Virus record (IMG/VR): IMGVR_UViG_3300021433_000003
Span: 1-64,000 of that record
Reading direction: 5' to 3' (one strand)
Length of the DNA stretch: 64,000 nt
Source of the DNA: a virus
Shown: one piece after another, positions 1-64,000 of the stretch
Layout: each line of letters starts with the position of its first letter
How positions within the stretch are numbered: the first letter of the stretch is position 1
Notes under the pieces: generated by a model
Told to the model about the DNA's origin: nothing
Databases searched by the model: none
What the model saw: the letters and a program-made list of their open reading frames with translations, nothing else
Position numbers and translations under genes: made by a program

Positions 1-1
1 T

Positions 2-817
2 CGGGGTGGTGGGTTTCAGGCGAGTAAGACCGTCCAGGTTTTAGATAAAGACGGGGCCGTGGTTCGCACTTTTCTTGCCCGCGAGCGTAAGGACTCTCCG
101 GGGTGGGTTGTTTCTCAGTCTGGCGAGCCCGTCAAATTGGAAGAGGGGCAACAAATCAGGGAAGTCTCGCCGGGGGCTGCGGGGGCCGGCGGACGTGCCG
201 GTCAGCAGGTTGTCCGACAGGAGATCGGGGCGCGAGAGGTCCAGTCGGACCTGGAAAACGCCGTAAACTTGCCGGTTGGGACAACGACCGGGATGCTTGG
301 GTCGGTTGTCCCCGGCACTAGCATGCCTGAAGCGCTCAAGGGCGATTTGGCGCGACAGTTAACCAGCAACGAGGCGGCGCTGATGCAGGCGAGTATGGCC
401 GGGGTATCGCGCGAGCTTTCGATCTTGATGTCTCCGGTTTACGGAGGGCATTGGGCGGCGACAGCGATGGACCCGCTCATTCCGCAAGAGGGTAACTCGA
501 TAGGTGTCTCGCTGTTCAAATTGGCCCGCATTCGACAGAGCGCCGATAATGCTCTTGAGGCGCTATCGCATTCTAATTTGGTGTCGAACGACGAGAAGGA
601 ATACGCCAAGACTATGCGTAAGTCATTGTCTAACGCAATTTTTTGGACCCCGGCGCAAGCGTTGTCATTTACCATGCGAGGCAAGCCCAGCGAGAGTTTT
701 GCCGATTTTGTAAAGAGTCACGGAATTTCGGATCAAGGGCATCCCGATCAGATCCAGAACGGATGGCGATACACATGGAAGGGCGGCAAATATGAGCCTG
801 TCGCCCCATCGCAGTAA
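2..817 (+). CDS. Partial virion protein, 3' part only
   Basis: The reading frame is open to the left window edge, so this is the C-terminal part of a longer gene; the GTG at 59 is just an internal valine codon. About 270 residues are visible. They contain a polar stretch, then a helical region (around codons 120-200) with alternating charged and hydrophobic residues, and a C-terminal GWRYTWKGGKYEPV-like end. I do not recognise a family. It overlaps the next gene by a TAATG junction, which suggests translational coupling. By position, downstream of the Gly/Ala-rich virion genes at the right window edge if the genome is circular, it is probably an internal virion or DNA-ejection protein. That role is inference. 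Confidence 0.7.
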   Translation, partial: RGGGFQASKTVQVLDKDGAVVRTFLARERKDSPGWVVSQSGEPVKLEEGQQIREVSPGAAGAGGRAGQQVVRQEIGAREVQSDLENAVNLPVGTTTGMLGSVVPGTSMPEALKGDLARQLTSNEAALMQASMAGVSRELSILMSPVYGGHWAATAMDPLIPQEGNSIGVSLFKLARIRQSADNALEALSHSNLVSNDEKEYAKTMRKSLSNAIFWTPAQALSFTMRGKPSESFADFVKSHGISDQGHPDQIQNGWRYTWKGGKYEPVAPSQ

Positions 818-2619
818 TGGCCGATCCGCCACCGTTCGACCCCAGCAAGCCCTCACAGGCCGTTACGGGGAATGCGCCGGCTTTTGATCCGGCTAAGCCG
901 ACGCTAGCTGCTGGATCGGGTGAGCCGCGGGAAGGGGAGACCTCAGCGGGCGGTCTCGCGGCCTCGTTCACCCGGGGTCTAGCCCCGATCGCGGCGGGCG
1001 CGGGTATAGGGGCCGCTGCGGGCTCGGTTATCCCTGGGATCGGGACGGCCGTAGGGGCGGGCGCGGGCGCGGGCGCGGCCGGCCTGACTGAGCTTGCGAC
1101 GGCGGTCTACAAGCCTCTCGCGCGGCACATGGGTTGGCCCGATGCAGCGTCTCCGCAGGAGATGACCGATAAGGTGCTGGACGCTTTCGGAATGAAGCGC
1201 CCGAGTACGACGCCGGAGCGCATGGCGGAGACGGCGGGCGGCACTCTGCCGTTCGGTCTCACCGCCGGGGGGTTGGGCGATGCAATCGCCAGCAACAGCG
1301 CGGGGAAGGTCGACAGCTTCATCAAGTCGGCCTACCAGCGAGCGATCAAGCCGACCGTTGAAAGGGCAGGGACGGCCCCAGAGTTGGCTAAATACAATCA
1401 ACAGGCTAGATCTGCGATTGATTCCATCGTCGCCAACAAGCCGGCGCTGCGGTTCGTCGGGGAAGAGGGCGAGACCGCGGGCAAGTTGCCGAAGACGATC
1501 GAGCAATTCGGCGATGCGATCGATCAGACCAAGCAGTCGATATTCGAGAAATACGATGCGATGGCCCGGGCGGCGGGGCAGGCCGGGGCCAGAGTCGATC
1601 TTCATCCTGCGGCCAGCGAATTGCAGAAAATCGCCGCTGATCCGGTCGTGCGCGATCTTCATCCCGAGTTGGCAAAGTACGCCGAGGACCAAGCTGGCCG
1701 CTTGGCCGTCAGGGGCTCGTATTCGACCGTGGATGCGCAAAGGGCAATTCAGAATCTCAACCAGTCTCTCAAGGCATTCTACAAAAGCCCGACCTATGAA
1801 ACGGCGGGCCGTGCCGGGGTTGATGCGATGGTCGCGAACCAGTTTCGGTCTGGCCTGGACAAAGCGATCGAAGGCGCAACCGGGCCAGGATATCAGGCTC
1901 TGAAGAATGAGTACGGCTCCCTCAAGGCGATCGAGAAAGACGTAATCCATCGGGCTGTATTCGAGGGGCGGAAGAACCTCGGAGGCGGCTTGATGGGGAA
2001 TATCGGCGATCTTGTCTCTGCCGACGAAGTGATCCGTGGCGTGCTGACGCTGAACCCCGCCGCCGTGGCGCGCGGTGCCGCGCTCAAGGGATTTACGGCC
2101 TTTGTGAAGCGTATGCGCGACCCGAATCGGGCAATTGAGAAGATATTCGATGCGGCCGAGAAGCAAACGACAGCCCGTGAAGCGGCTCGCGCCGGGCTGC
2201 CAACGCACTCGGCGACGCCCCCATTGGCCTTGCCGGCTCCCGAGGTCGCCGGCCCCGGAGCGCCTTGGGTACAGGCAGGGGACAGCTTGATGCCGAGCGG
2301 CCCCAATTTCAGGATGAGGCAACCATCGCCGAGCGGGCTTGCCGATCATCCTGCAGAGGTTCAGCGGGCGATCAAGACCCTCGAGCGCTATTCAGCCAAA
2401 GCTCAGCCAAAGGCGCTCCCTGCGCCTCCGGCAAGACCTCTCCTGCCGCGCCCCGGAACAATTTATGGGCCGCAGCGTGCTCCGATCAGTACCGGGACGG
2501 GGTACATCCCTGGCAGCGCACCCGGCTTCACAACGCCAAATCCAGCTCTTTCCGACGCTGATGCCGTTCGGCGCATCCTTTCCGACACGAACCCGTTCGG
2601 CGCTGGGCCGGGATTTTAG
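817..2619 (+). CDS. Putative internal virion / DNA-ejection protein, 600 aa
   Basis: It starts at the ATG that shares its A with the stop codon of the previous gene. The N-terminus carries two short repeats of the form FDPSKP and FDPAKP. A glycine/alanine-rich hydrophobic stretch follows (about residues 55-95, GAGIGAAAGSVIPGIGTAVG), typical of phage ejection proteins that insert into membranes. Then come long amphipathic helices (about 170-440) and a proline-rich tail. No enzymatic motif is visible. Similar compositions occur in internal core or pilot proteins of podoviruses, but I could not assign a named family. The gene is followed by an AGGAGGT ribosome-binding site that overlaps its stop codon. 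Confidence 0.6.
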   Translation: MADPPPFDPSKPSQAVTGNAPAFDPAKPTLAAGSGEPREGETSAGGLAASFTRGLAPIAAGAGIGAAAGSVIPGIGTAVGAGAGAGAAGLTELATAVYKPLARHMGWPDAASPQEMTDKVLDAFGMKRPSTTPERMAETAGGTLPFGLTAGGLGDAIASNSAGKVDSFIKSAYQRAIKPTVERAGTAPELAKYNQQARSAIDSIVANKPALRFVGEEGETAGKLPKTIEQFGDAIDQTKQSIFEKYDAMARAAGQAGARVDLHPAASELQKIAADPVVRDLHPELAKYAEDQAGRLAVRGSYSTVDAQRAIQNLNQSLKAFYKSPTYETAGRAGVDAMVANQFRSGLDKAIEGATGPGYQALKNEYGSLKAIEKDVIHRAVFEGRKNLGGGLMGNIGDLVSADEVIRGVLTLNPAAVARGAALKGFTAFVKRMRDPNRAIEKIFDAAEKQTTAREAARAGLPTHSATPPLALPAPEVAGPGAPWVQAGDSLMPSGPNFRMRQPSPSGLADHPAEVQRAIKTLERYSAKAQPKALPAPPARPLLPRPGTIYGPQRAPISTGTGYIPGSAPGFTTPNPALSDADAVRRILSDTNPFGAGPGF

Positions 2620-2632
2620 GAGGTCAGTCGCA

Positions 2633-2893
2633 ATGAAGAGCGGCAAGGTGATCGAACTTGTCCCGCCTGCCGGCGAGTCGGACCAAAAAGGTTCGTTGAT
2701 GCGTAAACTTGACCGTCTCGCTGAGCAAATCGCCGATGACCTAATCGGCGGGTGTGATGTTGCCGACCGCATCGCTGGCCTGAAGGCGCTGACGGCCTTT
2801 TGGCAAAGCCGAAACGGCAAGGGGCCGGCAACCCCGCCGGAGAACGCATTCGACCGCTATCGAAAGGCTCAGGGCAATGCCGAGGAAGACTAG
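2633..2893 (+). CDS. Small hypothetical protein, 86 aa
   Basis: The start is the ATG at 2633, placed 8 bases after a strong AGGAGGT ribosome-binding site at 2618-2624. Longer in-frame starts would lie inside the previous gene. The protein is mostly helical and charged, with an LRRLAEQI-like helix (MRKLDRLAEQIADDL) followed by LKALTAFW and a polar tail rich in proline and acidic residues. No family recognised. It overlaps the next gene by 17 bases, and lies within a series of small genes between the internal virion proteins and the adhesin array. Confidence 0.65.
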   Translation: MKSGKVIELVPPAGESDQKGSLMRKLDRLAEQIADDLIGGCDVADRIAGLKALTAFWQSRNGKGPATPPENAFDRYRKAQGNAEED

Positions 2894-3464
2894 GTTGGCT
2901 CTCGTCGGCGAGCGCCCGGCCACGCCAGACCCCGATGCTATGGCAGAGGCGTCCTACGCCTTGGATGTCGCCGAGCGTGAAGCGCATCCGCTGGCGGCTC
3001 CCGACGACATAGTGGCGGCCTTGCGGGCGCAGTTAAGAGAAACCGCGACCATCGCCAGTACCGCGATCGATGACGCCAATGCGGCGCGGGCGCGGGAGGC
3101 CGAGGCGGTAGCCAGCATCGATCAGATTCGTACCTCGGCCCGCGCCGCCGCCGCCGCCAAGGACGCCGAAGCCGACAAAGTGCGGGCAGAGGCGGCGGCG
3201 GCTATCGCTGCGGCGCAGCATCGCGAGCGCTCGGCGGCGGCGAGCGCGGTTGCCGCCGGGATCGCGCGACAGGTTTCACTCGGGCTCGCCCATACATTCG
3301 CCTTCCTGGCAGACCGCGCGCCGGTGTTGCTGACCCTGATCGGGGCTTTCGTGCTGGCCCGCGCGATGCTCCCGCGACCCGATGCCTATCAGCTCGCCGA
3401 ACTGGCGATCTACGGCGGTGTCGCGGTCTTGCCTGCGGTCTGGCTCAGCTTGAGGAGGGGATGA
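2877..3464 (+). CDS. Coiled-coil membrane protein, 195 aa
   Basis: Residues 35-120 are very rich in Ala, Glu, Arg and Asp with heptad character and are predicted to form a long coiled coil. A hydrophobic segment follows at about 148-165 (LLTLIGAFVLARAML) and a second at about 178-192 (GGVAVLPAVWLSL), leaving a short basic C-terminus (LRRG). The arrangement is a cytoplasmic or periplasmic coil anchored by two C-terminal membrane helices. This could be a virion membrane-interaction protein or a lysis accessory. No family was recognised. It overlaps both neighbours, which is typical of this tightly packed operon. Confidence 0.65.
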   Translation: MPRKTRLALVGERPATPDPDAMAEASYALDVAEREAHPLAAPDDIVAALRAQLRETATIASTAIDDANAARAREAEAVASIDQIRTSARAAAAAKDAEADKVRAEAAAAIAAAQHRERSAAASAVAAGIARQVSLGLAHTFAFLADRAPVLLTLIGAFVLARAMLPRPDAYQLAELAIYGGVAVLPAVWLSLRRG

Positions 3465-3604
3465 TGCAGAAAGACACATCGGGGACCCTGTGGTCGAGCG
3501 CCGGAGACGCGACAGTCAATTTGGCGACGCAGATCGGCAAGAGGGTCGTCGATAAGCGCCCCCCAAGCGAGAAGCCGGTGCCGTCCGGGCGAGGCGCGCA
3601 ATGA
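3461..3604 (+). CDS. Small hypothetical protein, 47 aa
   Basis: This short frame starts at ATG ATG (3461), overlaps the preceding stop by 4 bases, and lies 4 bases after a GAGGAGGGG ribosome-binding site. It ends in an ATGA junction with the next gene, so it fills the gap between two confident genes with perfect spacing. The product is polar and basic at the C-terminus (KRVVDKRPPSEKP) and starts MMQKDTSGTLWSSAGD. No function recognised. Confidence 0.55.
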   Translation: MMQKDTSGTLWSSAGDATVNLATQIGKRVVDKRPPSEKPVPSGRGAQ

Positions 3605-3786
3605 AATCCAAGCCACGCACCAAGGCCGGGAAGCAGTCGAAGATGCATGCGGTCATGCACGAGTACAAAACCGGAGCCCTCAAATCCAGTTCCGGCTCCC
3701 CCGTAAAGAGCCGGTCGCAAGCTATCGCTATCGGCATGTCCGAAAGCGGGCAAGGCCGAAAGACCAAAGCAAGGAGAAAATCATGA
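3601..3786 (+). CDS. DUF6496-like small basic protein, 61 aa
   Basis: The sequence has the pattern of the DUF6496 family: VMHEYKTGALKSSSGSPVKS, followed by SRSQAIAIGMSE, flanked by Lys/Arg-rich ends. This family is short, basic and common in phages and alphaproteobacteria; its function is unknown to me. The strong positive charge would fit nucleic-acid binding, which is inference. The gene starts with ATG overlapping the previous stop and ends just before the first of the secreted proteins, with which it overlaps by 4 bases. Confidence 0.7.
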   Translation: MKSKPRTKAGKQSKMHAVMHEYKTGALKSSSGSPVKSRSQAIAIGMSESGQGRKTKARRKS

Positions 3787-4166
3787 TTGCCCGTAAGTTC
3801 CTCCTGGCGGCGGCCTTGGCGCTGATGCCGGGATTGGCGTTGGCGCAGGCGGCATACTGCCCCGATTATTCCCAGCACGCGACCACGCATCCAGCTGCCG
3901 AGACGGCCTACACCCTGTCTCCGAACGATCAATGCAAACTGCTGGTGTTTCAAAACACCGGCGCCGAGACCGTGACCCTGCCGGTGCCAAACGCCCTCTT
4001 CCCGATGGGATGGACCGTCCATGTGTTCGCGGCGGCAGCGGGCACCGTGACCCTCACGGCGGCGACCGGCACCACGATCAACGGCGGGGCCACTTTGGCG
4101 GACACCACCGGCATCGGAACAGACCTTTATGTGGCGCGTGGCAACGCATGGTGGGGCAAGCCGTGA
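3783..4166 (+). CDS. Secreted phage protein with Sec signal peptide, 127 aa
   Basis: A clear Sec signal peptide opens the protein: positive n-region (MIARKF), hydrophobic core (LLAAALALMPGLA), and an ALAQ cleavage site near residue 21. The mature part is a small beta-rich domain with YTLSPNDQCKLLVFQ and a run of Thr/Val/Gly strands (GTVTLTAATGTTINGG). This resembles small phage-associated domains built around ADACKVIVFN-type strands. It is the first of a long chain of signal-peptide genes and overlaps its successor by GTGA. Function is unknown; a virion surface or adhesin accessory role is suggested only by position. Confidence 0.65.
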   Translation: MIARKFLLAAALALMPGLALAQAAYCPDYSQHATTHPAAETAYTLSPNDQCKLLVFQNTGAETVTLPVPNALFPMGWTVHVFAAAAGTVTLTAATGTTINGGATLADTTGIGTDLYVARGNAWWGKP

Positions 4167-4531
4167 TCCGTCGCTGCGTTCTGGTTCTTGCTCTTATCCT
4201 ATTCGGGATCTCACCGGCGCGGGCGCAATTACCCACGCAACCAACCTCGCTCATCCCCCTTGGCTTCTGTCAGCTCACTCTCAGCGGGGCGACGTTGCTA
4301 ACCGCTTGCTCCGGCGGCATCCCCGACGGCGCTGTCGTCGCGATGATCACGGTCGAGACGCAGAATGTGCGCTGGCGAGATGATGGTACGGCGCCGACCT
4401 CAAGTGTCGGCATGCTGGTTTTAACAGGGACGACCTTCACCTATCAGGGGAATCTCGGACGGATCGACTTCATCCCGGCGACGGGTAGCCCGGTCCTCGA
4501 TATCTCGTTCTACAAATATCTCGTGGGCTGA
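4163..4531 (+). CDS. Secreted phage protein with Sec signal peptide, 122 aa
   Basis: I chose the GTG at 4163, which overlaps the previous stop (GTGA). An ATG at 4148 in the same frame is also possible and would only lengthen the n-region. The signal peptide is RRCVLVLALILFGISPARA followed by Q. The mature domain contains VRWRDDGTAPTSSVGM and a C-terminal VLDISFYKY, a pattern I associate with small beta-sandwich phage proteins that normally lack a signal peptide and often sit next to tail-fibre genes. The function is not established. Confidence 0.6.
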   Translation: MIRRCVLVLALILFGISPARAQLPTQPTSLIPLGFCQLTLSGATLLTACSGGIPDGAVVAMITVETQNVRWRDDGTAPTSSVGMLVLTGTTFTYQGNLGRIDFIPATGSPVLDISFYKYLVG

Positions 4532-4894
4532 ATGCGACGCCTCGCGCTCATCCTGATATTCCTCGCGAGCGCCGGGGCTGCCTTCGCGCAAAACCCCAAC
4601 GGGGTCTGCATCCAATGTCTCCCTAGGGCGCATATGCCGCTCACCGGGAACGAGCTTGTGCCTTGCGCGCAAGGGGGCGCTACCGTTGCCTGCCCGCTGG
4701 CGCGCGGCCTCTCGCCCGTACAATGCGTGCCCCCTACCGGATGCGTCAGCGGCTATGACCCGACGACGGGCCTGCCGAATTGCACGGCCTGCGGTGGTGG
4801 GGGAAGCACGCCGGGTGTGTTGCTGACCGGCGGTGATACGACAAGCTGCGTTCTCGTCGGAGGGGATACCTCTAGCTGTCTTTTGGTGAACTAA
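4532..4894 (+). CDS. Secreted protein with CIQC/QGGATV tail-type module, 120 aa
   Basis: The signal peptide is [19 protein letters not shown], with cleavage before QNPNG. The mature N-terminus reads GVCIQCLP, then [20 protein letters not shown]. The [11 protein letters not shown] pattern resembles the N-terminal module of many phage tail-fibre proteins (LTG-E-VPVVQGG), here with extra cysteines. The same module follows the signal peptide of the protein at 55868-57337. The C-terminus carries two near-identical repeats ending [16 protein letters not shown]. Probably a short tail-fibre relative. Confidence 0.6.
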
Positions 4895-4895
4895 A

Positions 4896-7805
4896 ATGAA
4901 ATTCCTACGGGCGCTGGCGTTCTTGGCTGTTTCGCTGCTCCCGTGCGCGGGGTTTGCGGGATCGAACTCCTACATCAGCCAGTTGGTGCCGGTCGGAAGC
5001 GTCCTCTCGACCGATCTATTCGCCGATTGCGCCACCGGCGGTTGCAGCTCCTCCACGCCAACCAAGTCGGCCAGCGCTTCTCAGCTTTCGACCTTTTTCA
5101 ACGCCAGTATCCCGGCCTTCACCGGAGATGTGACAACCCCTGGATCGGGCTCGTTCTTAACGTCGGTGGTCGGGTTGCAGGGGCGCCCGGTATCGGCGGC
5201 TGCTCCGGCGTCGACAAACGTTTTGGCGTGGAACGGATTGGCGTGGGCTCCCGCCGCCGCGACAGGAGGTTCGGGCACCGTCGGTAGCGGTACGCTGAAT
5301 CAGATCGCTGGCTATCCGGGAGCCGGAACGGCAGTCGCCGGGGTGACTGTCACTGGCGACTTCACGCTGCTCGGCTCGACCGGGGTCGGCACGCTCGCGA
5401 CAGTCAACGGCAATGTCGGGACTTTTGCGGCAGAGACCGTGAACGGCAAAGGACTGGTGACCGCCGCCGGGAACCTGTCGGGCGATTTGACCACGAGCGG
5501 AGCCGTCGCCACTTTTGCGACGGTCAACTCTAATGTCGGAAGCTTTACCAACGCCAACATCACGGTCAATGCCAAGGGCCTGATCACCGCGGCGTCAAAC
5601 GGCAGCGGCGGGTCGGCCGCTTTCAGCGCCTTGACCTCTAGCACAAACACGACAGCGGCGATGGTTGTCGGAACCGGAGCGTCGCTCGTTGCATCCGGCT
5701 CTGGCGCGATCATGGCGACGGAGGTTCCGGCTTCGCTGACGGGTTCGCTCTGCGCGGCGTCTGGTGTGATGACGGCCCCATCGGCGTGTCCGATCGTCCC
5801 GACCGTCATCAGCACAAGCACGGTCGCGCTGGTCGCGGCCAATGCCGGCCAGCTCGTCTTGGCGACCAACGCCTCGCCGACCACGATGACCCTGGCGCAA
5901 TCGACCGGATCGCTTGGTACGGGCTTCGGGCTCGACGCTTTCACTGAGCATCAGACTTCCACGTTGAACGTCACGACCAGCACCCTGAACGGGTTAGCAT
6001 CGATCAAGCTAGGCTCCTACCAAGATATTGCGATCGCAGCGGATAGCGCCGGCGAATATGTCGGGGCGCTGTCAGTGCCGCAACCGGCAACGCAGACGGG
6101 GACGACATTCCTGCGCGACGATATGACGTGGCAGACGCCAGCAGGCAGTGGCACCCTTAACCCGTCCGGGAGCATCACAAACGGTTCGTTTGGTATCTGG
6201 GCGTCTGGAACAACCCTCTCCGGCACGGTGGTCCCCGGCACTGGTGTTCTGACATTTCTGGCGACGCCTTCTTCGGCGAACTTAGCGGCGGCCGTAACGG
6301 GTGAGACCGGGTCTGGCGCGCTGGTTTTCGGGACGAGCCCTTCGCTGACGACTCCGACAATTGCCGGGGCGACCCTCTCCGGCACTCTAGCTGGCTCCCC
6401 GACTTTCTCTGGCGTCCCGGTCTTCAGCGGGACGCTCACAGGCACTCAGACGCAGTGCCTCGGGCTGACCAGCGGGAATGTACTGGCAGCGTCTTCGGGT
6501 GCTTGCAGTGGAGGGACGACGATCACGCTGGCCACGCCGGGCATCGGCAACACAGCATCGACCTATAACCCTGGCACCCAGACCGTTACCAATGGCAGTT
6601 CGATATTCATCCAGCCGCCCTTCTACGCGGCCCGGACTACGAGTTGCACTCTGAACTCCAATTGTGTCGCGAGCAGTACCAACGACAGCAATTATATGCT
6701 GACCGCGACTGCGGCTTCGGTGGTCTATACCGCGCCCAATCCCGGTGCTGCGGGCAGCAATTCATACAACTTTGGGTATGACGGCACACACACTTACTCG
6801 ATCACCACCGTAGGCGGGACGGCAACCTTCTACGGTGGCTGCGGCGCGGGGGCTACGACCTTCAGCGGCGTCGCCACGCCCGTCACTTTGATAACTGATG
6901 GCACCAACTGGCAATGCTTTCCGAACGGCGGCACCGGAAGCTCCGGCATCTCGGGCTTGACCACTGGCCAAATCCCGATCGCCGGCAGCTCGACTACGTT
7001 GACATCGAGTGTCGCCGCTCCGGCCGGAACCATCGTCGGGACGACCGATACCCAGACTCTGACCAACAAGACTCTAACCACGCCGACAATTAATGGCGCT
7101 GCGCTGTCGGGCACGCTAAGCGGCGCGCACACAATCTCGGGCGCGACCACACAAACCGGCACGTTCAAGTACACTCAGGCAGCGTCGGCTCCTTGCCCAT
7201 TAACAGACGCCGCGACCATCGCCGTGGCGGCCTCCTGCGGAGGCGTCCAAACAGTTACGATCACCGCGAACCGAACCCTCGGATTTCCGACGGGTCAGAT
7301 CGCGTCAACAAATCAGATTATGACTTTTGAGGTTACCCAGGATGGGACTGGCGGCCGGACCCTTGCTCTCGCGTCTGGCTATAATCCCACGACTATGGCG
7401 CTTAATCCGACTGCCGGGGCGGTGACGACTTTCTCTTGCGCAGTGGACTCGGCCTCAGCTACAGCCCAATGCGTGGGCGGCGCACCGACTGGAGCGACGG
7501 CGACTAATTGCTCTAATGGGGCCTCACCTGCCGTGTGCGTCTCGGCAAGAGCTGGAAGCGTGGCGGTGCCAACGGGTGTGAACCCTACTCTTGTCGTCAA
7601 TACGACGGCTGTGACGGCGGCGAGCGAAATTTTGCTGACGATCGACGAAAGCGCGACGATATCAGCGACGACTTGTAACACGACGCTCGCAACTCTCGTT
7701 CAGCCGGTCGTGACCGCGAGAACAGCGGCAACCAGTTTTACAATCCAGGTTCCGGCGACGCTCGCGACCAACCCGGCTTGCGTGAATTACTTAATAGTTA
7801 ACTGA
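4896..7805 (+). CDS. Large tail-fibre-like repeat protein with signal peptide, 969 aa
   Basis: It starts with a Sec signal peptide ([22 protein letters not shown]), then a module related to the previous gene ([18 protein letters not shown]). The body is built from Gly/Thr/Ser/Val-rich beta repeats typical of phage tail fibres, including [38 protein letters not shown] and [19 protein letters not shown]. No Lys-rich or globular enzymatic region and no intramolecular chaperone motif is visible. The likely role is a fibrous host-recognition or adhesin protein. The Sec signal is the odd part, since virion fibres are normally assembled in the cytoplasm. Confidence 0.75.
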
Positions 7806-7815
7806 GGGTAAGGTG

Positions 7816-8373
7816 ATGCTGAAAAGACTTCTGCTTGCCGGCGTTTTTGCGCTGATTGCTGCGCAAGGAGCACACGCTGCGGCGCGTTCGGCATGGACCG
7901 CCGGTAACGGCGTTGGGTACACATGGACTGCGGTCATGGCCTCGGGCGACATGACTTCGCTTGCCAACGGCAGCACTGTCCTTTCGAGTGCCGCCGATAT
8001 CACTAACCAAACCGCGCAAGACCAGTTCATGGATTTAGGCGGCGTATGGACGGTAGGCAGCGCCACCCCTCCTGCCGGGGCGTATATCGGCGTCTATCTG
8101 ATGCCGCTGAATAGCAACGGCACGACCTATGGAACTGGTGAAATGGCTTCTGGCGCGACGATCACCCGAGCGCCTGCGGCCGGACTCGTCTGCTCTATGC
8201 CACAAGAGACGGCGGGTGCGACCACGACTCTGGCAGGAACATGCACCGGCATTATCATTCCGCCCGGCAGTTTTCGGATCGCTGTCTTTAATAGTTCTGG
8301 TGCTGCGCTCAGCGCGACTGGCGGCAACAACACTCTGCTCTATCGCACCTACAACATCAACCTCAACAATTAG
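7816..8373 (+). CDS. Secreted protein with signal peptide, 185 aa
   Basis: The ATG at 7816 follows a GAGGGTAAGG ribosome-binding site; a GTG one codon earlier is also possible. The signal peptide is MLKRLLLAGVFALIAAQGAHA, with mature protein from AARSAWTAGNG. The rest is a beta-rich domain with LPLNSNGTTYGTGEMAS-type loops and a C-terminal LLYRTYNIN. It resembles small phage proteins found beside tail spikes, but I cannot name a family. It sits between the fibre-like gene and the LamG-like gene. Confidence 0.65.
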   Translation: MLKRLLLAGVFALIAAQGAHAAARSAWTAGNGVGYTWTAVMASGDMTSLANGSTVLSSAADITNQTAQDQFMDLGGVWTVGSATPPAGAYIGVYLMPLNSNGTTYGTGEMASGATITRAPAAGLVCSMPQETAGATTTLAGTCTGIIIPPGSFRIAVFNSSGAALSATGGNNTLLYRTYNINLNN

Positions 8374-8380
8374 TCCTCTG

Positions 8381-9349
8381 ATGGCTTTTCTTACCGGATA
8401 CGCGTCGATCTCTCGACGCGCGATGACGGGCACAATCCCGGTAGTTGCGCGTTCTCATCCATTAGCGAAAGGACTATTGGCTGCGTTTTATCCGGCCGCC
8501 TTCCCTGGCAGCACAATGACAAATTTAGCTGTTCCGGGGCTACTGGATCTAACGGTACGCCGCAACGCAAACTCATATAACGTGAACACTCCAGAGGGGC
8601 CAGGCCTTAATGGCATCTTGGGCCAGGCAAACACATCTGGGCTTCCAGCGAATTTTGTAGCTAACCCGCCAACAGGCGCGGTGTCGCTGTTCATCCGAGG
8701 AAAGTGGGGGCCTATAAATACTGGCACTGCGCCCGCCCAGATGTTTGGTTTCTATATAAATACGACGAACTTTCTTCAGCTTGCTCTACTGGCTGCTCCC
8801 GATCAACCAGCTCCGTCCGACAGTGTTATTGGTGTTGCATACCCAACTAACACCACAACCACAGCGTTGCCTGCGGGGACAACGGTGCCGGTTGTGGGAT
8901 CTATGGTTTCGGCCGGAGCGTCGTTCGTTTCAGGCGCGCTTCCTTCGCTTTATGTGAATGGTATCCAGCAGGTGCTCCAAGGGAGCCCGTCGGTAATGGT
9001 GTCTCCACTCGCGAACTGGAATGCCAATGGGCAGTTTACTCTTCAAGAGTTTCAGAGCAGTACTCGAACAGGCAGCATGGTGGCGACCGTTGCTTATGCA
9101 TGGGGCAACAGATTTTTAACGGCTGGGGAACATGCTTATCTGAATGCAAATCCTTATTCACTGCTGCGATGGCCTATTGATGTCGTTTATGACGTGCTTG
9201 AACAACCAGCCAGCACACCGCCCACTGGTACGGCGACAAGCAAGGCGATGATCCTCGCGCCGCTGACTGTCGGGCTTGGCGGCGTGGCTACGGCCGAACG
9301 CTGGCTGCGTCAGCGCAAGGACGCGATCCGACGACTTCGCGGTGAATGA
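8381..9349 (+). CDS. LamG/concanavalin-like tail protein, 322 aa
   Basis: The start ATG at 8381 follows the previous stop by 7 bases. Residues 25-60 read HPLAKGLLAAFYP, and the C-terminal part has VAYAWGNRFLTAGEHAYLNA followed by NPYSLLRWP. Together these match the beginning and end of the LamG-like (concanavalin-type) domains common in proteobacterial phage proteins, where the last strand is followed by the L-A-NPY-LF-P tail. It has no signal peptide, unlike all its neighbours, and ends in a basic helix (RWLRQRKDAIRRLRGE). Likely a carbohydrate-binding tail component. Confidence 0.7.
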   Translation: MAFLTGYASISRRAMTGTIPVVARSHPLAKGLLAAFYPAAFPGSTMTNLAVPGLLDLTVRRNANSYNVNTPEGPGLNGILGQANTSGLPANFVANPPTGAVSLFIRGKWGPINTGTAPAQMFGFYINTTNFLQLALLAAPDQPAPSDSVIGVAYPTNTTTTALPAGTTVPVVGSMVSAGASFVSGALPSLYVNGIQQVLQGSPSVMVSPLANWNANGQFTLQEFQSSTRTGSMVATVAYAWGNRFLTAGEHAYLNANPYSLLRWPIDVVYDVLEQPASTPPTGTATSKAMILAPLTVGLGGVATAERWLRQRKDAIRRLRGE

Positions 9350-11028
9350 TGCTGTGCCGATGGCTCCTAGCTGCGCTGCTGTGCCTCGCCGTCGCTCCGG
9401 CGTCGGCGTTGTTGCTGACGCGCGCGTCTGGAGGTGGATCTACATATCACGCCGCCACGATACACAATTACGTGTCATCTCTCACCAGTACCCAGATCCA
9501 CCAATTCGACATAAATGGGAACTCTATCGATGTAAGCGACGCCCGCATCTTGCAAGTCGGCACTACTGCTTATCTGTATGGCGACGCCAACGGATGCGGC
9601 CAGAGCATACAGAATAACGGGGTGTATTGCGGCGTTAACATCTACCAAGTGTGGGCAGACGCTAACGGCAATCCACAATTCCAGTTCCTCGGCCAGCCCT
9701 TCGACCCGACCGGGTCTCCGGTGGCTGCTAATTGCAGTCCGACAGCTACCTCGCCGATTGTGTTTCCGGGATGCTACAACACCGTCATATTATTCAACGC
9801 CGCGAATAATAACTATGTCATCTGGATTAATGGCGCTCAGGGCACGAACCAAAGCTATATGGTATGGACCTGTGCTAGCGTAGCCCAGATGACCAGCAAT
9901 GGCTGCGCGGCCGCAACTGCGCCAGCGCATCTCGGTCACGGCGGATCGGCGAACGCGAACGGGGATTATTCTCTGGCGATAGATGGATCAGGGAATGCGT
10001 GGATTGCCTACTCAAACAACAATAGCGGCCGGCATATCTTTGCGCAGGAGCTGAACTCGTCATTCACCGACGCGACGGGGAGCGACTTTGATACTGGTGT
10101 GACCGGCGAAGGTGTCGGGTTGTTCGTGGTTGGCAGCACATACTACATCACATACGGACCTCTTGCGGAATACTTCATCGCGGCGACCGACTACATCAGC
10201 TCGACCTCTCCGCTGTCTGCATGGTCCGGGATCACTGCACTAAACTCAAATTCTTGCTCCGGCCAAAACGGCGGGGGGACACCCACTGCCATCCCAGGAA
10301 CCCAGGTGCTATACCTGCCGGATAGATGGGCGCAAGCTCTCAGTGGCACCACACCGGGCCTCGGGAATCAGGCACTTAACAATATCTATTGGGCCGTCTT
10401 CGCATTCACCGGCAGCGCTCTCAACGCGATCACATGCGCCCCATCGAATAGCATCACGCTGCCCGCCGGCCCCGTGCCGACCCCATATTGGGCGGGGGCG
10501 CAGACAGGCTCGGAGGGTCTGTCTGGAGTAGCATATTGGGAACAAGGCTCGACCCAAAGCGCGGACCTTGGGGAAGGAGATTTGTCGCCGCCTTATCAAA
10601 GGGCTCAGAGTTTTACTGCCCCTACGAACCTATCATCAATCAATTTCGTGTTGACGACGGGCCAAGCCAACCGGCTATGCAAAGTCAACACCGGCTGCAC
10701 GGGGCCGACGGCGGGGCTCACTGCCACACTATTCGCAGTTGACGGGTCGCACCATCCCACTGGAAGCGCTCTCGCCACGCAAACGCTTGCGTCGGCCGCA
10801 TTCTCGTGGGCACCACAGCGTGTCACCTTCACGTTCAGTTCTCTGTCGCTAATAGCGGGGACTGAGTATGCGGTGGCGTTCAGCAGCCCCACAAATACGG
10901 CAGGAGGATACACATTCGCCTATAACGACACCGGCGCTTATTCGGGTGGCGTCGAAAGCTTTAGCTCGAATGGAGGCTCTACCTGGACGACCGAGGCGGG
11001 TCGGGTCATGAAGTTTTCGGTACAGTGA
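9346..11028 (+). CDS. Secreted GH43_24-like beta-propeller protein, 560 aa
   Basis: Signal peptide MMLCRWLLAALLCLAVAPASA is followed by LLLTRASGGG. Residues ~45-390 follow the blade pattern of GH43 subfamily 24 (exo-beta-1,3-galactanases). First blade: IDVSDARILQVGTTAYLYGD. Second: YNTVILFNAANNNYVIWING. Third: GDYSLAIDGSGNAWIAYSNN. Fourth: EGVGLFVVGSTYYITYG. A later PGTQVLYLPDRWA matches the family's FM-DRW strand. The Asp/Glu in these strands could be catalytic but I cannot confirm all of them. Residues 410-560 form a beta-sandwich (a FTAPTNLSSINFVL-type domain). A glycan-cleaving tail or secreted enzyme is likely; family assignment is by eye. Confidence 0.65.
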   Translation: MMLCRWLLAALLCLAVAPASALLLTRASGGGSTYHAATIHNYVSSLTSTQIHQFDINGNSIDVSDARILQVGTTAYLYGDANGCGQSIQNNGVYCGVNIYQVWADANGNPQFQFLGQPFDPTGSPVAANCSPTATSPIVFPGCYNTVILFNAANNNYVIWINGAQGTNQSYMVWTCASVAQMTSNGCAAATAPAHLGHGGSANANGDYSLAIDGSGNAWIAYSNNNSGRHIFAQELNSSFTDATGSDFDTGVTGEGVGLFVVGSTYYITYGPLAEYFIAATDYISSTSPLSAWSGITALNSNSCSGQNGGGTPTAIPGTQVLYLPDRWAQALSGTTPGLGNQALNNIYWAVFAFTGSALNAITCAPSNSITLPAGPVPTPYWAGAQTGSEGLSGVAYWEQGSTQSADLGEGDLSPPYQRAQSFTAPTNLSSINFVLTTGQANRLCKVNTGCTGPTAGLTATLFAVDGSHHPTGSALATQTLASAAFSWAPQRVTFTFSSLSLIAGTEYAVAFSSPTNTAGGYTFAYNDTGAYSGGVESFSSNGGSTWTTEAGRVMKFSVQ

Positions 11029-11032
11029 AGTG

Positions 11033-12094
11033 ATGCGTTCCATTCTTGGGATAGGATCACTCCTTGTCGCTGTGGCGCTGTCTTTCTCTGTCGCTCCGGC
11101 GTTAGGGCTGTTACTGAAGGGCGGGGCGGCTGGATACACTGATTTTTGCTCACAGTCCTTTATCGCCGGATCATGTATCTACGCCTATGACCTGAACCAG
11201 CGTCGAGTAAGCTCGAATGCCGTGCCATTCAAACTTACTCGCATTAGTGACAGCGCGACGCTTAACGGCAGCTATATTGGAGGCACTTTCTCGGTTAATG
11301 TTAGCGCGGTAACAGCATTTTGCGTTGGGAACGGGGGCACTACGACAGCCCAAACCTATAGTACTCAGTATAATGATTGCACTTACACAACCATTTATAA
11401 TCAAACAGGAATGGGCTGCGATCTGATAGCTGGCGCGCCTTATAATCTGACCAGCGCGACGGCTCACGCGCCGCTCGTTCAGGTTCGCACGAGTGATGGA
11501 ACGCTGGCTATTATCACACCGGGGACTGGCATAGCTGGATCGCCTGCGGTCCCATATACCAGTCCGGCGGCTAAATACCTCTTCAGCAACGGCTGTACGT
11601 TGGCCGATGGTGGCGCCGCCAGAACCTTAATAGGTAGAGGAAGCAACGCCTTCTATGGAGATGTCACTCATGCCAGCGGTGAATATGGGAGAATTGAGAC
11701 CAACCCAGCGCCCGGCAACGTTCCTTCTGGCTCGGCGATGAATACCGAGTTCTTTGTAAGTGGAGGCTTTTCTGATTATGATACGGATATTGAGGGCGGC
11801 GCGTTGTGTGTTGCCGGCTCTCCATTTTCTACATCTCCGACAATAGACGTTACTGGAGTTATCACCTATAGCTCTACTGCTGGCGGCTCAAACATTTGGT
11901 ACAATAATTCACAGACGGGGCCAGCTAACTGTGCCCCATTTACTACGGTCAACACTCAGGACGGGATAGTTATTGGCTGCTCTGGTGATTATACGCTGTG
12001 TAACAACAACTATTTTAGGGGGATGGCAATACTTAACATCGATGCGTCGTTGACCGCTGGTTTGCCGTCACAAATTTACAACGCATTGCGATGA
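11033..12094 (+). CDS. Secreted GH54-like (arabinofuranosidase B fold) protein, paralogue 1
   Basis: The ATG at 11033 is preceded in frame by a GTG at 11030. Signal peptide up to about residue 25 (SFSVAPALG), then LLLKGG. The body follows the GH54 catalytic domain: CIYAYDLNQRRVSSNAVPFK, TRISDSATL, AFCVGNGG and TTIYNQTG correspond to the family's C-AAHSTTRAL, L-R-SD-TT and IIYDQSGNG stretches. By alignment with GH54, the nucleophile Glu falls at E254 (DTDIEGG) and the acid/base Asp at D319 (GCSGDYT). The Cys-Cys pair of the substrate pocket is missing. Clear tandem paralogue of the next gene. Confidence 0.65.
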   Translation: MRSILGIGSLLVAVALSFSVAPALGLLLKGGAAGYTDFCSQSFIAGSCIYAYDLNQRRVSSNAVPFKLTRISDSATLNGSYIGGTFSVNVSAVTAFCVGNGGTTTAQTYSTQYNDCTYTTIYNQTGMGCDLIAGAPYNLTSATAHAPLVQVRTSDGTLAIITPGTGIAGSPAVPYTSPAAKYLFSNGCTLADGGAARTLIGRGSNAFYGDVTHASGEYGRIETNPAPGNVPSGSAMNTEFFVSGGFSDYDTDIEGGALCVAGSPFSTSPTIDVTGVITYSSTAGGSNIWYNNSQTGPANCAPFTTVNTQDGIVIGCSGDYTLCNNNYFRGMAILNIDASLTAGLPSQIYNALR

Positions 12095-13143
12095 CCCGTA
12101 CTGTCTCTGCTCTCTTTATCGCGCTGGTTGCAGCGATTATATGTTCCGCCGTTGACCCGGCGGAGGCGTTGCTGCTGCGAGGCGGTGGTAACGGCGCGGT
12201 TGCTTATAGCGACCTCTGTTCGCAGACGAATGTACCCTGCGTTTACGCGTGGTCCGTCACGCATCGTCTTAACTCGACGAACACCGATCCGTTTCAACTT
12301 ACTCGGACGAGTGATAGCGCGGTCTTCGAGGCCAGCTATACCGGGAGTAATTTCGTCGTCAACGTGTCCGCTGCGACGACTTTCTGTCTCGCCAATGGTG
12401 GCACGACCACAACGACGGCGACTTACACTCAGTACAACGATTGTACGTTCACCGATCTCTACGATCAGAAGGGGACGTGTAATCTGCTAGCGCTTGAGAC
12501 GAACAAGCGCCCCCCTTTCAAAACATGGCTCGCTGACGGGTTCCCGGTCATCATCCAAACCACGGTCAGCAACGGTACAGTCGGCGCTACAACGGGATGG
12601 TTGACCGGGTTTGGATGCTCGGCCGTCGCAGGCGCTGCCGCGAAGAGCCTGATATTTTACACGAACAGCACTTATGGATCGCTGTGCTGTGGCCAGTTTG
12701 GTTTCGGTGAAAATGGAAGCGGTTCCAATCCGACGCGGCCGATCCCCATTGTCAGCGGATCGATGTTAGCGCAGTTCTGGTTCACTGGCAGTCCAGTCCC
12801 TGCGGGATCAACAAACTACAACTATGACGACGAGGGTGGCGGAGGAGGAGGACGAACCTTTGTGAACAGCACTCCTGTCTCGGGCGTTGGGGTCATCACC
12901 TACAGCGGCGGCACCAATCTAATAAACGATTGGTTCAACAACATCCAGGGCGACACTAATTTTACTCCTCTTCAAACGATCAACACCCAAAGCCGAGTGA
13001 ATCTTGGATGCTCCGGTGATTTGACCTCGTGCGGACCGTACTGGTTCCGCGATATGGCGGTTACTTCCAATGACGTGTCGGCTGTTGGTGGATTGCCTAC
13101 AGCGATCTACACTTACCTGACGAACTTTTATGCCAGCATTTAA
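12091..13143 (+). CDS. Secreted GH54-like (arabinofuranosidase B fold) protein, paralogue 2
   Basis: Signal peptide ends at about residue 26 (DPAEA), followed by LLLRGGGNG. The pattern is the same as in the preceding gene: CVYAWSVTHRLNSTNTDPFQ, LTRTSDSAV, TFCLANGG, TDLYDQKGTC. Here the hallmark GH54 residues all have counterparts: adjacent cysteines C199-C200 (YGSLCCGQFG), E248 (YNYDDEGG) for the nucleophile and D310 (LGCSGDLTSCG) for the acid/base. In characterised GH54 enzymes these release alpha-L-arabinofuranosyl groups. Activity is predicted, not shown. The gene overlaps its paralogue by ATGA and the next gene by 14 bases. Confidence 0.7.
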   Translation: MTRTVSALFIALVAAIICSAVDPAEALLLRGGGNGAVAYSDLCSQTNVPCVYAWSVTHRLNSTNTDPFQLTRTSDSAVFEASYTGSNFVVNVSAATTFCLANGGTTTTTATYTQYNDCTFTDLYDQKGTCNLLALETNKRPPFKTWLADGFPVIIQTTVSNGTVGATTGWLTGFGCSAVAGAAAKSLIFYTNSTYGSLCCGQFGFGENGSGSNPTRPIPIVSGSMLAQFWFTGSPVPAGSTNYNYDDEGGGGGGRTFVNSTPVSGVGVITYSGGTNLINDWFNNIQGDTNFTPLQTINTQSRVNLGCSGDLTSCGPYWFRDMAVTSNDVSAVGGLPTAIYTYLTNFYASI

Positions 13144-14866
13144 GTTCATAGCCACTATTATCTTGGCCGCTGCGCTCGCGCTGAATGCTCTGCCAGTCGC
13201 GGCGCATTTCAGACTGGCATCGCATGGCGGTCAGGGCTCTGGAGGCGGCGCAACCAACGTTATCTCGGTTCAGCTCGGGAACGAAAACCTGCCAGTGAGC
13301 GCAGCGAGCGGCCATGTCATCGGCCCGTTGACCGCCAAGGTGACGGGCGGCGGGGCTTGCGTCGGCTGCACGTTTTCTATGGTCAATTCAGGCGCGTCCT
13401 CGGATGGCAGCGTTCCTATTTCATGCAGTGCATCAAGCAACGACTTTCAGGTTATCACTTCCGGTCCAGACCCGGTTGATCTCGCGAACTTAAACGTCAT
13501 CAGTACCGCTCAAATTTATGGACAGGCTGATCCTGCCTCGCCGACTCATAGTTATATCTGTGTAAAGGCTACTCCGCCGGTCGGCGCGTCGTTTACGCAG
13601 CCGTTCTCGATCATGGTGCGGAACCCGACCTTTACCGCTTTTGGGCCGCTTTTCGTTCAGTACACGACTGGTGTCGGCGAGACGGTGCCGCTTTCGACCA
13701 CAATATGCTGGACGCATTGCGGCGGTGCTGGATCTCCACCGGCCGTGACCTACACGCTCGGGGCCGATGCGGCTTGTACTGCTTCCGGCATCTCGATCTC
13801 GGGCAGCAACCTGATTTTCAGCTCGTCGTACACCGTGCCGAACGCTGGTGCAGGCGGAGCGAATTGCCATATCACCGCGACTGCGGCTGGTGTCGGTACG
13901 GGAATGATCGGAACGTCTGGATCGTCTTTCGTCGCTGATGTCCATATCTCTCAGGGAGCTTATGTTGGGCCAGGAGATGCGACCTACCCGAACGGTGCGA
14001 CGGGCATGACTTGGCCTGTCTGGACTGGCCCCTATGCTATCAGCGCAGCTTATGCGACGGCTGGAAATCCGATTTGGCTCGTGCAGCGCGAGGGCGATGG
14101 CCAGTTCTTCACAATCAATGCGCTCACTAACGGCGACATGGATTACAATACGCTGGCGAGCGACTGTGACACGTCAATCTGTTACCTCAACCTTGCCTAC
14201 GATCAGAGCGGCAACAGTCCAGGCTGCATTGTTACCGCTCCGACAAATTGCATGCCGACCTGGGGTCAGGCAACCGGAGCGGGCATAACTACTCGGAAGC
14301 CAGTTATCTTTTTCGACGCATTTGACGGCACCCGGGTCTCGCCGACGAACAGCAACAGCACTGATCGGGGCATGTGGAACCCCACCGCGTACAATGGCAG
14401 CGGCACGACCGGGACGCTATGGATAGATGCGGAGGAAAATACTGGTGTGTTCGGCGGCCCGGTGGTTGCCCTCAATTCCTCGAATGGCGTATCCAATCCA
14501 ATCGCTCAGCTCTCGTTCACGAACGGGGGCGGCTCTAGCTGCTACGTCGGACCAGGTGCGGGCGGCGGCGGAACGATCAGCGAATCGACAGCAGCCGGCG
14601 GTGTCCTGCATAGCATGATCTGCACACTGAACGGCTCAACAACGAATGGTTCGACACTAAAGATTGACGGAACCGAGACGACAGGAACGCTTCTGAACGC
14701 AAGCCTGAAAATACCTCTCGGGTTTGGGATGACGTATGGTGGCGGGTCTGATCAGGGCTTCATCCCTGGCCCATCAGCAGTCTCATCGACAGTAGCAAGC
14801 TCGTCACAGCGGCAGGCACTGTGCCTGTTCGATCAATGGACCTATGGGATCAGCGGAACATGCTGA
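13130..14866 (+). CDS. Secreted multidomain protein with arabinofuranosidase-like segment, 578 aa
   Basis: Signal peptide MPAFKFIATIILAAALALNALPVAA, then HFRLASHGG, a tag shared with the next gene. Residues 40-290 are Thr/Ser/Gly-rich, probably two or three Ig-like beta domains with scattered cysteines. Residues 295-360 contain AISAAYATAGNPIWLVQRE and CYLNLAYDQSGN, resembling the N-terminal half of GH54/arabinofuranosidase-type domains common in phage tail proteins. The C-terminal 200 residues are a beta-sandwich (LamG-like). Catalytic residues are not identifiable, so it may be a binding protein. Likely an adhesin or glycan-binding tail-type component. Confidence 0.55.
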   Translation: MPAFKFIATIILAAALALNALPVAAHFRLASHGGQGSGGGATNVISVQLGNENLPVSAASGHVIGPLTAKVTGGGACVGCTFSMVNSGASSDGSVPISCSASSNDFQVITSGPDPVDLANLNVISTAQIYGQADPASPTHSYICVKATPPVGASFTQPFSIMVRNPTFTAFGPLFVQYTTGVGETVPLSTTICWTHCGGAGSPPAVTYTLGADAACTASGISISGSNLIFSSSYTVPNAGAGGANCHITATAAGVGTGMIGTSGSSFVADVHISQGAYVGPGDATYPNGATGMTWPVWTGPYAISAAYATAGNPIWLVQREGDGQFFTINALTNGDMDYNTLASDCDTSICYLNLAYDQSGNSPGCIVTAPTNCMPTWGQATGAGITTRKPVIFFDAFDGTRVSPTNSNSTDRGMWNPTAYNGSGTTGTLWIDAEENTGVFGGPVVALNSSNGVSNPIAQLSFTNGGGSSCYVGPGAGGGGTISESTAAGGVLHSMICTLNGSTTNGSTLKIDGTETTGTLLNASLKIPLGFGMTYGGGSDQGFIPGPSAVSSTVASSSQRQALCLFDQWTYGISGTC

Positions 14867-17800
14867 TACTGCGTCTTCTCGTCGTCATGCTGACGCTGTG
14901 CCTTCCGGCGTCGGCGCACTTCCGGCTGGGGAGCCACGGCGCGGCGTCTTCTGTGTCGTCTGGCGTGGTTTTCTCTCAGACGGTCAAGAACATCGCCAGC
15001 GCGACGACGCCGACGATCGCTGGCACGACGATGGTCGCGACGCATATCGGCACGATGTATCCGCCCGGCGCGGTCCCATCCGGTGATATCGTGGTTGCCA
15101 AGGTCGGCGGCGTTACTCTCGCGAGCGCCCAGATCGACAGCCAGCAGTGCTCGTTCTGGCCAGACGGATCGTTGAGGTTCTGCCCGTTCTCGGGCTTTGT
15201 GCCACAGATGGCGTCGGGAGCCAGTCAGCAAGTTACTTTTTCAGTTCAGGCCGGCAGCTTCCCTACATCATCCTCAGTGACTCCAGCCACGATCGCTGCT
15301 GCGAGCGACTTCAAGGTCGTGCTGAGCAACATGAACGGTTCCTATACGAAGCAGGGTCCGCAGGGACCATCAGTCTGGTACGGGGCCTATCCCGGTTTCT
15401 ATGTGTCAGGTGGCGCGATCTCTGGCGGGTATGTCAGGAACCAGCCTACGACCGCGGCGGCTCCACAAGGCTTGCTCGGCTTCAACTGCACGTCGGGTAG
15501 CGCGAATTGCATCACACCATCGAATTACCAAGCGTCTGTCAGTACGACTACATCGTCAGGTAGCGCGGTCCTGACTTTCTCCAGCCTCCCTGTCCCGCCA
15601 CAGTACATTTTCAACAACCCCCAGCAAATCACTATCATCGACGTAACGAATCCGAGCTCGATCCCGGACAACACGACGGTTTTGTCGTTTAATAGCAGCG
15701 CAAAGACGGTAACGATGTCCGCCAACGCCGCCGCGAATATTACCTCCGGCGATACTCTCGCATTTGGCTACACGATCCACGGGGGAACCAGCAACGGGGC
15801 CTTCACGGTCACCGTGAATGGCTCCAATGTCATAACCGGCGTCAATATCATCAAGGCTGGCGGTGGCTTTTCGGCGGTCGGCTCCGGGGCGATGACCGCC
15901 GACATTGATACGATCCTCAACGCCTATGGCTCGACCGATCCATCGAGTTGTGCGTCGATGCCAGGGGCAGCCGCCTTCACGGAGTCGTTTTCCGGCTCGA
16001 CGATGACGGTTTCGAGCGTGACGGGCGTGGTCTCGATCGGACAGATGGTCGATGACGGAACCAACCTTGCGATAATCACGGCTGGCAGCGGCACGACATG
16101 GACGATCCAGGGTACGTTAGCAGCGGGTCCGATATCGGCCACGTCCACCCCGGCCCTGTGCGTCTACACCTCCGGCCCGACTGTGAAGGCGTATCGAGGC
16201 ATCGGCGCATACCGCGACAACGTAAGCGGCACCAAAGATGCCTGGGAGCGGTTCCGCTTCACCATCGAGGCGTGGACCGGACCTACCGGTCTATATGCGA
16301 TCAAGCCGGTAATTACTACCGATAATTCAGTCTATAAAAACCACAATGGCTGGCCGAACGTCGTCTACGACGCCGACTTCAAGAACGGCTCGACCGAGAT
16401 CATCGGCTGTGCGCAGGGCGGCTCAAATAACAAATGGTGTGCGATCCAGCAGCAGGTCAACGGCTCGTGGGCGGCGCTCGATCCATGCGAGGCCTGCGCG
16501 ATCGGAGCAACCGGCCGGCCAGTGTGGTTGCCGACGACGACAGGAACTTACAGCACACCGAACAGCCAAGCTCTCGCGCAGGTAGTCGTCTCCCCAGCCT
16601 CAGCCGACCTCGCCTTCATCCACGCCGCGCGGGCGGCTCTGCCGCTGAATAACACAATCACGGTCAGTCCGGCCGTGCTTACGACGACGACGGGGACATT
16701 CGGCTCGCCTTATTACACGAACCTCTATGCGCCCTATGAGCATGGCGGGACCGACGCAACGACAGGATTTGGGTCGGGTGGTTCTGGGCATATTGGCCTT
16801 GGGCCAATGGGATCGCCTTGGGCATACTGGTATCAGGCAGCCGAAGGCGGTGCGAGCGACGGCGGCGTTAGCTATCTAGCAAACATGAGAGTTGCCGCCG
16901 AATCAACGGCAGGCATGATGGATGGACCGCGGTACGATGACACGGGACTGCCGTTAAATTACTTCAACTCAGGCAGCGGATATACCCCGCCAGCGGCGTT
17001 CACGGACTCCAATACCTGGGATTTCGTGATGGATCAGTACAACAAGGCAGCTAGCTATCCCAATGATTTTATGTGGCAGGGCGATGTCCCGTCTCCGACT
17101 ACCGCCCAGCCGGCCCTGGCCAATACACAGATCGAGAATAACGACGGATACGGCGACACATCGCACTGGCCTGAGTTCCAGCACGGCATTTATTTGGTCG
17201 AGGCTGAGCGGTACATCTTGGAGAATTGGATCGACGAAGCGAATGGGGTGGCGTTAGGGCCATCCAATACCGATGGAAACACGCGATCTCTGTCATTCGG
17301 CGGAACGAGATATGATGCGCAAGGGATGAGCAGCAGCATTCCGCGGCAAAACTCGTGGTGGGCAAATGTGACTGTGCCGGTGGCATATCTCGGGCCGCCG
17401 AACGAGCCCTCTATCCAATACTACAAGCACGTCGTTGCCACCAACTACGCGATGAATTACGCTTTCTACAGTTTCATAGGCACCGGCAATTTCTGGGATG
17501 CGGCGGCGGGGGCTTCGGTGTGGCCGTTCCCCAAGTATTATGACAATACCGCCAACGGCGATCAGGCGACGCCGGAGGATTACAGGACTACGGTTCCGAA
17601 CAATTCGTCAATAATTGATACATTATTCATGCAACTGTATTGGGGCATGAACACCGACGAGGCGGTGATGTTCGATAACGGCAACGACGCCAACCTCACT
17701 GGTTTTGCGCGCAATTTCCTGGACAACTACTTGGTCAAGAACCCGGCTATCAATACCTGCGCCTACAACAATGTTGCCTATGTAATCAAATGGGCAAATG

Positions 17801-18765
17801 CGACCACCCACCAGACCGCGCCTTATGTATCGCCCCAACCGGGATGGGACGCGACGACGGTCACCGGAACGCCCCAGCGTGGGAATGGCCCAATCTCCGG
17901 CGATAATACGATCCACACCGAAAATGGTTCATCGACCGTCTCGGCGTCGCTGGAAACCGCCGGCAACACCGGAGCGTGGTCATTCACGCCGACGGCGACC
18001 GCGCCGGTGTCACCCGGAGGCACTTCGATCCCGCTGTCTAGCGTCACCTCACCGCAAAGCGGGCCGATAACGACGGGATGGGTGATCAAGGATCTCGACA
18101 ATCCAACCGCCCTTACATGGCCGACCTATGTCACCGCGCCTGCCTCGGGGCTGACGATCTCGATCTCGTCTCCGGTGACCGGGCCAGGAATCTCGATCAA
18201 TGACCGCATCGTGGTGTCGGCGAGTTGGCCGTGGGTCTATCCGATCTTCTCGACAACTCGGCTGGCGTCCGGCACGCGGATGAGCATCGCCGACGTTGAT
18301 TGGCACGATCAGACGAGCCCGAGCGACTCCAGCCAAGGGCTGTCGGGATGGCCACCGTCCTCGACCCCACAGGTGACCGATGGGCAATGGCTTTGGCTTT
18401 GCATGGACGCTTCTGGCGCGGCATTTGGCCAACTGAGCACGACACAACCAACGATCTCGGGCGGTGTTTGCACCGGCGGCACAACCTACGTGACCTGGAA
18501 CATCACCGCCGATTTTGGGGTGGCGACGATAGCTAATGCGAGTTGTCCGGCGGCATCGTCCGGTGACTGGCGCAATCCTGCCGTGAACGGTGAGGAAGAG
18601 GCTGAGATGTATGCCACCGCGCAATGGCGCAAGGCGCTCAACGGCGTCCTCGGGACTAGCACCGACGCGAACACGGCAATCACCCAACTGACGCCTTATG
18701 TAACCCCGCTAAGCACGACCTACAGCGACGGGCAGGTTCAGTGGGGCGCGGACAATCATTTCTGA
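14860..18765 (+). CDS. Very large secreted, putative polysaccharide-active protein (YetA/PcRGLX-like), 1301 aa
   Basis: The ATG at 14860 gives a proper signal peptide (MLILRLLVVMLTLCLPASA) and the HFRLGSHG tag; an in-frame ATG at 14821 would spoil it. Near residue 70 are PPGAVPSGDIVV and FWPDGSLRF, a motif pair seen in YetA/PcRGLX-type (exo-rhamnogalacturonan lyase-related) proteins. The middle (about 700-900) has GDTSHWPEFQHGIYLVEAER and RQNSWWANVTVPVAY, resembling the alpha/alpha-barrel part of the same group. Beta-sandwich segments follow and the protein ends near QWGADNHF. Substrate unknown. Largest gene in the window and last in the adhesin array. Confidence 0.55.
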   Translation: MLILRLLVVMLTLCLPASAHFRLGSHGAASSVSSGVVFSQTVKNIASATTPTIAGTTMVATHIGTMYPPGAVPSGDIVVAKVGGVTLASAQIDSQQCSFWPDGSLRFCPFSGFVPQMASGASQQVTFSVQAGSFPTSSSVTPATIAAASDFKVVLSNMNGSYTKQGPQGPSVWYGAYPGFYVSGGAISGGYVRNQPTTAAAPQGLLGFNCTSGSANCITPSNYQASVSTTTSSGSAVLTFSSLPVPPQYIFNNPQQITIIDVTNPSSIPDNTTVLSFNSSAKTVTMSANAAANITSGDTLAFGYTIHGGTSNGAFTVTVNGSNVITGVNIIKAGGGFSAVGSGAMTADIDTILNAYGSTDPSSCASMPGAAAFTESFSGSTMTVSSVTGVVSIGQMVDDGTNLAIITAGSGTTWTIQGTLAAGPISATSTPALCVYTSGPTVKAYRGIGAYRDNVSGTKDAWERFRFTIEAWTGPTGLYAIKPVITTDNSVYKNHNGWPNVVYDADFKNGSTEIIGCAQGGSNNKWCAIQQQVNGSWAALDPCEACAIGATGRPVWLPTTTGTYSTPNSQALAQVVVSPASADLAFIHAARAALPLNNTITVSPAVLTTTTGTFGSPYYTNLYAPYEHGGTDATTGFGSGGSGHIGLGPMGSPWAYWYQAAEGGASDGGVSYLANMRVAAESTAGMMDGPRYDDTGLPLNYFNSGSGYTPPAAFTDSNTWDFVMDQYNKAASYPNDFMWQGDVPSPTTAQPALANTQIENNDGYGDTSHWPEFQHGIYLVEAERYILENWIDEANGVALGPSNTDGNTRSLSFGGTRYDAQGMSSSIPRQNSWWANVTVPVAYLGPPNEPSIQYYKHVVATNYAMNYAFYSFIGTGNFWDAAAGASVWPFPKYYDNTANGDQATPEDYRTTVPNNSSIIDTLFMQLYWGMNTDEAVMFDNGNDANLTGFARNFLDNYLVKNPAINTCAYNNVAYVIKWANATTHQTAPYVSPQPGWDATTVTGTPQRGNGPISGDNTIHTENGSSTVSASLETAGNTGAWSFTPTATAPVSPGGTSIPLSSVTSPQSGPITTGWVIKDLDNPTALTWPTYVTAPASGLTISISSPVTGPGISINDRIVVSASWPWVYPIFSTTRLASGTRMSIADVDWHDQTSPSDSSQGLSGWPPSSTPQVTDGQWLWLCMDASGAAFGQLSTTQPTISGGVCTGGTTYVTWNITADFGVATIANASCPAASSGDWRNPAVNGEEEAEMYATAQWRKALNGVLGTSTDANTAITQLTPYVTPLSTTYSDGQVQWGADNHF

Positions 18766-18775
18766 TGGGGCCGCG

Positions 18776-19087
18776 ATGCAGAGCTGGCTTCTAGTCCTGT
18801 TCCAGGGCATTACCGCGCTCGGCGTGCTCTACGGCATCTGGAATACGATCCTTGCCCGGCGAGAGACTGTAGCGGCGTCGCGCGAGGCTGCGGCGCATGC
18901 CCAGGCGGCGGTAACCGAAATTCAGCATGTGGCGGCCAAGGTCGAAGAGGTTCATGTTGCCACCAATTCGCTTGTTTCCAAGGCCGAGGCGGCCGCTGAT
19001 GCACGAGGTGAGCTGCGTGGTATCGAGATTGGCGAGGCGCGGGCCGCTACGGCGGCCGAAGATCAGCGCAACCCACCTCAAACATAG
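18776..19087 (+). CDS. Membrane-anchored coiled-coil protein (lysis-accessory candidate), 103 aa
   Basis: One N-terminal membrane helix (about residues 3-25, WLLVLFQGITALGVLYGIW) is followed by a long Ala/Glu-rich coiled coil and a polar tail. Topology resembles an inner-membrane spanin (i-spanin) or a small holin-associated protein. No sequence signature decides between them. It begins a run of small membrane-protein genes (18.8-20.8 kb) directly after the adhesin array, so a lysis cassette is the best inference. Confidence 0.55.
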   Translation: MQSWLLVLFQGITALGVLYGIWNTILARRETVAASREAAAHAQAAVTEIQHVAAKVEEVHVATNSLVSKAEAAADARGELRGIEIGEARAATAAEDQRNPPQT

Positions 19088-19229
19088 CCGCGATACGCGA
19101 TTTGCTGGGCTTCTGGCCTCGTGATACGGTTCCGTGCTGGAAAAAAGGACGCAGAAATGACGCTCGGTAGTGTGAAGTGGTTCACATTGAGTGAGCGTTT
19201 GCCTCCGTATCATGGAAGGCATGGTTTTC

Positions 19230-19496
19230 ATGTTCGGCACCCAAGCGCTCCTCGCCGCACACGAGCGGATGTGCATGGAAGATCGGGAGCGCACGAGGGC
19301 CATGTTTCAGGAAGTCAAGCTCAGCATCGAGGCGGTCGAGCGGCGGCAGGAAGCGGCGGCGGCCCAGCTAAGTTCGGCCCTGATCGATCTCCAGGCGTCT
19401 GTCGCGAAGATCACGATCCGGGTCGCGTGGATGCTAGGTGCAGCGACAGCCGGCGTGGTGCTGATCGAGCATTTCCATCTCCTGGCGAGACTTTGA
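19230..19496 (+). CDS. Small C-terminally anchored protein, XhlA/holin-like, 88 aa
   Basis: I chose the ATG at 19230 because GGAAGG lies 10 bases upstream; in-frame ATGs at 19212 and 19221 are alternatives. The protein has a charged amphipathic helix (about residues 10-60, RERTRAMFQEVKLSIEAVER) and one C-terminal membrane helix (WMLGAATAGVVLIEHFHLLA). That layout matches XhlA-type hemolysin/holin accessory proteins. The call is topological, not from a diagnostic motif. Confidence 0.55.
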   Translation: MFGTQALLAAHERMCMEDRERTRAMFQEVKLSIEAVERRQEAAAAQLSSALIDLQASVAKITIRVAWMLGAATAGVVLIEHFHLLARL

Positions 19497-19521
19497 CAGT
19501 CGCATGGCGGTTGTGCTAAGG
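19493..19521 (+). promoter_or_regulatory. Candidate sigma70-type promoter before 19548 gene
   Basis: TTGACA at 19493-19498 and CTAAGG at 19516-19521 are separated by 17 bases. The -35 is perfect; the -10 is weak but of a type seen in alphaproteobacterial promoters. It overlaps the end of the preceding gene. Confidence 0.35.
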
Positions 19522-19547
19522 GACGGCAGATAATCGAAGGGCGAGAT

Positions 19548-19730
19548 GTGGACCCCTACGAACTCCAGCTCCTCGTCGCTTGCGCGCGGCTGTTGGCCCA
19601 AGCCTACCCTGATACGGTAGGCTTCCATGGCGACCACGCCGCCGCCATTCGCGGGCTACACGAGGCTCTGCACTCGTTCGGGCCGCGCCCGACGTTCGCT
19701 GACCTCGAGGACGGAGTGCCGGGGCTATGA
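19548..19730 (+). CDS. Small hypothetical protein, 60 aa
   Basis: GTG start at 19548 after a GAAGGGCGAG purine-rich region. The protein is helical (MDPYELQLLVACARLLAQAY) with a short acidic tail. It overlaps the next gene by 4 bases (ATGA). No family recognised. Lies in the small membrane-protein cluster but has no membrane helix itself. Confidence 0.5.
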   Translation: MDPYELQLLVACARLLAQAYPDTVGFHGDHAAAIRGLHEALHSFGPRPTFADLEDGVPGL

Positions 19731-20134
19731 AGCGTCTCACTCAAGATCGTTTCTACGATGCCGAAGGGGTGGCGTGGAAATGGACGCGCAAAGGATGGCG
19801 GAAAGTAACCCGATCAGCCGCAAAACGGCTCGCCATCATCGCGACCATCGCTTTCTCGGCCTGCTCGCAGCTTCAGCAGTTCACCGCAACCGACGTAGCC
19901 AACGCCGGGGTCATCGCGACCAAGAGCGGTGATGCAGCCGGAGCGCAGTGCTGGGGTGCGCTGGGTGGCGCTGTGATGGCCTCTCCCGATCCAACGGGCG
20001 ATGGGCTCGCCGTGCTGGTCGAGCGATACAGGCTGGCGCAGGGCGTGGCCGCAGGGCCGTGCGCGCCGGTGATCCTGCCGATCATCTTGCAGCTTCAAAT
20101 GCTGGGGCTGCGCGTCCCGCTCGGTGGGCTATGA
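19727..20134 (+). CDS. Putative lipoprotein / spanin-like protein, 135 aa
   Basis: A basic N-terminal region of about 35 residues (RKGWRKVTRSAAKRLA) precedes a hydrophobic stretch ending IATIAFSACSQ, which looks like a signal with a lipobox-type cysteine at about residue 46. The mature part has two helical segments and a hydrophobic C-terminus (VILPIILQLQMLGLRVPL). An outer-membrane lipoprotein partner of the coiled-coil membrane protein at 18776 is possible, but the long basic extension before the signal is unusual for spanins. Overlaps the next gene by ATGA. Confidence 0.5.
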   Translation: MKRLTQDRFYDAEGVAWKWTRKGWRKVTRSAAKRLAIIATIAFSACSQLQQFTATDVANAGVIATKSGDAAGAQCWGALGGAVMASPDPTGDGLAVLVERYRLAQGVAAGPCAPVILPIILQLQMLGLRVPLGGL

Positions 20135-20322
20135 CCGAAACTCCTGACGAAGCGGTGCTGCGGAAGGCTAAGGCTGTGGCATGGGCACTCGGGATCACAG
20201 TCTACATCCGCGACGGCGGCGTCTACCAGCATGAGCCGGGGATCAAGATAGAGCCGCCGCCAGGGTCTCATCCTGAGCAGGCCGGGCGCGGGCCGATCGA
20301 CGGCAGCGCGGCTCCCGAATGA
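20131..20322 (+). CDS. Small hypothetical protein, 63 aa
   Basis: ATG at 20131 overlaps the previous stop (ATGA) and the gene ends in another ATGA. The N-terminal half looks folded (EAVLRKAKAVAWALGITVYI); the C-terminal half is Pro/Gly-rich and disordered. No function recognised. Confidence 0.5.
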   Translation: MTETPDEAVLRKAKAVAWALGITVYIRDGGVYQHEPGIKIEPPPGSHPEQAGRGPIDGSAAPE

Positions 20323-20403
20323 CGACCGCAGGCTGGATCACGCTAGGGCATCGTATTTGTGCTATGGCTGATCCTGCTTGTGCTCGGCACTGAGGAGTCC
20401 TGA
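20319..20403 (+). pseudogene. Small membrane-protein gene split by a one-base frameshift
   Basis: ATG at 20319 (overlapping the previous stop) opens MTTAGWITLG, then the frame drifts. Reading one base later from about 20352 gives IVFVLWLILLVLGTEES and a stop at 20401. Joined, this is a typical tiny phage membrane protein starting MTTAGWI and containing one helix. In the original frame the product would end after 24 residues without a helix. Either a real disruption, a sequencing/assembly indel, or a programmed shift around CTAGGGCATCG. Confidence 0.4.
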
Positions 20404-20405
20404 CC

Positions 20406-20558
20406 TTGGACCTGATCATCATCGTCATCGTGCTGCTGCTGATATTCGGCGGCGGCTTCGGATACCGCCAGTACGGATGGGGCGGCGGGATTGGCATCGG
20501 CGGAATCTTGCTGGTCGTGCTCATCATCTGGCTGCTCGTCGGACACGGGAGGCTCTGA
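20406..20558 (+). CDS. DUF3309-like small membrane protein, 50 aa
   Basis: TTG start preceded by GAGGAG at a spacing of about 9 bases. Two hydrophobic segments (LIIIVIVLLLIFGGGFGY and IGGILLVVLIIWLLVG) flank a Gly/Tyr/Trp-rich turn, RQYGWGGGIGIGG. The gross pattern resembles DUF3309 proteins of proteobacteria (two helices around W-GW-GPSGG). Stop codon overlaps the next start (TGATG). Function unknown; a holin-like role is possible from context. Confidence 0.5.
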   Translation: MDLIIIVIVLLLIFGGGFGYRQYGWGGGIGIGGILLVVLIIWLLVGHGRL

Positions 20559-20812
20559 TGGGAAATGTTCTCAAGTGGGGAACGTTGGCGTTCACGGCTG
20601 TGTCTGGCGTGCTAGGGATCTTCGCTCCAGTCTTCCCGGCCCACACGGCCGTCATGGCCGCTGGCGCAGGCGCCGCCTCCTTGGTTGCGGGCCTCTTCAT
20701 GCATCCACCTTGGGCCGAAGTGACTCCCCCGGCACCGATCGTCAATCCCGTGCCTGCTCCTGCCCCGCCGCCGACTATGCGTGTAGGGCCGACGCCGCCG
20801 CACCAGCCGTAG
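20558..20812 (+). CDS. Putative holin-like membrane protein, 84 aa
   Basis: Residues 8-25 (LAFTAVSGVLGIFAPVF) and 32-50 (AVMAAGAGAASLVAGLFM) are hydrophobic, giving a two-helix hairpin, followed by a proline-rich tail (PAPAPPPTMRVGPTPP). Size and topology fit small class II holins, but no signature motif is present. It is the last gene of the small membrane-protein cluster and would fit with the endolysin at 29336, which lies far away on the other strand. Confidence 0.5.
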   Translation: MGNVLKWGTLAFTAVSGVLGIFAPVFPAHTAVMAAGAGAASLVAGLFMHPPWAEVTPPAPIVNPVPAPAPPPTMRVGPTPPHQP

Positions 20813-20862
20813 GTAGTTTCCCCCTCTATCAACTGTCACAATCCCTGTGGTAATTAGAGGCC

Positions 20863-21495
20863 ATGGCTAAGTCTCGCTTCCCGTTTCGCCCGACGCCTCA
20901 GCCGCCCGATGTCCTGCAAATTTTACAGGACGTGAAGCAGATTCAGAATGCGCTGCAAGTGGACACGGCGGCGGGCTTGGGCCTGCTGACCGAACTCAGC
21001 CAGCAGATCGCCGACCTCAAAGCATATTTGAAGACCCGCTTCGACGCGATCGACGCGGCCGACACGCAAATCGAGGCGGATCTGAACCCGGCAATCCCGC
21101 CGGTTCCTCCTCTCGTGTATAGGAGCGCCAGCACTATGGCTATTGTTACCTCAATCAACCTGACTGCCGGCGGCGCATCCGACGGCGTTCAGTGTGTCGA
21201 TTCCTCGACCCCGCCCCAAGTTTTCCCCGGCAGCCAGATCACTTGGTCTGTGCCGATCGGCGAGGCCAACGCCTCGGATCTCGGCGTTACCCTCAATGCC
21301 GATGGCGTTACATTCAGTTTCCTGGCCCCCGCGTCGGCACCGACCGAGAGCATTACGACCTTTGGCACTTGGACAGACCCGTTAGGGGTACAGGCTCCGA
21401 TCGTAGGAGCCGCCGTCACCGTCAACATCACTGGCGTCGCGCCGCCAGAAACGTTTGTCGCGCCGATGCAGTACAGCGAGGTCAGCGGCAGCTAA
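20863..21495 (+). CDS. Hypothetical coiled-coil plus beta-domain protein, 210 aa
   Basis: ATG with TAGAGG just upstream. Residues 15-75 are helical with heptads (ILQDVKQIQNALQV, LLTELSQQIADLKAYLKTRF). Residues 90-205 are a beta-rich Ig-like domain (TSINLTAGGASDGVQCVDSS, FSFLAPASAPTESITTFG). A short helical stalk with a beta head suggests a virion decoration or accessory adhesin. It is followed by a strong terminator, closing the long + strand operon. Confidence 0.55.
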   Translation: MAKSRFPFRPTPQPPDVLQILQDVKQIQNALQVDTAAGLGLLTELSQQIADLKAYLKTRFDAIDAADTQIEADLNPAIPPVPPLVYRSASTMAIVTSINLTAGGASDGVQCVDSSTPPQVFPGSQITWSVPIGEANASDLGVTLNADGVTFSFLAPASAPTESITTFGTWTDPLGVQAPIVGAAVTVNITGVAPPETFVAPMQYSEVSGS

Positions 21496-21524
21496 CCATC
21501 CCCGTTCAGTTTCTCCCCCAAACT

Positions 21525-21553
21525 AGCGCCCCTTGCGGGCGCTTTCTTTTTCT
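21525..21553 (+). terminator. Rho-independent terminator
   Basis: Perfect 7-bp stem AGCGCCC / GGGCGCT with a 5-base loop (CTTGC), followed by TTCTTTTTCTG. It lies 30 bases after the stop of the 20863-21495 gene and marks the end of the late + strand transcription unit. Confidence 0.8.
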
Positions 21554-21577
21554 GCCATACCTCCGGACCTAGACCCC

Positions 21578-21838
21578 ATGACCGATTCGAGTAGCAGAAC
21601 AGAGACAAGCCAGCGAGCTCCCGAGGCGGATTGCGACCAGCACGCTGCGTCGCGGGAAACCGAAATTGGTTTTAGTGAGAGGTCAGATTTCGGCGCGAGT
21701 CCCTCAATGGTTGACTTCAAGAATTGTATACACTTGCGGATCGAGGGTGACATTCAAGTAAATGAGCAGATGACCCATCCCCACCCGTGTGCCTTTGTAT
21801 TTGGGAAGTTGTCCAGTTGGTTGTGGAGGCGGTGGTAG
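21578..21838 (+). CDS. Small hypothetical protein, 86 aa
   Basis: ATG at 21578, after the terminator. The product is polar (DSSSRTETSQRAPEAD) with a final hydrophobic/aromatic stretch (CAFVFGKLSSWLWRRW). Base composition here (about half GC) is lower than in the neighbouring virion genes. No family recognised; weakly supported because no good ribosome-binding site is present and it overlaps the next frame by about 50 bases. Confidence 0.35.
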   Translation: MTDSSSRTETSQRAPEADCDQHAASRETEIGFSERSDFGASPSMVDFKNCIHLRIEGDIQVNEQMTHPHPCAFVFGKLSSWLWRRW

Positions 21839-22077
21839 TGGCCCCGCTACCGAGGTGCACTCTTACCTCTTCCGTTACCAAGGAAATGATTGAGGCGGGA
21901 CGAAACGAGATTGAATCTGTGTGGTCAGAGTTTACTGGTGCCCGGGGGTTTCTTCTATGGGATGAAGTTCTTGTTTCGGTATTTCTGGCAATGAAGGAAG
22001 CTCAGAAAAACCCTCGCGTCTCAGGTCCGCTGCGATATTTTGTACCGCCGCCTCTACCGCCTCTAGACAGCGAGTGA
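21787..22077 (+). CDS. Small protein with VT-EMIEAG motif, 96 aa
   Basis: The C-terminal two-thirds reads VTKEMIEAGRNEIESVWSEF, LLWDEVLVSVFLAMKEAQK. This layout (VTxEMIEAG, then a hydrophobic helix ending in an AM-EA pair) is a small motif I associate with phage hypothetical proteins; a second copy lies at 39686-40195. The GTG at 21787 is the first possible start but a later one is likely, since the first 25 residues look non-coding. Function unknown. Confidence 0.45.
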   Translation: MCLCIWEVVQLVVEAVVVAPLPRCTLTSSVTKEMIEAGRNEIESVWSEFTGARGFLLWDEVLVSVFLAMKEAQKNPRVSGPLRYFVPPPLPPLDSE

Positions 22078-22142
22078 TCCGCGCCACAACCGGCTTGACG
22101 CTGCCGAAATCGCGGGCGTAGGCTAGCCCTCGCCAACGAAAA

Positions 22143-22169
22143 AGGCCCCGCAGCGGCAAACTGCGGAGC
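22143..22169 (+). terminator. GC-rich hairpin, possible terminator or attenuator
   Basis: GGCCCCGCAG and CTGCGGAGCC pair around a CGGCAAA loop. The tract after it (CGATTCTTTG) is only weakly T-rich. It precedes the RHH-like gene at 22208 by about 40 bases and could attenuate transcription entering the primase unit. Confidence 0.45.
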
Positions 22170-22207
22170 CCGATTCTTTGACACCGTTCCTTGCACCGGA
22201 GGAAGCG

Positions 22208-22456
22208 ATGTCGCGAACTGATATATCCAAACCATCCCCACAATTCAAGGCTGGCCGTCTCGATAAGGGCCTGCGCTCCTGTCTGCAAATAATGCTGACG
22301 GATCGCCAGCTTGAGCGGATTACAGAAGATGCCGAGGCTAGGGGGCTCACCGGGTCCGAATTTGGTCGGCGCGTTCTCTGGTCCTACGTTACGACGCACG
22401 AGCATCCGGCAGCGAAGCACCGGCGCTGGTGTGCCGAGCATCTCGCCGGCAAATGA
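22208..22456 (+). CDS. RHH-like DNA-binding protein, 82 aa
   Basis: ATG at 22208 with GGAGGA 5 bases upstream. Residues 28-62 (LTDRQLERITEDAEARG, LTGSEFGRRVLWSYV) have the strand-helix-helix pattern of ribbon-helix-helix repressors or accessory proteins. The C-terminus is short and basic (AAKHRRWCAEHLAGK). It lies directly before the primase-helicase-like gene and could regulate it or the replication block. Function is inferred from fold pattern only. Confidence 0.5.
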   Translation: MSRTDISKPSPQFKAGRLDKGLRSCLQIMLTDRQLERITEDAEARGLTGSEFGRRVLWSYVTTHEHPAAKHRRWCAEHLAGK

Positions 22457-22487
22457 GGCCGAGCCATATCGCGCGGTGCTATCGGCC

Positions 22488-23804
22488 ATGAGCGAGCAGG
22501 TCCGTCGGCCGCACCACAACCACACCGCCGAGTTGTTCGACCTAGCGGCCCTCAAACAGACCGATGCCCGCACGATAATCTCCCGCTACGTCCCGCTGAC
22601 CTATAAAACCAAGTACGCGGTCGGCCTTTGCCCGTTCCATCAGGAGAAACATCCGTCATTCGTTGTTTGGCCGATCGGGTTTAAGTGCTTCTCCTGCGGG
22701 GAAAGCGGAGATTCCATTTCATTTGTCCAGAAGATCGAGCGCATCAGCTTCGTCGATGCTTGTGTCAAGCTCGGCGTCGAGAAGCTCGACCCGGATGAGG
22801 CCGGCCGTCGCAATCACCTTGCCGCGATAAATCAACTTGCGATCGCTTGGCAAAAGCGCCGTCTCATCGACCCCATTAAGGTCGCCGATGATGACCATGA
22901 GAGACAGCTTCTCGCGGCCGAGCCAAACGAGGTCCGCTACCTTCACGCCATCCACGAGCAAAATGAGGCCCTCAACGTCCGCAGCCTCGCCAGCGGACAT
23001 CTGAAGGATCTGCCAGCCGAGCAATGGCTGGTCCCGGATGTCCTGCCGCTGGGAGCCGTCTGTTTGTTCAGCGGGGCCGAGGGCAGCGGGAAATCCTACC
23101 TGCTGCTGGACTTGATGATCGCCGCCGCGACCGGGCAGGCTTGGGTCGGGCAACAACTGGCGAATCCTGTTCGCTCATTCGCTTGGTTCTGCGAAGACCC
23201 CGAGCACACGGTGCTGTGGCGTCGGGACAAGCTGCTGTCCTCCCGCGGTCTGCGGCCCGGCGATCTTGAAAACCAGATCGACTACTCGTCGCGCTATGGC
23301 CTCGACAGTTGGCTCCTTGATTTTGATCAGCGCAATGAGCGCTGCAAACCGACCCAGCTTTGGCGCTGGCTGATCGCGCACGGCTATTTAGAAGGACGCC
23401 AGCTCGTCATCTTCGATACCCGCGACGACATGATGAACGGCGATCCATACCGGCCTCGCGTTGCGCGGGCGACAATGTTGTTTCTTACGGAGTGGGCGCG
23501 TGACAACAATGCCTGCGTGCTTTTGACAACGCATCCGCCAAAGCCGAGCGGGGGATCTAATACGCCGGCCACGCAGTACGGGGGATCGCAGCAATGGCGC
23601 GCGAAGGCCAGGACGCATCTACATCTGGAACGCCCTATGGTCTGGTCGAAGGACGAGAAGCGGATGATCCCCGAGGGGCCGAAAGGAAACCGGCTCCTGA
23701 CTGTCAGCAAGTCAAATTGGGGAAAGGACGGGACAGCGATCCCGATTCGCTGGGACTACGATCAACACTGCTTTGTTTTCGATGAATGGCGAGCGCCGCA
23801 CTGA
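22488..23804 (+). CDS. CHC2 zinc finger fused to RepA-like ATPase, replicative primase/helicase-like, 438 aa
   Basis: Start ATG at 22488; longer in-frame starts overlap the previous gene heavily. Residues 30-85 form a primase-type CHC2 zinc finger with C48-P-F-H51 and C67-F-S-C70 (FKCFSCGESGDSISFVQ). No TOPRIM domain follows. Residues 190-320 are a RecA-fold ATPase of the RepA/AAA_25 type: Walker A GAEGSGKS at 196-203, FAWFCEDPEH, and Walker B LVIFDTRDD with D310. A sensor-like LLTTHPPK follows near 355. Such proteins act at the phage replication fork or origin; template recognition by the finger plus hexameric translocation is the likely role. The missing TOPRIM is unusual. Confidence 0.75.
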   Translation: MSEQVRRPHHNHTAELFDLAALKQTDARTIISRYVPLTYKTKYAVGLCPFHQEKHPSFVVWPIGFKCFSCGESGDSISFVQKIERISFVDACVKLGVEKLDPDEAGRRNHLAAINQLAIAWQKRRLIDPIKVADDDHERQLLAAEPNEVRYLHAIHEQNEALNVRSLASGHLKDLPAEQWLVPDVLPLGAVCLFSGAEGSGKSYLLLDLMIAAATGQAWVGQQLANPVRSFAWFCEDPEHTVLWRRDKLLSSRGLRPGDLENQIDYSSRYGLDSWLLDFDQRNERCKPTQLWRWLIAHGYLEGRQLVIFDTRDDMMNGDPYRPRVARATMLFLTEWARDNNACVLLTTHPPKPSGGSNTPATQYGGSQQWRAKARTHLHLERPMVWSKDEKRMIPEGPKGNRLLTVSKSNWGKDGTAIPIRWDYDQHCFVFDEWRAPH

Positions 23805-23817
23805 TCGCGGTGGGCGG

Positions 23818-24288
23818 TCACTCGGCGGCGGCGTCCTTCTCATGGTTCGGGTCTTCGCCCTCCGGCAGCCATTTCCCTCGCCAAGTACCCAGCCACTCGT
23901 GCCGTAGGCTAGGTGTTCCGTCTTTTTTCAGCAGCCGGATAAACCGTTCGCCCATTGAGACGCCATGAGGAGTAGAGGCGAACTGCGATTCCAACGTGCG
24001 GACCTCGTACCGGCCTTTGCGCCCGGTGAGGGCGTTGAGTGATCTGCGGTCTCGTTTCCACTCGTATAGCAGGTGCGTAGGCATGTCGGCGTTCGCGAGC
24101 ACTCCCGCGGCGGACTTCGCCTCGTCTATGCCGCGCTCTGCGCTTGATACTGCCGCCGCCGCCTCGGCAAGCCTCTCCGCGAACTGCTGGCGGATCTCGG
24201 CTATATGCCTGTCCAGTTCGTCTTGGATGTCGCGATGACGATCGCGGGCAGCTTTCAGCGCGCGGTAAAGCTCCGCATTCTCAGCCAT
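23818..24288 (-). CDS. Coiled-coil hypothetical protein, 156 aa
   Basis: Last gene of the minus-strand recombination operon. Residues 1-70 are a charged coiled coil (LYRALKAARDRHRDIQDELD, FAERLAEAAAAVSSAERGID). The second half reads LNALTGRKGRYEVRTLESQF and RLRHEWLGTWRGKWLPEGED, a possibly small beta domain. No family recognised. It overlaps the preceding zinc-finger gene by 8 bases and ends 14 bases from the convergent primase-like gene, with no clear terminator in between. Confidence 0.6.
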   Translation of the reverse strand: MAENAELYRALKAARDRHRDIQDELDRHIAEIRQQFAERLAEAAAAVSSAERGIDEAKSAAGVLANADMPTHLLYEWKRDRRSLNALTGRKGRYEVRTLESQFASTPHGVSMGERFIRLLKKDGTPSLRHEWLGTWRGKWLPEGEDPNHEKDAAAE

Positions 24289-24451
24289 CTGGCAACTCCT
24301 CCTCTATTTCGCCCGCGCCACCACATGTCGGGCAGCACTTGACGGCCACTTCCGGCCAAGGACTAGATGTCGGCGGTGCAATCTCAAATTCGATAAAACC
24401 TTCCCCCTTGCATTCAGGACAGGTACGGATTCCATCCAGGATTTCATCCAT
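24281..24451 (-). CDS. Zinc-finger microprotein with two CxxCxGxG-type motifs, 56 aa
   Basis: ATG at 24451 overlaps the stop of the upstream zinc-finger gene. CPECKGEG and CPTCGGAG are DnaJ-type CxxCxGxG half-sites, enough for one zinc site, separated by about 25 residues. It ends EIEEELPDG, almost the same end (EELPD/EELSDG) as the two genes upstream. Role unknown; could be a chaperone-like or RNA/DNA-binding accessory. Confidence 0.65.
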   Translation of the reverse strand: MDEILDGIRTCPECKGEGFIEFEIAPPTSSPWPEVAVKCCPTCGGAGEIEEELPDG

Positions 24452-24623
24452 CGGACAACTCCTCCATTCCGATCGGCTCGACTGTAATCTCGCCCTCTCC
24501 GTCACAGAGCGGACAGGTATCTAGCCAAGTTTCAAACCGCCCACTTGGCGGCGATGGGCGGCGGCTTTCGTACTCAACGACCTTTTCCCCATTGCACTCA
24601 GGGCAGATGCGAATGTTACTCAT
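24444..24623 (-). CDS. Zinc-finger microprotein, paralogue, 59 aa
   Basis: ATG at 24623 overlaps the previous stop by ATGA. CPECNGEK and CPLCDGEG form the cysteine pairs; the protein ends with MEELSDG. It is evidently related to the next gene downstream (24281-24451). The pair looks like a tandem duplication of a DnaJ-type zinc-finger unit without any J domain. Confidence 0.65.
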   Translation of the reverse strand: MSNIRICPECNGEKVVEYESRRPSPPSGRFETWLDTCPLCDGEGEITVEPIGMEELSDG

Positions 24624-24799
24624 CGCCACCCGCGGTCTCGGTCAAGTTGTTCATGCTCTTCCTCGCGCTCACGTCGATCTTCGTCACGCGCCGCCCGTTC
24701 GCATTCGCGTGAGCCGCAAGTATCGCGACGATCAAAGACACGATCATCGAGCATCCCCATTTCTTTCCCGCAATTCCAACAATGTCTCATTTTAAGCAT
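24620..24799 (-). CDS. Zinc-finger microprotein with charged tail, 59 aa
   Basis: ATG at 24799 lies inside the stop region of the Sak4-like gene; an internal ATG at 24790 is possible. HCWNCGKEMG and TCGSRECERA supply four cysteines spaced C-x2-C and C-x4-C. The last 25 residues are extremely charged (ARDEDRREREEEHEQLDRDR). It is below the usual ORF length cut-off but fits the operon exactly, overlapping both neighbours. Confidence 0.6.
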   Translation of the reverse strand: MLKMRHCWNCGKEMGMLDDRVFDRRDTCGSRECERAARDEDRREREEEHEQLDRDRGWR

Positions 24800-26177
24800 C
24801 GGGCAACTCCTCCATGCGCTTGGTTCGGGCCGCAGCGAAAGCCGGGGCGAGGCGCGGGAGCGCGACGTTGTAGGCCTCGATGTGGTGGAAGTTCTCGCCG
24901 GTCAGCGCCGCCAACTCGGCACGATCACGACATTGAGTAGCTGCCCGATCGAATCGCGCGCGCCAGCCTCGATAGTCGGCTTGGCCGTTGAGACGCGGCG
25001 GTGTGATTTCACCAGTAGTAGAGTTCCCGCCCGAGCCGTCCAAAGGGCTTGCGTCCTCTGCGGCGCTGGCCGCTGGTTGCGAGGAGCCGGCTTTGGGCTC
25101 CTGCGGGCGCTCCGGGACCGGAGGCTCGCCGGCGGCCTCCGTAGCGGCCGGAATGTCTGGTGCGCCGGTTCGAATCTCTTCCCCCGAATCGTCCGAACAC
25201 ATTTGCGGCCGGTTGGCCGGTTGGCCGTCTTCGCTATGAGACGGTGGCGCACCATGTTCTGCATCCGCGCTCTCGGCGATGCTGCGGAGATTATCCATCT
25301 GATCAACCAATCGCGCTTGCGTAGCGCGACCGAGCTTGTGCCAATGCGCTTTCATCGCCTCGACGCCCTTTCCGGCCGCTTCCTCGGCCTGGCGCCGCAA
25401 GGTGAGCAGCTCCTTGTCGACGGGCTCGCCTCCGGCTACCCACTGTCTGATTAGTTCGCCCGTCTTCTCGCTGATCTGCTCGCCGTCAGGGAACGCCGCC
25501 CACAGATCCTCGGGGCATTTCTCGACGACGGGCTTGCCAAGGTCGGCGCGCGACCCGAGCGGCAGAAAAAGCTGCACGGTCGTCTCAAAGATGAAGCGCT
25601 TGTCTTGTATCGGCGTAAACCCCTCAGAAATGATATCGCCTACGCGTACACCAGCCGGTAGCGGCACGTCCTTGGACGTGTACTGCTTCATCTTCTCTTT
25701 GGCTCGGAGTCCGATCAGCAGGTGCATGTGGCTGTTGAGGAGCCGGTTCACGTACTTCTTGTGGCGCGCCTTGGGACGACTCCATTTCACCAAGCCTTCT
25801 AGCGGCTTGCCTTCCCGGTTCTCTCCAGCGTCGGCGATCTCCAGAATGCCGCCGAACCCTTCCCATTCGTGCGAACCGGAGTCCAGAACTAGGACTTCCA
25901 CTCCAGCTTTCTCTGCGTCGTCGATTGCCTCAATGTAGCGTTCTGGTGTGAACGGTGGGGTGAGCTCGCCGTAGAGATACCCGCCAGGCACGCGGGCGGC
26001 ATAGATCCGGCCACGGCCGGTTTCGGTGTCGATCATGCCGAGCTTGCCGTTTGGCCCGGCAAGTCCGCGCCCGAGCAGCAACAAACTCAGCGTCTTGCCG
26101 CAGCCCGACACCCCATAGGCCGTGACGATGATGTGCGAGCCCAGCCGAGCAGCCGGCGCGAAGGTGACGATGCTCAT
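24792..26177 (-). CDS. Sak4-like / AAA_24 RecA-fold recombination ATPase, 461 aa
   Basis: The ATG at 26177 overlaps the previous stop. Residues 15-240 are the ATPase core: Walker A GVSGCGKT at 22-29, LGMIDTETGRGRIYA, and Walker B EVLVLDSGSHEW with D99. This matches the AAA_24/Sak4 family, single-strand-annealing-associated RecA-like ATPases of phages. Residues 250-461 are a low-complexity acidic/proline-rich linker and a C-terminal helical region (YRGWRARFDRAATQCRDRAE). Coupling with the RecE-type exonuclease two genes upstream supports a recombination role. Confidence 0.75.
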   Translation of the reverse strand: MSIVTFAPAARLGSHIIVTAYGVSGCGKTLSLLLLGRGLAGPNGKLGMIDTETGRGRIYAARVPGGYLYGELTPPFTPERYIEAIDDAEKAGVEVLVLDSGSHEWEGFGGILEIADAGENREGKPLEGLVKWSRPKARHKKYVNRLLNSHMHLLIGLRAKEKMKQYTSKDVPLPAGVRVGDIISEGFTPIQDKRFIFETTVQLFLPLGSRADLGKPVVEKCPEDLWAAFPDGEQISEKTGELIRQWVAGGEPVDKELLTLRRQAEEAAGKGVEAMKAHWHKLGRATQARLVDQMDNLRSIAESADAEHGAPPSHSEDGQPANRPQMCSDDSGEEIRTGAPDIPAATEAAGEPPVPERPQEPKAGSSQPAASAAEDASPLDGSGGNSTTGEITPPRLNGQADYRGWRARFDRAATQCRDRAELAALTGENFHHIEAYNVALPRLAPAFAAARTKRMEELPDA

Positions 26178-26344
26178 GGCCGATACCAGCGGCCCGTAAG
26201 ACGCTTGGACGCTTCGTGCTTTTTCGACATAGCCCATTCGATGAGAGAATTTAATTCCTCAATCGTGGGACGATGCACTGCAAGCCATCGGTCCCATTCA
26301 GCACGCATAGAGGCTACTTGCTCCGGGGTTTTGATTTCGCTCAT
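26174..26344 (-). CDS. Small hypothetical protein, 56 aa
   Basis: ATG at 26344 overlaps the exonuclease stop by ATGA and its own stop overlaps the Sak4-like start. Helical, Trp-rich (MRAEWDRWLAVHRPTIEELN, LIEWAMSKKHEAS). No family recognised. Position between exonuclease and ATPase suggests an accessory recombination function, which is only inference. Confidence 0.6.
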   Translation of the reverse strand: MSEIKTPEQVASMRAEWDRWLAVHRPTIEELNSLIEWAMSKKHEASKRLTGRWYRP

Positions 26345-27240
26345 GGCTCCAACCACTCTGTTGATCGGGCGATCTGTTCTTTAGTCGGCCGCGTCGAGAA
26401 CTCGCCGGCTTGCTCGCGGTCCGCAAGCTGGTACTCACTCCAAGCTGGCAAGCTGAGCTTCTGCACGCCATCCCCATACGCCGGCCACTCGCCCTTCGCC
26501 ATGCACTCTCGGAACAGGCGCAGCCCGCGGCGCACGATCTGCTGGCCCCACGCCTCCGCGCGTTCATCCAACTCAAAAAGCTGGATCAGGTGCGGCGGCT
26601 TAACCTCGATGACGACGAAGATATAGCGCGGGCCACGTCCGAGCCCAGACCATCCCGGACGAGCTCCAGGAATGGCCATCGCCGCTTCCTTGTACCAGAC
26701 GACGCGGCTCGCCCATCCTTCATTCCAAGCTTTGCGGGCGATGGCCTGCGGATTGCATGTCGTCGTCGTCTTGAGGTCAACGATCAGCCCGCGCTCCCGG
26801 ATCAGATAATCGGGCCTTGCCTTGCACGGCACTCCGTCCCAATCCCACGTCAGCGACACCTCAGCCTCGCCGCCGGTGAAATAGCTGCCGGCGCGCTCGA
26901 AAATTGCCTCGGCTATTTTGACGATGACCGGCTTTTCCTTGTCGAGGATGGGCACCTTGCCGGCCTCATAGGCTCCGTCGCGGAGCTCCTGCGCTGCCTT
27001 GGTCTTGTAATCCGGGTGATGCACCTCGACGACGCGAGCATCGTATTGCTCAGGCTCAAGCACGGCCAGATGCGCAGCCGAGCCCACATCGAACACATTG
27101 GCATGCTTAGGAACTAAATTCGGGTTCCACGGGCTTTCTTGCCAGAATCGCCAAGCGCAGTCATTTGCCAGCGTCTCGACGCCCGACGCAGACAGTGCCT
27201 TGATGCTGTGGTAAAACTGCATGCTTTTTTGGGCACTCAT
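26341..27240 (-). CDS. RecE-type PDDEXK exonuclease, 299 aa
   Basis: ATG at 27240 overlaps the upstream stop. The N-terminal FYHSIKALSASGVETLAND and FDVGSAAHLAVLEPEQYD are typical of the RecE C-terminal/DUF3799 exonuclease group. Nuclease residues are visible: the Glu of GEAEVSL (~127), the Asp of ARPDYL (144) and VDLKTT (D155, K157). These enzymes degrade one strand from double-stranded ends to give 3' tails used by an annealing or strand-exchange partner, here probably the Sak4-like ATPase. Confidence 0.8.
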   Translation of the reverse strand: MSAQKSMQFYHSIKALSASGVETLANDCAWRFWQESPWNPNLVPKHANVFDVGSAAHLAVLEPEQYDARVVEVHHPDYKTKAAQELRDGAYEAGKVPILDKEKPVIVKIAEAIFERAGSYFTGGEAEVSLTWDWDGVPCKARPDYLIRERGLIVDLKTTTTCNPQAIARKAWNEGWASRVVWYKEAAMAIPGARPGWSGLGRGPRYIFVVIEVKPPHLIQLFELDERAEAWGQQIVRRGLRLFRECMAKGEWPAYGDGVQKLSLPAWSEYQLADREQAGEFSTRPTKEQIARSTEWLEP

Positions 27241-27404
27241 GGCTTTAAGGCTTCCTCCAACGCATTGGTGGCCTGCTCCATTGCGGCTGAGCGCCATCCC
27301 TCTCCCCGCGGTCCCTCATCCCAGAAATCGGCGTGATCCATTACGAATTGGAGCGCCCAACGCGGCACGGTTACATCCTCTTCCCCAGCTCCTATCGTGC
27401 TCAC
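27237..27404 (-). CDS. Small hypothetical protein, 55 aa
   Basis: GTG at 27404 overlaps the upstream stop (GTGA) and the stop overlaps the exonuclease start. Contains VPRWALQFVMDHADFWDEG and a helix EQATNALEEALKP. It occupies exactly the space between two confident genes. No function recognised. Confidence 0.55.
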   Translation of the reverse strand: MSTIGAGEEDVTVPRWALQFVMDHADFWDEGPRGEGWRSAAMEQATNALEEALKP

Positions 27405-27490
27405 AGCGCCAGCATCCCTCCGACGAACATCCCCGCCGCGAGCGCGATGCAGCAGGCCAGGAACCAGTTCACGAGTGTGTCAGCACGCAT
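27401..27490 (-). CDS. Tiny membrane protein, 29 aa
   Basis: ATG at 27490 overlaps the end of the upstream gene. The sequence is a single membrane helix (TLVNWFLACCIALAAGMFVG) with almost nothing else. Overlap on both sides supports translation. A longer version in the same frame would overlap the upstream gene completely, so I prefer the short one. Confidence 0.45.
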   Translation of the reverse strand: MRADTLVNWFLACCIALAAGMFVGGMLAL

Positions 27491-27650
27491 TCTCAGATTC
27501 CTTGTCGTCTTCGTAGTCTCCGGGGAAATGCAGCCTATCCCAAGAGCGCCGAAACTCATTGACGGCCTCGCCGAGCACGCCCGCTCCCCATCGCAGGCCG
27601 ACAGCACAATTGAAGACGGCAGCCCAGATAATGCCGCCGTCATCCACCAT
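27480..27650 (-). CDS. Small hypothetical protein, 56 aa
   Basis: ATG at 27650 overlaps the stop of the 27640 gene. Hydrophobic start (IIWAAVFNCAVGLRWGAG) then EAVNEFRRSWDRLHFP and an acidic end (DYEDDKESENAC). Chosen over another overlapping frame in the same place because start, stop and composition all fit the operon. Confidence 0.5.
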   Translation of the reverse strand: MVDDGGIIWAAVFNCAVGLRWGAGVLGEAVNEFRRSWDRLHFPGDYEDDKESENAC

Positions 27651-27900
27651 CGTTTCCCTCCAGCTCGCGGAGCTGGCGCGCGGTCGCGTCCGCGATCAGG
27701 TCTTCAAGCTGATTATGCGCGTTGATGTGCTGCATTCTGGTGGCGTTGACTTGGCCGAGAAATTTGCCAAGCGCCGTATAAAATTCGGCCTTCGCGTCTT
27801 CCACATCTAGCTCTGTGAGGGGCTTCCCGAGCGGACATCCTTCAATCTCGGCCAACTTGGCGCGAGCACTCATACTTGCCGCCTTGGCCCCCGGGTTCAT
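27640..27900 (-). CDS. Small helical protein, 86 aa, first main gene of recombination operon
   Basis: ATG at 27900 has GAGGGAG 6 bases upstream; the internal ATG at 27873 is an alternative. Helical, with EDAKAEFYTALGKFLGQVNA and HINAHNQLEDLIADATARQL. No family recognised. It is the first well-supported gene downstream of the leftward promoter at 28034-28064. Confidence 0.6.
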   Translation of the reverse strand: MNPGAKAASMSARAKLAEIEGCPLGKPLTELDVEDAKAEFYTALGKFLGQVNATRMQHINAHNQLEDLIADATARQLRELEGNDGG

Positions 27901-27903
27901 CGA

Positions 27904-28029
27904 TCACTCCCTCGGGAAAGTTGTCGGCTCGCCGCCCTCCGCAACGGGTATGACCGCCTCTCTTCCCGCGAAGGTCAGCTTGGGTTCCAGGGCCGCCGAC
28001 GAGCCCGTGAGGAGAGGGGAGAGAGGCAT
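27904..28029 (-). CDS. Possible leader ORF, 41 aa
   Basis: ATG at 28029 lies only 5 bases from the leftward -10 box, so it can be translated only if the transcript starts unusually close, or from another start. It ends with TGA 4 bases before the next ATG (TGATCGATG), inside that gene's ribosome-binding region, so translational coupling is possible. Composition is plausible (LTGSSAALEPKLTFAGRE) but no family is recognised. Confidence 0.3.
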   Translation of the reverse strand: MPLSPLLTGSSAALEPKLTFAGREAVIPVAEGGEPTTFPRE

Positions 28030-28033
28030 GCGC

Positions 28034-28064
28034 TAAATATGCCGATAGCGCCGCCGCGAGTCAA
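28034..28064 (-). promoter_or_regulatory. Leftward early promoter
   Basis: On the minus strand: TTGACT (28064-28059), a 19-base spacer, then TATTTA (28039-28034), which is inside the operator. The long spacer makes it a weaker promoter. It would transcribe the recombination operon down to 23818. Confidence 0.5.
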
Positions 28065-28075
28065 TCACAAAATCG

Positions 28076-28104
28076 TTGATTTCAGAAAATTATCGGCATA
28101 TTTA
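28076..28104 (+). promoter_or_regulatory. Rightward early promoter, probable leaderless transcript
   Basis: TTGATT (28076-28081), 17-base spacer, TATTTA (28099-28104). The ATG of the next gene is at 28112, 8 bases past the -10 box, so transcription should begin at or next to the A of that ATG. No ribosome-binding site is present, fitting leaderless translation. Confidence 0.6.
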
Positions 28105-28111
28105 GGCGCAG

Positions 28112-28354
28112 ATGAAAATCGTCGAGCAATTCGTTGCCGCTGTCGTCGCCTATAAGCGGGCGACCGGCATTTCCGACTACGAGTTCGCCAGACGAGCCGG
28201 GCTGCAAGAGAGCATGATCCGGCGCATCGATTTCGATCGCGTTTTCGAGAAGGGCCAGCCGAGCATTACGCTCCGCACGGCATTTCGGATCGAGGACGCA
28301 ATGGGAAGGTTCCCTATCACAAACGGTGCAGAAGATGGCAAGGCGACTGGTTGA
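28112..28354 (+). CDS. Cro/CI-like HTH regulator, 80 aa
   Basis: Short XRE-like helix-turn-helix protein: VVAYKRATGISDYEFARRAG as first part of the HTH, then LQESMIRRIDFD as the recognition region, and TLRTAFRIEDAMGRF as a following helix. It has only the DNA-binding domain, no C-terminal oligomerisation or protease domain, so it is closer to Cro-type regulators. It lies beside the inverted operator pair and is probably its ligand. Translation is likely leaderless. Confidence 0.65.
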   Translation: MKIVEQFVAAVVAYKRATGISDYEFARRAGLQESMIRRIDFDRVFEKGQPSITLRTAFRIEDAMGRFPITNGAEDGKATG

Positions 28355-28793
28355 CGAAGTAGGGCCGAAGCGCGGACGTGGCCGGCCCCGGAAGGATAAC
28401 GGCTCGGATACCGGCCCGGTCTCGGTCATCGAGAACGGCCGCCTCGGCGATAATGCGGCCAAGCGGCTCGCTGGCTTCGTCGAGGAAATCGAGGGCGCAG
28501 AAGAGGTCCGCCGCGATCTTTCGGAAAAGATCAAGGAAATTTACAAAGCGGCCAAGGATGCGGGCTTTGAGAACAAGATCATCCGCAAGGTGATCGCGGT
28601 GCGCCGCCGTGATGCGGACGATTTGCAGGCCGAGCAGGATATGATCGATATCTACAAACAGGCGCTGGGCATGCTTTCTGATCTTCCTCTCGGGCAGGCG
28701 GCCATTGTTCGTAACGTCCCGACGAGGGCAGCTGAAGCGCTTCGCGCGGCTTCTCAGGCTCATCTCGAAGGCGATCTGCCGCCGATCGCTTAA
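28335..28793 (+). CDS. gapR-like: AT-hook plus GapR (DUF2312) DNA-binding protein, 152 aa
   Basis: I chose the ATG at 28335; a GTG at 28326 is possible. Residues 10-21 contain KRGRGRPRKD, an AT-hook motif that normally binds the minor groove of AT-rich DNA. Residues 40-115 match the GapR/DUF2312 pattern: AAKRLAGFVEEIEGAEEVRR, IKEIYKAAKDAGFENKIIRK and IAVRRRDADDLQAEQDMID. GapR is an alphaproteobacterial nucleoid protein that binds overtwisted DNA ahead of forks and helps topoisomerases. The extra tail (QAAIVRNVPTRAAEAL) is not part of that family. Placed between the regulator and the resolvase. Confidence 0.75.
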   Translation: MARRLVDEVGPKRGRGRPRKDNGSDTGPVSVIENGRLGDNAAKRLAGFVEEIEGAEEVRRDLSEKIKEIYKAAKDAGFENKIIRKVIAVRRRDADDLQAEQDMIDIYKQALGMLSDLPLGQAAIVRNVPTRAAEALRAASQAHLEGDLPPIA

Positions 28794-28794
28794 A

Positions 28795-29379
28795 TTGCCC
28801 GGCATCCTCGCGCTCGACATAGCTACCACGACGGGTGCGGCGTTCGCGCTGCCGGGCGAGCGGCCCGTGTGGCGGCACAAACGATTCGGCAAACCGGGGG
28901 ACGATGACGGCAAAGTGGGCGTCTTGTTCCACGACTGGCTGGACGCCATCATGGGCGAGTGCGGGGGGCCGGATTGGGCCGTCTTTGAGGCGCCGTTTAT
29001 TCCGCGCGGCGCGATCTCGGTCAACAACGCCACCATCCGCCGGCTCTACGGCCTGGCCATGATCGCTCAGATGGTGGCGCACAATTGGGGGGCGAAGTGT
29101 CGCGAGGTAGACACGGCCTCGGTCGCAAAGCACTTCACCGGGCAGGCCCGGTGGGGTGGGCGGGAGGCGAAGAAAGCCGCGACCCGCCGCGTATGCGAGC
29201 GCTACGGATGGGCTCCGGTGACCGAAGATGAGGCTGATGCACTTGCCGTGCTGGTTTACGCCGAAGCGCTGATTGACCCCATAGCGGCCTCGCGGCGTGG
29301 GCCGGGACCGCTGTTTGTCAGGCCGGCATCGGCGATTAGGTTGCCCACCACGCCGCAAGATCGTCGGCAGTCCCGCTGA
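28795..29379 (+). CDS. RuvC-like Holliday-junction resolvase, 194 aa
   Basis: TTG start 1 base after the GapR stop is the simplest choice, giving LPGILALDIATTTGAAFALP. That is the first RNase-H-fold strand of RuvC-like enzymes with the catalytic Asp. The second acid is in WAVFEAPFIP, and the last in the EDEADALAVLVYAEA helix. The family resolves four-way junctions and branched replication or packaging intermediates. It overlaps the convergent endolysin gene by 44 bases. Confidence 0.75.
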   Translation: MPGILALDIATTTGAAFALPGERPVWRHKRFGKPGDDDGKVGVLFHDWLDAIMGECGGPDWAVFEAPFIPRGAISVNNATIRRLYGLAMIAQMVAHNWGAKCREVDTASVAKHFTGQARWGGREAKKAATRRVCERYGWAPVTEDEADALAVLVYAEALIDPIAASRRGPGPLFVRPASAIRLPTTPQDRRQSR

Positions 29380-29935
29380 ACTGACTTCGGTCACAGATAC
29401 CGCCGACCCCAGGGCAATCGCCGCTCGATGTGTATTGCCACAGAGTCCACATATCCCACCCATCTGGCGGGACTGGGTTAGGACCATACTCCGGCAGCCA
29501 CAGCGGACAGCGAGTCAGAACCGAATTTGGTAGACCGGCACCATCGCCGGTCGGTCCCCATCGCCCCATGTAGACAAGCGGGAGCTTCCCGGTAGCCATT
29601 TGCAGGCGGGCTACCAGCTCGGCGGCTTGCGCGATCGAGACCGTGTCCCCCATGCCATTCGCTTCGATGTCGATGGCCAACCGAGGCATAGAGCCGGCTA
29701 TACCCAAGAAATTGCCAACCTGAGCGCATGGGTCCGATGCGTCGGCGAAGTGATAGGCGCCCACTAGCAAACCAGCAGCTCGGGCGGCGGAGCTGCGCTC
29801 GATAAAGGTAAAGTCCACCCAACTCGCGCCTTGCGTCGCCTTCAAGATTACGGCGAGCACGCCGCTTGCCTCCACAGCCGCGAAGTTGACGGGCGATTGC
29901 CAATGGGAGAGGTCAAGCACCACGTCAATCATCAT
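29336..29935 (-). CDS. GH25 endolysin (muramidase), 199 aa
   Basis: The GH25 pattern is clear: VVLDLSHWQ with D8 at the start, GAYHFAD, LAIDIEANG with the D-x-E pair (D89, E91), LWLPEYG and WTLWQYTSSGDCPGVGGI with SQFSGT near the end. GH25 enzymes hydrolyse the beta-1,4 bond between MurNAc and GlcNAc. No signal peptide, so export would need a holin. It sits on the minus strand, far from the holin-like cluster at 18.8-20.8 kb. Confidence 0.85.
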   Translation of the reverse strand: MMIDVVLDLSHWQSPVNFAAVEASGVLAVILKATQGASWVDFTFIERSSAARAAGLLVGAYHFADASDPCAQVGNFLGIAGSMPRLAIDIEANGMGDTVSIAQAAELVARLQMATGKLPLVYMGRWGPTGDGAGLPNSVLTRCPLWLPEYGPNPVPPDGWDMWTLWQYTSSGDCPGVGGICDRSQFSGTADDLAAWWAT

Positions 29936-30153
29936 CCCACCCTCACGATGCGCAGCCCGTTGGGGCCGAAGTTGTATTCCTGTTGGGAAGCTTCGTCAGC
30001 GCTGGTCTGCATGAGGCACAGGCCGGTTTCCTTGGTTGCCGCTATTATCAGGCCCGGAACTTCGCCGCCGTTTACCATATCAAGGCGGATGATCTTCCAG
30101 CGCCGCCGCTCATCCTCGGAGTCGAAGGCGCTCAGCTTGAGGCGTTCGGGCAT
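29932..30153 (-). CDS. Small hypothetical protein, 73 aa
   Basis: ATG at 30153, overlapping the endolysin start at its own stop. Contains LSAFDSEDERRRWKIIRLDM and PGLIIAATKETGLCLMQTSA, then FGPNGLRIVRVG. Looks like a small beta-rich protein. No family recognised. Confidence 0.55.
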   Translation of the reverse strand: MPERLKLSAFDSEDERRRWKIIRLDMVNGGEVPGLIIAATKETGLCLMQTSADEASQQEYNFGPNGLRIVRVG

Positions 30154-30154
30154 T

Positions 30155-30352
30155 TCATTTCTGCTTCGCCACGGCCTCAACGAACGCCTTGGCGTCCGCG
30201 ATCTCTTCCTTCTTGCGGGCGATCTCGGCAAGCTCGTCCTCCATTCGCCAGTCGCTCTTCAGCCAACGATCAACGATCTTGGGACAAACGGGGTCGAGGT
30301 ACTTACCGGGTATAGTAAAACATCCATTGTCGCATACCTGCCCAACCAACAC
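30155..30352 (-). CDS. Small charged hypothetical protein, up to 65 aa
   Basis: The longest frame starts at 30352 but overlaps the preceding gene by 50 bases, so a shorter start is likely, for instance at WRMEDELAEI. The end is a charged helix (EIARKKEEIADAKAFVEAVA). Low-information protein; stop codon lies 2 bases before the next ATG. Confidence 0.4.
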   Translation of the reverse strand: MLVGQVCDNGCFTIPGKYLDPVCPKIVDRWLKSDWRMEDELAEIARKKEEIADAKAFVEAVAKQK

Positions 30353-30617
30353 CCCCTTCGCAGTACTGGTAGGCGGTCCTTAAAGTCTGTTTATCGGTCT
30401 TATCGCCGCACGGCATACCTGCGACGCAGATATTCACGGCAAGCGACGGCTGCGTCCCGACATCACCCGCAATCTCGTCTTTATGGGGAGACTTGCCGCA
30501 TTGCTCCGCAACAATCCCGGCCATGTGATCTTTAAGCCATCCGGATTTATCATAAGCAGCGGCGCTGGCGAGAAGCGCGACGACGTAGACCAGCCAGAAG
30601 TGACCGGAACCTGTCAT
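30303..30617 (-). CDS. Membrane/exported protein, 104 aa
   Basis: ATG at 30617 with AGGAGGAAG a few bases upstream. The N-terminus is a hydrophobic helix (FWLVYVVALLASAAAYD), acting as signal or anchor. The rest contains four cysteines (AEQCGKS, NICVAGMPCGDK, YQYCEGG), compatible with periplasmic disulphides. Located upstream of the endolysin, so possibly a lysis accessory, though I recognise no family. Confidence 0.55.
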   Translation of the reverse strand: MTGSGHFWLVYVVALLASAAAYDKSGWLKDHMAGIVAEQCGKSPHKDEIAGDVGTQPSLAVNICVAGMPCGDKTDKQTLRTAYQYCEGGVGWAGMRQWMFYYTR

Positions 30618-30687
30618 AATCTCAAACTTCCTCCTCTGGGGGATCCAGTTTTACGCATTTTATAGTACCTGGATATGGTGAATCGCC

Positions 30688-30978
30688 TTATAATGCGTCA
30701 ACTGCTGATGGTTGCCTACTATAAGCTGCTATTACATCATTCTCGTCGTCCGGGCGCAGATGGGACCAGATCGCTCCGGTAGACAGCGCGCCCAAGCTTA
30801 GATTATCGTTGGCGAGGCACAAGGGATAGGGGCAATCGCATGGCCGCGAGCGCAGGGAGGCAAGCTCGACGTTCCCAAGGGCAAGCCGATGACGCAGCAA
30901 GCCATCTTGAAGCGCAATTGACTCAAAGGCTTCTCCAGACCTTCCCGGGTTGCCGCAAGTGACTTTGCTGACAACCAC
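30688..30978 (-). CDS. Doubtful hypothetical protein, 96 aa
   Basis: Open frame with moderately coding-like third positions, ending HLRPDDENDVIAAYSRQPSA. It overlaps the + strand nuclease-like gene start at 30959 and no competing frame in the same stretch is open. No family recognised. May be non-coding. Confidence 0.3.
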   Translation of the reverse strand: MVVSKVTCGNPGRSGEAFESIALQDGLLRHRLALGNVELASLRSRPCDCPYPLCLANDNLSLGALSTGAIWSHLRPDDENDVIAAYSRQPSAVDAL

Positions 30979-31255
30979 CTGGGAGACGCATCTGGCTTAC
31001 CGTCCCGAGCTAGAGTCGCTAGAAGATGTAATCGTCGGGACGTTGCAGGAGCCGCATGTAGTCTGTGCGGGAACAAGCGATCCACGAAACATTGTCTTCA
31101 TTAACCAAGGAGAAAGGAGCCCAGGATCACAGTCACCGTTCGCCGTGATCGTAAATCCGGAACAAGCCCTTGTCGATTCCATGGGGTACCGACGAGATTT
31201 CCGGGACTTAACCGGGCAGTCCGTATTATGGCTACCGCCAAACGTCCGCCGTTGA
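30959..31255 (+). CDS. Barnase/EndoU/RelE-like (PBECR-type) nuclease-like protein, 98 aa
   Basis: GTG at 30959 overlaps the TGA of a 40-codon upstream frame (GTGA); a TTG at 30950 is an alternative. The pattern WETHLAYRPELESLEDVIVG, then LQEPHVVCAGTSDPRNIVFI and AVIVNPEQALVDSMGY resembles the small phage-associated nuclease group with W-HI-RHPE, E-P and a late beta-hairpin. It overlaps the next gene (DUF2283-like) by 28 bases, an arrangement seen in toxin-antitoxin pairs. Assignment by pattern; catalytic residues not verified. Confidence 0.45.
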   Translation: MTLLTTTWETHLAYRPELESLEDVIVGTLQEPHVVCAGTSDPRNIVFINQGERSPGSQSPFAVIVNPEQALVDSMGYRRDFRDLTGQSVLWLPPNVRR

Positions 31256-31512
31256 TAGCGGCATACGACCGCGGGGTCGACGTACTTCACGTCGCGCTGG
31301 GCACACCCGTTCCTGCAGAGGGAGAAGGGCGGCAGGGCGGGATAGAGCTGCGATATGCCCTTGCCGACGATCATCCATGCGGTGCGACAATTATCGGATT
31401 TAGGCGAAATGCATGGCCGATCCGCCTAGATCGTCTTTGTGGCATCATAGCGGATCACCTCCATGTTCCGAGCGAAGATGTCAAGGGCGTGATCGCGAAA
31501 GCGCTTAGTTAA
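31228..31512 (+). CDS. DUF2283-like protein (antitoxin-like), 94 aa
   Basis: IAAYDRGVDVLHVALGTPVP followed by GGIELRYALADDHPCGATII and a final helix matches the DUF2283 pattern (YD-D-LYV-LG-P, G-L--D, V-GIEI). DUF2283 proteins often accompany small DUF4258/RelE-type partners. It overlaps the nuclease-like gene at its start and the convergent minus-strand gene by 4 bases at its end. Confidence 0.55.
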   Translation: MATAKRPPLIAAYDRGVDVLHVALGTPVPAEGEGRQGGIELRYALADDHPCGATIIGFRRNAWPIRLDRLCGIIADHLHVPSEDVKGVIAKALS

Positions 31513-31856
31513 CTTATAAGTTTCCACCGCATCGCCCGCCCCCGGCCGATCTTCTCGACCTTGCCCTTGCGCTGCATATCGCCGAGCGCCAGCGAGACTC
31601 GGCGCACGAAGTCCGTCCGCGTCGGCTTATCGTTCTCAGGATCAAGCCCCTTGTCGCGCATTGCCTGAGCCGCGACCTCAAAACTGGTCACGGTGCCGCT
31701 GGACCGCATCGCGTCGAAGATGCGCTTCGTCATCTCGCCGTGCACGAAGTAAGGCGATTTCGTTGGCCGGCGATGCCGCACGGGGAGTCCCTCGATCTTG
31801 AAGTCGGGCCGGAACATCCGGAGCACGGCGTCGAGATGGACAAGCTCGGCCTGCAA
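31509..31856 (-). CDS. Hypothetical winged-helix-like protein, at least 115 aa
   Basis: The frame is open upstream of the TTG at 31856 (VPFPQAAERAEILFEIGEAE), so the N-terminus may be longer. It reads as a coiled N-terminus, LVHLDAVLRMFRPDF, then GEMTKRIFDAMRSSG, VAAQAMRDKGLDPEN and RVSLALGDMQRKGKVEKIG-RGRAMRWKLIS. The second half looks like a winged helix. I recall this layout in alphaproteobacterial hypothetical proteins, often as a small regulator. It overlaps, in another frame, the zinc-ribbon remnant upstream. Confidence 0.55.
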   Translation of the reverse strand: MQAELVHLDAVLRMFRPDFKIEGLPVRHRRPTKSPYFVHGEMTKRIFDAMRSSGTVTSFEVAAQAMRDKGLDPENDKPTRTDFVRRVSLALGDMQRKGKVEKIGRGRAMRWKLIS

Positions 31857-32167
31857 CCGGGCGATCCGCTTCTCAGCCTCGCCGATCTCAAACAGGATTT
31901 CGGCCCGCTCGGCAGCTTGCGGGAATGGAACAGGGTTCCGCTGGTCACGCTGAACTTGCTACGGCAACCCGAGCATTTCCAGCGAACCGGAGTCTCGGCA
32001 AGCGTGTAGACCTTGATCGCGCCGCAGCTCGGGCAAAACGGCGCGCCGTTGTTTGCCGCGAACCGAATAGCGACGAAGCGCGCGTGCGCGTCTTCGTCGC
32101 TCATCCGCATGATGTCACGGAGCGATAGCGTCCGCGCTGCTGGGGAAATAAGGAAGTGCTGCGACAA
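31730..32167 (-). pseudogene. ISxO2-like (IS1595 family) transposase zinc-ribbon remnant
   Basis: The first ~85 residues match the N-terminal zinc ribbon of ISxO2-type transposases: MSQHFLISPAARTLSLRDIM, RFAANNGAPFCPSCGAIKVY, RWKCSGCRSKFSVTSGTLFH and SRKLP. After that the reading frame runs over the coding strand of the downstream gene and has no transposase character, so the DDE catalytic part is absent. Either a degenerate insertion-sequence fragment or a domesticated zinc-ribbon joined to the downstream gene by a frameshift. Confidence 0.55.
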
Positions 32168-32378
32168 GGGGCCAATCCTTGCGAGGGATCGGCCTTCGCT
32201 CGCGAAGATGGAAAAGCCGGCGTCAACAGGCTATATTCCATCTGAGGATCGCGACTGCGGGGCCAATCCGTTGTTGCGGTCTTAGGAGCCGGGCGCTGCG
32301 TCAACAGTGACCCGGTTCCGCCTTAGAGAGTGCCGACCAGCGGGCCGCTCTTTCCCAACTTAGCGCGCGGGGGAGCCA

Positions 32379-32627
32379 ATGCCGGAAGAATCATCTGCCC
32401 ACAATCGCGGTGGCAGCGGGAAAGGCGGCGGAGGCGGCGAGGGTCCGCCCCGCCATCCGTTGATCGAAGGTCTATTCCAAAGCCTGCCAGACGATGGCCA
32501 GCTCTGGACGTTAGAGGAAGCCGCCGACTGGCTGCATGCGGCGGCCTATAATTTGCGATTCGCGTACAAGCTGAAGGGCAAAATCACGGTTGATATAAAA
32601 GTCGAGCAGCCAGGAGGGGGACGATGA
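32379..32627 (+). CDS. Small conserved-type hypothetical protein, 82 aa
   Basis: After a Gly/Ser-rich start (GGSGKGGGGGEGPP), residues 28-75 read HPLIEGLFQSLPDDGQLWT, EEAADWLHAAAYNLRFAYKL and GKITVDI. I recognise the pattern HP-I-GLL-TLPEPG--W, R--WL-AAA--F-LIYK as a widespread small alphaproteobacterial/phage protein of unknown function. ATG at 32379 with GGGGAG nearby. Confidence 0.6.
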   Translation: MPEESSAHNRGGSGKGGGGGEGPPRHPLIEGLFQSLPDDGQLWTLEEAADWLHAAAYNLRFAYKLKGKITVDIKVEQPGGGR

Positions 32628-32764
32628 CTAGCGCTCGTTGCCGCACAAAGAGCAAGGTTGAGCGGATCGGGCGGCCCAGGGCGCGCGACGCGGTGGAAGA
32701 TCGCAGACTAATTAGACAGAAACTCCCTGGCCGATTGAAGCTTCAAGGGGTGCATGGCGATTAA
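32624..32764 (+). CDS. Doubtful small basic protein, 46 aa
   Basis: ATG at 32624 overlaps the preceding stop (ATGA), which supports coupling. The product is very basic (CRTKSKVERIGRPRARD). It overlaps the end of the convergent gene at 32712 by 53 bases. No family recognised. Confidence 0.3.
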   Translation: MTSARCRTKSKVERIGRPRARDAVEDRRLIRQKLPGRLKLQGVHGD

Positions 32765-33176
32765 GGGTTTTCACCACAGAGCGAATAAATGCTAGGTCGT
32801 TACTGATATCTGCTATATCGTCTTCCGACAAACTCGACGATCCTAGACGACGTTGTGTAGCATCAAAGAGCTGATTCAGAACCGACCGGGCTACAGTTGC
32901 GACTTCGGGAGACAGCGCACCGGCCCCGTCATCATAGGGATCAGCCGGCCCCCGTCGTATGTCAGGATGAGCGCTTGCCCATGTGCGCCACACCAGTCGT
33001 TGATGGTCGTTGCCGAACGCATTCACGGCTTGATTGATCAGCCTTCGCGCTTTAAGCGTGAAAATCAGCATCGATGCGGGATCCGTGTAAATTTCGGCGT
33101 CACCATTGCGAAGCCCGTCAAGCTTCGCTCCCGTCGCGTTTCCCTTACGGTAGAGGCTCACGGTCGTAGCTGCCAT
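32712..33176 (-). CDS. Hypothetical protein, 154 aa
   Basis: Helical protein with FTLKARRLINQAVNAFGNDH, QRLVWRTWASAHPD, ARSVLNQLFDATQRRL and ISNDLAFIRSVVKTLNRHAP. No motif recognised. ATG at 33176 lies inside the preceding gene's last codons. Codon and base composition is a little lower in GC than the virion genes, like the other accessory genes here. Confidence 0.5.
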   Translation of the reverse strand: MAATTVSLYRKGNATGAKLDGLRNGDAEIYTDPASMLIFTLKARRLINQAVNAFGNDHQRLVWRTWASAHPDIRRGPADPYDDGAGALSPEVATVARSVLNQLFDATQRRLGSSSLSEDDIADISNDLAFIRSVVKTLNRHAPLEASIGQGVSV

Positions 33177-33391
33177 GCCGCGAACTTAACCGCCATCTCT
33201 CTCAAGAGATGTAACGGTTCCGCAAAATAGACCGCCTGCGACATTCTGTCACGCGATACCTTCGGAAGCCGGCGTCGACAAACAACCAGCGAGGACCAAG
33301 GTTCACACGCAATCCCTATGCCAAGCTGACGCCGATGACGTTGGTCCCATTTGCGCCCGAATACCGTCGATTTGGCATGTGTTATTTTCAT
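33158..33391 (-). CDS. Small hypothetical protein, 77 aa
   Basis: Starts after a GAGG box (CCGAGGATGCAGATG). Contains KSTVFGRKWDQRHRRQLGIG and VSRDRMSQAVYFAEPLHLLR. No family recognised. Overlaps the next gene by 19 bases. Confidence 0.4.
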   Translation of the reverse strand: MKITHAKSTVFGRKWDQRHRRQLGIGIACEPWSSLVVCRRRLPKVSRDRMSQAVYFAEPLHLLREMAVKFAAWQLRP

Positions 33392-33428
33392 ATCTGCATC
33401 CTCGGGGTCATAGCTGCTGTGACTGTCG

Positions 33429-33581
33429 TCATTTCTGGCTGTCCCAAATTCGCAATTTCGCCGCGAGAAATTCTGCCAGCTTGGCCGTGTCAGGATCGAC
33501 TTCTGATTTATGGGGCCATGCCCAATTGAGTAGGGAGAAGATTCCTTCTCGGAATTTAGCTATTTCAGACGTGTCGATCAT
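33429..33581 (-). CDS. Small hypothetical protein, 50 aa
   Basis: ATG at 33581. The sequence is compact and folded-looking: FREGIFSLLNWAWPHKSEVD, TAKLAEFLAAKLRIWDSQK. Below normal length cut-offs but has coding character and lies in line with the minus-strand operon. No function recognised. Confidence 0.5.
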   Translation of the reverse strand: MIDTSEIAKFREGIFSLLNWAWPHKSEVDPDTAKLAEFLAAKLRIWDSQK

Positions 33582-33656
33582 GGCGACTGTACTGGTGGAT
33601 TAGATATAGCTTTGATAGTTTCTTCCGGCCGATCAGACAGACCCATTAAATATTCA
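33582..33656. other. Short intergenic stretch
   Basis: Contains only a 22-codon minus frame (MGLSDRPEETIK...) with no support beyond position. Confidence 0.3.
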
Positions 33657-33773
33657 TTATGATGTTTCGTGGCCGGCCCTTAGGTTGCCTAGCGCCATAT
33701 AACTTAGATATGTCATCATTTCCCCTGATAAGCGCTGATGGATAAACTCTAAGTCTGTTTTGGTCAGGGTCAT
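33657..33773 (-). CDS. Small hypothetical protein, 38 aa
   Basis: ATG at 33773 overlaps the preceding stop (ATGA). Sequence TLTKTDLEFIHQRLSGEMMT then YLSYMALGNLRAGHETS; a single amphipathic helix pair. Supported mainly by overlap and composition. Confidence 0.45.
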   Translation of the reverse strand: MTLTKTDLEFIHQRLSGEMMTYLSYMALGNLRAGHETS

Positions 33774-34348
33774 GTCTGCATCCTCGGGAGGCGGATTTCC
33801 TCGATCAGCATCCCGCAGGCGCCGTCGAAGATGAAATCCGTCGGCTCGAAGGCCATGACGTAGACCTGCGCGCCGTAGCGGCCGGCGGGGCCGCGGCATA
33901 TATGCCGCCACGAGATGGTGAAGGTGATATCGTCGCCAGGTACGCCGCCGGGCATGCCCTCTGACGCCATGTTGAGTGGCGTTGTAGTGCCCGGTAAAGT
34001 TAGCCAAATCCCCATTTTGACGCACCGGGGACCGCCGAGGTGGATGTCGCAGAACAGTTGACCAGCGAGATAGGTGTCGTCGTACTGCTTGATGAAGTGC
34101 TCGCCGCGGGCGAAGGGCGAACAGATCCAGCCGTCGAAGGTCTTACACTCTGGGTACATGCCTACGGCGTAGGTAAAGTTTGGGTAGGTCGTCTTGCCGT
34201 CCTCGGGGGGCCATACCTTGCAGCCAATCGTGCCCATGCGGAAGCCGTCGAGGTCGCTGGCGATTGGTGCGGCGCGGGCGGAGGCTGCGCTGACAAGCGC
34301 GAGGCTGGCGCCGAGGCCGAAAACAGAGCGGCGAGTCGCGGGGGTCAT
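33770..34348 (-). CDS. Exported protein with Tat-type signal, 192 aa
   Basis: ATG at 34348 overlaps the previous stop. N-terminus MTPATRRSVFGLGASLALVS contains a twin-arginine motif (TRRSVFGL) and a hydrophobic core ending ASARAA, a Tat-type signal. Mature part has several cysteines (TIGCKVWPPEDG, GPRCVKMGIW, ICRGPAG) and beta-rich segments ending DGACGMLIEEIRLPRM. No family recognised. A folded, possibly cofactor-bearing exported protein is implied by the Tat signal. Unusual cargo for a phage. Confidence 0.6.
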   Translation of the reverse strand: MTPATRRSVFGLGASLALVSAASARAAPIASDLDGFRMGTIGCKVWPPEDGKTTYPNFTYAVGMYPECKTFDGWICSPFARGEHFIKQYDDTYLAGQLFCDIHLGGPRCVKMGIWLTLPGTTTPLNMASEGMPGGVPGDDITFTISWRHICRGPAGRYGAQVYVMAFEPTDFIFDGACGMLIEEIRLPRMQT

Positions 34349-34503
34349 GGCTTGGATGGGCGGCAAACGGCATAGGTAATGCCGTCCTGCGCTTCCGCCT
34401 CTCCCGCTGACTTGCATTCTGACTCGGTAGGGAACGGATACGACACGCGCTCAACGAGCGCGTGGGTATCGACGTGATAAATAAACAACATCCAAACTAG
34501 CAT
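34345..34503 (-). CDS. Small hypothetical protein, 52 aa
   Basis: MLVWMLFIYHVDTHALVERV, then SYPFPTESECKSAGEAEAQD and GITYAVCRPSKP. Hydrophobic start, two cysteines that could pair. This resembles small phage proteins with a FPTEAEC pattern. Overlaps the Tat gene by ATGA. Confidence 0.5.
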   Translation of the reverse strand: MLVWMLFIYHVDTHALVERVSYPFPTESECKSAGEAEAQDGITYAVCRPSKP

Positions 34504-34592
34504 CGTTCTCCGCTCCTCTCCGCTGGGGCGTCCAGGAAAGGGCCGCGGATGAGCCCCTTGTCGCGTGCGCACGCTATCCAGGACGTTGAGAA
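34504..34592 (-). other. Short gap in minus operon
   Basis: About 90 bases without a gene; contains the GAGGAGCGGAGAACG ribosome-binding region of the 34503 gene. Confidence 0.4.
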
Positions 34593-34835
34593 TTATTCGC
34601 GGCTCGCTTGGTTGTACTCGTCGAGCGTGAATATATCGCCGAGCCCGTCGAAGGAGTGTTTTGCCGGCATGTCGACAGGAACGCCCTCGACTCGATGCTC
34701 GCAGCCTCGGTAAACGTACCGATTGCGATGCGGCGACAGATCGTTGAGACACCAAGCCTCGACGGGTCCGCCTCCGACCGACTGCGCGATCATCTCGGAC
34801 CAGAATTTGCAGCCTGAGCACGCCGACGGTTTCAT
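34593..34835 (-). CDS. Small cysteine-cluster protein, 80 aa
   Basis: CSGCKFWSEMIAQSVGGGPV, EAWCLNDLSPHRNRYVYRGC: four cysteines with the pattern C-x2-CxFWS-MIA, GGGPVEA-CL, common in small proteobacterial and phage proteins and probably zinc-binding. The C-terminus (DIFTLDEYNQASRE) is a short helix. Function unknown. ATG at 34835 overlaps the preceding stop. Confidence 0.6.
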   Translation of the reverse strand: MKPSACSGCKFWSEMIAQSVGGGPVEAWCLNDLSPHRNRYVYRGCEHRVEGVPVDMPAKHSFDGLGDIFTLDEYNQASRE

Positions 34836-35083
34836 GCGACGCTCGCGAGCGCGCTGAACAGCACGTCGAAACCAGCATCGGTCAACGGCAGTGGGATTTT
34901 ACCGAGCGCGAAGCAAAGCATCTCGGGAACACACTTGACCGGCGCGGGATGCCGGGGATCGTAATACGTCCAGCCCATCCCTTGCACATAGCCGACAACT
35001 TGCGGGATACCTGTGTCGCTTGCGGCTCCGTTTGCCTCCAAAATCGCCTTACGAGCATCTTCGTGTATGGTTTTGAACGTCAT
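34832..35083 (-). CDS. Hypothetical protein, 83 aa, first gene of minus accessory operon
   Basis: ATG at 35083 with GAGGGAGAACGAG upstream. Sequence: TFKTIHEDARKAILEANGAA, VVGYVQGMGWTYYDPRHPAP and MLCFALGKIPLPLTDAGFDV. No family recognised. It is the promoter-proximal gene behind the good minus-strand promoter at 35126-35154. Confidence 0.55.
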   Translation of the reverse strand: MTFKTIHEDARKAILEANGAASDTGIPQVVGYVQGMGWTYYDPRHPAPVKCVPEMLCFALGKIPLPLTDAGFDVLFSALASVA

Positions 35084-35125
35084 CTCGTTCTCCCTCGCTG
35101 GGGGTTGTCTCTGCTGACAGATCGG

Positions 35126-35154
35126 AATATATGCGCGCCCGCTCATGGCGTCAA
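35126..35154 (-). promoter_or_regulatory. Minus-strand promoter of accessory operon
   Basis: TTGACG (35154-35149), 17-base spacer, TATATT (35131-35126). Good match to a sigma70-type promoter, placed about 40 bases upstream of the first gene start. Confidence 0.65.
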
Positions 35155-35168
35155 GCCTAAAAATAGGG

Positions 35169-35203
35169 TTGTGGCAGGAAAATTTGTCCTATATATCTAT
35201 AGG
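35169..35203 (+). promoter_or_regulatory. Plus-strand promoter with palindromic operator
   Basis: The palindrome CCTATA-TATC-TATAGG at 35188-35203 lies immediately before the ATG at 35205 and contains -10-like sequences (TATATC/TATCTA); TTGTGG at 35169 is a possible -35 with a short 15-base spacer. A repressor site, possibly for the RHH protein just downstream. Transcripts would have almost no leader. Confidence 0.4.
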
Positions 35204-35204
35204 C

Positions 35205-35405
35205 ATGGAAGCCAAGGAAATTCTCTGCCCCGTGTGCGGCGAATGGCACGAATGGCCCAGGTGCAAGCCGAAACTTCGGGATATTCACGTGTGGGTGAAG
35301 CCTGAGCATTATGACCAGATCTCCCGGGCGGCTGAAGCCCGGGGTCTCAGCGTGACTGCATATGTCCGTTCCGCTGCAGTACTCGCCGCAAACGCGAAAC
35401 CCTAA
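35205..35405 (+). CDS. Zinc-knuckle plus RHH-like regulator, 66 aa
   Basis: N-terminal CPVCGEWHEWPRC is a short metal-binding knuckle. The second half, DIHVWVKPEHYDQISRAAEA then RGLSVTAYVRSAAVLAANA, is a ribbon-helix-helix pattern. It sits directly behind a palindrome and has no classical ribosome-binding site. Probably an autoregulatory DNA-binding protein. Confidence 0.55.
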   Translation: MEAKEILCPVCGEWHEWPRCKPKLRDIHVWVKPEHYDQISRAAEARGLSVTAYVRSAAVLAANAKP

Positions 35406-35416
35406 AGATCCGCGAA

Positions 35417-36145
35417 ATGGCAGTCTATTTCCTTCAGGCAGACTCAGATGGACCAGTCAAGATCGGTTGGGCCGCGAATAACGTCAACGGCCGTATTAAA
35501 CAGTTTCAAACCGGGCATTTCATGGATTTGCGCCTGATCCGCGAAATTCCCGAGGCTGATCGTTTGGACGAGGCTGCCTTACATCGCTTTTTTTCCCAAG
35601 AACGTATCCGGGGAGAATGGTTTCAATATTCAGATGCGATGTTGTCCGTAACACTCGATGACGCGCGCGCTCGGCGCATGCCCAAACGGGAGCCAGAGGC
35701 TTATGAAGCCGCAATTCTTCGGGGCATGCGTTCTTTGAGGCTCGGCATGGAAAACGAGGCAATCCGCGGCGCCCGCAAAGCTGCCGGCCTAACGCAAGCC
35801 CAACTGGCCGAGCTAGTCGGCGTGGGGCAGCCCTTTGTGGCACAGATCGAAGTCGGCACACGTCCACTTCCTGCCGACATCCTAGCCCGCATGCCGTCGG
35901 CGATTCGCGATCCTCTGGTCCGCGCCAGGATTAAGGAACTGCAAAAGCTTATCACAACCGACCATCTAGGCCGCGACGAGAAGGATTTTGCGATTGAGCA
36001 CGCGGGCTATCTCGCCGATTCGGTCGAAAAGCTGCTATCAGTCGACAAGCGAATCGCCGCATTCCAATGGCTGGAACTGAATAAGCGTTTATATGAGTTC
36101 CGCAAGCGCCGCGCCAGGATCGCCGAGCTCGAGAAGCTGCTGTGA
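35417..36145 (+). CDS. GIY-YIG (T5orf172-type) domain fused to XRE HTH, 242 aa
   Basis: Residues 1-80 are a T5orf172/MUG113-type GIY-YIG domain: AVYFLQADSDGPVKIGWAAN, RIKQFQTGHFMDLRLIREIP, ALHRFFSQERIRGEWFQ. Residues 105-165 are an XRE helix-turn-helix: AIRGARKAAGLTQAQLAELV, GVGQPFVAQIEVGTRPLP. The last 70 residues form a charged coiled coil. T5orf172 domains are predicted nucleases; here the fusion suggests a sequence-directed nuclease or a regulator derived from one. Overlaps the next small gene by GTGA. Confidence 0.65.
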   Translation: MAVYFLQADSDGPVKIGWAANNVNGRIKQFQTGHFMDLRLIREIPEADRLDEAALHRFFSQERIRGEWFQYSDAMLSVTLDDARARRMPKREPEAYEAAILRGMRSLRLGMENEAIRGARKAAGLTQAQLAELVGVGQPFVAQIEVGTRPLPADILARMPSAIRDPLVRARIKELQKLITTDHLGRDEKDFAIEHAGYLADSVEKLLSVDKRIAAFQWLELNKRLYEFRKRRARIAELEKLL

Positions 36146-36267
36146 GCCGTTTCCCGCCGCCATGGCATTTCTGGAATCTGCGGTCGGGGCCAATCGGAGG
36201 CATCATTGCAGGCGCGATTGTCTCGGGCGCCGGTGCCCTTTGCTTCCTGATATGGCGATTCGGATAG
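36142..36267 (+). CDS. Tiny membrane protein, 41 aa
   Basis: GTG at 36142 overlaps the preceding stop. One membrane helix (IGGIIAGAIVSGAGALCFLI) with a short aromatic, proline-rich N-terminus. It is followed by a hairpin/terminator. No function recognised. Confidence 0.5.
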   Translation: MSRFPPPWHFWNLRSGPIGGIIAGAIVSGAGALCFLIWRFG

Positions 36268-36275
36268 CGCGGAAA

Positions 36276-36323
36276 CGCCCGGCCGGAGCCGGGCGCCAAT
36301 CCGCAGGGGAGGGTCGGATTTTG
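36276..36323 (+). terminator. Double hairpin, probable terminator
   Basis: A perfect 8-bp GC stem (CGCCCGGC-CGGA-GCCGGGCG, 36276-36295) is followed by AATCCG and CGGATT around a purine-rich loop, ending in TTTT near 36320. The second hairpin with its T tract looks like the functional terminator of the GIY-YIG unit. Confidence 0.5.
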
Positions 36324-36390
36324 CTTGACCGGCTGGGTTGCTCCGGTTAAGCGGTTGCGAGTGTATCAAGTTCGCAAGGCAACCCTCATA

Positions 36391-36651
36391 ATGGCGCACC
36401 CGCCCGCTCGTCAAGCGGTTATTTATGTTATCGGCACTGCCGATGGCGTAAAAAAGATCGGGACTACTTCTGACCTGCTGAAGCGATTAGCCGGCATTCA
36501 AACCGGAAATCCTCAGAAATTAGAGTGTCGAGCGTGCGGTAAGCCGCTACGCTGGGGGAAAAGTTATTGTTCTCAAAGGTGCTTTGGTCAAGGCCATCGC
36601 TGGAAATCCGGGAATGTTCTTGATTGGCATGACTCGGACGTGCTCACTTGA
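36391..36651 (+). CDS. Truncated GIY-YIG domain joined to zinc ribbon, 86 aa
   Basis: ATG at 36391. The first half reads AVIYVIGTADGVKKIGTTSD, LLKRLAGIQTGNPQKLEC, the opening of a T5orf172 GIY-YIG domain. It then switches into RACGKPLRWGKSYCSQRCFG, a four-cysteine zinc knuckle, where the rest of the nuclease should be. This may be a recombined or truncated nuclease kept for binding. Related in its first part to 35417-36145. Confidence 0.55.
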   Translation: MAHPPARQAVIYVIGTADGVKKIGTTSDLLKRLAGIQTGNPQKLECRACGKPLRWGKSYCSQRCFGQGHRWKSGNVLDWHDSDVLT

Positions 36652-37007
36652 TGAATTGGCACAAGATCATAGCGGCCTCGATTGCCGCAAAGCCCGACCC
36701 AGCCGGCAGTAGGGGACGCCGCTCGACCCCGCCTGGATAAGACCGATAGTCGCGACGTGCGCCCGGTAAGCCGCGCAGTTCGCGGCAGGGGCATCGACAG
36801 ACGATTCGGTGTGCGAGGTTCCGATCCTCGCCGTGGCCCCGCCCTTGGCTCGCATGCGCGCGCGTCAAATCGGGCGATGATTCCCAAAACCCCCTTGGCT
36901 CTATGAGCGACAGCGAACCCCTCGCGACCAGCGAGGCTGGCTAGCCCCTAATGGCAAGCCAACCCGAGATGATCACGATGTACCTGGCATCGAGGCCAGC
37001 GCACAGC
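36652..37007. other. Region without a confident gene
   Basis: About 350 bases. Several short overlapping frames exist on both strands (for example 36682-36906 + and 36667-36855 -) but none has a good start signal or recognisable content, and they exclude each other. A GC stem-loop and a tRNA T-arm-like hairpin occur near 36770-36840 (see rejected items). Confidence 0.4.
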
Positions 37008-37028
37008 AAAAAGGCCGCCGAAGCGGCC
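37008..37028 (-). terminator. Minus-strand rho-independent terminator
   Basis: Read on the minus strand: GGCCGC-TTCG-GCGGCC then TTTTT. A 6-bp stem with a stable UUCG tetraloop and a T tract, about 40 bases after the stop of the 37067-37540 gene. Confidence 0.85.
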
Positions 37029-37066
37029 CCGTTGCCTGAGACATACAATCGTGACCATTCGTGGCG

Positions 37067-37540
37067 TCAGGCCGCTACGCCATACGCTGACTTCAGAAAG
37101 TCCGCTACCTTGTGCGCCACCTTCTGAGCAACATAAGGAACATTGTGCCAAGCAACCGACGCGCCATCCCGTAGAACGAATACGCCTTGCCGCGAAAAGC
37201 GGACATCATACCGATGGTTGAGACGTTGAAAGTGTGCAGTCGCTAGCCAGCCGGTCAGGGCAGTTTCCGCTAACGATGGTGTTTCAAGACTGTAACCACG
37301 GGTCGGATATTCGTGCATCGTCATTTCCGTTCTCCCTTGCTGACAGGCTTGGCGGCTGCCAAACAAATAACGCCGCGCTGCCGCATCTTCGATCCTGGAA
37401 TAAGTCGCCGGATGACCGCCCTTGCTAATCACCAGCCGACCGTTTGCGCCAGTGTAGCGCTGCCGAGCCCATTCGACGATTTCAAGATAGCGGTCAATCA
37501 ACGCCGGTTTCGTGGTGGCGATGAACTGTTTGCGTGCCAT
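37067..37540 (-). CDS. Hypothetical protein, 157 aa, possible two-part gene
   Basis: ATG at 37540 follows GAGGAG. The first part (KPALIDRYLEIVEWARQRYT) and the second (ATAHFQRLNHRYDVRFSRQG, VLRDGASVAWHNVPYVAQKV) look like separate small domains. An internal ATG near 37321, preceded by GGGAGAACGGAA, could start the second part alone. No family recognised. Followed by a clean terminator. Confidence 0.5.
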   Translation of the reverse strand: MARKQFIATTKPALIDRYLEIVEWARQRYTGANGRLVISKGGHPATYSRIEDAAARRYLFGSRQACQQGRTEMTMHEYPTRGYSLETPSLAETALTGWLATAHFQRLNHRYDVRFSRQGVFVLRDGASVAWHNVPYVAQKVAHKVADFLKSAYGVAA

Positions 37541-37570
37541 ATGCGTTATCTCCTCTGCTTGACAATGCAC

Positions 37571-37599
37571 AATTTAATCAGAGGACTGACACCGCGCAA
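37571..37599 (-). promoter_or_regulatory. Minus-strand promoter of the 37540 gene
   Basis: TTGCGC (37599-37594), 17-base spacer, TAAATT (37576-37571); start codon about 30 bases downstream. Confidence 0.45.
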
Positions 37600-37650
37600 T
37601 CTCGGGCATGCCACCGGAAACTAGCCGCAGAACGCAGTAGGGAACTTGTC

Positions 37651-37670
37651 GGCACGTTCCCGAAACGTGC
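37651..37670 (-). terminator. Hairpin after the 38151 gene
   Basis: GCACGTT and AACGTGC around a 5-base loop, with no T tract. It lies about 35 bases downstream of the 37702 stop and could slow or end transcription; weak evidence. Confidence 0.3.
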
Positions 37671-37701
37671 GCGGAAACGAAGGAACCAAGCCGGAACGAA
37701 C

Positions 37702-38151
37702 CTACCGACGAAGCTTGTACGGCTGATCCGCACTCACAACCGCAGGAACATCCTTCGCCGCAAACTCGCCATCCTCCTGTATCACCAGCACTCGCGGCCG
37801 CTGGACCTTCTCAGGCCGCCGAGCGACATCCTCAGGAGGAAGCTTCGAATACACCAAATGCCGAGCCTCAAAGAAAGCTTGCAACCGAGCATCATGCTCC
37901 CGATCCACGCGTAACCGTATGATCCGCTGCTGATCGTCGAGCTGCTGAGCAATCACGCCTCTCCGCGAATACCATACCCACCATACGTTAGAGGGCATTG
38001 GGCGCTTACCGTAAACCCAATGCCTCATTTGCTCGGCGCTGATCCCGTATAGGTTCGCCGCCAGCTTTAGCCAGTTCGGGCCGTATACGCGTTGCAGCAT
38101 CAGACGGAACGCATCCACATCTGCCTGAGAATGATGCTTGCGCTTAGCCAT
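37702..38151 (-). CDS. Putative DNA-binding protein, 149 aa
   Basis: ATG at 38151 (MAKRKHHSQADVDAFRLML). Residues 20-50, YGPNWLKLAANLYGISAEQM, RHWVYGKRPMPSN, look like a helix-turn-helix of the type that tests for a plasmid or phage maintenance regulator. The rest is basic and helical (RIIRLRVDREHDARLQAFFE). The C-terminus has VPAVVSADQPYKLRR. Role as repressor is an inference. Confidence 0.5.
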   Translation of the reverse strand: MAKRKHHSQADVDAFRLMLQRVYGPNWLKLAANLYGISAEQMRHWVYGKRPMPSNVWWVWYSRRGVIAQQLDDQQRIIRLRVDREHDARLQAFFEARHLVYSKLPPEDVARRPEKVQRPRVLVIQEDGEFAAKDVPAVVSADQPYKLRR

Positions 38152-38178
38152 ACGGCTAGCCCACCAAGTCCATGGACA

Positions 38179-38208
38179 GAAATATGACGGTAAGGGCGAA
38201 AGAATCAA
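38179..38208 (-). promoter_or_regulatory. Minus-strand promoter of the 38151 gene
   Basis: TTGATT (38208-38203), 18-base spacer, TATTTC (38184-38179), about 28 bases upstream of the start codon. Confidence 0.4.
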
Positions 38209-38515
38209 AGCCTTAGCGTAGTCCGCCTCTCAGAAACCGGCGCTTAGGTAGCAACTAATAGATGAGTGCCTGATATGTTCTCATTTTCCATAATGGGCCT
38301 TATGCGACATCGTATGCCGTTGATATCATTGGGTGATGGCGGTTACGCATTAGTTGTGCCGGCGCTTGAGCGGTTGAAACACAAGATGTAGCGGGGCCAC
38401 GCCAGCCCTGCCACCCACTTTTCCTGATCGCGCTCAAGGCTCCCCGCGAACGTCAAGGGACGCGGGGCTGAGGGGATCGAGGCTACCCCAACCTTCCTGC
38501 CCCAGGAGAATTTTC
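38209..38515. other. AT-richer intergenic region between divergent genes
   Basis: About 300 bases without a convincing gene. The left part (38260-38350) is clearly more AT-rich than the surroundings. A 7-bp GC hairpin (CCCCGCG ... CGCGGGG) lies near 38444-38470. Could hold promoters or an origin-like element; nothing decisive is visible. Confidence 0.4.
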
Positions 38516-38544
38516 TTGACATGTTCCGGTGTTTGTCGGTATGC
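38516..38544 (+). promoter_or_regulatory. Promoter of accessory operon 38.5-45 kb
   Basis: TTGACA at 38516-38521, 17-base spacer, GTATGC at 38539-38544. An inverted repeat GTCGG...CCGAC (38534-38551) overlaps it. The first good ATG (38553) lies right at the expected start site, so the transcript may be leaderless. Confidence 0.4.
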
Positions 38545-38552
38545 GTCCCGAC

Positions 38553-38741
38553 ATGAGGGCACAGTCGCGGCATACTGAGGATTGGGACCGGCTGGACTTG
38601 CGGTTGCCGCCCGGGCTGACGGCGAGGTTGGATCGGTTTCGTGGTGGGTTACAGGTTCCGACGAGTCGGAGCGCGGCGTTGCGGGTATTGCTGGACCGTG
38701 CGCTGAGCGAGATTGAGGCTCTTGAGGTGGGCGATGGGTGA
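38553..38741 (+). CDS. RHH-type regulator, 62 aa
   Basis: Residues 12-55 (DRLDLRLPPGLTARLDRFRG, SRSAALRVLLDRALSEIEAL) have the strand-helix-helix pattern of ribbon-helix-helix proteins. ATG at 38553 is favoured because no start has a ribosome-binding site and this one coincides with the predicted transcript start; ATG at 38541 is possible. It heads the accessory operon and probably regulates it. Confidence 0.55.
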   Translation: MRAQSRHTEDWDRLDLRLPPGLTARLDRFRGGLQVPTSRSAALRVLLDRALSEIEALEVGDG

Positions 38742-38892
38742 GAGGGCGCAAGCGGCTAGACTTGAGGTCAGGGCTAGACTCTTGGAGTTGGCGATTTCTG
38801 TGCAGGGTGACCCGAGCGGCATTGTTGATCGCGCCCGAGAATTCGAGGCGTTCGTCTACGACGAAGAGCCGCCGGAGGCTTCCGATGCCTGA
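38734..38892 (+). CDS. Small hypothetical protein, 52 aa
   Basis: Overlaps the previous stop by 8 bases and the next start by 8. Helical: RAQAARLEVRARLLELAISV, then DRAREFEAFVYDEEPPEAS. The AREFEAFV-end pattern is typical of small phage proteins of unknown function. Confidence 0.55.
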   Translation: MGERAQAARLEVRARLLELAISVQGDPSGIVDRAREFEAFVYDEEPPEASDA

Positions 38893-39202
38893 CAGTTTCA
38901 CGTCGGTTGGGGTAGAGAGTTTGCTGCGGGCGTTGCCGGCTCTGCCGGTTGGTGGGATGCAGAATGTGACCCCCTCGACGATGCAAAGCCGTCCGCAAGC
39001 GCGTGTCACGGTTGACCGGACGGCTTTGGAGGGTGTGCCGCTGGCGATCACGCTGACGATGGATGTGGCCGAGTGGCGGGAGTATCTGGCGCATCGCAGC
39101 TATGCTGGACTGGGGCCTGGAGAGCGGATTGAGGTGATTATCCGCGACGCGCTGAAGCGGTTCGATCGTGTGTGCAATTTCGAGCATGAGGTGGAAGGAT
39201 GA
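38885..39202 (+). CDS. Hypothetical protein, 105 aa
   Basis: ATG at 38885. Contains LEGVPLAITLTMDVAEWREY, LGPGERIEVIIRDALKRFDR, compatible with a small alpha/beta domain, after a less ordered N-terminus. Ends CNFEHEVEG. Overlaps the next gene by ATGA. No family recognised. Confidence 0.5.
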   Translation: MPDSFTSVGVESLLRALPALPVGGMQNVTPSTMQSRPQARVTVDRTALEGVPLAITLTMDVAEWREYLAHRSYAGLGPGERIEVIIRDALKRFDRVCNFEHEVEG

Positions 39203-39498
39203 GGCTCCCTGGCCTGCTATTCGTTTCGGCGCTGGTTGGGTTGGCGTGGGGTACGGCTGTTGCCCAGCAGCCTCCGGCCCCTGCGCCTAACCCCGCGATG
39301 ACGAAGGCTGAGGCTGCGGTGAACGCGGCCTTTGCGCAATTCACGGCGTCGCTCAAGGCTTACGAGGACGAGCATCGGGCGGAGTTGGTTGCGGCTGAGC
39401 GGGACCGGCTGGCGGCGGAGAAGGCGCTGGCTGACGAGCGCGGAGCCGGAGGCCATGCCCATACATTCACCGTCGCCCCGGCGGGGCAGAAGCGATGA
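39199..39498 (+). CDS. Secreted small protein, 99 aa
   Basis: Signal peptide LPGLLFVSALVGLAWGTAVA, then QQPPAPAPNP. The mature part is an Ala/Glu-rich helix (AEAAVNAAFAQFTASLKAYE) and ends APAGQKR. Its tail shares exact DNA repeats with the next gene. Role unknown. Confidence 0.55.
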   Translation: MRLPGLLFVSALVGLAWGTAVAQQPPAPAPNPAMTKAEAAVNAAFAQFTASLKAYEDEHRAELVAAERDRLAAEKALADERGAGGHAHTFTVAPAGQKR

Positions 39499-39655
39499 AT
39501 ACCCTGGTTCTTGAGAGCATCCGGATGTTGCTGGTCTGCCAGCAGAGTGATCGGACGTGTGCGTTGGCCGATTTGGTGGATGAGCACATCGCGCGCATAG
39601 ATGCGGCTCTTGTCGTATGGCGGCCTCGCATCGAGGACGAGCATCGGGCGGAGTT
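39363..39655 (+). repeat. Direct repeats at two gene ends
   Basis: A 24-base sequence beginning CGAGGACGAGCATC occurs at 39363-39386 and 39632-39655 in the same frame (EDEHRAEL), and CGGGGCAGAAGCGATGA occurs at 39482-39498 and 39673-39689, ending both genes (GQKR-stop). Looks like a partial duplication of the gene end. Confidence 0.8.
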
Positions 39656-39689
39656 ATTAACTGCCTCCCCGCCGGGGCAGAAGCGATGA
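39495..39689 (+). CDS. Small hypothetical protein, 64 aa
   Basis: ATG overlaps the previous stop (ATGA). New N-terminus (VLESIRMLLVCQQSDRTCAL), but its tail, EDEHRAELLTASPPGQKR, repeats the end of the preceding protein. Possibly a mosaic of a different domain with a duplicated tail. Function unknown. Confidence 0.5.
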   Translation: MNTLVLESIRMLLVCQQSDRTCALADLVDEHIARIDAALVVWRPRIEDEHRAELLTASPPGQKR

Positions 39690-40195
39690 CTAGTGATGTG
39701 CCAAACATGCGATTGGCCGGCCAGTTGGTGGACTTGGTTTCCGGCGCCGAGGTTCCGGTGGAGGAGATCGCGGTGACGCCGGCGATGATCGAGGCTGGTC
39801 GTTTAGAATTGTGGGGGCGCGTCCATATAGCTGACCGCCTTCAAGGCCAAGCCGGCTCGGAGGAGCTTGTTGGTGCCATTTGGTCTGCGATGGAGCGCGC
39901 CCGCCGTGCGGAGCTTGTGCCCCTCTCTGTCTCAGAGCCGAGCGACCGGAGCCCGTCGGTCCAGGCTCGGGATGCCATTTCAGAATCTGTTAAACGGTTG
40001 ATCAATGCCTGTCGTAAGTGGCGCGGCGGTCTCGAAGATGACGGATGGACCGAAGCAGATATTCGAAGTATGGCGAGACCTGGGCTTCACGACATTATTC
40101 TTGCAATGGATGAGATTGACCGCCCTCCTGGCTACCGATCGGCGTCCGAGGACGAGCCGGAGCGCGCCGGTGACGCTGGAATGCGCCGTGGCTGA
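39686..40195 (+). CDS. Protein with VTPAMIEAG motif, 169 aa
   Basis: ATG overlaps the preceding stop. IAVTPAMIEAGRLELWGRVH ... LVGAIWSAMERARRAEL repeats the small motif found at 21787-22077 (VT-EMIEAG then a helix with AM). The last 70 residues (VKRLINACRKWRGGLEDDGW, RPGLHDIILAMDEIDRPPGY) form another helical part. No function known. Confidence 0.5.
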   Translation: MTSDVPNMRLAGQLVDLVSGAEVPVEEIAVTPAMIEAGRLELWGRVHIADRLQGQAGSEELVGAIWSAMERARRAELVPLSVSEPSDRSPSVQARDAISESVKRLINACRKWRGGLEDDGWTEADIRSMARPGLHDIILAMDEIDRPPGYRSASEDEPERAGDAGMRRG

Positions 40196-40427
40196 GTCCG
40201 TCCGCGCCATCGTAGATGGGCTGGAATTTTATTGCGGCCCGCGTGCGCAGTTTGTCCGATGCGATGGCTGCGGTCAGGATCTGGACCTTGAGAGACGCAC
40301 GGTTAGTCGAGCGCTACCGGGTTGGGCGGTCGATCTTGGGTGGAAAGACTGCGGCGGCAATCGTCACTTGTGCCCGGCATGTCCCGAGCCGGAGCGGAAT
40401 GCGGGGTGGAAGCCGTGCTCGAGCTGA
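40188..40427 (+). CDS. Zinc-finger-like protein, 79 aa
   Basis: GTG at 40188 (a GTG at 40170 is alternative). FVRCDGCGQDLDLERRT and NRHLCPACPEPE supply two CxxC pairs, a zinc ribbon. GWAVDLGWKDCGG between them fits the loop. Small regulators or nucleic-acid-binding proteins have this form. No closer assignment. Confidence 0.5.
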   Translation: MAESVRAIVDGLEFYCGPRAQFVRCDGCGQDLDLERRTVSRALPGWAVDLGWKDCGGNRHLCPACPEPERNAGWKPCSS

Positions 40428-40492
40428 TTATCCCGGTGCTTATAGGTCTTGGCCTGGCGATTGTGGCGCATGTGAGGGACAGTCGTGGCTGA
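40415..40492 (+). CDS. Tiny membrane peptide, 25 aa
   Basis: GTG start; ELIIPVLIGLGLAIVAHV is a single membrane helix with a charged end (RDSRG). Overlaps both neighbours, which supports it, but such short frames occur by chance. Confidence 0.35.
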   Translation: MLELIIPVLIGLGLAIVAHVRDSRG

Positions 40493-40715
40493 GCCGGCCG
40501 CGCCAAAGGTCCAGACGCTATACGGCGATTACGCCGTGGCATGGACCCTTTCTGGCATGACAATTGTGCGCGCCAGATCGGCTGCCGAAGCTCAGGGTAA
40601 ATTCGACGCGATGTCGCGGGCGAGCATGCTGAACCGCTCCAGGCCTTCATTCCAGCGGGCAGTTGTTTGCCTTGATCCAGCAGCTACCATTGGAGGCGAT
40701 GACGGCCATGGCTGA
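40485..40715 (+). CDS. Small hypothetical protein, 76 aa
   Basis: GTG start. LYGDYAVAWTLSGMTIVRAR and AEAQGKFDAMSRAS suggest a small beta-alpha protein. The C-terminus overlaps the HNH gene start, and may have been altered by its insertion. No family recognised. Confidence 0.4.
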   Translation: MAEPAAPKVQTLYGDYAVAWTLSGMTIVRARSAAEAQGKFDAMSRASMLNRSRPSFQRAVVCLDPAATIGGDDGHG

Positions 40716-41208
40716 GCATTGGTGGGTCGGCGGCCCTAAGGCGGCACCAGTAAAAAATCGCCTACTTCGGCATATCGACATAGATAATGTCGGCTGCTGG
40801 AATTGGACGGGGGCCACAAAGAACGGATATGGGTCTATAACCATCGGTTCAGCGTCAGATGGCACAAGACATTCGGAATCTACTCACCGGGCGTCGTACT
40901 TGGAATTCAAGGGCGACATCCCCGCAGGAATGTTCGTGTGTCACAAATGCGATAACAAGTTGTGCATAAACCCAGATCACCTATTCGTAGGGACGAACCG
41001 CGATAATATTGCCGATTGCATCAACAAAGGATTATTTGGAAATCACAAAGGATCTGCCAATTCACAAAGCACGCTCACTGACGATGACGTGCGGAAAATA
41101 CGGTCATCACCCCTAAGTCAGGCTGAATCACTGGCCGCATCGCTCGGCGTTACCCGTGGTCACGTTCTCAAGATTATGAAGGGCGAGAGATGGGCACACT
41201 TGTCGTAA
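40699..41208 (+). CDS. HNH homing endonuclease with C-terminal HTH, 169 aa
   Basis: HNH_3-type pattern: VGCWNWTGATKNGYGSITIG, STHRASYLEFKGDIPAGMFV, CHKCDNKLCINPDHLFVGTN with the H, CD and NPDHL signatures. The C-terminal VRKIRSSPLSQAESLAASLG, VTRGHVLKIMKGER is a helix-turn-helix used for DNA recognition. Free-standing, with flanking genes overlapping both ends. Likely a mobile selfish gene. Confidence 0.8.
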   Translation: MTAMAEHWWVGGPKAAPVKNRLLRHIDIDNVGCWNWTGATKNGYGSITIGSASDGTRHSESTHRASYLEFKGDIPAGMFVCHKCDNKLCINPDHLFVGTNRDNIADCINKGLFGNHKGSANSQSTLTDDDVRKIRSSPLSQAESLAASLGVTRGHVLKIMKGERWAHLS

Positions 41209-41579
41209 CCGATCGAGACCGCGAGATGGCCGTAGCTTGGCTTAAAGCATCTTGCACGGTGGCGTCGGCGTTGGTGATCATGGACTTGGCTAATCAATTC
41301 GCCGACGCGCGCGAGGAAGGCCGGCTCGCGGAGCGCGAGAAATGGATCGCGCTTGCGGGGCCATATTGGCGAACTGGTCGCGAAATCAGCCCCCTCGCAT
41401 TACTGGCCGCGGCTCGGCGCGAGGCGATCGAGGAATGCGCTAAGATCGCCGACGGGGGCGCGGCTCTGTTAGATGGCATTGAGATTGAGATAAAATTCGT
41501 CACACCCGAAAAGCTGGCCACCGATTTGGCCAAAGACATTGCTGACGGTATTCGGTCCCTCGGAAAGGAACCAACATGA
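41190..41579 (+). CDS. Hypothetical protein, 129 aa
   Basis: Overlaps the end of the HNH gene by 19 bases. Helical with hydrophobic start (ASALVIMDLANQFADAREEG), then RLAEREKWIALAGPYWRTGR and IEECAKIADGG. The pattern around RREAIEECAKIAD is common in small phage proteins of unknown role. Overlaps the next gene by ATGA. Confidence 0.55.
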   Translation: MGTLVVTDRDREMAVAWLKASCTVASALVIMDLANQFADAREEGRLAEREKWIALAGPYWRTGREISPLALLAAARREAIEECAKIADGGAALLDGIEIEIKFVTPEKLATDLAKDIADGIRSLGKEPT

Positions 41580-42022
41580 AGCACGCGCTCACCTCTACCG
41601 CGCTCGCCTTGGTGCTCGCGGCTTCTGGCGCGGCCCACGCCGGATGTCCCGGCAATGCCCCTCCCGGCGGGTCCGGTGTCGGCGATTGTCCTGGCTGGCG
41701 GCAGGTCGATATGTCGCCCGCTCCGTCAACGGGAGCCGGGGTCTACACGCTACGGCTCTGGGGCGATGGCAAGACTCTTCGCCCCTCGGTGGCGTTCTTC
41801 CTACCGGGGTTCGGCCCAGCTTTCTCGGAGCACTGTGATTTCGCGCCGCAGGTGGGTAGCGTCGGCTGGCCAGGCGCCGGGTCTCCTGCGATCGGCCCCG
41901 AGTTTCAGGGCGGCGGCTCGGCAGTGGTCAACGGGCAGCGTCTGGTCTATATCGACTTCAATCTTGCAGACGTAATTCCCGCTGGGACCGCTGTGTTCCT
42001 GAGCGGCCACTGCAACTTCTAG
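41576..42022 (+). CDS. Secreted small protein, 148 aa
   Basis: Signal peptide KHALTSTALALVLAASGAAHA, then cysteine-containing GCPGNAPPGGSGVGDCPGWR. Mature part is beta-rich (AGVYTLRLWGDGKTLRPSVA, VYIDFNLADVIPAGTAVFLS) and ends GHCNF. No family recognised. It precedes the PEP-CTERM gene and may share its location outside the cell. Confidence 0.6.
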   Translation: MKHALTSTALALVLAASGAAHAGCPGNAPPGGSGVGDCPGWRQVDMSPAPSTGAGVYTLRLWGDGKTLRPSVAFFLPGFGPAFSEHCDFAPQVGSVGWPGAGSPAIGPEFQGGGSAVVNGQRLVYIDFNLADVIPAGTAVFLSGHCNF

Positions 42023-42032
42023 GGGAACCGAC

Positions 42033-42680
42033 ATGCGCGAAATGATCCTGGCCGCAGGCTTTGCGGCGCTGACCATCACCTCGGCCCATGCCGACCAGAT
42101 TACTTTGGGCAACAGCCCGGTCGCCGCCTGCGACCTCGCCGGGACGGGGAGCAGTCATCCCTTGGCGATGTCGTGCGCGCCATATCACGAGTCGGCGCTG
42201 TTCCAAAGCGATGTCGGGGTCGCCTCGTTCGGCCCCGAGGCGCTGGCGACCGGGCCGGGGGCGGGCGGGGTCTTCCCGGTAATTTCTCAGACCATGCCGG
42301 GCGAGACGCTGAGCATCCTATTTGGCGATGGCGATCACATCAGCGGTACGGTCGACTGGACCAATCTCAACAACGGCTCTACCAACCCGCACATCGTCGG
42401 CGAATTCAAGTACGTCGCGACCGGCGACGCAGACTTTCTCGGGTCGTACAACACCTCGGGCCTCGCCGAACTCGACATGATTGCCGAGACGACGGCGCTG
42501 ACCCTGGAAAATTGGGACACCGATGCTGGTCTGACGTGGTCCTCGGGCGAGATCGTGGATCTGGGCGCGCCGCTGCCCGAGCCGCAAACTCTCGGCTTGC
42601 TCGCCTTCGGCTTGCTGGCGCTGTGGGGCTGGCTGAATCGCAACCGGCGCGGCAGCTCCGTCGGCCTCGGTGGCCCATGA
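42033..42680 (+). CDS. PEP-CTERM-sorted exported protein, 215 aa
   Basis: Has an N-terminal signal peptide (MREMILAAGFAALTITSAHA) and a C-terminal PEP-CTERM signal: LPEPQTLGLLAFGLLAL, a short membrane stretch, then the basic RNRR. Such signals direct processing by exosortase (EpsH-type) in extracellular-polysaccharide-producing Gram-negatives. The middle is a beta-rich extracellular domain (ISQTMPGETLSILFGDGDHI, LGSYNTSGLAELDMIAETTA), a pattern common in PEP-CTERM proteins. No exosortase is seen here, so the host would have to supply it. Rare in phages. Confidence 0.75.
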   Translation: MREMILAAGFAALTITSAHADQITLGNSPVAACDLAGTGSSHPLAMSCAPYHESALFQSDVGVASFGPEALATGPGAGGVFPVISQTMPGETLSILFGDGDHISGTVDWTNLNNGSTNPHIVGEFKYVATGDADFLGSYNTSGLAELDMIAETTALTLENWDTDAGLTWSSGEIVDLGAPLPEPQTLGLLAFGLLALWGWLNRNRRGSSVGLGGP

Positions 42681-42940
42681 CCAAGGGGGTCGACCGGGCT
42701 GAGCCGAACACCCCCCTTCTTGCTCGCCCCGTTCAGGGCATAATTGATCATGAGGCGCTTAGCCGGGAGTTCATGTGCCGCTTCCCGGTTATCCGATATA
42801 AGCTGGCTGGCCTGGATCGCTGGACGGTGGTACGGCGGGTTGATCGGGCTCTGAGTCTATTGATCATTGTGGCCTCGGCACTGCTCGGCGCGGAGGCGCT
42901 GTGCTGGCTTGGGAACGCGCTGCATCTCCCGCTGGGATGA
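42677..42940 (+). CDS. Single-pass membrane protein, 87 aa
   Basis: ATG overlaps the PEP-CTERM stop (ATGA). Residues 55-75 (ALSLLIIVASALLGAEALCW) are a membrane helix with positive charge before it (RRVDRA). The N-terminal half is polar. No family; lies between the PEP-CTERM gene and the O-antigen ligase-like gene. Confidence 0.5.
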   Translation: MTKGVDRAEPNTPLLARPVQGIIDHEALSREFMCRFPVIRYKLAGLDRWTVVRRVDRALSLLIIVASALLGAEALCWLGNALHLPLG

Positions 42941-43052
42941 TCTGGCATTCGTAGCCAAGGCGCTGGCGTTTGCTGGGGCCTCGCGACTGGCTGGGCCGTC
43001 GGCCCCCGATCATGGCGTGGATGATCGTCGATGCGACGATCACGGTTTAGGT

Positions 43053-43907
43053 TTGGGCGCGGTAGCATTCTTGGTCACGGTGGCGTGGTTCCCGGCGGGT
43101 GGTATGATAATGCCGCGTTGGTTGGTTCTGGCGGTTGGATTGCCGCTGACGGTGGTGTCTTCTTGGGCCGCCTGGCGCTGCGGTCGAGCCTGGGTATATC
43201 TGGTGGCTGGGCTGATCTACGCGGCGATGTCGATCGCATGGGCTCCCGACCGGCTTGGTGCGTTGCAGCAACTCTCTCAGATGGGGATTTTGGCGGTGGC
43301 GTTCGTGGCCGGGGCCGGCATCGTAGGGGCACGGTCGTTCGACCTCGTCATGGCCTTCTTCGCGGTTGGTTTGATGGTTTCGGCGCTGCTGTGCGTTCCG
43401 CAAGCTTTGGGCTGGTCCGGCATCCCGCAGAGTGCCCCGCCGGCAGGGCTATTCTATAACCGAGACGTGCTGGCGGAAACCGTGGCCCCCGTGCTGGTGT
43501 GGGCGATCCTTCAGCATCGGTATACGATGACGGCGGTATTGTTGATTCCGCTCCTGCTGTGCGGTTCGCGGGTCGCGTTGTTCGCCGCTGCTGTCGGGCT
43601 CCTTTACGGCTTGCCTATGCGGTGGCGCTGGCGGCTAATGGGGATGGCTGCTACCCTTGTGGCCGGCCTCGGGCTCTTGCTGTTGATGGGCCGGGAGAAA
43701 GCGGCCGATGCGCTGTTCCGCATCGTGCTGTGGGCCGATACCCTTACCGCCATCACTCCGTTTGGCCATGGCATCGGCTCGTTCGCGGCGCGCAACCCGG
43801 TGCTGGTGTATGCCCATAGCGACTCCTTGCAGGCAGCTTACGAGTTGGGCATCGGCGCGCTGCCGTTGCTGGCAATCCCGGTGCTGATCTGGCGGAGGAA
43901 GCAATGA
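43053..43907 (+). CDS. O-antigen ligase/polymerase-like (Wzy family) membrane protein, 284 aa
   Basis: Multi-pass membrane protein. Features of the Wzy_C/O-antigen ligase group: a GSRVALFAAAVGLLYGLPMR helix with the conserved GSR, the IVLWADTLTAITPFGHGIGS with FGHGIGSF, and VYAHSDSLQAAYELGIGALP where the H-N/S-D motif sits. About eight membrane segments are visible. Start uncertain: TTG 43053 gives a first helix, ATG 43104 a shorter protein, and the frame is open further upstream. It stops after VLIWRRKQ, before the usual last helix, which appears in the next gene. It would act in the inner membrane on lipid-linked glycans. Confidence 0.65.
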   Translation: MGAVAFLVTVAWFPAGGMIMPRWLVLAVGLPLTVVSSWAAWRCGRAWVYLVAGLIYAAMSIAWAPDRLGALQQLSQMGILAVAFVAGAGIVGARSFDLVMAFFAVGLMVSALLCVPQALGWSGIPQSAPPAGLFYNRDVLAETVAPVLVWAILQHRYTMTAVLLIPLLLCGSRVALFAAAVGLLYGLPMRWRWRLMGMAATLVAGLGLLLLMGREKAADALFRIVLWADTLTAITPFGHGIGSFAARNPVLVYAHSDSLQAAYELGIGALPLLAIPVLIWRRKQ

Positions 43908-44038
43908 ATGACCGGGCGGCCCGCGCCGTCTTCCTCGTGATCTGCATCGAGGCTGTGCTGTCGTTCCCGCTGCACCTGCCGGTTACGGGCATGCTGGCGG
44001 CGGTGACCGCGGGATATCTCTGTAGTAGGGTTTTATGA
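43904..44038 (+). CDS. C-terminal helix of the O-antigen ligase-like protein, separate 44-aa ORF
   Basis: ATG overlaps the preceding stop (ATGA). VFLVICIEAVLSFPLHLPVT, GMLAAVTAGYLCS resembles the final membrane segment of O-antigen ligases, where a FPLH-PVT-turn precedes the last helix. Together with the previous gene it would complete the protein. Either a natural split into two subunits, or a recent disruption. Confidence 0.55.
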   Translation: MNDRAARAVFLVICIEAVLSFPLHLPVTGMLAAVTAGYLCSRVL

Positions 44039-44289
44039 TGGATACCGAGAAGGAGAGGCCAATGAAAGTGGTGGTCCCAATCTCCCATGGGGAGATCAGT
44101 TGGGCTCCTTCGGTGGGTGATCATCCGCCATATAATTTGCTAATATCCTATCGGATAGAGTTCGAGCCAGACGGAAGCGGCTTCATCGAGATATTGGCTG
44201 AGCCGGGGGCAATCAGGACCAACAGTGACGGCTGGATGTGTCTTCGCCTTCCCGCCGAATTGTTTTCGGAAAAGATCACAGGTTCATGA
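44035..44289 (+). CDS. Small hypothetical protein, 84 aa
   Basis: ATGATGG start overlaps the previous stop. Beta-rich: MKVVVPISHGEISWAPSVGD, LLISYRIEFEPDGSGFIEIL, WMCLRLPAELFSEK. No family recognised. Lies between the Wzy-like and J-domain genes. Confidence 0.5.
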   Translation: MMDTEKERPMKVVVPISHGEISWAPSVGDHPPYNLLISYRIEFEPDGSGFIEILAEPGAIRTNSDGWMCLRLPAELFSEKITGS

Positions 44290-44912
44290 CCTTGTATGAC
44301 GAACTTGGTGTTGCGCCGTCCGCCACCGCCGCAGAGATCGGCCGAGCCTATCGCCGGCGGGCGAAGAAGGCGCATCCCGATCATGGTGGTGACCGCGCCG
44401 AGTTCGAGCGGCTGGCGCACGCCAAAGCGGTGCTGGCCGACCCCGACCGCCGCCGCCGCTACGACGAAACCGGAGATGAGGGCGCGGCGAACGCCGACAG
44501 GGAATTGGCGGCAGTGCTCGACATACTGGCTCGAGCGCTCGATGCCGCGATCCAGGCGGCGATGCAAGACCTGTCGCGGGTGAATGTACTGGCCCTGGCA
44601 CGACTGGACATCGCCAAACAGCGTGGCGCACTTGATGCCAAGTGCGGGCAGATCCGGGTAATCGTCGAGAAATACGAAGCCGTGGCCGCGCGTTTCAGGG
44701 CACCGAAGGGCAAGCCCGACCGCGTCGGCGCCATCATGCGCGCCCGGCTATCTGACGCCCGCCGGCAACTGGCGGCGATCGAAGGCCAGGCGGCGACGCT
44801 GGACAAGGCTGCCGCGATGTTGGAGGGGTATGAGTACCGTACCGACGCCCCTTTGGGGCCGCAGGGGTTTGCGCCGCTCGGATTGCAGACCTGGAATTTG
44901 GGCTTGCGCTGA
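44286..44912 (+). CDS. J-domain protein with C-terminal coiled coil, 208 aa
   Basis: ATG overlaps the previous stop. Residues 1-60 form a J domain: LYDELGVAPSATAAEIGRAY, the HPD motif at 30-32 (KKAHPDHGGDRAEF) and AVLADPDRRRRYDETGD. The HPD stimulates Hsp70 ATPase, so it would recruit the host DnaK. The remainder is a helical coil (IAKQRGALDAKCGQIRVIVE) and a short C-terminal tail (LGPQGFAPLGLQTWNLGLR); the DnaJ Gly/Phe and zinc domains are absent. Placed just before the terminase, suggesting a role in assembly or lysis timing by inference. Confidence 0.8.
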   Translation: MTLYDELGVAPSATAAEIGRAYRRRAKKAHPDHGGDRAEFERLAHAKAVLADPDRRRRYDETGDEGAANADRELAAVLDILARALDAAIQAAMQDLSRVNVLALARLDIAKQRGALDAKCGQIRVIVEKYEAVAARFRAPKGKPDRVGAIMRARLSDARRQLAAIEGQAATLDKAAAMLEGYEYRTDAPLGPQGFAPLGLQTWNLGLR

Positions 44913-45202
44913 TGGGCGAGATGTCCGGTCTGCTGCGGTCGATAACGGAACATGCGGGCGGTGAGGCCCCGGAATTCATGGTGGTGGGGGTGGATGATTA
45001 TTGCTCGCTGATCGAGAGCGCCGCGAGCAATCCGTGGGAATTGCGTAGGATGCTTAGGACGGCTGTGCCTGGCTGGTCGGCAAGCCGCAGAACGGCGTCC
45101 TGGAGGCATTTGAACGTGCCTCGTCGCCGCATTATCCGGCGCTTCCGCCCTAATTCGGGACCGCCGGGGTCACGAAACCGTTTCTGGACCTTTCTCCGCT
45201 AA
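44912..45202 (+). CDS. Small hypothetical protein, 96 aa
   Basis: ATG shares bases with the J-domain stop. The first half is folded-looking (APEFMVVGVDDYCSLIESAA), the second very basic (SWRHLNVPRRRIIRRFRPNS). Position directly before the large terminase suggests a small terminase subunit or DNA-binding accessory, but there is no HTH I can identify. Confidence 0.45.
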   Translation: MGEMSGLLRSITEHAGGEAPEFMVVGVDDYCSLIESAASNPWELRRMLRTAVPGWSASRRTASWRHLNVPRRRIIRRFRPNSGPPGSRNRFWTFLR

Positions 45203-47115
45203 TGTCCGCAGTAGTCCCGTCGACGACCCGGTTCCACCGCGACGCCTTCGAGGAAGCCTTCTACGACTTCCTAAAACACGTCACCATCGTCTCTAAGAAC
45301 TCGGGTCCGACTATCATCGACCCCTATCGAGCGCAGCGTTACGCGCTCGACCAGATTTTCGATGGGCTTGCCAACGGCATTCACTGGTTTGTGATCCTAA
45401 AGGCCCGGCAGCTCGGGATCACCACTCTAACCCTGTTGCTCGACCTGTTCTGGTGCGCCCTCTATCCGGGGCTGCAAGGCGCCTTAGTCACCGACAACGA
45501 CCCCAACAAGGAGAAGCTGCGGCTGTTGGTCACCGAGATCCTCGATTATCTGCCGAAATCGCATCCGCTGCCGATCCGCAAGCACAACCGCAACGGTCTG
45601 GTGTTCGAGAATGGTTCGATGATCGACTACCTTGTGGCCGGCACCCAGAAGCGCAAGGGCGCGCTGGGCCGGTCGCGAGCGCTGAACTTCATGCACTCGA
45701 CCGAGACCGCGCAATATGGCGATGTCGAGGGCTGGGAATCGCTGATGTCCTCGCTGTCGGACACCTATCCGTGGCGGCTCTACGTCGTCGAGTCTACGGC
45801 GCATGGCTATAACCTTTTTGAGAATGCGTGGCAGGATTCCATCTCCGACGACCTGACCAAGCGGGCGGTGTTTATCGGCTGGTGGCAGCATGACGAGTAC
45901 CTGATCCCAAAGGGCACGCCGCTGTTCCAGCGTTACGGCTACGACCGCCTGTCTGATGATGAGGTCGAGACCGCGAAGATCGTCAAGGAAACCTATGACT
46001 GGACGATCACCTTGGAGCAGTGGGCATGGTATCGTCACCGCAAAGACCCGCAACGCCGCGCCGATAGCGGCGAGATCGACGAGGGTAAGGGCGAGATTAT
46101 CGAGGTCGAGTTTCCGTCTTATGCCGAAGAAGCCTTCCGCATGTCGGGCTCGCCTTTTCTGCCGGGACGGACCCTTGATCAGTCGATGAAGGTGGCGCAG
46201 GAGCAACTGTTCAAGGCGTACACTTACTATTTCGGGGACAATTTCCTGGCGTTGCGGCGGCATCAGGTCGATGTGGCCAGGCTCGCCCAACTGAAGGTGT
46301 GGCAGCCGCCCCACCCCAACGGGCGCTACGTCGTCGCCGCCGATCCTGCCTATGCGTCGAGCGACACCGCCGACCGTTTCTGCCTGCAAGTCGTCCGCCT
46401 CTACGCCGACCGGCTAGTCCAAGTCGCCGAGTTCGCGGTGCGCAACATGCAGCCGTTCCAGTTTACCTGGGTTCTCGCCGACCTCTGCGGCTGGTATGGC
46501 AATTGCCGCTATATCCTGGAGATCAACGGTCCCGGCGAAGCGGTGATGACCGAGTTCCGCCACCTCAAGACCTTACTGGACACCGGCAAGCTTGTCGCGC
46601 CTCGCCAAGACGATGAGGCGGACGACCCTCAGGACGGTCGCCGCCCTCCCTCGCCGCTCGCCAATGTCAGCCAGTATCTGTTTCACAGGCCGGACGCTAT
46701 ATCAGGCTCGTGGAGCATACAATGGAAAACTACAGCGTTCAATAAGCCGGTACTTATGAACTCTATGGGCGATCACTACATGATGGGCAACCTCGTGGTG
46801 AACTCGGTTCCGGCGCTGGCCGAGATGAAAAAGCTGGTGCGCAAGGGGATGCAGATCGAGGCCGACGGCAACGCCAAGGACGATCGCGCGGTGGCGTTGG
46901 CGCTTGGGACTCGGGTGTGGATCGATTTCGAGCGGGCCGAGTTGGAGGCTTCGGGCCGGACTTTTGCCATCGAGACCGCCCGCGATGCCGAGGACGAGCA
47001 TGGCGCCGGGCCGGATTATATGACATATGTGATGCAGAACCATTTCCGCATGGCGGAGCGCCAGCGCAGGGACGATGCGCGCCGCGCTCGCCGGCAAGGA
47101 CGGTGGGCGTGGTGA
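45202..47115 (+). CDS. terL: Terminase large subunit, 637 aa
   Basis: ATPase part: Walker A-type KARQLGITT at 67-75, a Walker B-like LNFMHSTE at 161-168 and the coupling motif YVVESTAHG near 195-202. Nuclease part: VVAADPAYASSDTADRF near 375, YILEINGPGEAV near 435 and KDDRAVALALG near 565, supplying the acidic residues of an RNase-H fold. It drives DNA translocation into the prohead and cuts the concatemer. Nuclease and ATPase in one protein as usual. Length is slightly above average. It starts the late + strand block. Confidence 0.9.
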   Translation: MSAVVPSTTRFHRDAFEEAFYDFLKHVTIVSKNSGPTIIDPYRAQRYALDQIFDGLANGIHWFVILKARQLGITTLTLLLDLFWCALYPGLQGALVTDNDPNKEKLRLLVTEILDYLPKSHPLPIRKHNRNGLVFENGSMIDYLVAGTQKRKGALGRSRALNFMHSTETAQYGDVEGWESLMSSLSDTYPWRLYVVESTAHGYNLFENAWQDSISDDLTKRAVFIGWWQHDEYLIPKGTPLFQRYGYDRLSDDEVETAKIVKETYDWTITLEQWAWYRHRKDPQRRADSGEIDEGKGEIIEVEFPSYAEEAFRMSGSPFLPGRTLDQSMKVAQEQLFKAYTYYFGDNFLALRRHQVDVARLAQLKVWQPPHPNGRYVVAADPAYASSDTADRFCLQVVRLYADRLVQVAEFAVRNMQPFQFTWVLADLCGWYGNCRYILEINGPGEAVMTEFRHLKTLLDTGKLVAPRQDDEADDPQDGRRPPSPLANVSQYLFHRPDAISGSWSIQWKTTAFNKPVLMNSMGDHYMMGNLVVNSVPALAEMKKLVRKGMQIEADGNAKDDRAVALALGTRVWIDFERAELEASGRTFAIETARDAEDEHGAGPDYMTYVMQNHFRMAERQRRDDARRARRQGRWAW

Positions 47116-47116
47116 C

Positions 47117-47662
47117 GTGGCGCTAGTTTTCAGAACTTACTTATGTCCTGATTGCGACCGGCGGTTCGAGCTGTTGCAGGAGCGCGGCGACGGCCCGCCG
47201 CGCTTTTGTGTGAATTGCGGCGTCGACTTTGGTGACGAAGAGCTGGAGCCGGTTCCGGCGAAAGTCGCGATCGGCGGCTCGGCCATCGCTCGCGCGACGG
47301 ACGGAACCTACCGGGCGCTGGAGGAATCTTCTGCTGCCCGAGCCCAAGCGCTTGACGCGCCTTACCTGAAAATCACCGACATGAACGATCGCCAGCGGGA
47401 GGGCGATGTCGCGGCCAAGGTGCCGATGAATGTGGTGACCAATTTCGCGCAGGAAGCCAAGAACAATATCGGGGTCAATTACATGGGATGGGGCGGCGGC
47501 ATGGCAGGAGCGCGGGTGGCCCCGGCCATGCCGGGGCCGGCGGCCGGAGCCAGCTTTACCGGGCCGGGGCATATCGCGCTCAGCGCTATTCAGCCCAAGC
47601 ATCAGGGCGAAGTGCAGAACAACGTGGCGCACCCGATGGCGAAGCCGTATGTGAGGGGGTGA
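47117..47662 (+). CDS. Zinc-ribbon hypothetical protein, 181 aa
   Basis: GTG start at 47117, 1 base after the terminase stop. The N-terminus is a zinc ribbon (YLCPDCDRRFELLQE, RFCVNCGVDFGDEEL). Then a helical linker (KITDMNDRQREGDVAAKVPM) and a Gly/Pro-rich tail. This zinc-ribbon protein beside terminase and portal genes is a known arrangement in phages, though its function is unclear. Confidence 0.6.
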   Translation: MALVFRTYLCPDCDRRFELLQERGDGPPRFCVNCGVDFGDEELEPVPAKVAIGGSAIARATDGTYRALEESSAARAQALDAPYLKITDMNDRQREGDVAAKVPMNVVTNFAQEAKNNIGVNYMGWGGGMAGARVAPAMPGPAAGASFTGPGHIALSAIQPKHQGEVQNNVAHPMAKPYVRG

Positions 47663-47880
47663 TGAAGCGGATCTTGCAGCAATTACCCCCCGCCGCATTG
47701 CAGCAATTGGCCGCCCAAGTCGGCGGGTCCGGCGAGCCGCAATTCTGGTCGCCGAAACTGCCGGGGGTTTATTGGCCGAAGCCGCCTGCCGGTGCCACGA
47801 TCGTCCTTGAAGGTGATCCGCCGCACGCTGCCTATGTCGAGGTCAATCACGCCTTGCCGGCGCAGCCGAGGCGGCGGTGA
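47662..47880 (+). CDS. Small hypothetical protein, 72 aa
   Basis: ATG at 47662 overlaps the preceding stop (GATGA). LQQLPPAALQQLAAQVGGSG, PKLPGVYWPKPPAGATIVLE. Proline-rich. Head-module accessory of unknown function. Confidence 0.5.
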   Translation: MKRILQQLPPAALQQLAAQVGGSGEPQFWSPKLPGVYWPKPPAGATIVLEGDPPHAAYVEVNHALPAQPRRR

Positions 47881-48137
47881 TTTTCCATCCCCCCGACGCG
47901 CATGTGATTGGATTGCCGGAAGGCGATGTGGTGGCAGTCGGTGAATTGCGCGGGGTGCTTCATAAACCTCGCGCTGACGGCGTGTCGTTCACCTCCTTTG
48001 TCCGCTACGGGCTGATGGCTGCGGCCTATGTGTTTCCCGAGCGGCCGAACGATGCGGCGATCCTGCGGCTCGGCGAAATCACTAGGGACTTCGGAACCAT
48101 GGAAGCCACCGCCCGCAAGAAACTCGGCCTCGCATGA
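47877..48137 (+). CDS. Small hypothetical protein, 86 aa
   Basis: GTG start (GTGA overlap). FHPPDAHVIGLPEGDVVAVG, VSFTSFVRYGLMAAAYVFPE and AAILRLGEITRDFGTMEATA. Small folded protein just before the portal gene. No family recognised. Confidence 0.55.
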   Translation: MIFHPPDAHVIGLPEGDVVAVGELRGVLHKPRADGVSFTSFVRYGLMAAAYVFPERPNDAAILRLGEITRDFGTMEATARKKLGLA

Positions 48138-49828
48138 TCCTCCCGTCGCCCGCCAAGCTGCCGCAGTGGACCAAGGATCTGGTCGACCAGTGCCGGGTTT
48201 CGGCGTCCGCCCGCCAGGCGCTGGCCCGCACTCAGAAGATGTGGCTCTACACCGGCAACGATTCCGGCAGTCAGGCGATCTACAACAAGCTGATCGTGCA
48301 TTGCGACAAGCTTGCGTCCAACTTGTTCGCGCCGGCCGATCTGCGGCTCTTTGTCGAGTACGAAAATGATTACGGCCCCGAATGGACCAAGCGCGGCCGG
48401 GTCGCCGGCCGCTTTCTAACCCGAGAGTTTGCCCGCCGGGGCTTCGCCGACCTGTTCGGGCAGGCGGTATTCGAGTGCCTGCCGCACGGCTCATGCTTCC
48501 TGAAGCTGATCTGGGGACACGACGGCCCGGTGGGGCGTTTGGTGATGCCGTGGAACATGGGCGTCTACCGCGAGGATGTGAACGGCCTTGATCAGCAGGA
48601 GGCAATCACCGAGACCGCCTATATCACCGAGCAAGAGCTATGGCGCCGCATCTCGCACCGCTCGGACGCCAAGGAACTGTTCAAGCGCGCCCGCGGTTAT
48701 GCCCGCCGCCGCTCGGCGCTGGAGGAGGGCGACACCTACATCCATCAGGTGATCCTCGCTGGCACCGCGCCGATCATCGGGACACCCGATCAGCCAACCA
48801 CTGGCTCTGGCGGCTTCGTGCAGCTTTCCCCGGCTCCGTCCTCGGCGCTGCTGTCGCCGGACGTGGCCGCCGGCCTGATCACGATGCACGAAATCTACGT
48901 GGTCAACGACGAGACCGGCGACTACACGACGATCCAGATCGTCGACCCCGACATCATCCTGGCCCCGCGGATGATCCGCGACAATATGTTCATCCCGCAC
49001 GACCACCCCTATCAGATCGTCCAGGCAAACCCGCAAGCCGGCTACGTCTGGGGCCGCTCCGAACTCGCCGATTTGATCAAGCTGCAAAGCCTGCTGCGCG
49101 ATCGGATCGAGGATGTGAAGCGGATCATGTCGCTGCAATACGACCGCATCCGCGCCTTCGTCGGGTTCTCGGGGATGAACGACGAGCGCTATGATCAGTT
49201 GAAGAACGATGGCTGGATTGCCGAAGCCATGCCCGGCGCCAAGGTCGAAGACCTGACGCCGGAACTGCCGGCCCATGCCTTCGACGAAATCAAGGTGATT
49301 GACGGGTTTTTCGATTCGATCGCCGGTTTCGACAATGTGCTGTCGGGCAAGGGCGAGCCGGGGGTGAGGGCGGGATCGCATTTTCAGGGTCTCGTCCGTA
49401 CCGCCTCGCCGCGGTTGCGCGACCGGGCGCTGCGGGCCGAGGAGCAAGTCGCCCAATTCGCCGAGAAAATGATGTGGCTGATGGCGGCCAAGGACGCCCG
49501 CGCGCACTGGACCAACTACGAAGACCCTGAGCACAAGACCGACTTTTATCTATCGCAGCTCCCGCCGGACGCGCGCGTGCTGGTCGATTCGCATTCGTCG
49601 TCGCCGATCTATGAGCAGGATCACGCCACCACGGCGGCATTCTTGTTCAAGGCCGGGGCGATCGACGGCGAGGATCTGCTGGACCTGTTGCCGGTGCCGA
49701 ACCGCGACATGCTCAAGGAAAAGCTCCAGGCCCGCGAAGCGGCGAAACAGAAATTCCTTTCCAGCCTGCCGCCGCAAGAGCGGGTCGAGGCTATGACCGG
49801 CCGAGCGCCGGCGCATCACAGGGGGTAG
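48134..49828 (+). CDS. Portal protein, 564 aa
   Basis: Overlaps the previous gene by ATGA. Large helical protein with the size and position of a podovirus portal: terminase, small genes, then this, then scaffold and capsid. Segments such as ARTQKMWLYTGNDSGSQAIY, KLIVHCDKLASNLFAPADLR, and DIILAPRMIRDNMFIPHDHP (stem/crown region) and a long helix LRDRALRAEEQVAQFAEKMM fit portal proteins. It would form the dodecameric DNA gate at the capsid vertex. No catalytic motif expected or seen. Confidence 0.8.
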   Translation: MILPSPAKLPQWTKDLVDQCRVSASARQALARTQKMWLYTGNDSGSQAIYNKLIVHCDKLASNLFAPADLRLFVEYENDYGPEWTKRGRVAGRFLTREFARRGFADLFGQAVFECLPHGSCFLKLIWGHDGPVGRLVMPWNMGVYREDVNGLDQQEAITETAYITEQELWRRISHRSDAKELFKRARGYARRRSALEEGDTYIHQVILAGTAPIIGTPDQPTTGSGGFVQLSPAPSSALLSPDVAAGLITMHEIYVVNDETGDYTTIQIVDPDIILAPRMIRDNMFIPHDHPYQIVQANPQAGYVWGRSELADLIKLQSLLRDRIEDVKRIMSLQYDRIRAFVGFSGMNDERYDQLKNDGWIAEAMPGAKVEDLTPELPAHAFDEIKVIDGFFDSIAGFDNVLSGKGEPGVRAGSHFQGLVRTASPRLRDRALRAEEQVAQFAEKMMWLMAAKDARAHWTNYEDPEHKTDFYLSQLPPDARVLVDSHSSSPIYEQDHATTAAFLFKAGAIDGEDLLDLLPVPNRDMLKEKLQAREAAKQKFLSSLPPQERVEAMTGRAPAHHRG

Positions 49829-49832
49829 ATGG

Positions 49833-50132
49833 ATGATGGTTTCGGACCATTCCGATATATGGGGAAAACCGACCTGGGGTTGGATCTTTACGTGGCACGA
49901 CCGGCCAGGCGGAACACTAGTCGTGACTAGCAAGGGGCACGATAGCCCGGAGTCGGCATTTCAGGCCGCGTTAGAGAGCGCTCTTCGCTTCGGTTACACG
50001 CGGCCGCGCTGGTGGGAGTGGTGGCGTTGGTCCGAGCAGAATGAGTTCCGAAAGCAGCCGCCCCTAAATGTACTGCCGAGGTCAAGGGCCACTGTAATGT
50101 CAGCGGCGGCCTCGCGGCCGAGCGCCAAATGA
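49833..50132 (+). CDS. Small tryptophan-rich hypothetical protein, 99 aa
   Basis: HSDIWGKPTWGWIFTWHDRP and RPRWWEWWRWSEQNEF are strikingly Trp-rich. Small domain with a likely double-beta core, then a short polar tail. Overlaps the next gene by ATGA. No family recognised. Confidence 0.5.
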   Translation: MMVSDHSDIWGKPTWGWIFTWHDRPGGTLVVTSKGHDSPESAFQAALESALRFGYTRPRWWEWWRWSEQNEFRKQPPLNVLPRSRATVMSAAASRPSAK

Positions 50133-50578
50133 CAGTCATAGCCTACTCGGTCGAGCATGGCGAGCTAGCGGCCGACTCGGCCGTGTGGAAGTCGAACAGC
50201 CAGATCATCCACGGCTTTGTGAAGAAGATTTATCGCCTTGGCGACGGCCGGTTGTTCGCGGCCTGGGGGCGGTCCTGCGATATCGAGTATTGTGCCAAGT
50301 GGCTGGAGAGCGGTGGCCTGTCCGAAACCAAGCCGGCGGCTGTTGACAAGGATGATTTTGGCGGCCTGCTGATCGGGCCGTTGTGTGACGATGTGTTTTT
50401 GGTCGAGTACGATTTCCGGCCTTACCGCGCGCACCATGCCAGATACTATGTCGCCGGCGCGCACGGGGACTTCCTAATGGGAGCGATGCTAGCGGGGGCG
50501 ACTCCCTTCGAGGCGGTAAGGCTCGCGATCGGCTGGGGCGACAGCGCCGGTGGCGAGATCCAAGTCGAGCAGATCTAG
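50129..50578 (+). CDS. HslV/proteasome-like Ntn hydrolase, 149 aa
   Basis: After removal of Met1, Thr2 becomes the N-terminal residue (MTVIAYSVEHGELAADSAVW), as in HslV and proteasome beta subunits. The Asp of AADSAV and the Lys of VKKIYRLGDG correspond to the catalytic Asp17 and Lys33 of that family. Later AGAHGDFLMGAMLAGATPFE, AVRLAIGWGDSAGGEIQ matches the C-terminal half with its GDSAGG. Placed between portal and scaffold, where a prohead protease would sit. Confidence 0.7.
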   Translation: MTVIAYSVEHGELAADSAVWKSNSQIIHGFVKKIYRLGDGRLFAAWGRSCDIEYCAKWLESGGLSETKPAAVDKDDFGGLLIGPLCDDVFLVEYDFRPYRAHHARYYVAGAHGDFLMGAMLAGATPFEAVRLAIGWGDSAGGEIQVEQI

Positions 50579-50808
50579 CCGCGGAACTCGAATACGCCCT
50601 TGACGAAATCGTGAAGTGCCGTGCCTGTGCTGGGCGCGGCAAGGACTCGGGCGGCAGTCTGTGCGTCTACGCCGAGGTATTCGATCACCCGCCCCGCCGG
50701 GTGGCTCAGTGTCGGGTGGTAGCGCACCGACAGCACTGCCTGCTCTGGATCGTAGCCGACCTCCCATACATGCGACGAGCGTACCTTCTGCATTTCAGTC
50801 GGCATCAC
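50575..50808 (-). CDS. KTSC-domain protein, 77 aa
   Basis: SSHVWEVGYDPEQAVLSVRY, AGRVIEYLGVDAQTAARVLA, APSTGTALHDFVKGVFEFRG fits the KTSC pattern (SS-IGYD-----L-V-F---Y-Y-GV---LL-A-S-G--F-I-Y), unknown function. Minus strand; its stop overlaps the Ntn hydrolase stop. Second gene of a two-gene unit with the Xis-like gene. Confidence 0.6.
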   Translation of the reverse strand: MMPTEMQKVRSSHVWEVGYDPEQAVLSVRYHPTLSHPAGRVIEYLGVDAQTAARVLAAPSTGTALHDFVKGVFEFRG

Positions 50809-50993
50809 TCACATGCGACCCGCATCCGGTCGATCCATTCCTCGATATCCGATCGTCTGTACATGACCTTGCCGCCGAGCCGGTGAAACGAAGGCCCGTT
50901 ATAGCGCTTTCGCATCCGCCACATCTGCGCTGCCGAGACGGCGCACATCTGAGCCGCTTCCTTGGTACAGAGCCAATCGTGATCGCCGCTCAT
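50805..50993 (-). CDS. Excisionase-like HTH_17 protein, 62 aa
   Basis: ATG at 50993 (MSGDHDWLCTKEAAQMCAVS). Contains LCTKEAAQMCAVSAAQMWRM and GPSFHRLGGKVMYRRSDIEE, the HTH_17/Xis-type winged helix common in MerR-like excisionases and AlpA regulators. Minus strand. Overlaps the KTSC gene by 4 bases. No integrase is visible in the window, so the function may be regulation. Confidence 0.65.
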   Translation of the reverse strand: MSGDHDWLCTKEAAQMCAVSAAQMWRMRKRYNGPSFHRLGGKVMYRRSDIEEWIDRMRVACE

Positions 50994-51008
50994 CGCGGGC
51001 GACTGTGT

Positions 51009-51020
51009 ATCAAATTTGAT
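51009..51020. promoter_or_regulatory. Palindromic operator upstream of the Xis-like gene
   Basis: ATCAAATTTGAT is a perfect 12-bp palindrome 16 bases before the start codon. On the minus strand TTGCCA and TACACA flank it with a 17-base spacer, a possible promoter, so a dimeric protein bound here would block it. Confidence 0.45.
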
Positions 51021-51162
51021 TGTTGCTGGCAATGGCGTTCGCCGACGACGGTTGCAATCGACTGTTTAGGCTGGGGCCATGTGCTCCTCCGGCTAGGCCG
51101 GGTGGGGGGAACGAGGAACCCTCAGGCTAAATAGCCGACTGCAACCCTAGAGGAGCAAGGCG

Positions 51163-51204
51163 ATGTACGAACAGCGTCGCGGCCGGCGCGGCAAGCGCCA
51201 CTAA
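51163..51204 (+). CDS. Tiny basic peptide ORF, 13 aa
   Basis: ATG with an excellent AGAGGAGCAAGG ribosome-binding site. Encodes MYEQRRGRRGKRH. The signal is strong but the peptide very short; may be a leader that couples translation into the following gene. Confidence 0.3.
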   Translation: MYEQRRGRRGKRH

Positions 51205-51210
51205 AGACAG

Positions 51211-51633
51211 ATGCCGCCGCTCCTTCCATCAGGGCCGCAAACACCGCCGCTTCCCGTCGCGGGAGCCGGCACCTCTCCGGGTCAGCCCCCGTTCGGTTCC
51301 TCCCCGGTTACGATGCCGACCCCCAATCGCGGCGCCGAAGCGTCCGGCATGGCTCTGGTGAAGGGCGCGTATGACATGCTTGCTAAAGCCCTTCCGGGGC
51401 TTGGTTTTGGAACCAAGCCCTCGGAAGCGGTTCGCAAGGCAATGGATCTCCTCGCAAAACTGCCGGAACTCGCCAGTTCGGTCACGCCGGGCGCGCAGAA
51501 TGCCGGCATGGAACAATTCTTGATGGAGCGTCGGCAGATATCGCCGCTCCTCGCCCAACTCGCCGCCGCGCAGGGCGGAGGCGCCGGGGGCGCTCCCCCA
51601 GGCGGCGCCGCTCCGCCCGCGCCAGGAGGATGA
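51211..51633 (+). CDS. Hypothetical Pro/Gly-rich virion-cluster protein, 140 aa
   Basis: The first 40 residues and the last 25 are Pro/Gly/Ala-rich and disordered. The middle (LVKGAYDMLAKALPGLGFGT, AVRKAMDLLAKLPELASSVT, AGMEQFLMERRQISPLLAQL) is helical. Possibly a head accessory or part of the scaffold. No family recognised. Confidence 0.5.
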   Translation: MPPLLPSGPQTPPLPVAGAGTSPGQPPFGSSPVTMPTPNRGAEASGMALVKGAYDMLAKALPGLGFGTKPSEAVRKAMDLLAKLPELASSVTPGAQNAGMEQFLMERRQISPLLAQLAAAQGGGAGGAPPGGAAPPAPGG

Positions 51634-51636
51634 TGA

Positions 51637-51879
51637 ATGTCGGCATTCTGCCTCGCCGTTCACCGCAAGGGATCGATCACCTGTTTCGGCCATGAGGACA
51701 TGGCGGCGGCAGTGGCGGCGATGAAAGCGCTGCCCGACGATCCCGAAGTTATCGATGTGAAGGTTATCGATATGGCGACGGGAGAAGAGGCGAAGTCCGC
51801 GCCAGCGAAGTCCGATGCGCCGGCGGCTTCCGGCAACATGGCCGTGGGGAAGACCCCGGCTCCAGGAGATAAGTCATGA
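51637..51879 (+). CDS. Small hypothetical protein, 80 aa
   Basis: SAFCLAVHRKGSITCFGHED, MAAAVAAMKALPDDPEVIDV then an Ala/Lys-rich tail. Small alpha/beta fold. ATG at 51637; overlaps next gene by ATGA. Confidence 0.55.
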   Translation: MSAFCLAVHRKGSITCFGHEDMAAAVAAMKALPDDPEVIDVKVIDMATGEEAKSAPAKSDAPAASGNMAVGKTPAPGDKS

Positions 51880-52046
51880 GCACCGACGTATTCCATAATC
51901 CCACGAAGACGGTGCCGAAATCGGATTCGCGCATCGTCAGCCAGGATTTCGAGAAACAGGACATCGGCGCGCGCAAGTCGCACATGCCGTCGGTCTCAAA
52001 AAATGACCTGACGATTCGTCACGTCGGCGGATCGAAGGGCGCCTGA
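51876..52046 (+). CDS. Small hypothetical protein, 56 aa
   Basis: ATG overlaps the preceding stop. STDVFHNPTKTVPKSDSRIV, QDFEKQDIGARKSHMPSVSK. Polar, probably extended. Sits between two head-module genes, just before the scaffold. Confidence 0.55.
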   Translation: MSTDVFHNPTKTVPKSDSRIVSQDFEKQDIGARKSHMPSVSKNDLTIRHVGGSKGA

Positions 52047-52048
52047 TC

Positions 52049-52678
52049 ATGCCGCTGGTCGAGATCGACGACTCCGAGCTGAATCAGTTGCGCACTCTGG
52101 CGCAACGCTATCCGACCGCCGAGAATTTCCAGAAGGTCTTCGGCAAGATCCTCGAAAGCCCGGATCGGCTGGAGGCGCTGAAGCTCGTCAAAAAGCATTT
52201 CCCCGATGTGGCCCTGCCGGAAATCGACACAGCGGAGGCCGCGTCCCGGCCGCTTCTCGACAAGATCGCCGCCCTTGAAGCGCGCTACGACGAAGACCGC
52301 AAGCGCGAGCAGGAAGAGCGCGAGAAAGAGAAGCAGGAGGCTCAGGAGCGGCGCGTCAAGAACACCATTACCTCGGCGCACAAGCGGTTGCGCGAGGAAG
52401 GGTGGGACGAGGACGGCATCGCCAGGATCGAAGACCTTATGCGCGAGCGCGGCATCGGCGATTACGACGTGGCATCGGCCTATGTGCGCTCGCAGATGCC
52501 CGCCCCATCGCCGATCGCCCAATCATACGCCGGCAAGGATCTGAACTGGTTCAATCCGAGCGAGGCCGAAGTTGATCATTCGCTGTTGATGAAAGATCCG
52601 GCGAAATACAAGAGCCAGATGATCACAAAATTCGTCGCTGATAAGGCTAACGGCAACCTCCGCGAATGGGCGGCATAA
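52049..52678 (+). CDS. Scaffolding-like protein, 209 aa
   Basis: Highly charged and helical, with a central coiled coil (LDKIAALEARYDEDRKREQE, REKEKQEAQERRVKN) flanked by helices (LRTLAQRYPTAENFQKVFGK, HKRLREEGWDEDGIARIEDL) and a C-terminal part rich in aromatic residues (YAGKDLNWFNPSEAEVDHSL). Directly before the capsid gene, this is the usual place and character of a scaffold. No signature motif. Confidence 0.6.
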   Translation: MPLVEIDDSELNQLRTLAQRYPTAENFQKVFGKILESPDRLEALKLVKKHFPDVALPEIDTAEAASRPLLDKIAALEARYDEDRKREQEEREKEKQEAQERRVKNTITSAHKRLREEGWDEDGIARIEDLMRERGIGDYDVASAYVRSQMPAPSPIAQSYAGKDLNWFNPSEAEVDHSLLMKDPAKYKSQMITKFVADKANGNLREWAA

Positions 52679-52681
52679 GGG

Positions 52682-53290
52682 ATGGGCTCTCCAGCCGCCA
52701 GGATCTACACCTTCCAGTGCCGCCGCTGTGGCGGGGACTTCTTCAAGAAGGAGTCCTATTTAACTGCGTATCGGAAACAGCATCAGAGAGATCCCCTGTA
52801 TTGTTCCCGAGAATGTGCTGGGATTTCGATCCGCCTGAGTTTGCCGCCAGAATTCATTTGCGGGCATTGCGGCAAGACCGCTAGCCGTAAGCGTGTTGAC
52901 GAACGCGGGCGTTCCCGTGGGTTTCAATATAATGCGCGGTATTGCTCGAGAGCGTGCGCTGCCGACGCAAAGCGGTCTGGATATGTCACCGGCGAAGGGT
53001 ATCGGGCGTTTAAGAATGGTGGCGGCAAAAGGATTCTAGAGCATCGCCAAGTTATGGAGCAGCGTTTGGGCCGTCCCCTGCTTCGTTACGAAAATGTCCA
53101 TCACAAAGACGGCAATCGTTTGAATAACGATCCAGCGAATCTGGAACTGTGGAACACATCTCAGCCGTGTGGGCAGAGAGTAGAAGACAAGATCGAGTTC
53201 TGCCGGTCTTTATTAGCAGAATATGGGCAACTTCCAGGAATGCTAAGTATAGCCGACACGGCGCTTGGCTACCTGTCAATAGGAGGGTAG
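52682..53290 (+). CDS. HNH homing endonuclease with zinc knuckles, 202 aa
   Basis: Two or three zinc knuckles first (QCRRCGGDFFKKESYL, PLYCSRECAG, FICGHCGKTASRKRVDERGR, RYCSRACAADAKRSGY). Then the HNH nuclease: ILEHRQVMEQRLGRPLLRYE, NVHHKDGNRLNNDPANLELW with the HH-N-H residues. It starts MGSP, and its last bases contain the AGGAGG ribosome-binding site and run into the capsid gene. See findings: it appears to have invaded the 5' end of the capsid gene. Confidence 0.85.
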   Translation: MGSPAARIYTFQCRRCGGDFFKKESYLTAYRKQHQRDPLYCSRECAGISIRLSLPPEFICGHCGKTASRKRVDERGRSRGFQYNARYCSRACAADAKRSGYVTGEGYRAFKNGGGKRILEHRQVMEQRLGRPLLRYENVHHKDGNRLNNDPANLELWNTSQPCGQRVEDKIEFCRSLLAEYGQLPGMLSIADTALGYLSIGG

Positions 53291-53297
53291 TCCAATT
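53281..53297 (+). promoter_or_regulatory. Ribosome-binding site and probable AUU start of the capsid gene
   Basis: AGGAGG at 53281-53286, an 8-base spacer, then ATT at 53295-53297. The frame from ATT reads IPIPGTGVVPSSGGIFNELV without interruption. The next conventional start (GTG 53319) lies 32 bases from this site and would remove the first eight residues. Confidence 0.5.
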
Positions 53298-54323
53298 CCG
53301 ATCCCTGGAACAGGTGTAGTGCCCTCAAGCGGGGGTATATTTAACGAATTGGTTGGCCTCACACGCAGAGCGTTCGTCCCCGTTGTCGTTCGGAACATTT
53401 ACTTTGCCGCTCCGTCGCTGTTCATGCTGATGGGCTCGGCGCAGCGCTCCGCCGGCGGTCTCAACCAGATTACCATTCCGGTGCAGGGGCAGCCGATGGT
53501 GCAGGGGGCGTGGACCTCCTATGCCGGCAACTTCAACAAGCCGCAGGTGATCCCCGGCGTCCAGCCGTCTCAGTTCAACACGGCGTATTTCACCGTTCCC
53601 GTACCGCTGGTGCTGGGCGAGGCGCTGTTGCAGTCGACCGAGACGATCGTGCCGATCCTCGACGTTCGCATGAACGATGTCTACGCGACGACGGTTCAGC
53701 AGCTCGCCTCGGTGCTGTTTACGAATAATTCCAACAGTCCCTTGATGCCGTCCGGCTTTATCGAGGCGTTCGATAACGGGACCAACGTTGCGACTTACGG
53801 CGGGATCAACCGGCTACAATCCGGCAACCAGTTCTGGCAGGGCAATTATTTCGCCAGCACCACATCTGCGCCGCTGGTCAATTCGCGCGCCGCTTGGTCG
53901 TCTTATCTGATCCAGGTGACCGACCTCGCTGGCGGCGAGGCTCCTGACTACGTGATCATGTCGCCGTCGGACTACGCCACCTTGGCCGCGCAGTTCATCG
54001 GGACCGAGACGATGTTCGTCCGCCCCGGCGGGGCATACTCGATGGACACGAACGCGCGCTCCGGCTTCCCGAACCTCAACATCAACGGCGTGCCGTTCTA
54101 TCTCGATCACTGGTGCCCCAAAGGCACGGTGATCATGTCGAACAGCAAATACACCTCGATGTACATATCCGAGGATGCGAGTTTCGATTTCTCCGGCTTC
54201 TATTCGCTGATCCCGCTCGGCCAGCTCGCCCAGGTCGGCGTGATGATCCTCGGCGAGAATGTGATCACCTCTAAGCCCTCGACGGGCGCGATCTTTACCG
54301 GGCTGACCGGAGGAGCATTCTGA
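53295..54323 (+). CDS. Major capsid protein, 342 aa from AUU
   Basis: Beta-rich protein with the size and position of a HK97-type major capsid protein, following scaffold: FVPVVVRNIYFAAPSLFMLM, GSAQRSAGGLNQITIPVQGQ, YVIMSPSDYATLAAQFIGTE, MFVRPGGAYSMDTNARSGF, ASFDFSGFYSLIPLGQLAQV and GVMILGENVITSKPSTG. If GTG at 53319 is used the protein is 334 residues. Its normal start codon seems to have been taken over by the upstream HNH gene (which begins MGSP, while this frame reads GSPIPIPGTG just upstream). Overlaps the next gene by a TGATG-type junction. Confidence 0.75.
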   Translation: MPIPGTGVVPSSGGIFNELVGLTRRAFVPVVVRNIYFAAPSLFMLMGSAQRSAGGLNQITIPVQGQPMVQGAWTSYAGNFNKPQVIPGVQPSQFNTAYFTVPVPLVLGEALLQSTETIVPILDVRMNDVYATTVQQLASVLFTNNSNSPLMPSGFIEAFDNGTNVATYGGINRLQSGNQFWQGNYFASTTSAPLVNSRAAWSSYLIQVTDLAGGEAPDYVIMSPSDYATLAAQFIGTETMFVRPGGAYSMDTNARSGFPNLNINGVPFYLDHWCPKGTVIMSNSKYTSMYISEDASFDFSGFYSLIPLGQLAQVGVMILGENVITSKPSTGAIFTGLTGGAF

Positions 54324-55168
54324 TGATTGGAGGGCCGGGAATCGCGCTACCTTATCCCGCTAATCCGTATCCGGTTCCGCTGCCGCCCGGCCTGAGTTCG
54401 GCCGCTTGGTCGAACCAAGTCTATATGACGCCGGGCGAGACCTTCAATCTGCCGCCGGGCAAATGGGGCATCGTCACCCCGGCCGGCACTTACATCCAAT
54501 TCCTTGACCCGGTCTCGACCACCTGGCAGCCGCTCACCACGACGATCGCCTATCACGAGGTCGTTTCGGACGGGCAGAATTTCCGGGTCGCCAACCTTTC
54601 CGGCATTCCGCAACCGACGTTGACGATCGGCGGCACCAACACCGGCTACACGCAGGGCAATGCGAGCGTCACCGCTGGGACCGGCGGCTCGACCTGGCGG
54701 GTGCTGGTCGACGGAAAGATGGGTACTCCGGTAATCGGCACCGACAAGAACGGCGTCACCGGCGGCACCAATTGGGTTTTGCCGCCAACGGTGTGGATAC
54801 AGGCCCCGCCCGCCGGCGGCATCCAGGCAACGGCCCTGGCGACGGTCTCCGGCGGCGCGGTCAACGCGATCACCGTGCAGGCCTCCGGTGCCGGGTATGC
54901 GTCGGCGCCGGGTGTCGTGCTGATCCCGAACCCGAACGATCCGAATATCGGCACGATCACAATCCCGTCGATCACCATTCCGCTTGCAGCGGCTGCCGGT
55001 ACTATCACCGCGATGATCATGGTTCTGCCCGGCGATCATGTCGCTTCGGCGCCGACGATGACGGTGGCCGGCACCAATACGGCGGTCGCGACCGCGACCT
55101 CTACATTGGTGGCGGCTGACGGCACTTCCGCGACGGTGTGGATTCAGGCGCTCGGCGGCATCTCCTGA
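54323..55168 (+). CDS. Virion protein with GSGY-repeat segment, 281 aa
   Basis: ATG shares its A with the capsid stop. N-terminal half is a small beta domain (AAWSNQVYMTPGETFNLPPG, WGIVTPAGTYIQFLDPVSTT). Residues 165-215 contain ATVSGGAVNAITVQASGAGY, ASAPGVVLIPN, a repeat type also seen in the hub at 59458 and the adaptor-like protein at 57565. Likely capsid decoration or head-tail joining protein. Confidence 0.6.
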   Translation: MIGGPGIALPYPANPYPVPLPPGLSSAAWSNQVYMTPGETFNLPPGKWGIVTPAGTYIQFLDPVSTTWQPLTTTIAYHEVVSDGQNFRVANLSGIPQPTLTIGGTNTGYTQGNASVTAGTGGSTWRVLVDGKMGTPVIGTDKNGVTGGTNWVLPPTVWIQAPPAGGIQATALATVSGGAVNAITVQASGAGYASAPGVVLIPNPNDPNIGTITIPSITIPLAAAAGTITAMIMVLPGDHVASAPTMTVAGTNTAVATATSTLVAADGTSATVWIQALGGIS

Positions 55169-55175
55169 TGATCCG

Positions 55176-55868
55176 ATGGCGCTCACCGCGTATGAAATCG
55201 TCACGCTGAGGCTGCTGGACGATCCTACCAACGCCGTCTATTCGACGCAGGAGGTCGACACCGCGATCAACGCTGGCCGCGGTCAGATCGCCGCCGCCAC
55301 GCATTGCGTTCGATACACTGGAGCCGTCTCGACGACGGTCGGGGGCGCGGTTTATCCACTTGCCGGCCTTTCGGTCGAGACCGGGGTTCAAGGCGCCCTC
55401 ACCGCTCAGATAGGTTTTATCTCAGGCGCGCAGTTTGCGTATCGGCCTTGGGAGTGGTTCGTTGCCTATCGAACCTTGGCACACGGCGCCCCGAATATGT
55501 GGTCGATCCAAGAGCCGGGGCCGCTCGGCTCCATCTCCGTCGATCCCGTCCCGGATAACATCTATCCGCTGAGTTTCGACCTGATCGGCCGTCCGGTCAT
55601 TTTGGTCGATGACACGACGCCCGAGGCCATCCCGTATCCTTGGACCGAAGCGGTGCCGTATTTTGCGGCGTACCTGCTCTATCAGGACAAGCAGCGCACC
55701 GCCGATGCGCTCGCCCTTTTGCAGCGCTGGGGCGAGTTTATGTCGTGGGGGACGCGAGCGGTCGTCTCGACCGTGCTGCCGCTCTACTCGCCCGGCGGCG
55801 GGGCTTCGCGCGAGGCCGCATCGAAGATCGTAAATACCGGGTTCGGCCCCTCAGCCGGAGGCCGCTGA
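55176..55868 (+). CDS. Tail adaptor / tubular A-like protein, 230 aa
   Basis: N-terminal LTAYEIVTLRLLDDPTNAVY, STQEVDTAINAGRGQIAAAT is the helical start of gp11-like adaptors (L---V-LLDD-----S-D-AINAARQ-IA). The C-terminal part contains TEAVPYFAAYLLYQDKQRTA, DALALLQRWGEF, typical of the same group. It would connect portal and tail hub. A longer relative lies at 57565-58593. Confidence 0.65.
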   Translation: MALTAYEIVTLRLLDDPTNAVYSTQEVDTAINAGRGQIAAATHCVRYTGAVSTTVGGAVYPLAGLSVETGVQGALTAQIGFISGAQFAYRPWEWFVAYRTLAHGAPNMWSIQEPGPLGSISVDPVPDNIYPLSFDLIGRPVILVDDTTPEAIPYPWTEAVPYFAAYLLYQDKQRTADALALLQRWGEFMSWGTRAVVSTVLPLYSPGGGASREAASKIVNTGFGPSAGGR

Positions 55869-57337
55869 TGCGCAAATTCCTGCTGGCCTTGGTCGCCATG
55901 ATGGCGGTGGGCTTCGGCGGTGTGGCGCTGTCCCAATCCGGCATCTGCATCCAATGCTTGGCGCCGGCACTGCTGCCTCTCCTCGGCACGGAATATGTCC
56001 CGTGCTCGCAAGGCGGCGCCACGGTCAGGTGCCCGTACTTCTCCAGCGTCCTCGATATCCGAGCCTTTGGCCTGACCAGCAATCCGATCAATCTTTACAT
56101 CTCGCAGCTCGGAAATGATGGTGGGTCGCCGGGCTCCGGCACGAATTTATGCATCTACATCGCTCAGCCATGCTTGACCAAGGCGCAAGCGGTCAATTCC
56201 GCCTTTCTGTTCAACGCCGCGGGCGGGAATATCATAATTCACGCGCTGGCTGGCGGGACGAATACGTGGAATGAGAGCGTCTTTGTAAACAGCCCGTTGC
56301 TCGGAAGCGCCAACTCCTTTCCCAACCCGACCATTGCCCCGCCTGCCGTCCAAGATAGCGGGCAGTTGATCTTCGACGGCGGCGGCACCGAGAATTGGAA
56401 CGGCGGTAGCGCTGACTGCGCCACCATCGGCGTCGGCGATCACGCCACGGTGGCGATCATGAACATGGCGCTGATCAGCGGCACGGGATCGGGATGTAGC
56501 TCAACCGGCTTCGTCCAGATCGGCGGCACCCTCAACCTCTTGGCCGGCAACACCTGGGGACCGGCTACCGTTGCTATCTGGCACAACGAAAATTCCGGCT
56601 CCAATCTTGGGATTTGGGCCGATCAGAACGTCTCGGGCAACGCGACATTCCTCTCCGTCTCCGGCTCGGGGGCGTCCAGCCTGATATCCGCGGGCCATCT
56701 GAATTTTGTCGGCAACCCCACGCTCGGGACGCTGTTCTATGTCGAGGCGTCGATCACCCAGATCAATCCGGCCAACATTTTCCAGGGAACCGCCGTCGTA
56801 ACCGACGAGTATCAAGTAAAATACGGCGGCCAGCTTCTTTTCTACCTGACGCAATCACCGCAATGGCCAGGAGGGGGTGGGACTGGCTTTCTTTATAGCG
56901 GCGGGCGCATCAACAACGCCAGCGACGATAGCTATAACACGCCCTGCGTCGCCGGTAACGTGGGATGCCCCCTAACTTCTCCCTCGCCGACCGGCAACGT
57001 AACGGTTTCGGTTGTAGACGGCTCTGGTCCATATGCTGGGAAGGTTGACATTCTGGCTGGGGCAAGCGCTGCGGCGACTGGGTCATTCTATCTGAGCTTC
57101 CCGTCGATCTTGGTTAGCGACACTGGCCTGAACGGGCTCTGTAGTTTTACGCTAGCCATTGGCGGACCGTCGCCAGGGGTTTGGCCTAGCTTCAATGCCG
57201 GCTCGTTCACCGTCTATTCTTTCGTGCGTGGCGCGGACGATACAATCGGGCCGGCAAGCCACGTCGCATTTCTTTGGGCATCTCCGGTGGTCTTGCCGGC
57301 CGGAGACTACCTAGTTAAGTACAATTGTAACAATTAG
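55868..57337 (+). CDS. Secreted tail-type protein with CIQC/QGGATV module, 489 aa
   Basis: ATG at 55868 overlaps the preceding stop; it opens with a signal peptide (MRKFLLALVAMMAVGFGGVA) and GICIQCLAPALLPLLGTEYV, PCSQGGATVRCP. The same module follows the signal peptide at 4532. The remainder is a beta-rich, repeat-like sequence (HVTVSGNATFLSVSGSG-type strands), probably a right-handed beta helix (pectate-lyase-like) with a C-terminal beta-sandwich. Likely an adhesin or tailspike; no catalytic residues identified. Confidence 0.6.
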   Translation: MRKFLLALVAMMAVGFGGVALSQSGICIQCLAPALLPLLGTEYVPCSQGGATVRCPYFSSVLDIRAFGLTSNPINLYISQLGNDGGSPGSGTNLCIYIAQPCLTKAQAVNSAFLFNAAGGNIIIHALAGGTNTWNESVFVNSPLLGSANSFPNPTIAPPAVQDSGQLIFDGGGTENWNGGSADCATIGVGDHATVAIMNMALISGTGSGCSSTGFVQIGGTLNLLAGNTWGPATVAIWHNENSGSNLGIWADQNVSGNATFLSVSGSGASSLISAGHLNFVGNPTLGTLFYVEASITQINPANIFQGTAVVTDEYQVKYGGQLLFYLTQSPQWPGGGGTGFLYSGGRINNASDDSYNTPCVAGNVGCPLTSPSPTGNVTVSVVDGSGPYAGKVDILAGASAAATGSFYLSFPSILVSDTGLNGLCSFTLAIGGPSPGVWPSFNAGSFTVYSFVRGADDTIGPASHVAFLWASPVVLPAGDYLVKYNCNN

Positions 57338-57344
57338 GGTAGTT

Positions 57345-57563
57345 ATGCGCCTTATCTTAGCCACGTTAATTTGTATTGTTCTTGCTACTAGGGCCTTTGC
57401 CTCTGACCCCTGCATGGGGATGAAGGTGGTCGAGGGCAGCTACGCTAAGCGTGCGGCCAATCCCGCCGACCCGCGCCGAATGGAGTTTGGCGCGAAGCAG
57501 GCGGACATGCACGACAAGCGCATGGCCTGCGAGGCCGCCGCCGCCAAAGCCCCACACCACTGA
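57345..57563 (+). CDS. Small exported protein, 72 aa
   Basis: Signal peptide MRLILATLICIVLATRAFA, cleavage before SDPC. Mature part is short (CMGMKVVEGSYAKRAANPAD) and rich in Ala/Lys, with cysteines at both ends. It may be a small periplasmic or virion-bound peptide. No family recognised. Confidence 0.5.
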   Translation: MRLILATLICIVLATRAFASDPCMGMKVVEGSYAKRAANPADPRRMEFGAKQADMHDKRMACEAAAAKAPHH

Positions 57564-57564
57564 C

Positions 57565-58593
57565 ATGCTGAACTTCTATCGACAACAGGTGCAGCGACTG
57601 ATCGGCGATCCGAAGCAGGAGCGTTTCAACCTCTTCGATCTTGATGTCTATATCAACCTCGCCCGCCAGCAAGTCGCGGCCGAGGGCGAGTGTATCCGCT
57701 TTCTGACGCCGATTTCGTCAGGCGTCTCCGCGGTGGTGCCGGCCGATCAGATTTTGATCGACAACGTAACCGGGAAGCCGATCACCGACATTTACGGAGA
57801 CCCGATCATTGCGACGCAATCGGTCGTCGGCTCGGGTTACACCGACTTTCCCTCCGCGTTGTTCACTCTACCCGATCTTCCTGGCCGCCGCCCGACCGTC
57901 GAGACCGTGCTGACCAATCAGCAGGTGACCGGCTACACCGTCATCGATCCAGGCGAGGGCTATATGTTCCCGCCGCAGATCACCATCGAGCAGTTGAGTT
58001 TTGGCGCCAGCGGATCGGGCGCGCAGGGTCGCGCGATACTCGAATACACATCTCAGGTCGTGGAGAACCAAGAGAAGATCAACTTCATCGATATCCCGAT
58101 CCAGACATTGTTGCCAGGAGCGGCGGCTATCCTTTCGGTGCGGTCGATCGCGGTCATCTGGAGCAATGTGCGATATGTGGGGAATTACCTGTCGTTCTCG
58201 AAATTCCAGGCTCTCGTGCGATCGTACACAAACGGAAACTTTCTCTACACACCGTTTTGGTGGTCGCAATTCGGCCAGGGTGCCGCAGGCTCGGTCTATA
58301 TGTATCCAAACCCGGACCAGACTTATCCGGTGGAACTCGATTGCCTGTGCCTGCCGCTGGACCTTGCGACCGACACCGACATCGAGTTGATCCCCGCGCC
58401 GTGGACGGCCGCCGTTCCGTTCTATGCGGCGTTCCTCGCAATGATGTCGATGGCCGACCCGGCGGTGCTCAACCTTGCCGCGACCTACTACAACGAGCGC
58501 ACCGGCGGTCTGTATTCCAATATGATGCGCCGAGCCCGCGCTTATTCGATGCCATCCAAGGTAAGCTCGTGGTATGGCAGATCGCTCAACTGA
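57565..58593 (+). CDS. Tail adaptor-like protein with inserted domain, 342 aa
   Basis: LNFYRQQVQRLIGDPKQERF, NLFDLDVYINLARQQVAAEG parallels the start of the protein at 55176, and the C-terminal TAAVPFYAAFLAMMSMADPA, VLNLAATYYNERTGGLYSNM parallels its end. Between them an inserted region (VSAVVPADQILIDNVTGKPI ... YTVIDPGEGYMFPPQITIE) has GSGY-repeat character. Likely second adaptor or tail tube-like component that joins the hub. Confidence 0.65.
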   Translation: MLNFYRQQVQRLIGDPKQERFNLFDLDVYINLARQQVAAEGECIRFLTPISSGVSAVVPADQILIDNVTGKPITDIYGDPIIATQSVVGSGYTDFPSALFTLPDLPGRRPTVETVLTNQQVTGYTVIDPGEGYMFPPQITIEQLSFGASGSGAQGRAILEYTSQVVENQEKINFIDIPIQTLLPGAAAILSVRSIAVIWSNVRYVGNYLSFSKFQALVRSYTNGNFLYTPFWWSQFGQGAAGSVYMYPNPDQTYPVELDCLCLPLDLATDTDIELIPAPWTAAVPFYAAFLAMMSMADPAVLNLAATYYNERTGGLYSNMMRRARAYSMPSKVSSWYGRSLN

Positions 58594-58900
58594 GCCCCAG
58601 CGCGATCCTGATGGCGTTTGCGAACTCCGTCGGCGTGGCGTCGTGGAAGGCCGCCATCATCGCGTCGGTCGGGTATTGAAGCACGCCGATGGCGAGTGCC
58701 GCCATGTCAAGCATGGCATCCCGGTAAAGCCCCTGATCCCAATGCGTGCCGGTCGGCGAGGCCGGTTGCATCGCCTGCGCGGCGAGCACCACGACGGGCG
58801 GCGGCTTCGGCTTTGGCGGCCCGCCGCGAACGGCGATGATGACCCCGGTGTCGGGGTTGATGTAGGTTCCGGGGTGCAGGGTCTCGGGCTGCTGGGACAT
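58586..58900 (-). CDS. Small hypothetical protein, 104 aa
   Basis: MSQQPETLHPGTYINPDTGV, AVRGGPPKPKPPPVVVLAAQ, GVLQYPTDAMMAAFHDATPT, IRIALGLS. A proline-rich linker separates two short regions. Minus strand, stop overlapping the adaptor-like gene. No family recognised. Confidence 0.5.
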   Translation of the reverse strand: MSQQPETLHPGTYINPDTGVIIAVRGGPPKPKPPPVVVLAAQAMQPASPTGTHWDQGLYRDAMLDMAALAIGVLQYPTDAMMAAFHDATPTEFANAIRIALGLS

Positions 58901-58903
58901 CGC

Positions 58904-59359
58904 TCACTCCTTCAGAGCTGCGGCGCTCATCTCTCGCCACACATCCGCGGCAACCCGCTCGGCACTTTCGGGATGTTCGCCTTTCGGGTCTGGATGAGAG
59001 TCTGCGTAGTCCGACAAAAATTCCCAAATTCGGTTACGAGCCGCCGCGCGCATCGCCTCGGTTGGCTCCCGGATTGCATAGAGGACGGCAAATGCTCTTG
59101 GAATATGCCATTCCCAAAGAGGTTTGCTTTCGGGTTTTTCTCCGGGTTGCGTTATCACCAGTTCTTGAGCGTAGCAATCTGGATCGTCTTCCATGCAGAT
59201 CGCACGAGCAATACGCCTAGCCAGTTCTGGATATTTAGGCGGCCCATCTTTGTGGGCGCCCCATTCAGAAAGTGGGGCTTTCTGGCCGCACGAGCAAATA
59301 AACGAACTATCGCCGTCTGGCGGAATTTTGCTCCATCCGATAATGTCGTGGCTATCCAT
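58904..59359 (-). CDS. Hypothetical protein with zinc pair, 151 aa
   Basis: SSFICSCGQKAPLSEWG has a C-x-C pair, followed by RIARAICMEDDPDCYAQELV, LWEWHIPRAFAVLYAIREPT and DPKGEHPESAERVAADVW. Helical, cysteine-containing. ATG at 59359 with GAGGAGGG upstream. First gene of the minus pair behind a good promoter. Function unknown. Confidence 0.55.
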   Translation of the reverse strand: MDSHDIIGWSKIPPDGDSSFICSCGQKAPLSEWGAHKDGPPKYPELARRIARAICMEDDPDCYAQELVITQPGEKPESKPLWEWHIPRAFAVLYAIREPTEAMRAAARNRIWEFLSDYADSHPDPKGEHPESAERVAADVWREMSAAALKE

Positions 59360-59426
59360 CTCGCCCTCCTCTGGGGCTGGTGGTTAGGGTCGCGGCGAGG
59401 CGTATCCTCGCCTCCCGCGCCCGCCC

Positions 59427-59456
59427 ACTATGAATGCGCCGCGCTCGCCGTGTCAA
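59427..59456 (-). promoter_or_regulatory. Minus-strand promoter of the 59359 gene
   Basis: TTGACA (59456-59451), 18-base spacer, CATAGT (59432-59427). The -35 is perfect. It lies at the very start of the convergent tail hub gene, so the two strands overlap here. Confidence 0.6.
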
Positions 59457-59457
59457 C

Positions 59458-61683
59458 GTGAGCGAGCGCGGCGGTCTTCCGGCCTCGCCGTCGCCGGTTC
59501 CCGGCCTGCCGACCAATATCAGTCCGCACCAGCTCTCGCGGTTTACCACACTCAACACCCAGGTCGGCCGCGCCTCGATCGCTGACGAAGAGATGGCGTG
59601 GTGCGATAATCTGGTCCCTATCGGCGATAATTTCCTGCGGTGCCTACCCGATCTCGGGCCGTCTATCTACAATGCCGGGGCACTCGGGCGTCGCATCGTC
59701 GAGTTCGACTTCTTCACCACGCCATCGAACAGCTACGCGATCCTGTTCCTGGATGACGGGAGCGCCGTCGCGGTCGATGTCGTGAGCAGCGCCGTAACGG
59801 CGGTAGCGCCGCCCGGTACATTTCAACCGGAAGCGTTCCAGGTGGCGCTCTGTCAGGCGGGCCTGGCCGGCGAGAACGTGCTGCTGATCGTCACCACGTC
59901 GGATTCCGGCAACGGCTATTTCATCTGGGACGGAACCAATCTGTTCCAGGCAGGCACTTTGAGCCCGGTCGCGGTAATCGACGACCCCGGTTCCGGCTAC
60001 ACCTCCAATCCCTCGGTAGCGGTCATCTTCGGCGGCACCGGCAGCGGTGGTGCGGCGGTCGCGACAGAGCAATTCGGGTTGGTTGACCAGGTCAATGTCA
60101 CCGCTCCGGGATCGGGCTATTCGCTCGGTGATCAAGCGGCGATGATCTTCTCCGGCGGTGGTCGCGGTACGACCGCCTACGGGACCGCAATCGTCACCGA
60201 CAACGTGCTGACCAGCATCACCGTGATCTCCGGCGGTTCGGGATTTACCAGCATTCCCCTGCTGACGATTACTCCGGTATCGGGCGGATCGGGTGCGGTC
60301 GCGGTCGTGACCTCGCTCAGCGGCGGGGTGATCACCGGCGTCCAGGTTCTCTCCGGGGGCTCCGGCTACACCGGCGGCGTCACCATCGCGACTTCTGGCG
60401 GCGGTGGCGGCAGCGCGGTGTTCGCGGGGGTCATCGAGAGCGGGGTGATTACCGGCGTCACCATGATCAACGGCGGTTCCGATTACACCTCGACGCCGAC
60501 GGTAAATTACTTGGCCTCGACCGGATCTGGGGCCGGCGGCCGAGTGGTTTTTCAGAACGCCCAAGTGATCGGTGTCGTCTTCGATTATCCGAGCCAGGGC
60601 GGTTTTGGCTATCCGCATTCGCCGGCCCCGGTCGTCCAGTTTGTCGGCGGGGGTGGGCCGGCCGCGGGCCACATCGAGATGATGCCTTTCGGGGTCCAGG
60701 GAACCGACATCGAGACCTATGTCGGACGGGTATGGATCGCCGACGGGAACCGGATTCTGTTCACCGCGCCGACCTCTCTGGTGGAATTTGGGATCAACGG
60801 CGGCGGGGCGTTCCAATCGACCGACTCATTTCTGCGGAACTCCTATGTTCATCTGCGCCAATCGAACGGGTTCCTTTATCTGATCGGCGATTCGTCGGTC
60901 AATTATATCAGCGGGGTCACAACCTCCGGCACGCCGTCAATCACGACGTTTTCGAACCTCAACATCGACCCGCAAATCGGCGCCCGCTGGCATGATTCGG
61001 TAACAACCTATAGCCGGTCGATCGCCTTCGTGAACGCCAAGGGCGTCTATGTGATTACCGGCGGCGCGGTCCAGAAGGCGTCGCCCCAGCTCGACGGCAT
61101 TTTCAACACGGCCCCGCTTGTCGGGTTCAACCAAGTGTCGTCGGCGGTCGCGCAAATCTTCTCCGTTGACACCTTGTGCGTGCTTTACCCGATCGTTGAT
61201 CCGTTTGAAGGGTTGCGCACCGGGTTCCTGTTGTGGAACGGCAAGCGCTGGTGGACCGGGAGCCAATCGGCAAATATCTTCCTGATCAACTCCCTGGAGG
61301 TCAACTCGACCTTGACCGCCTACGGCACGGACGGAGCCAATTTTTATCCTCTGTTCCAGGCGCCATCGGTGGACCTGACGAAGCGCCTGCAATCGAAGCT
61401 ATGGATTCAGCCCGGCATCGAAATACAGAAGCAGGCTTGGGCCATTCAAGCGCTGTTTGAGTGCTACTCGAATACGACCCTGACCTGGACGATCGACAGC
61501 GAGAGTGGATCGGTAGCGGTCACACAGGGCGCTTTTACCGGGGCGAGCGGCATTGCTTGGGGGCGGTCAAGCGCAAGCGCTCCGTCCGGCCAGGCGATGG
61601 GCTTCACGATGACCTCCAACTCGGCGGACTTTGCGCTGATTACGGCGCTTTTGATGCTGCGCGATTTGTCGTTGAGGGTTTGA
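59458..61683 (+). CDS. Tail hub / gp12-like protein with GSGY-repeat insert, 741 aa
   Basis: GTG at 59458 is preferred; an ATG at 59434 lies over the minus-strand promoter. N-terminal region (FTTLNTQVGRASIADEEMAW, CDNLVPIGDNFLRCLPDLGP) and C-terminal region (LNIDPQIGARWHDSVTTYSR, SFLLWNGKRWWTGSQSANIF-like strands) match large podovirus tail hub proteins of the T7 gp12 type. Residues 170-370 are an insert of GSGYTS-P, G-VITGV-V-GGSGYT repeats (about 45 residues each). Likely the nozzle/hub below the adaptors. Confidence 0.65.
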   Translation: MSERGGLPASPSPVPGLPTNISPHQLSRFTTLNTQVGRASIADEEMAWCDNLVPIGDNFLRCLPDLGPSIYNAGALGRRIVEFDFFTTPSNSYAILFLDDGSAVAVDVVSSAVTAVAPPGTFQPEAFQVALCQAGLAGENVLLIVTTSDSGNGYFIWDGTNLFQAGTLSPVAVIDDPGSGYTSNPSVAVIFGGTGSGGAAVATEQFGLVDQVNVTAPGSGYSLGDQAAMIFSGGGRGTTAYGTAIVTDNVLTSITVISGGSGFTSIPLLTITPVSGGSGAVAVVTSLSGGVITGVQVLSGGSGYTGGVTIATSGGGGGSAVFAGVIESGVITGVTMINGGSDYTSTPTVNYLASTGSGAGGRVVFQNAQVIGVVFDYPSQGGFGYPHSPAPVVQFVGGGGPAAGHIEMMPFGVQGTDIETYVGRVWIADGNRILFTAPTSLVEFGINGGGAFQSTDSFLRNSYVHLRQSNGFLYLIGDSSVNYISGVTTSGTPSITTFSNLNIDPQIGARWHDSVTTYSRSIAFVNAKGVYVITGGAVQKASPQLDGIFNTAPLVGFNQVSSAVAQIFSVDTLCVLYPIVDPFEGLRTGFLLWNGKRWWTGSQSANIFLINSLEVNSTLTAYGTDGANFYPLFQAPSVDLTKRLQSKLWIQPGIEIQKQAWAIQALFECYSNTTLTWTIDSESGSVAVTQGAFTGASGIAWGRSSASAPSGQAMGFTMTSNSADFALITALLMLRDLSLRV

Positions 61684-62018
61684 TGAGCCTAGCTACCCTC
61701 TTCTCGGTTCCGGCGACGCCTGGCGACATATCGGCGTTCGCGCTGGCGAATGCCGCCGACCACATTGATACTTCCGCCTCGATCCTCGCTAAGTTCAACA
61801 TTCAGGTGAGCCAATACGTCTTCGATCCGCTGCCGACCGAGGATGTTACCGGGTGGCTTTTGAACCATCAGGCTTCACACAACCAGATCAACGGCATTCT
61901 CGGGGTCGGCGGCAATGACTTGAGCGTTCTGGACTTTCAGAAGCCGGATGAGGTAGCGTCGTGGATCTTTTTGCACGCGGACGAACACCGCAAGTGGCAG
62001 ATCGCGTTGACGGGGTAA
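61683..62018 (+). CDS. Small virion-cluster protein, 111 aa
   Basis: ATG overlaps the preceding stop (TGATG). FSVPATPGDISAFALANAAD, ASILAKFNIQVSQYVFDPLP, GWLLNHQASHNQINGILGVG, VASWIFLHADEHRKWQIAL. Helical, with a conserved-looking NHQASHNQI and HADEHRKW. Looks like a small virion or internal protein; no family assigned. Confidence 0.6.
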   Translation: MSLATLFSVPATPGDISAFALANAADHIDTSASILAKFNIQVSQYVFDPLPTEDVTGWLLNHQASHNQINGILGVGGNDLSVLDFQKPDEVASWIFLHADEHRKWQIALTG

Positions 62019-62022
62019 AACA

Positions 62023-62652
62023 ATGGTTCAGCATCATGCGAGGATGATCAGAAATCTGGCTCCGCTGCCGCCGATCGATCCAATAATCACGGCGCAGAAG
62101 GTTGAGGCGACATTGCCCAACCCGACGCTAGATCGGATGACTGCGGAACCGCCGCCGCTTTACACGCTCAAACAGGCAGAAGGGGAGTTCGCGCTGTCTG
62201 GCGGCGTCAAGCAGAACACCGTCCGCCCGGTCATGGAAAGCGAGATTGAGGAACTTGTGCCGTGGGGGCTCGACCGGATCAAGAAACGCTATCCCCGCGC
62301 TACACCCGAGGGTTTGGTCCCGTTCCTTCGGCTCGCGGTGCGCGGCGGCCGGTATCGCTATCTGCGTACCGACAACGCGCAGGGCATATTTGTTTGTGAC
62401 GTATTACCCTGGGAGCCGCGCGGTATCGTCTGGGATCTCGTGGTAATCGGTAAGCGCGACCGCGACCTCGATCCGCGCAAGGTGCAGCTGGAGGTCATCG
62501 GCATCTACGTGGCGGGCGAGGCATGGGCGCGGTCTATCAACGCCGCGCAATTCAAGTTTGAGTTGTGCGACCAGGTCAACGCCGAGATGGTCGCCAAGCG
62601 CATCGGCTACGATGCGGCTGCTGGCGCTTATGAGAAGTCGCTGCTGAAATGA
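62023..62652 (+). CDS. Hypothetical virion-cluster protein, GNAT-like possibility, 209 aa
   Basis: After a disordered start, LVPWGLDRIKKRYPRATPEG, FLRLAVRGGRYRYLRTDNAQ, GIVWDLVVIGKR and INAAQFKFELCDQVNAEMVA, KRIGYD suggest an alpha/beta domain resembling acetyltransferase-like proteins that occur beside phage tail genes. I see no clear acetyl-CoA-binding motif, so this is only a possibility. Confidence 0.5.
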   Translation: MVQHHARMIRNLAPLPPIDPIITAQKVEATLPNPTLDRMTAEPPPLYTLKQAEGEFALSGGVKQNTVRPVMESEIEELVPWGLDRIKKRYPRATPEGLVPFLRLAVRGGRYRYLRTDNAQGIFVCDVLPWEPRGIVWDLVVIGKRDRDLDPRKVQLEVIGIYVAGEAWARSINAAQFKFELCDQVNAEMVAKRIGYDAAAGAYEKSLLK

Positions 62653-64000
62653 GCGGCAAGGGGCTGATCGGCGATCTCCTCGGCGCGGGCGGCGGGCTGC
62701 TTGGCAGCCTTATCGCGCCGGAGATCGGTATCCCGGCCTTCCTGGGTGCCGGACTCGGCGGCGGATTGGGTGGCTTCGGCGGCGGCCTTATCTCGGGAGA
62801 GAAACCAGGCCAGGCGGCACTGCAAGGGCTGGAATCGGGCGCGCTGTCGGGGGCAACGGCCGCGATCGCTCCGTCTCTGTTCAGTGGTGGGGCGAGCGCT
62901 GGGACCGATACGGCTGGGCTCCCGGCGGTTGGCGGTGTCGGTGGCGCCCCCGGCACGACGCTGGTCAATACGCCGACTGATTTCGCGGGCGGAGTTACTT
63001 CGGTCGGCGGTTTGCCCGCAGCCGCGGGCGCTGGCGGAGCTGTGGCGGGTGGTGGTGGGGCTCCGGCGGCGCCCGGTGGGACAGCCGACTTTTCTGGGCT
63101 GGCGGCGGGAACCGGCGGCGGGTCCGCGCCAAATCTGACCGCCTCGCTCGGCGGGACTTCGATCCCATCGACCGGGACGCTGGCCGGAGTGTCCGGGCCA
63201 GGCTCGGCGAATGTCTCTGCGGGGGATTTGGGCAACATTACCGGGGCATCGTCAGCGTTGCCGATTGGCCAGCTCGGGCCGGCTACGGTCTCCGGCGCAT
63301 CCGGCGCCCCGAATTTCTTTGGAGCGCTTACCGACACTTCCGCTGCCACGCTACCGACTTCGACGGTGAGCGGGCTGCCGGATGTCTCGACCGGGCTCGG
63401 AACGCCGAGCGCGGACGCCTTACTGAGCGCGCCGCCGAGCATCGGGGGTACGGCGACGAATGCCGCCACGCCGGGTGTCGGGACAGGGATGACGACGACG
63501 CCGGATTGGCTCTCGAATGCGGCCTCATTCGTCAAGGGCAACCCTGGCTTGCTGCTGGGCGGGGGCGTCCTCGGGGCAGAGGCGCTGATGGGAAACAAGC
63601 CTCTGCCGCAACAGGGAAACCTGACGGCAGCGGCGGGAAATCTGGCGAATACGGCGGGCGGGCTGACGGCGCAGGCGAACCAGAATCTCAACGCCGTCAA
63701 CACGGGAGCGCTGCCGGCAGGGGCCGAATCGGCGATTGATCAGGCCGCGGCATCGGCCAAGGCGGCAACCCTTTCCAAGTTCGCTTCGCTGGGCCTTGGC
63801 AACTCGACGATGGCGGCGGAGGCGGTCGGGAATATCGACCAGCAAACTGCGGCGCAGAAATTCGATATCGCCAACCAACTGGTCAATACTGGAGTCAGTG
63901 AAGCGGGCCTCGCGACCAGCGCCACCGGCCTTGAAAGCAATATCTATACGAATCTGATGAACTCGCAGATTCAGCAGGATCAGAATTTGCAGCGGGCCTT
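62649..64000 (+). CDS. Partial Ala/Gly-rich internal virion protein
   Basis: ATG overlaps the previous stop (ATGA) and the frame is still open at the right edge, giving about 450 visible residues. The start (LIGDLLGAGGGLLGSLIAPE, FLGAGLGGGLGGFGGG) is a glycine-rich hydrophobic stretch, typical of ejection proteins. The middle (residues 60-270) is Ala/Gly/Thr-rich repeats of low complexity, and the visible end is helical (LAATAGNLANTAGGL-type, then NIDQQTAAQKFDIANQLVNT). It very probably continues into the block now at the left edge. Confidence 0.65.
   Translation, partial: MSGKGLIGDLLGAGGGLLGSLIAPEIGIPAFLGAGLGGGLGGFGGGLISGEKPGQAALQGLESGALSGATAAIAPSLFSGGASAGTDTAGLPAVGGVGGAPGTTLVNTPTDFAGGVTSVGGLPAAAGAGGAVAGGGGAPAAPGGTADFSGLAAGTGGGSAPNLTASLGGTSIPSTGTLAGVSGPGSANVSAGDLGNITGASSALPIGQLGPATVSGASGAPNFFGALTDTSAATLPTSTVSGLPDVSTGLGTPSADALLSAPPSIGGTATNAATPGVGTGMTTTPDWLSNAASFVKGNPGLLLGGGVLGAEALMGNKPLPQQGNLTAAAGNLANTAGGLTAQANQNLNAVNTGALPAGAESAIDQAAASAKAATLSKFASLGLGNSTMAAEAVGNIDQQTAAQKFDIANQLVNTGVSEAGLATSATGLESNIYTNLMNSQIQQDQNLQRA

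Follow-up and report, generated by a model that had tools for sequence, protein, structure and literature searches.

Textbooks treat AUU and AUC as rare start codons, recorded in a small number of bacterial genes under tight control. The Escherichia coli gene pcnB reportedly starts at AUU. infC is described as IF3-controlled, with an ATT start in E. coli and an ATC start in Streptomyces, and the same source describes Streptomyces sigR as starting at an IF3-repressed GUC (PMC5472188). Staphylococcus aureus cvfC1 is described as having an AUU start with an extended Shine-Dalgarno sequence (SD), the AUU being conserved among staphylococci (PMC13009471). Belinky et al. (2017) give frequencies of 1 in 61,358 AUG starts for AUG-to-AUU switches and 1 in 5,080 for GUG-to-AUU switches, and describe AUG conservation as strongest in highly expressed genes and SD compensation for GUG and UUG (PMC5622118). 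No report of AUU or AUC starts in phage capsid genes was found in the open-licence PMC literature.

The window analysed here, a 64,000-nucleotide stretch of a virus record of 65,422 bases, contains a major capsid protein (MCP) gene that very probably starts at an AUU, judging from comparison with its relatives. This gene resembles infC and pcnB in its probable use of AUU or AUC as a start codon; however, infC and pcnB serve housekeeping or regulatory roles in bacteria and are controlled at initiation, whereas here a major structural gene of a phage is concerned, in which the codon has changed repeatedly. The combination of a non-canonical start with a strong SD is shared with cvfC1, where the SD is conserved, but the cvfC1 AUU is fixed among staphylococci while the capsid codon switches between close relatives. 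As in sigR, the non-canonical start is a possible control point, although the IF3 effect was shown for sigR, whereas GUC-type codons were not found in the phage MCP family and any IF3 sensitivity there would be hypothetical. A weak start accompanied by a stronger SD also recalls the prokaryotic switches of Belinky et al., among which AUU is very rare, in contrast to the six AUU/AUC changes found here in 125 MCPs.

The gene order at the capsid locus is scaffold-like gene, HNH gene and capsid gene, all on the + strand. The scaffold-like gene (52049..52678) is assigned a function by position only; it had no PHROG match, but homologues of it accompany 130 of the 133 MCP clusters compared, and its protein is 46% and 53% identical to those of the relatives L018 and L017, respectively. 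An HNH_3 homing-endonuclease-like gene (52682..53290) occupies the scaffold/capsid gap. It is an ATG...TAG open reading frame of 202 aa (N-terminus MGSPAARIYT..., stop TAG at 53288-53290) that matched phrog_20891 (E 1e-21) and scored 30.3 bits against Pfam HNH_3, above the curated cut-off of 24.8. Counted from the ATT, the MCP gene (53295..54323) encodes 342 aa and was identified by homology, profiles and predicted fold: it scored 83.5 bits with NCBIfam NF033394 (capsid_maj_Podo), above the cut-off of 80, matched phrog_9953 (E 1e-10) and shares 33.7% identity over 98% with an annotated major capsid protein. An HK97 fold was predicted, the top solved match being the cyanophage A-1(L) capsid (E 8.6e-11), from a model with a pLDDT of 75 built with a deeper alignment (the first model had a pLDDT of 29). 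Only two annotated phage records matched, and two scans of genome_contigs returned no prophage relatives. At 54321-54325 the capsid stop overlaps the next gene as TGATG, which suggests coupling on the downstream side too.

The capsid frame contains an in-frame TAG (53280..53282, +), which limits upstream starts and leaves 12 nt open before the ATT (53295..53297, +); after the TAG it reads E-G-S-P-I-P-I-P-G-T-G-V-V-P. The initial annotation had stated that no ATG or GTG lies near the capsid ribosome-binding site and that AGGAGG stands 8 bases 5′ of an ATT, and both statements were confirmed. The first ATG, GTG or TTG in frame is the GTG at 53319..53321 (+), codon 9, and AGGAGG (53281..53286, +) lies within the last HNH codons at 8 bases from the ATT, with an anti-SD duplex energy of -10.7 kcal/mol. 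The AUU start proposed in the same annotation is strongly supported, as 132 other MCP clusters have their start codon in alignment with the ATT, and five of these clusters likewise have AUU or AUC at this position. The perfect AGGAGG would thus direct initiation at AUU 53295 to give (f)Met-PIPGTGVVPSS.... Initiation at GTG 53319, with the protein beginning MPSSGG... and the preceding codons untranslated, would have the merit of using the first conventional in-frame start. It is nevertheless very unlikely, given that the SD duplex of this GTG is worth -4.8 kcal/mol against -10.7 for the ATT, that residues 1-8 would be lost, among them P2, G5 and G7, which are invariant or nearly so among 71 MCPs, and that the AUU/AUC relatives L067, L103, L168 and L170 have no conventional in-frame start within 30 nt. 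As in the infC/pcnB class, the conserved N-terminus lacks a conventional start in the window and in these four relatives, and the window has an SD at a suitable distance.

The comparison set was assembled from relatives found in successive rounds (nineteen viral relatives, then 64 by profile, then 80 of 169 by a second profile). It comprised 246 loci with a match reaching the N-terminus, reduced to 146 distinct loci and 133 clusters at 95% nucleotide identity; pattern-selected loci are included, and L101 was left out. Two clusters with mixed start codons were counted by their longest member, and 13 rows aligned one codon early had their start moved on by one codon. The tree omits eight short rows and holds 125 MCPs.

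Across these clusters the N-terminus is well conserved: codons 1-7 read start-P-x-x-[GN]-x-G in 118 of 133, and the motif MP[IL]PG.G is common to most relatives, with one- or two-residue deviations in a few lineages (MAVLGGTG, VAFPLAGTG). The nearest relatives by MCP are L018 (89% identical), which has an HNH gene in the same slot and begins ATG-CCA-ATT (MPIPGTG), and L017 (88%), which has none and begins GTG-CCT-CTT (MPLPGTG). The MGSP- at the HNH N-terminus and the GSPIPIPGTG of the upstream capsid frame, both reported in the initial annotation, can be read directly. From them it had been proposed that the capsid protein originally began MGSPIPIPGTG and that its gene was invaded after codon 4. 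Neither part of this proposal holds: GSP occurs near the N-terminus in 0 of 132 other clusters, the HNH-less relative with which it was to be compared (L017) begins without GSP, and the HNH gene sits in the scaffold/MCP gap, not within the capsid gene. The TCCA noted at both junctions is present, but it carries no weight as evidence, since 62.5% of random pairs of equal-length stretches drawn from the window share a 4-mer; it is shared by chance. Because no other cluster begins MGSP and the starts align with the ATT, the AUU would occupy the ancestral start position, with only the codon changed, and the MGSPIPIPGTG ancestor is unsupported.

An MGSPIPIPGTG protein would also arise if the HNH gene were the reading frame of a self-splicing intron whose removal joined ATGGGCTC to TCCAATTCC. 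Phage capsid introns with an endonuclease ORF are known (described for LittleE, PMC3706429), and the frame joined by splicing would be open. However, an Rfam search of 51000-55000 gave nothing matching a group I or group II intron up to E 5, the HNH ORF fills the entire insert, and none of the break points permitted by the TCCA gives a U before and a G at the end of the intron. No relative has an MGSP start, and AUU and AUC starts are found without any insert, so that splicing of this kind has a negligible probability. A group I intron with an endonuclease ORF was accordingly rejected, there being no catalytic RNA match and neither suitable splice sites nor a restored protein seen in relatives.

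The start codons of the 133 MCP clusters were ATG in 75, GTG in 31, TTG in 21, ATT in three and ATC in three. Homology scans alone, counted without the window, gave 108 clusters with 59 ATG, 29 GTG, 16 TTG, three ATC and one ATT. Besides the window, ATT was found in L067 and L103 and ATC in L097, L168 and L170, and no in-frame ATG, GTG or TTG lies between the upstream stop and the ATT or ATC in any of these five; L101, truncated to 18 aa by the end of its contig, also has ATT. The L067 MCP is 51.6% identical to that of the window and has its ATT at the equivalent position with no insert, its scaffold gene ending 26 nt before. On the tree of 125 MCPs, ATT accounts for three changes and ATC for three, six when taken jointly, and TTG for 14. 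In L097 and L170, which belong to different clades, an out-of-frame GTG lies five bases 5′ of the ATC (cGTGycATC).

A pattern scan for ATT, ATC or ATA at the start position gave 17 matches, seven of them MCPs: L093, L101 and L103 with ATT, and L095, L097, L102 and L105 with ATC. L093 is the virus of L067, L102 and L105 are the viruses of L168 and L170, and L097 recurs in a second dataset as L095, 100% identical over 6540 nt. A control scan using the same pattern with nine U-centred codons (CTH/GTH/TTH) returned no MCP in 56 matches. Where the aligned position holds a valine or leucine codon it is invariably GTG (31/31) or TTG (21/21), although GTG makes up 36% of the valine codons and TTG 17% of the leucine codons within the same genes. 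The empty control and the exclusive use of GTG and TTG argue that the ATT/ATC position is read as a start codon and is not a tolerated or internal hydrophobic residue.

The weak starts are accompanied by strong SDs. AGGAGG was present in 3/3 ATT, 18/21 TTG, 9/31 GTG and 1/3 ATC clusters, and in 1/75 ATG clusters, and mean anti-SD energies were -7.4 for ATG, -9.3 for GTG, -10.2 for TTG, -11.0 for ATT and -9.4 kcal/mol for ATC. After correction for relatedness, of 11 independent pairs 7.1 linked the weak start (TTG, ATT, ATC) to AGGAGG and 0.0 showed the opposite (median p 0.016); AUU and AUC taken alone gave five pairs and were not significant, ATC having AGGAGG in one of three. The initial annotation suggested that the AUU could keep capsid expression low or regulated; the strong SD of the window argues for compensation of its AUU, and such compensation would leave the capsid start free to vary among AUG, GUG, UUG, AUU and AUC. 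The AGGAGG also bears on whether the ATT of the window might be an ATG misread in sequencing or assembly. The ATT is known from one contig, an exact search of viral_contigs having found no second copy of the junction; yet a hexamer typical of weak starts and seen in a single ATG cluster is present in the window, and five other clusters, drawn from separate datasets, have ATT or ATC at the equivalent codon, which makes an error quite improbable. No tRNA or initiator-tRNA variant was detected in the window or in eight loci, and no phage-borne IF3 in the record of the window.

The relaxation of the start codon appears specific to the capsid gene. At the same loci the scaffold-like gene starts with ATG in 85 cases, GTG in six and TTG in one, and discordant pairs were split 33 to 4 (p 1.1e-6); in this control 34 of 128 genes had no single assignable start, and two ATC calls (at an internal IPEIDAAAP) were discarded by eye. 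For the gene downstream of the MCP an ATG is usually available (43 loci, not fully resolved). As the scaffold-like gene nearly always has ATG and an ATG is usually available downstream, the weak start can be assigned to the capsid gene itself. The contexts of TTG and ATT starts are more structured than those of ATG starts (-24 to -25 versus -19 kcal/mol, kinship ignored), which would fit a dependence on upstream translation; the extra structure would lower expression unless coupling opens these contexts.

A capsid start must yield hundreds of product copies, and a near-cognate codon is therefore unexpected there. Six independent AUU/AUC shifts in one phage gene suggest that a gene can be highly expressed from a near-cognate start when its SD is strong, and the occurrence of AUG, GUG, UUG, AUU and AUC in one orthologue provides a natural series in which the trade-off between start codon and SD could be measured. 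Gene callers limited to ATG, GTG and TTG truncate such capsid proteins or misplace their starts. If the AUU makes capsid synthesis IF3-dependent, it would constitute a translational timing switch in phages. Overproduction of IF3 is described as reducing re-initiation and blocking M13 growth in E. coli (PMC2268962), a precedent of sorts for an IF3-sensitive phage coat gene.

A gap of at least 250 nt separates the scaffold-like and capsid genes in 25 of 130 clusters, and the junction is an HNH hotspot that has been invaded repeatedly. All seven slot ORFs tested exceeded the HNH_3 cut-off, and relatives carry them on either strand, those of L080, L066, L133 and L114 being on the opposite strand. 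The site is polymorphic, being empty in L017 and filled in the window and in L018. The HNH gene of the window is, from its domain and this pattern of occupancy, a probable homing endonuclease gene, with cleavage and homing as predicted activities. Free-standing phage HNH genes are described from intergenic gaps with HNH-less relatives (PMC3706429, PMC10448857), and the HNH gene of the window is like them in both respects. Unlike them, it ends close to the next start: in all same-strand loci identified by phmmer (10/10) the HNH gene stops 1-13 nt short of the capsid start, which would place terminating ribosomes on or near the capsid SD. In the window the HNH stop falls between the SD and the AUU, so ribosomes finishing the HNH gene would stand over the ribosome-binding site of the capsid gene and probably favour re-initiation there. 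Two further endonuclease-like frames were noted: a second HNH_3 gene in the same record (40882-41007, +; 47.7 bits, in a 191-aa open frame), and, just before the scaffold-like gene of L018, the nearest HNH-bearing relative, an ORF (3017-3634) resembling a GIY-YIG endonuclease by eye.

A further alternative is an HNH-capsid fusion produced by +1 frameshifting where the HNH gene stops (GGG TAG TCC), the frames being one base apart and an SD-like sequence lying at the site. But relatives have no N-terminal extension, and in HNH-less ATT/ATC relatives the start is isolated, with a stop 9-12 nt upstream; the chance of such a fusion is vanishingly small. Initiation at an AUU in the ancestral position, directed by AGGAGG, with the HNH gene in the preceding gap coupling its termination to capsid initiation and codon freedom bought by the SD, is in our judgement likely to be right as a whole, and we hold it with considerable confidence.

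As to the cause of the AUU, the initial annotation proposed that the HNH insertion had displaced the original start. Two relatives offer some encouragement: L168 (ATC, no HNH) retains 20 nt of an earlier MCP 5′ end, ATGCCACTTCCGGGCATCGG, 69 nt before its ATCCCACTCCCCGGAATCGG, and in L103 the HNH frame contains MPVPG upstream of its core. HNH genes were also present in 2/3 ATT clusters (Fisher p 0.012, on three cases only and with L193 dropped as being of the same lineage as L290). Against this, inserts of at least 250 nt occurred as often with ATG (14/75) as with non-ATG starts (11/55; p 1.0), four of six ATT/ATC clusters have no insert, and no MCP 5′ remnant was found in the window, so that displacement by the HNH gene is an improbable origin for this AUU. 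HNH insertion as a general cause of weak starts was rejected once all inserts were counted. An HNH gene is not needed for a non-ATG start, being absent from L067 (ATT) and from L097, L168 and L170 (ATC), nor is it sufficient, as L018, L169 and L021 keep ATG. In the search for upstream MCP 5′ remnants L168 alone was convincing; a match in L274 lay 1.2 kb upstream, and the reverse-strand background was three matches. Start displacement can thus happen in the family, the remnant in L168 pointing to an older capsid 5′ end there. The remnant (ATG..., at about 2932-2951 of its locus) opens a short ORF that ends in the new SD.

How the codons change can be followed in close MCP pairs. In the 12 pairs with different starts, divergence in codons 2-9 exceeded that in the remainder of the gene (0.219 versus 0.104) and was almost wholly synonymous; the 30 pairs with the same start showed no such excess (0.056 versus 0.071). 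The close pairs share members; a hand-picked list of less overlapping pairs, in which some members are still repeated among the same-start pairs, gave p 0.003. Where the start codons of a close pair differ, the leader is replaced, and in 3/9 pairs examined upstream homology stops at the scaffold end and returns at the capsid start. Start codons seem to move in blocks with the leader, through recombination at the junction and not by point mutation alone.

These substitutions might reflect a capsid 5′ edge that is itself the target of the HNH endonucleases. Phages would then escape by varying codons 2-9 synonymously, by shifting the start within the limits of GUG, UUG, AUU and AUC at the price of a stronger SD, and by exchanging the leader together with the start and opening codons as a single block from phage to phage. 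The almost purely synonymous excess in codons 2-9 of different-start pairs favours this idea, as does the similarity, by eye, of ATT/ATC 5′ ends across distant capsid clades. The presence of an insert does not accompany non-ATG starts, however, and escape from the endonuclease is best regarded as a tentative and rather doubtful explanation. In the three pairs whose homology is interrupted between the scaffold end and the capsid start (L159/L160, L093/L080 and L142/L193, with L264/L080 repeating one of these), one partner has an insert of about 730-810 nt.
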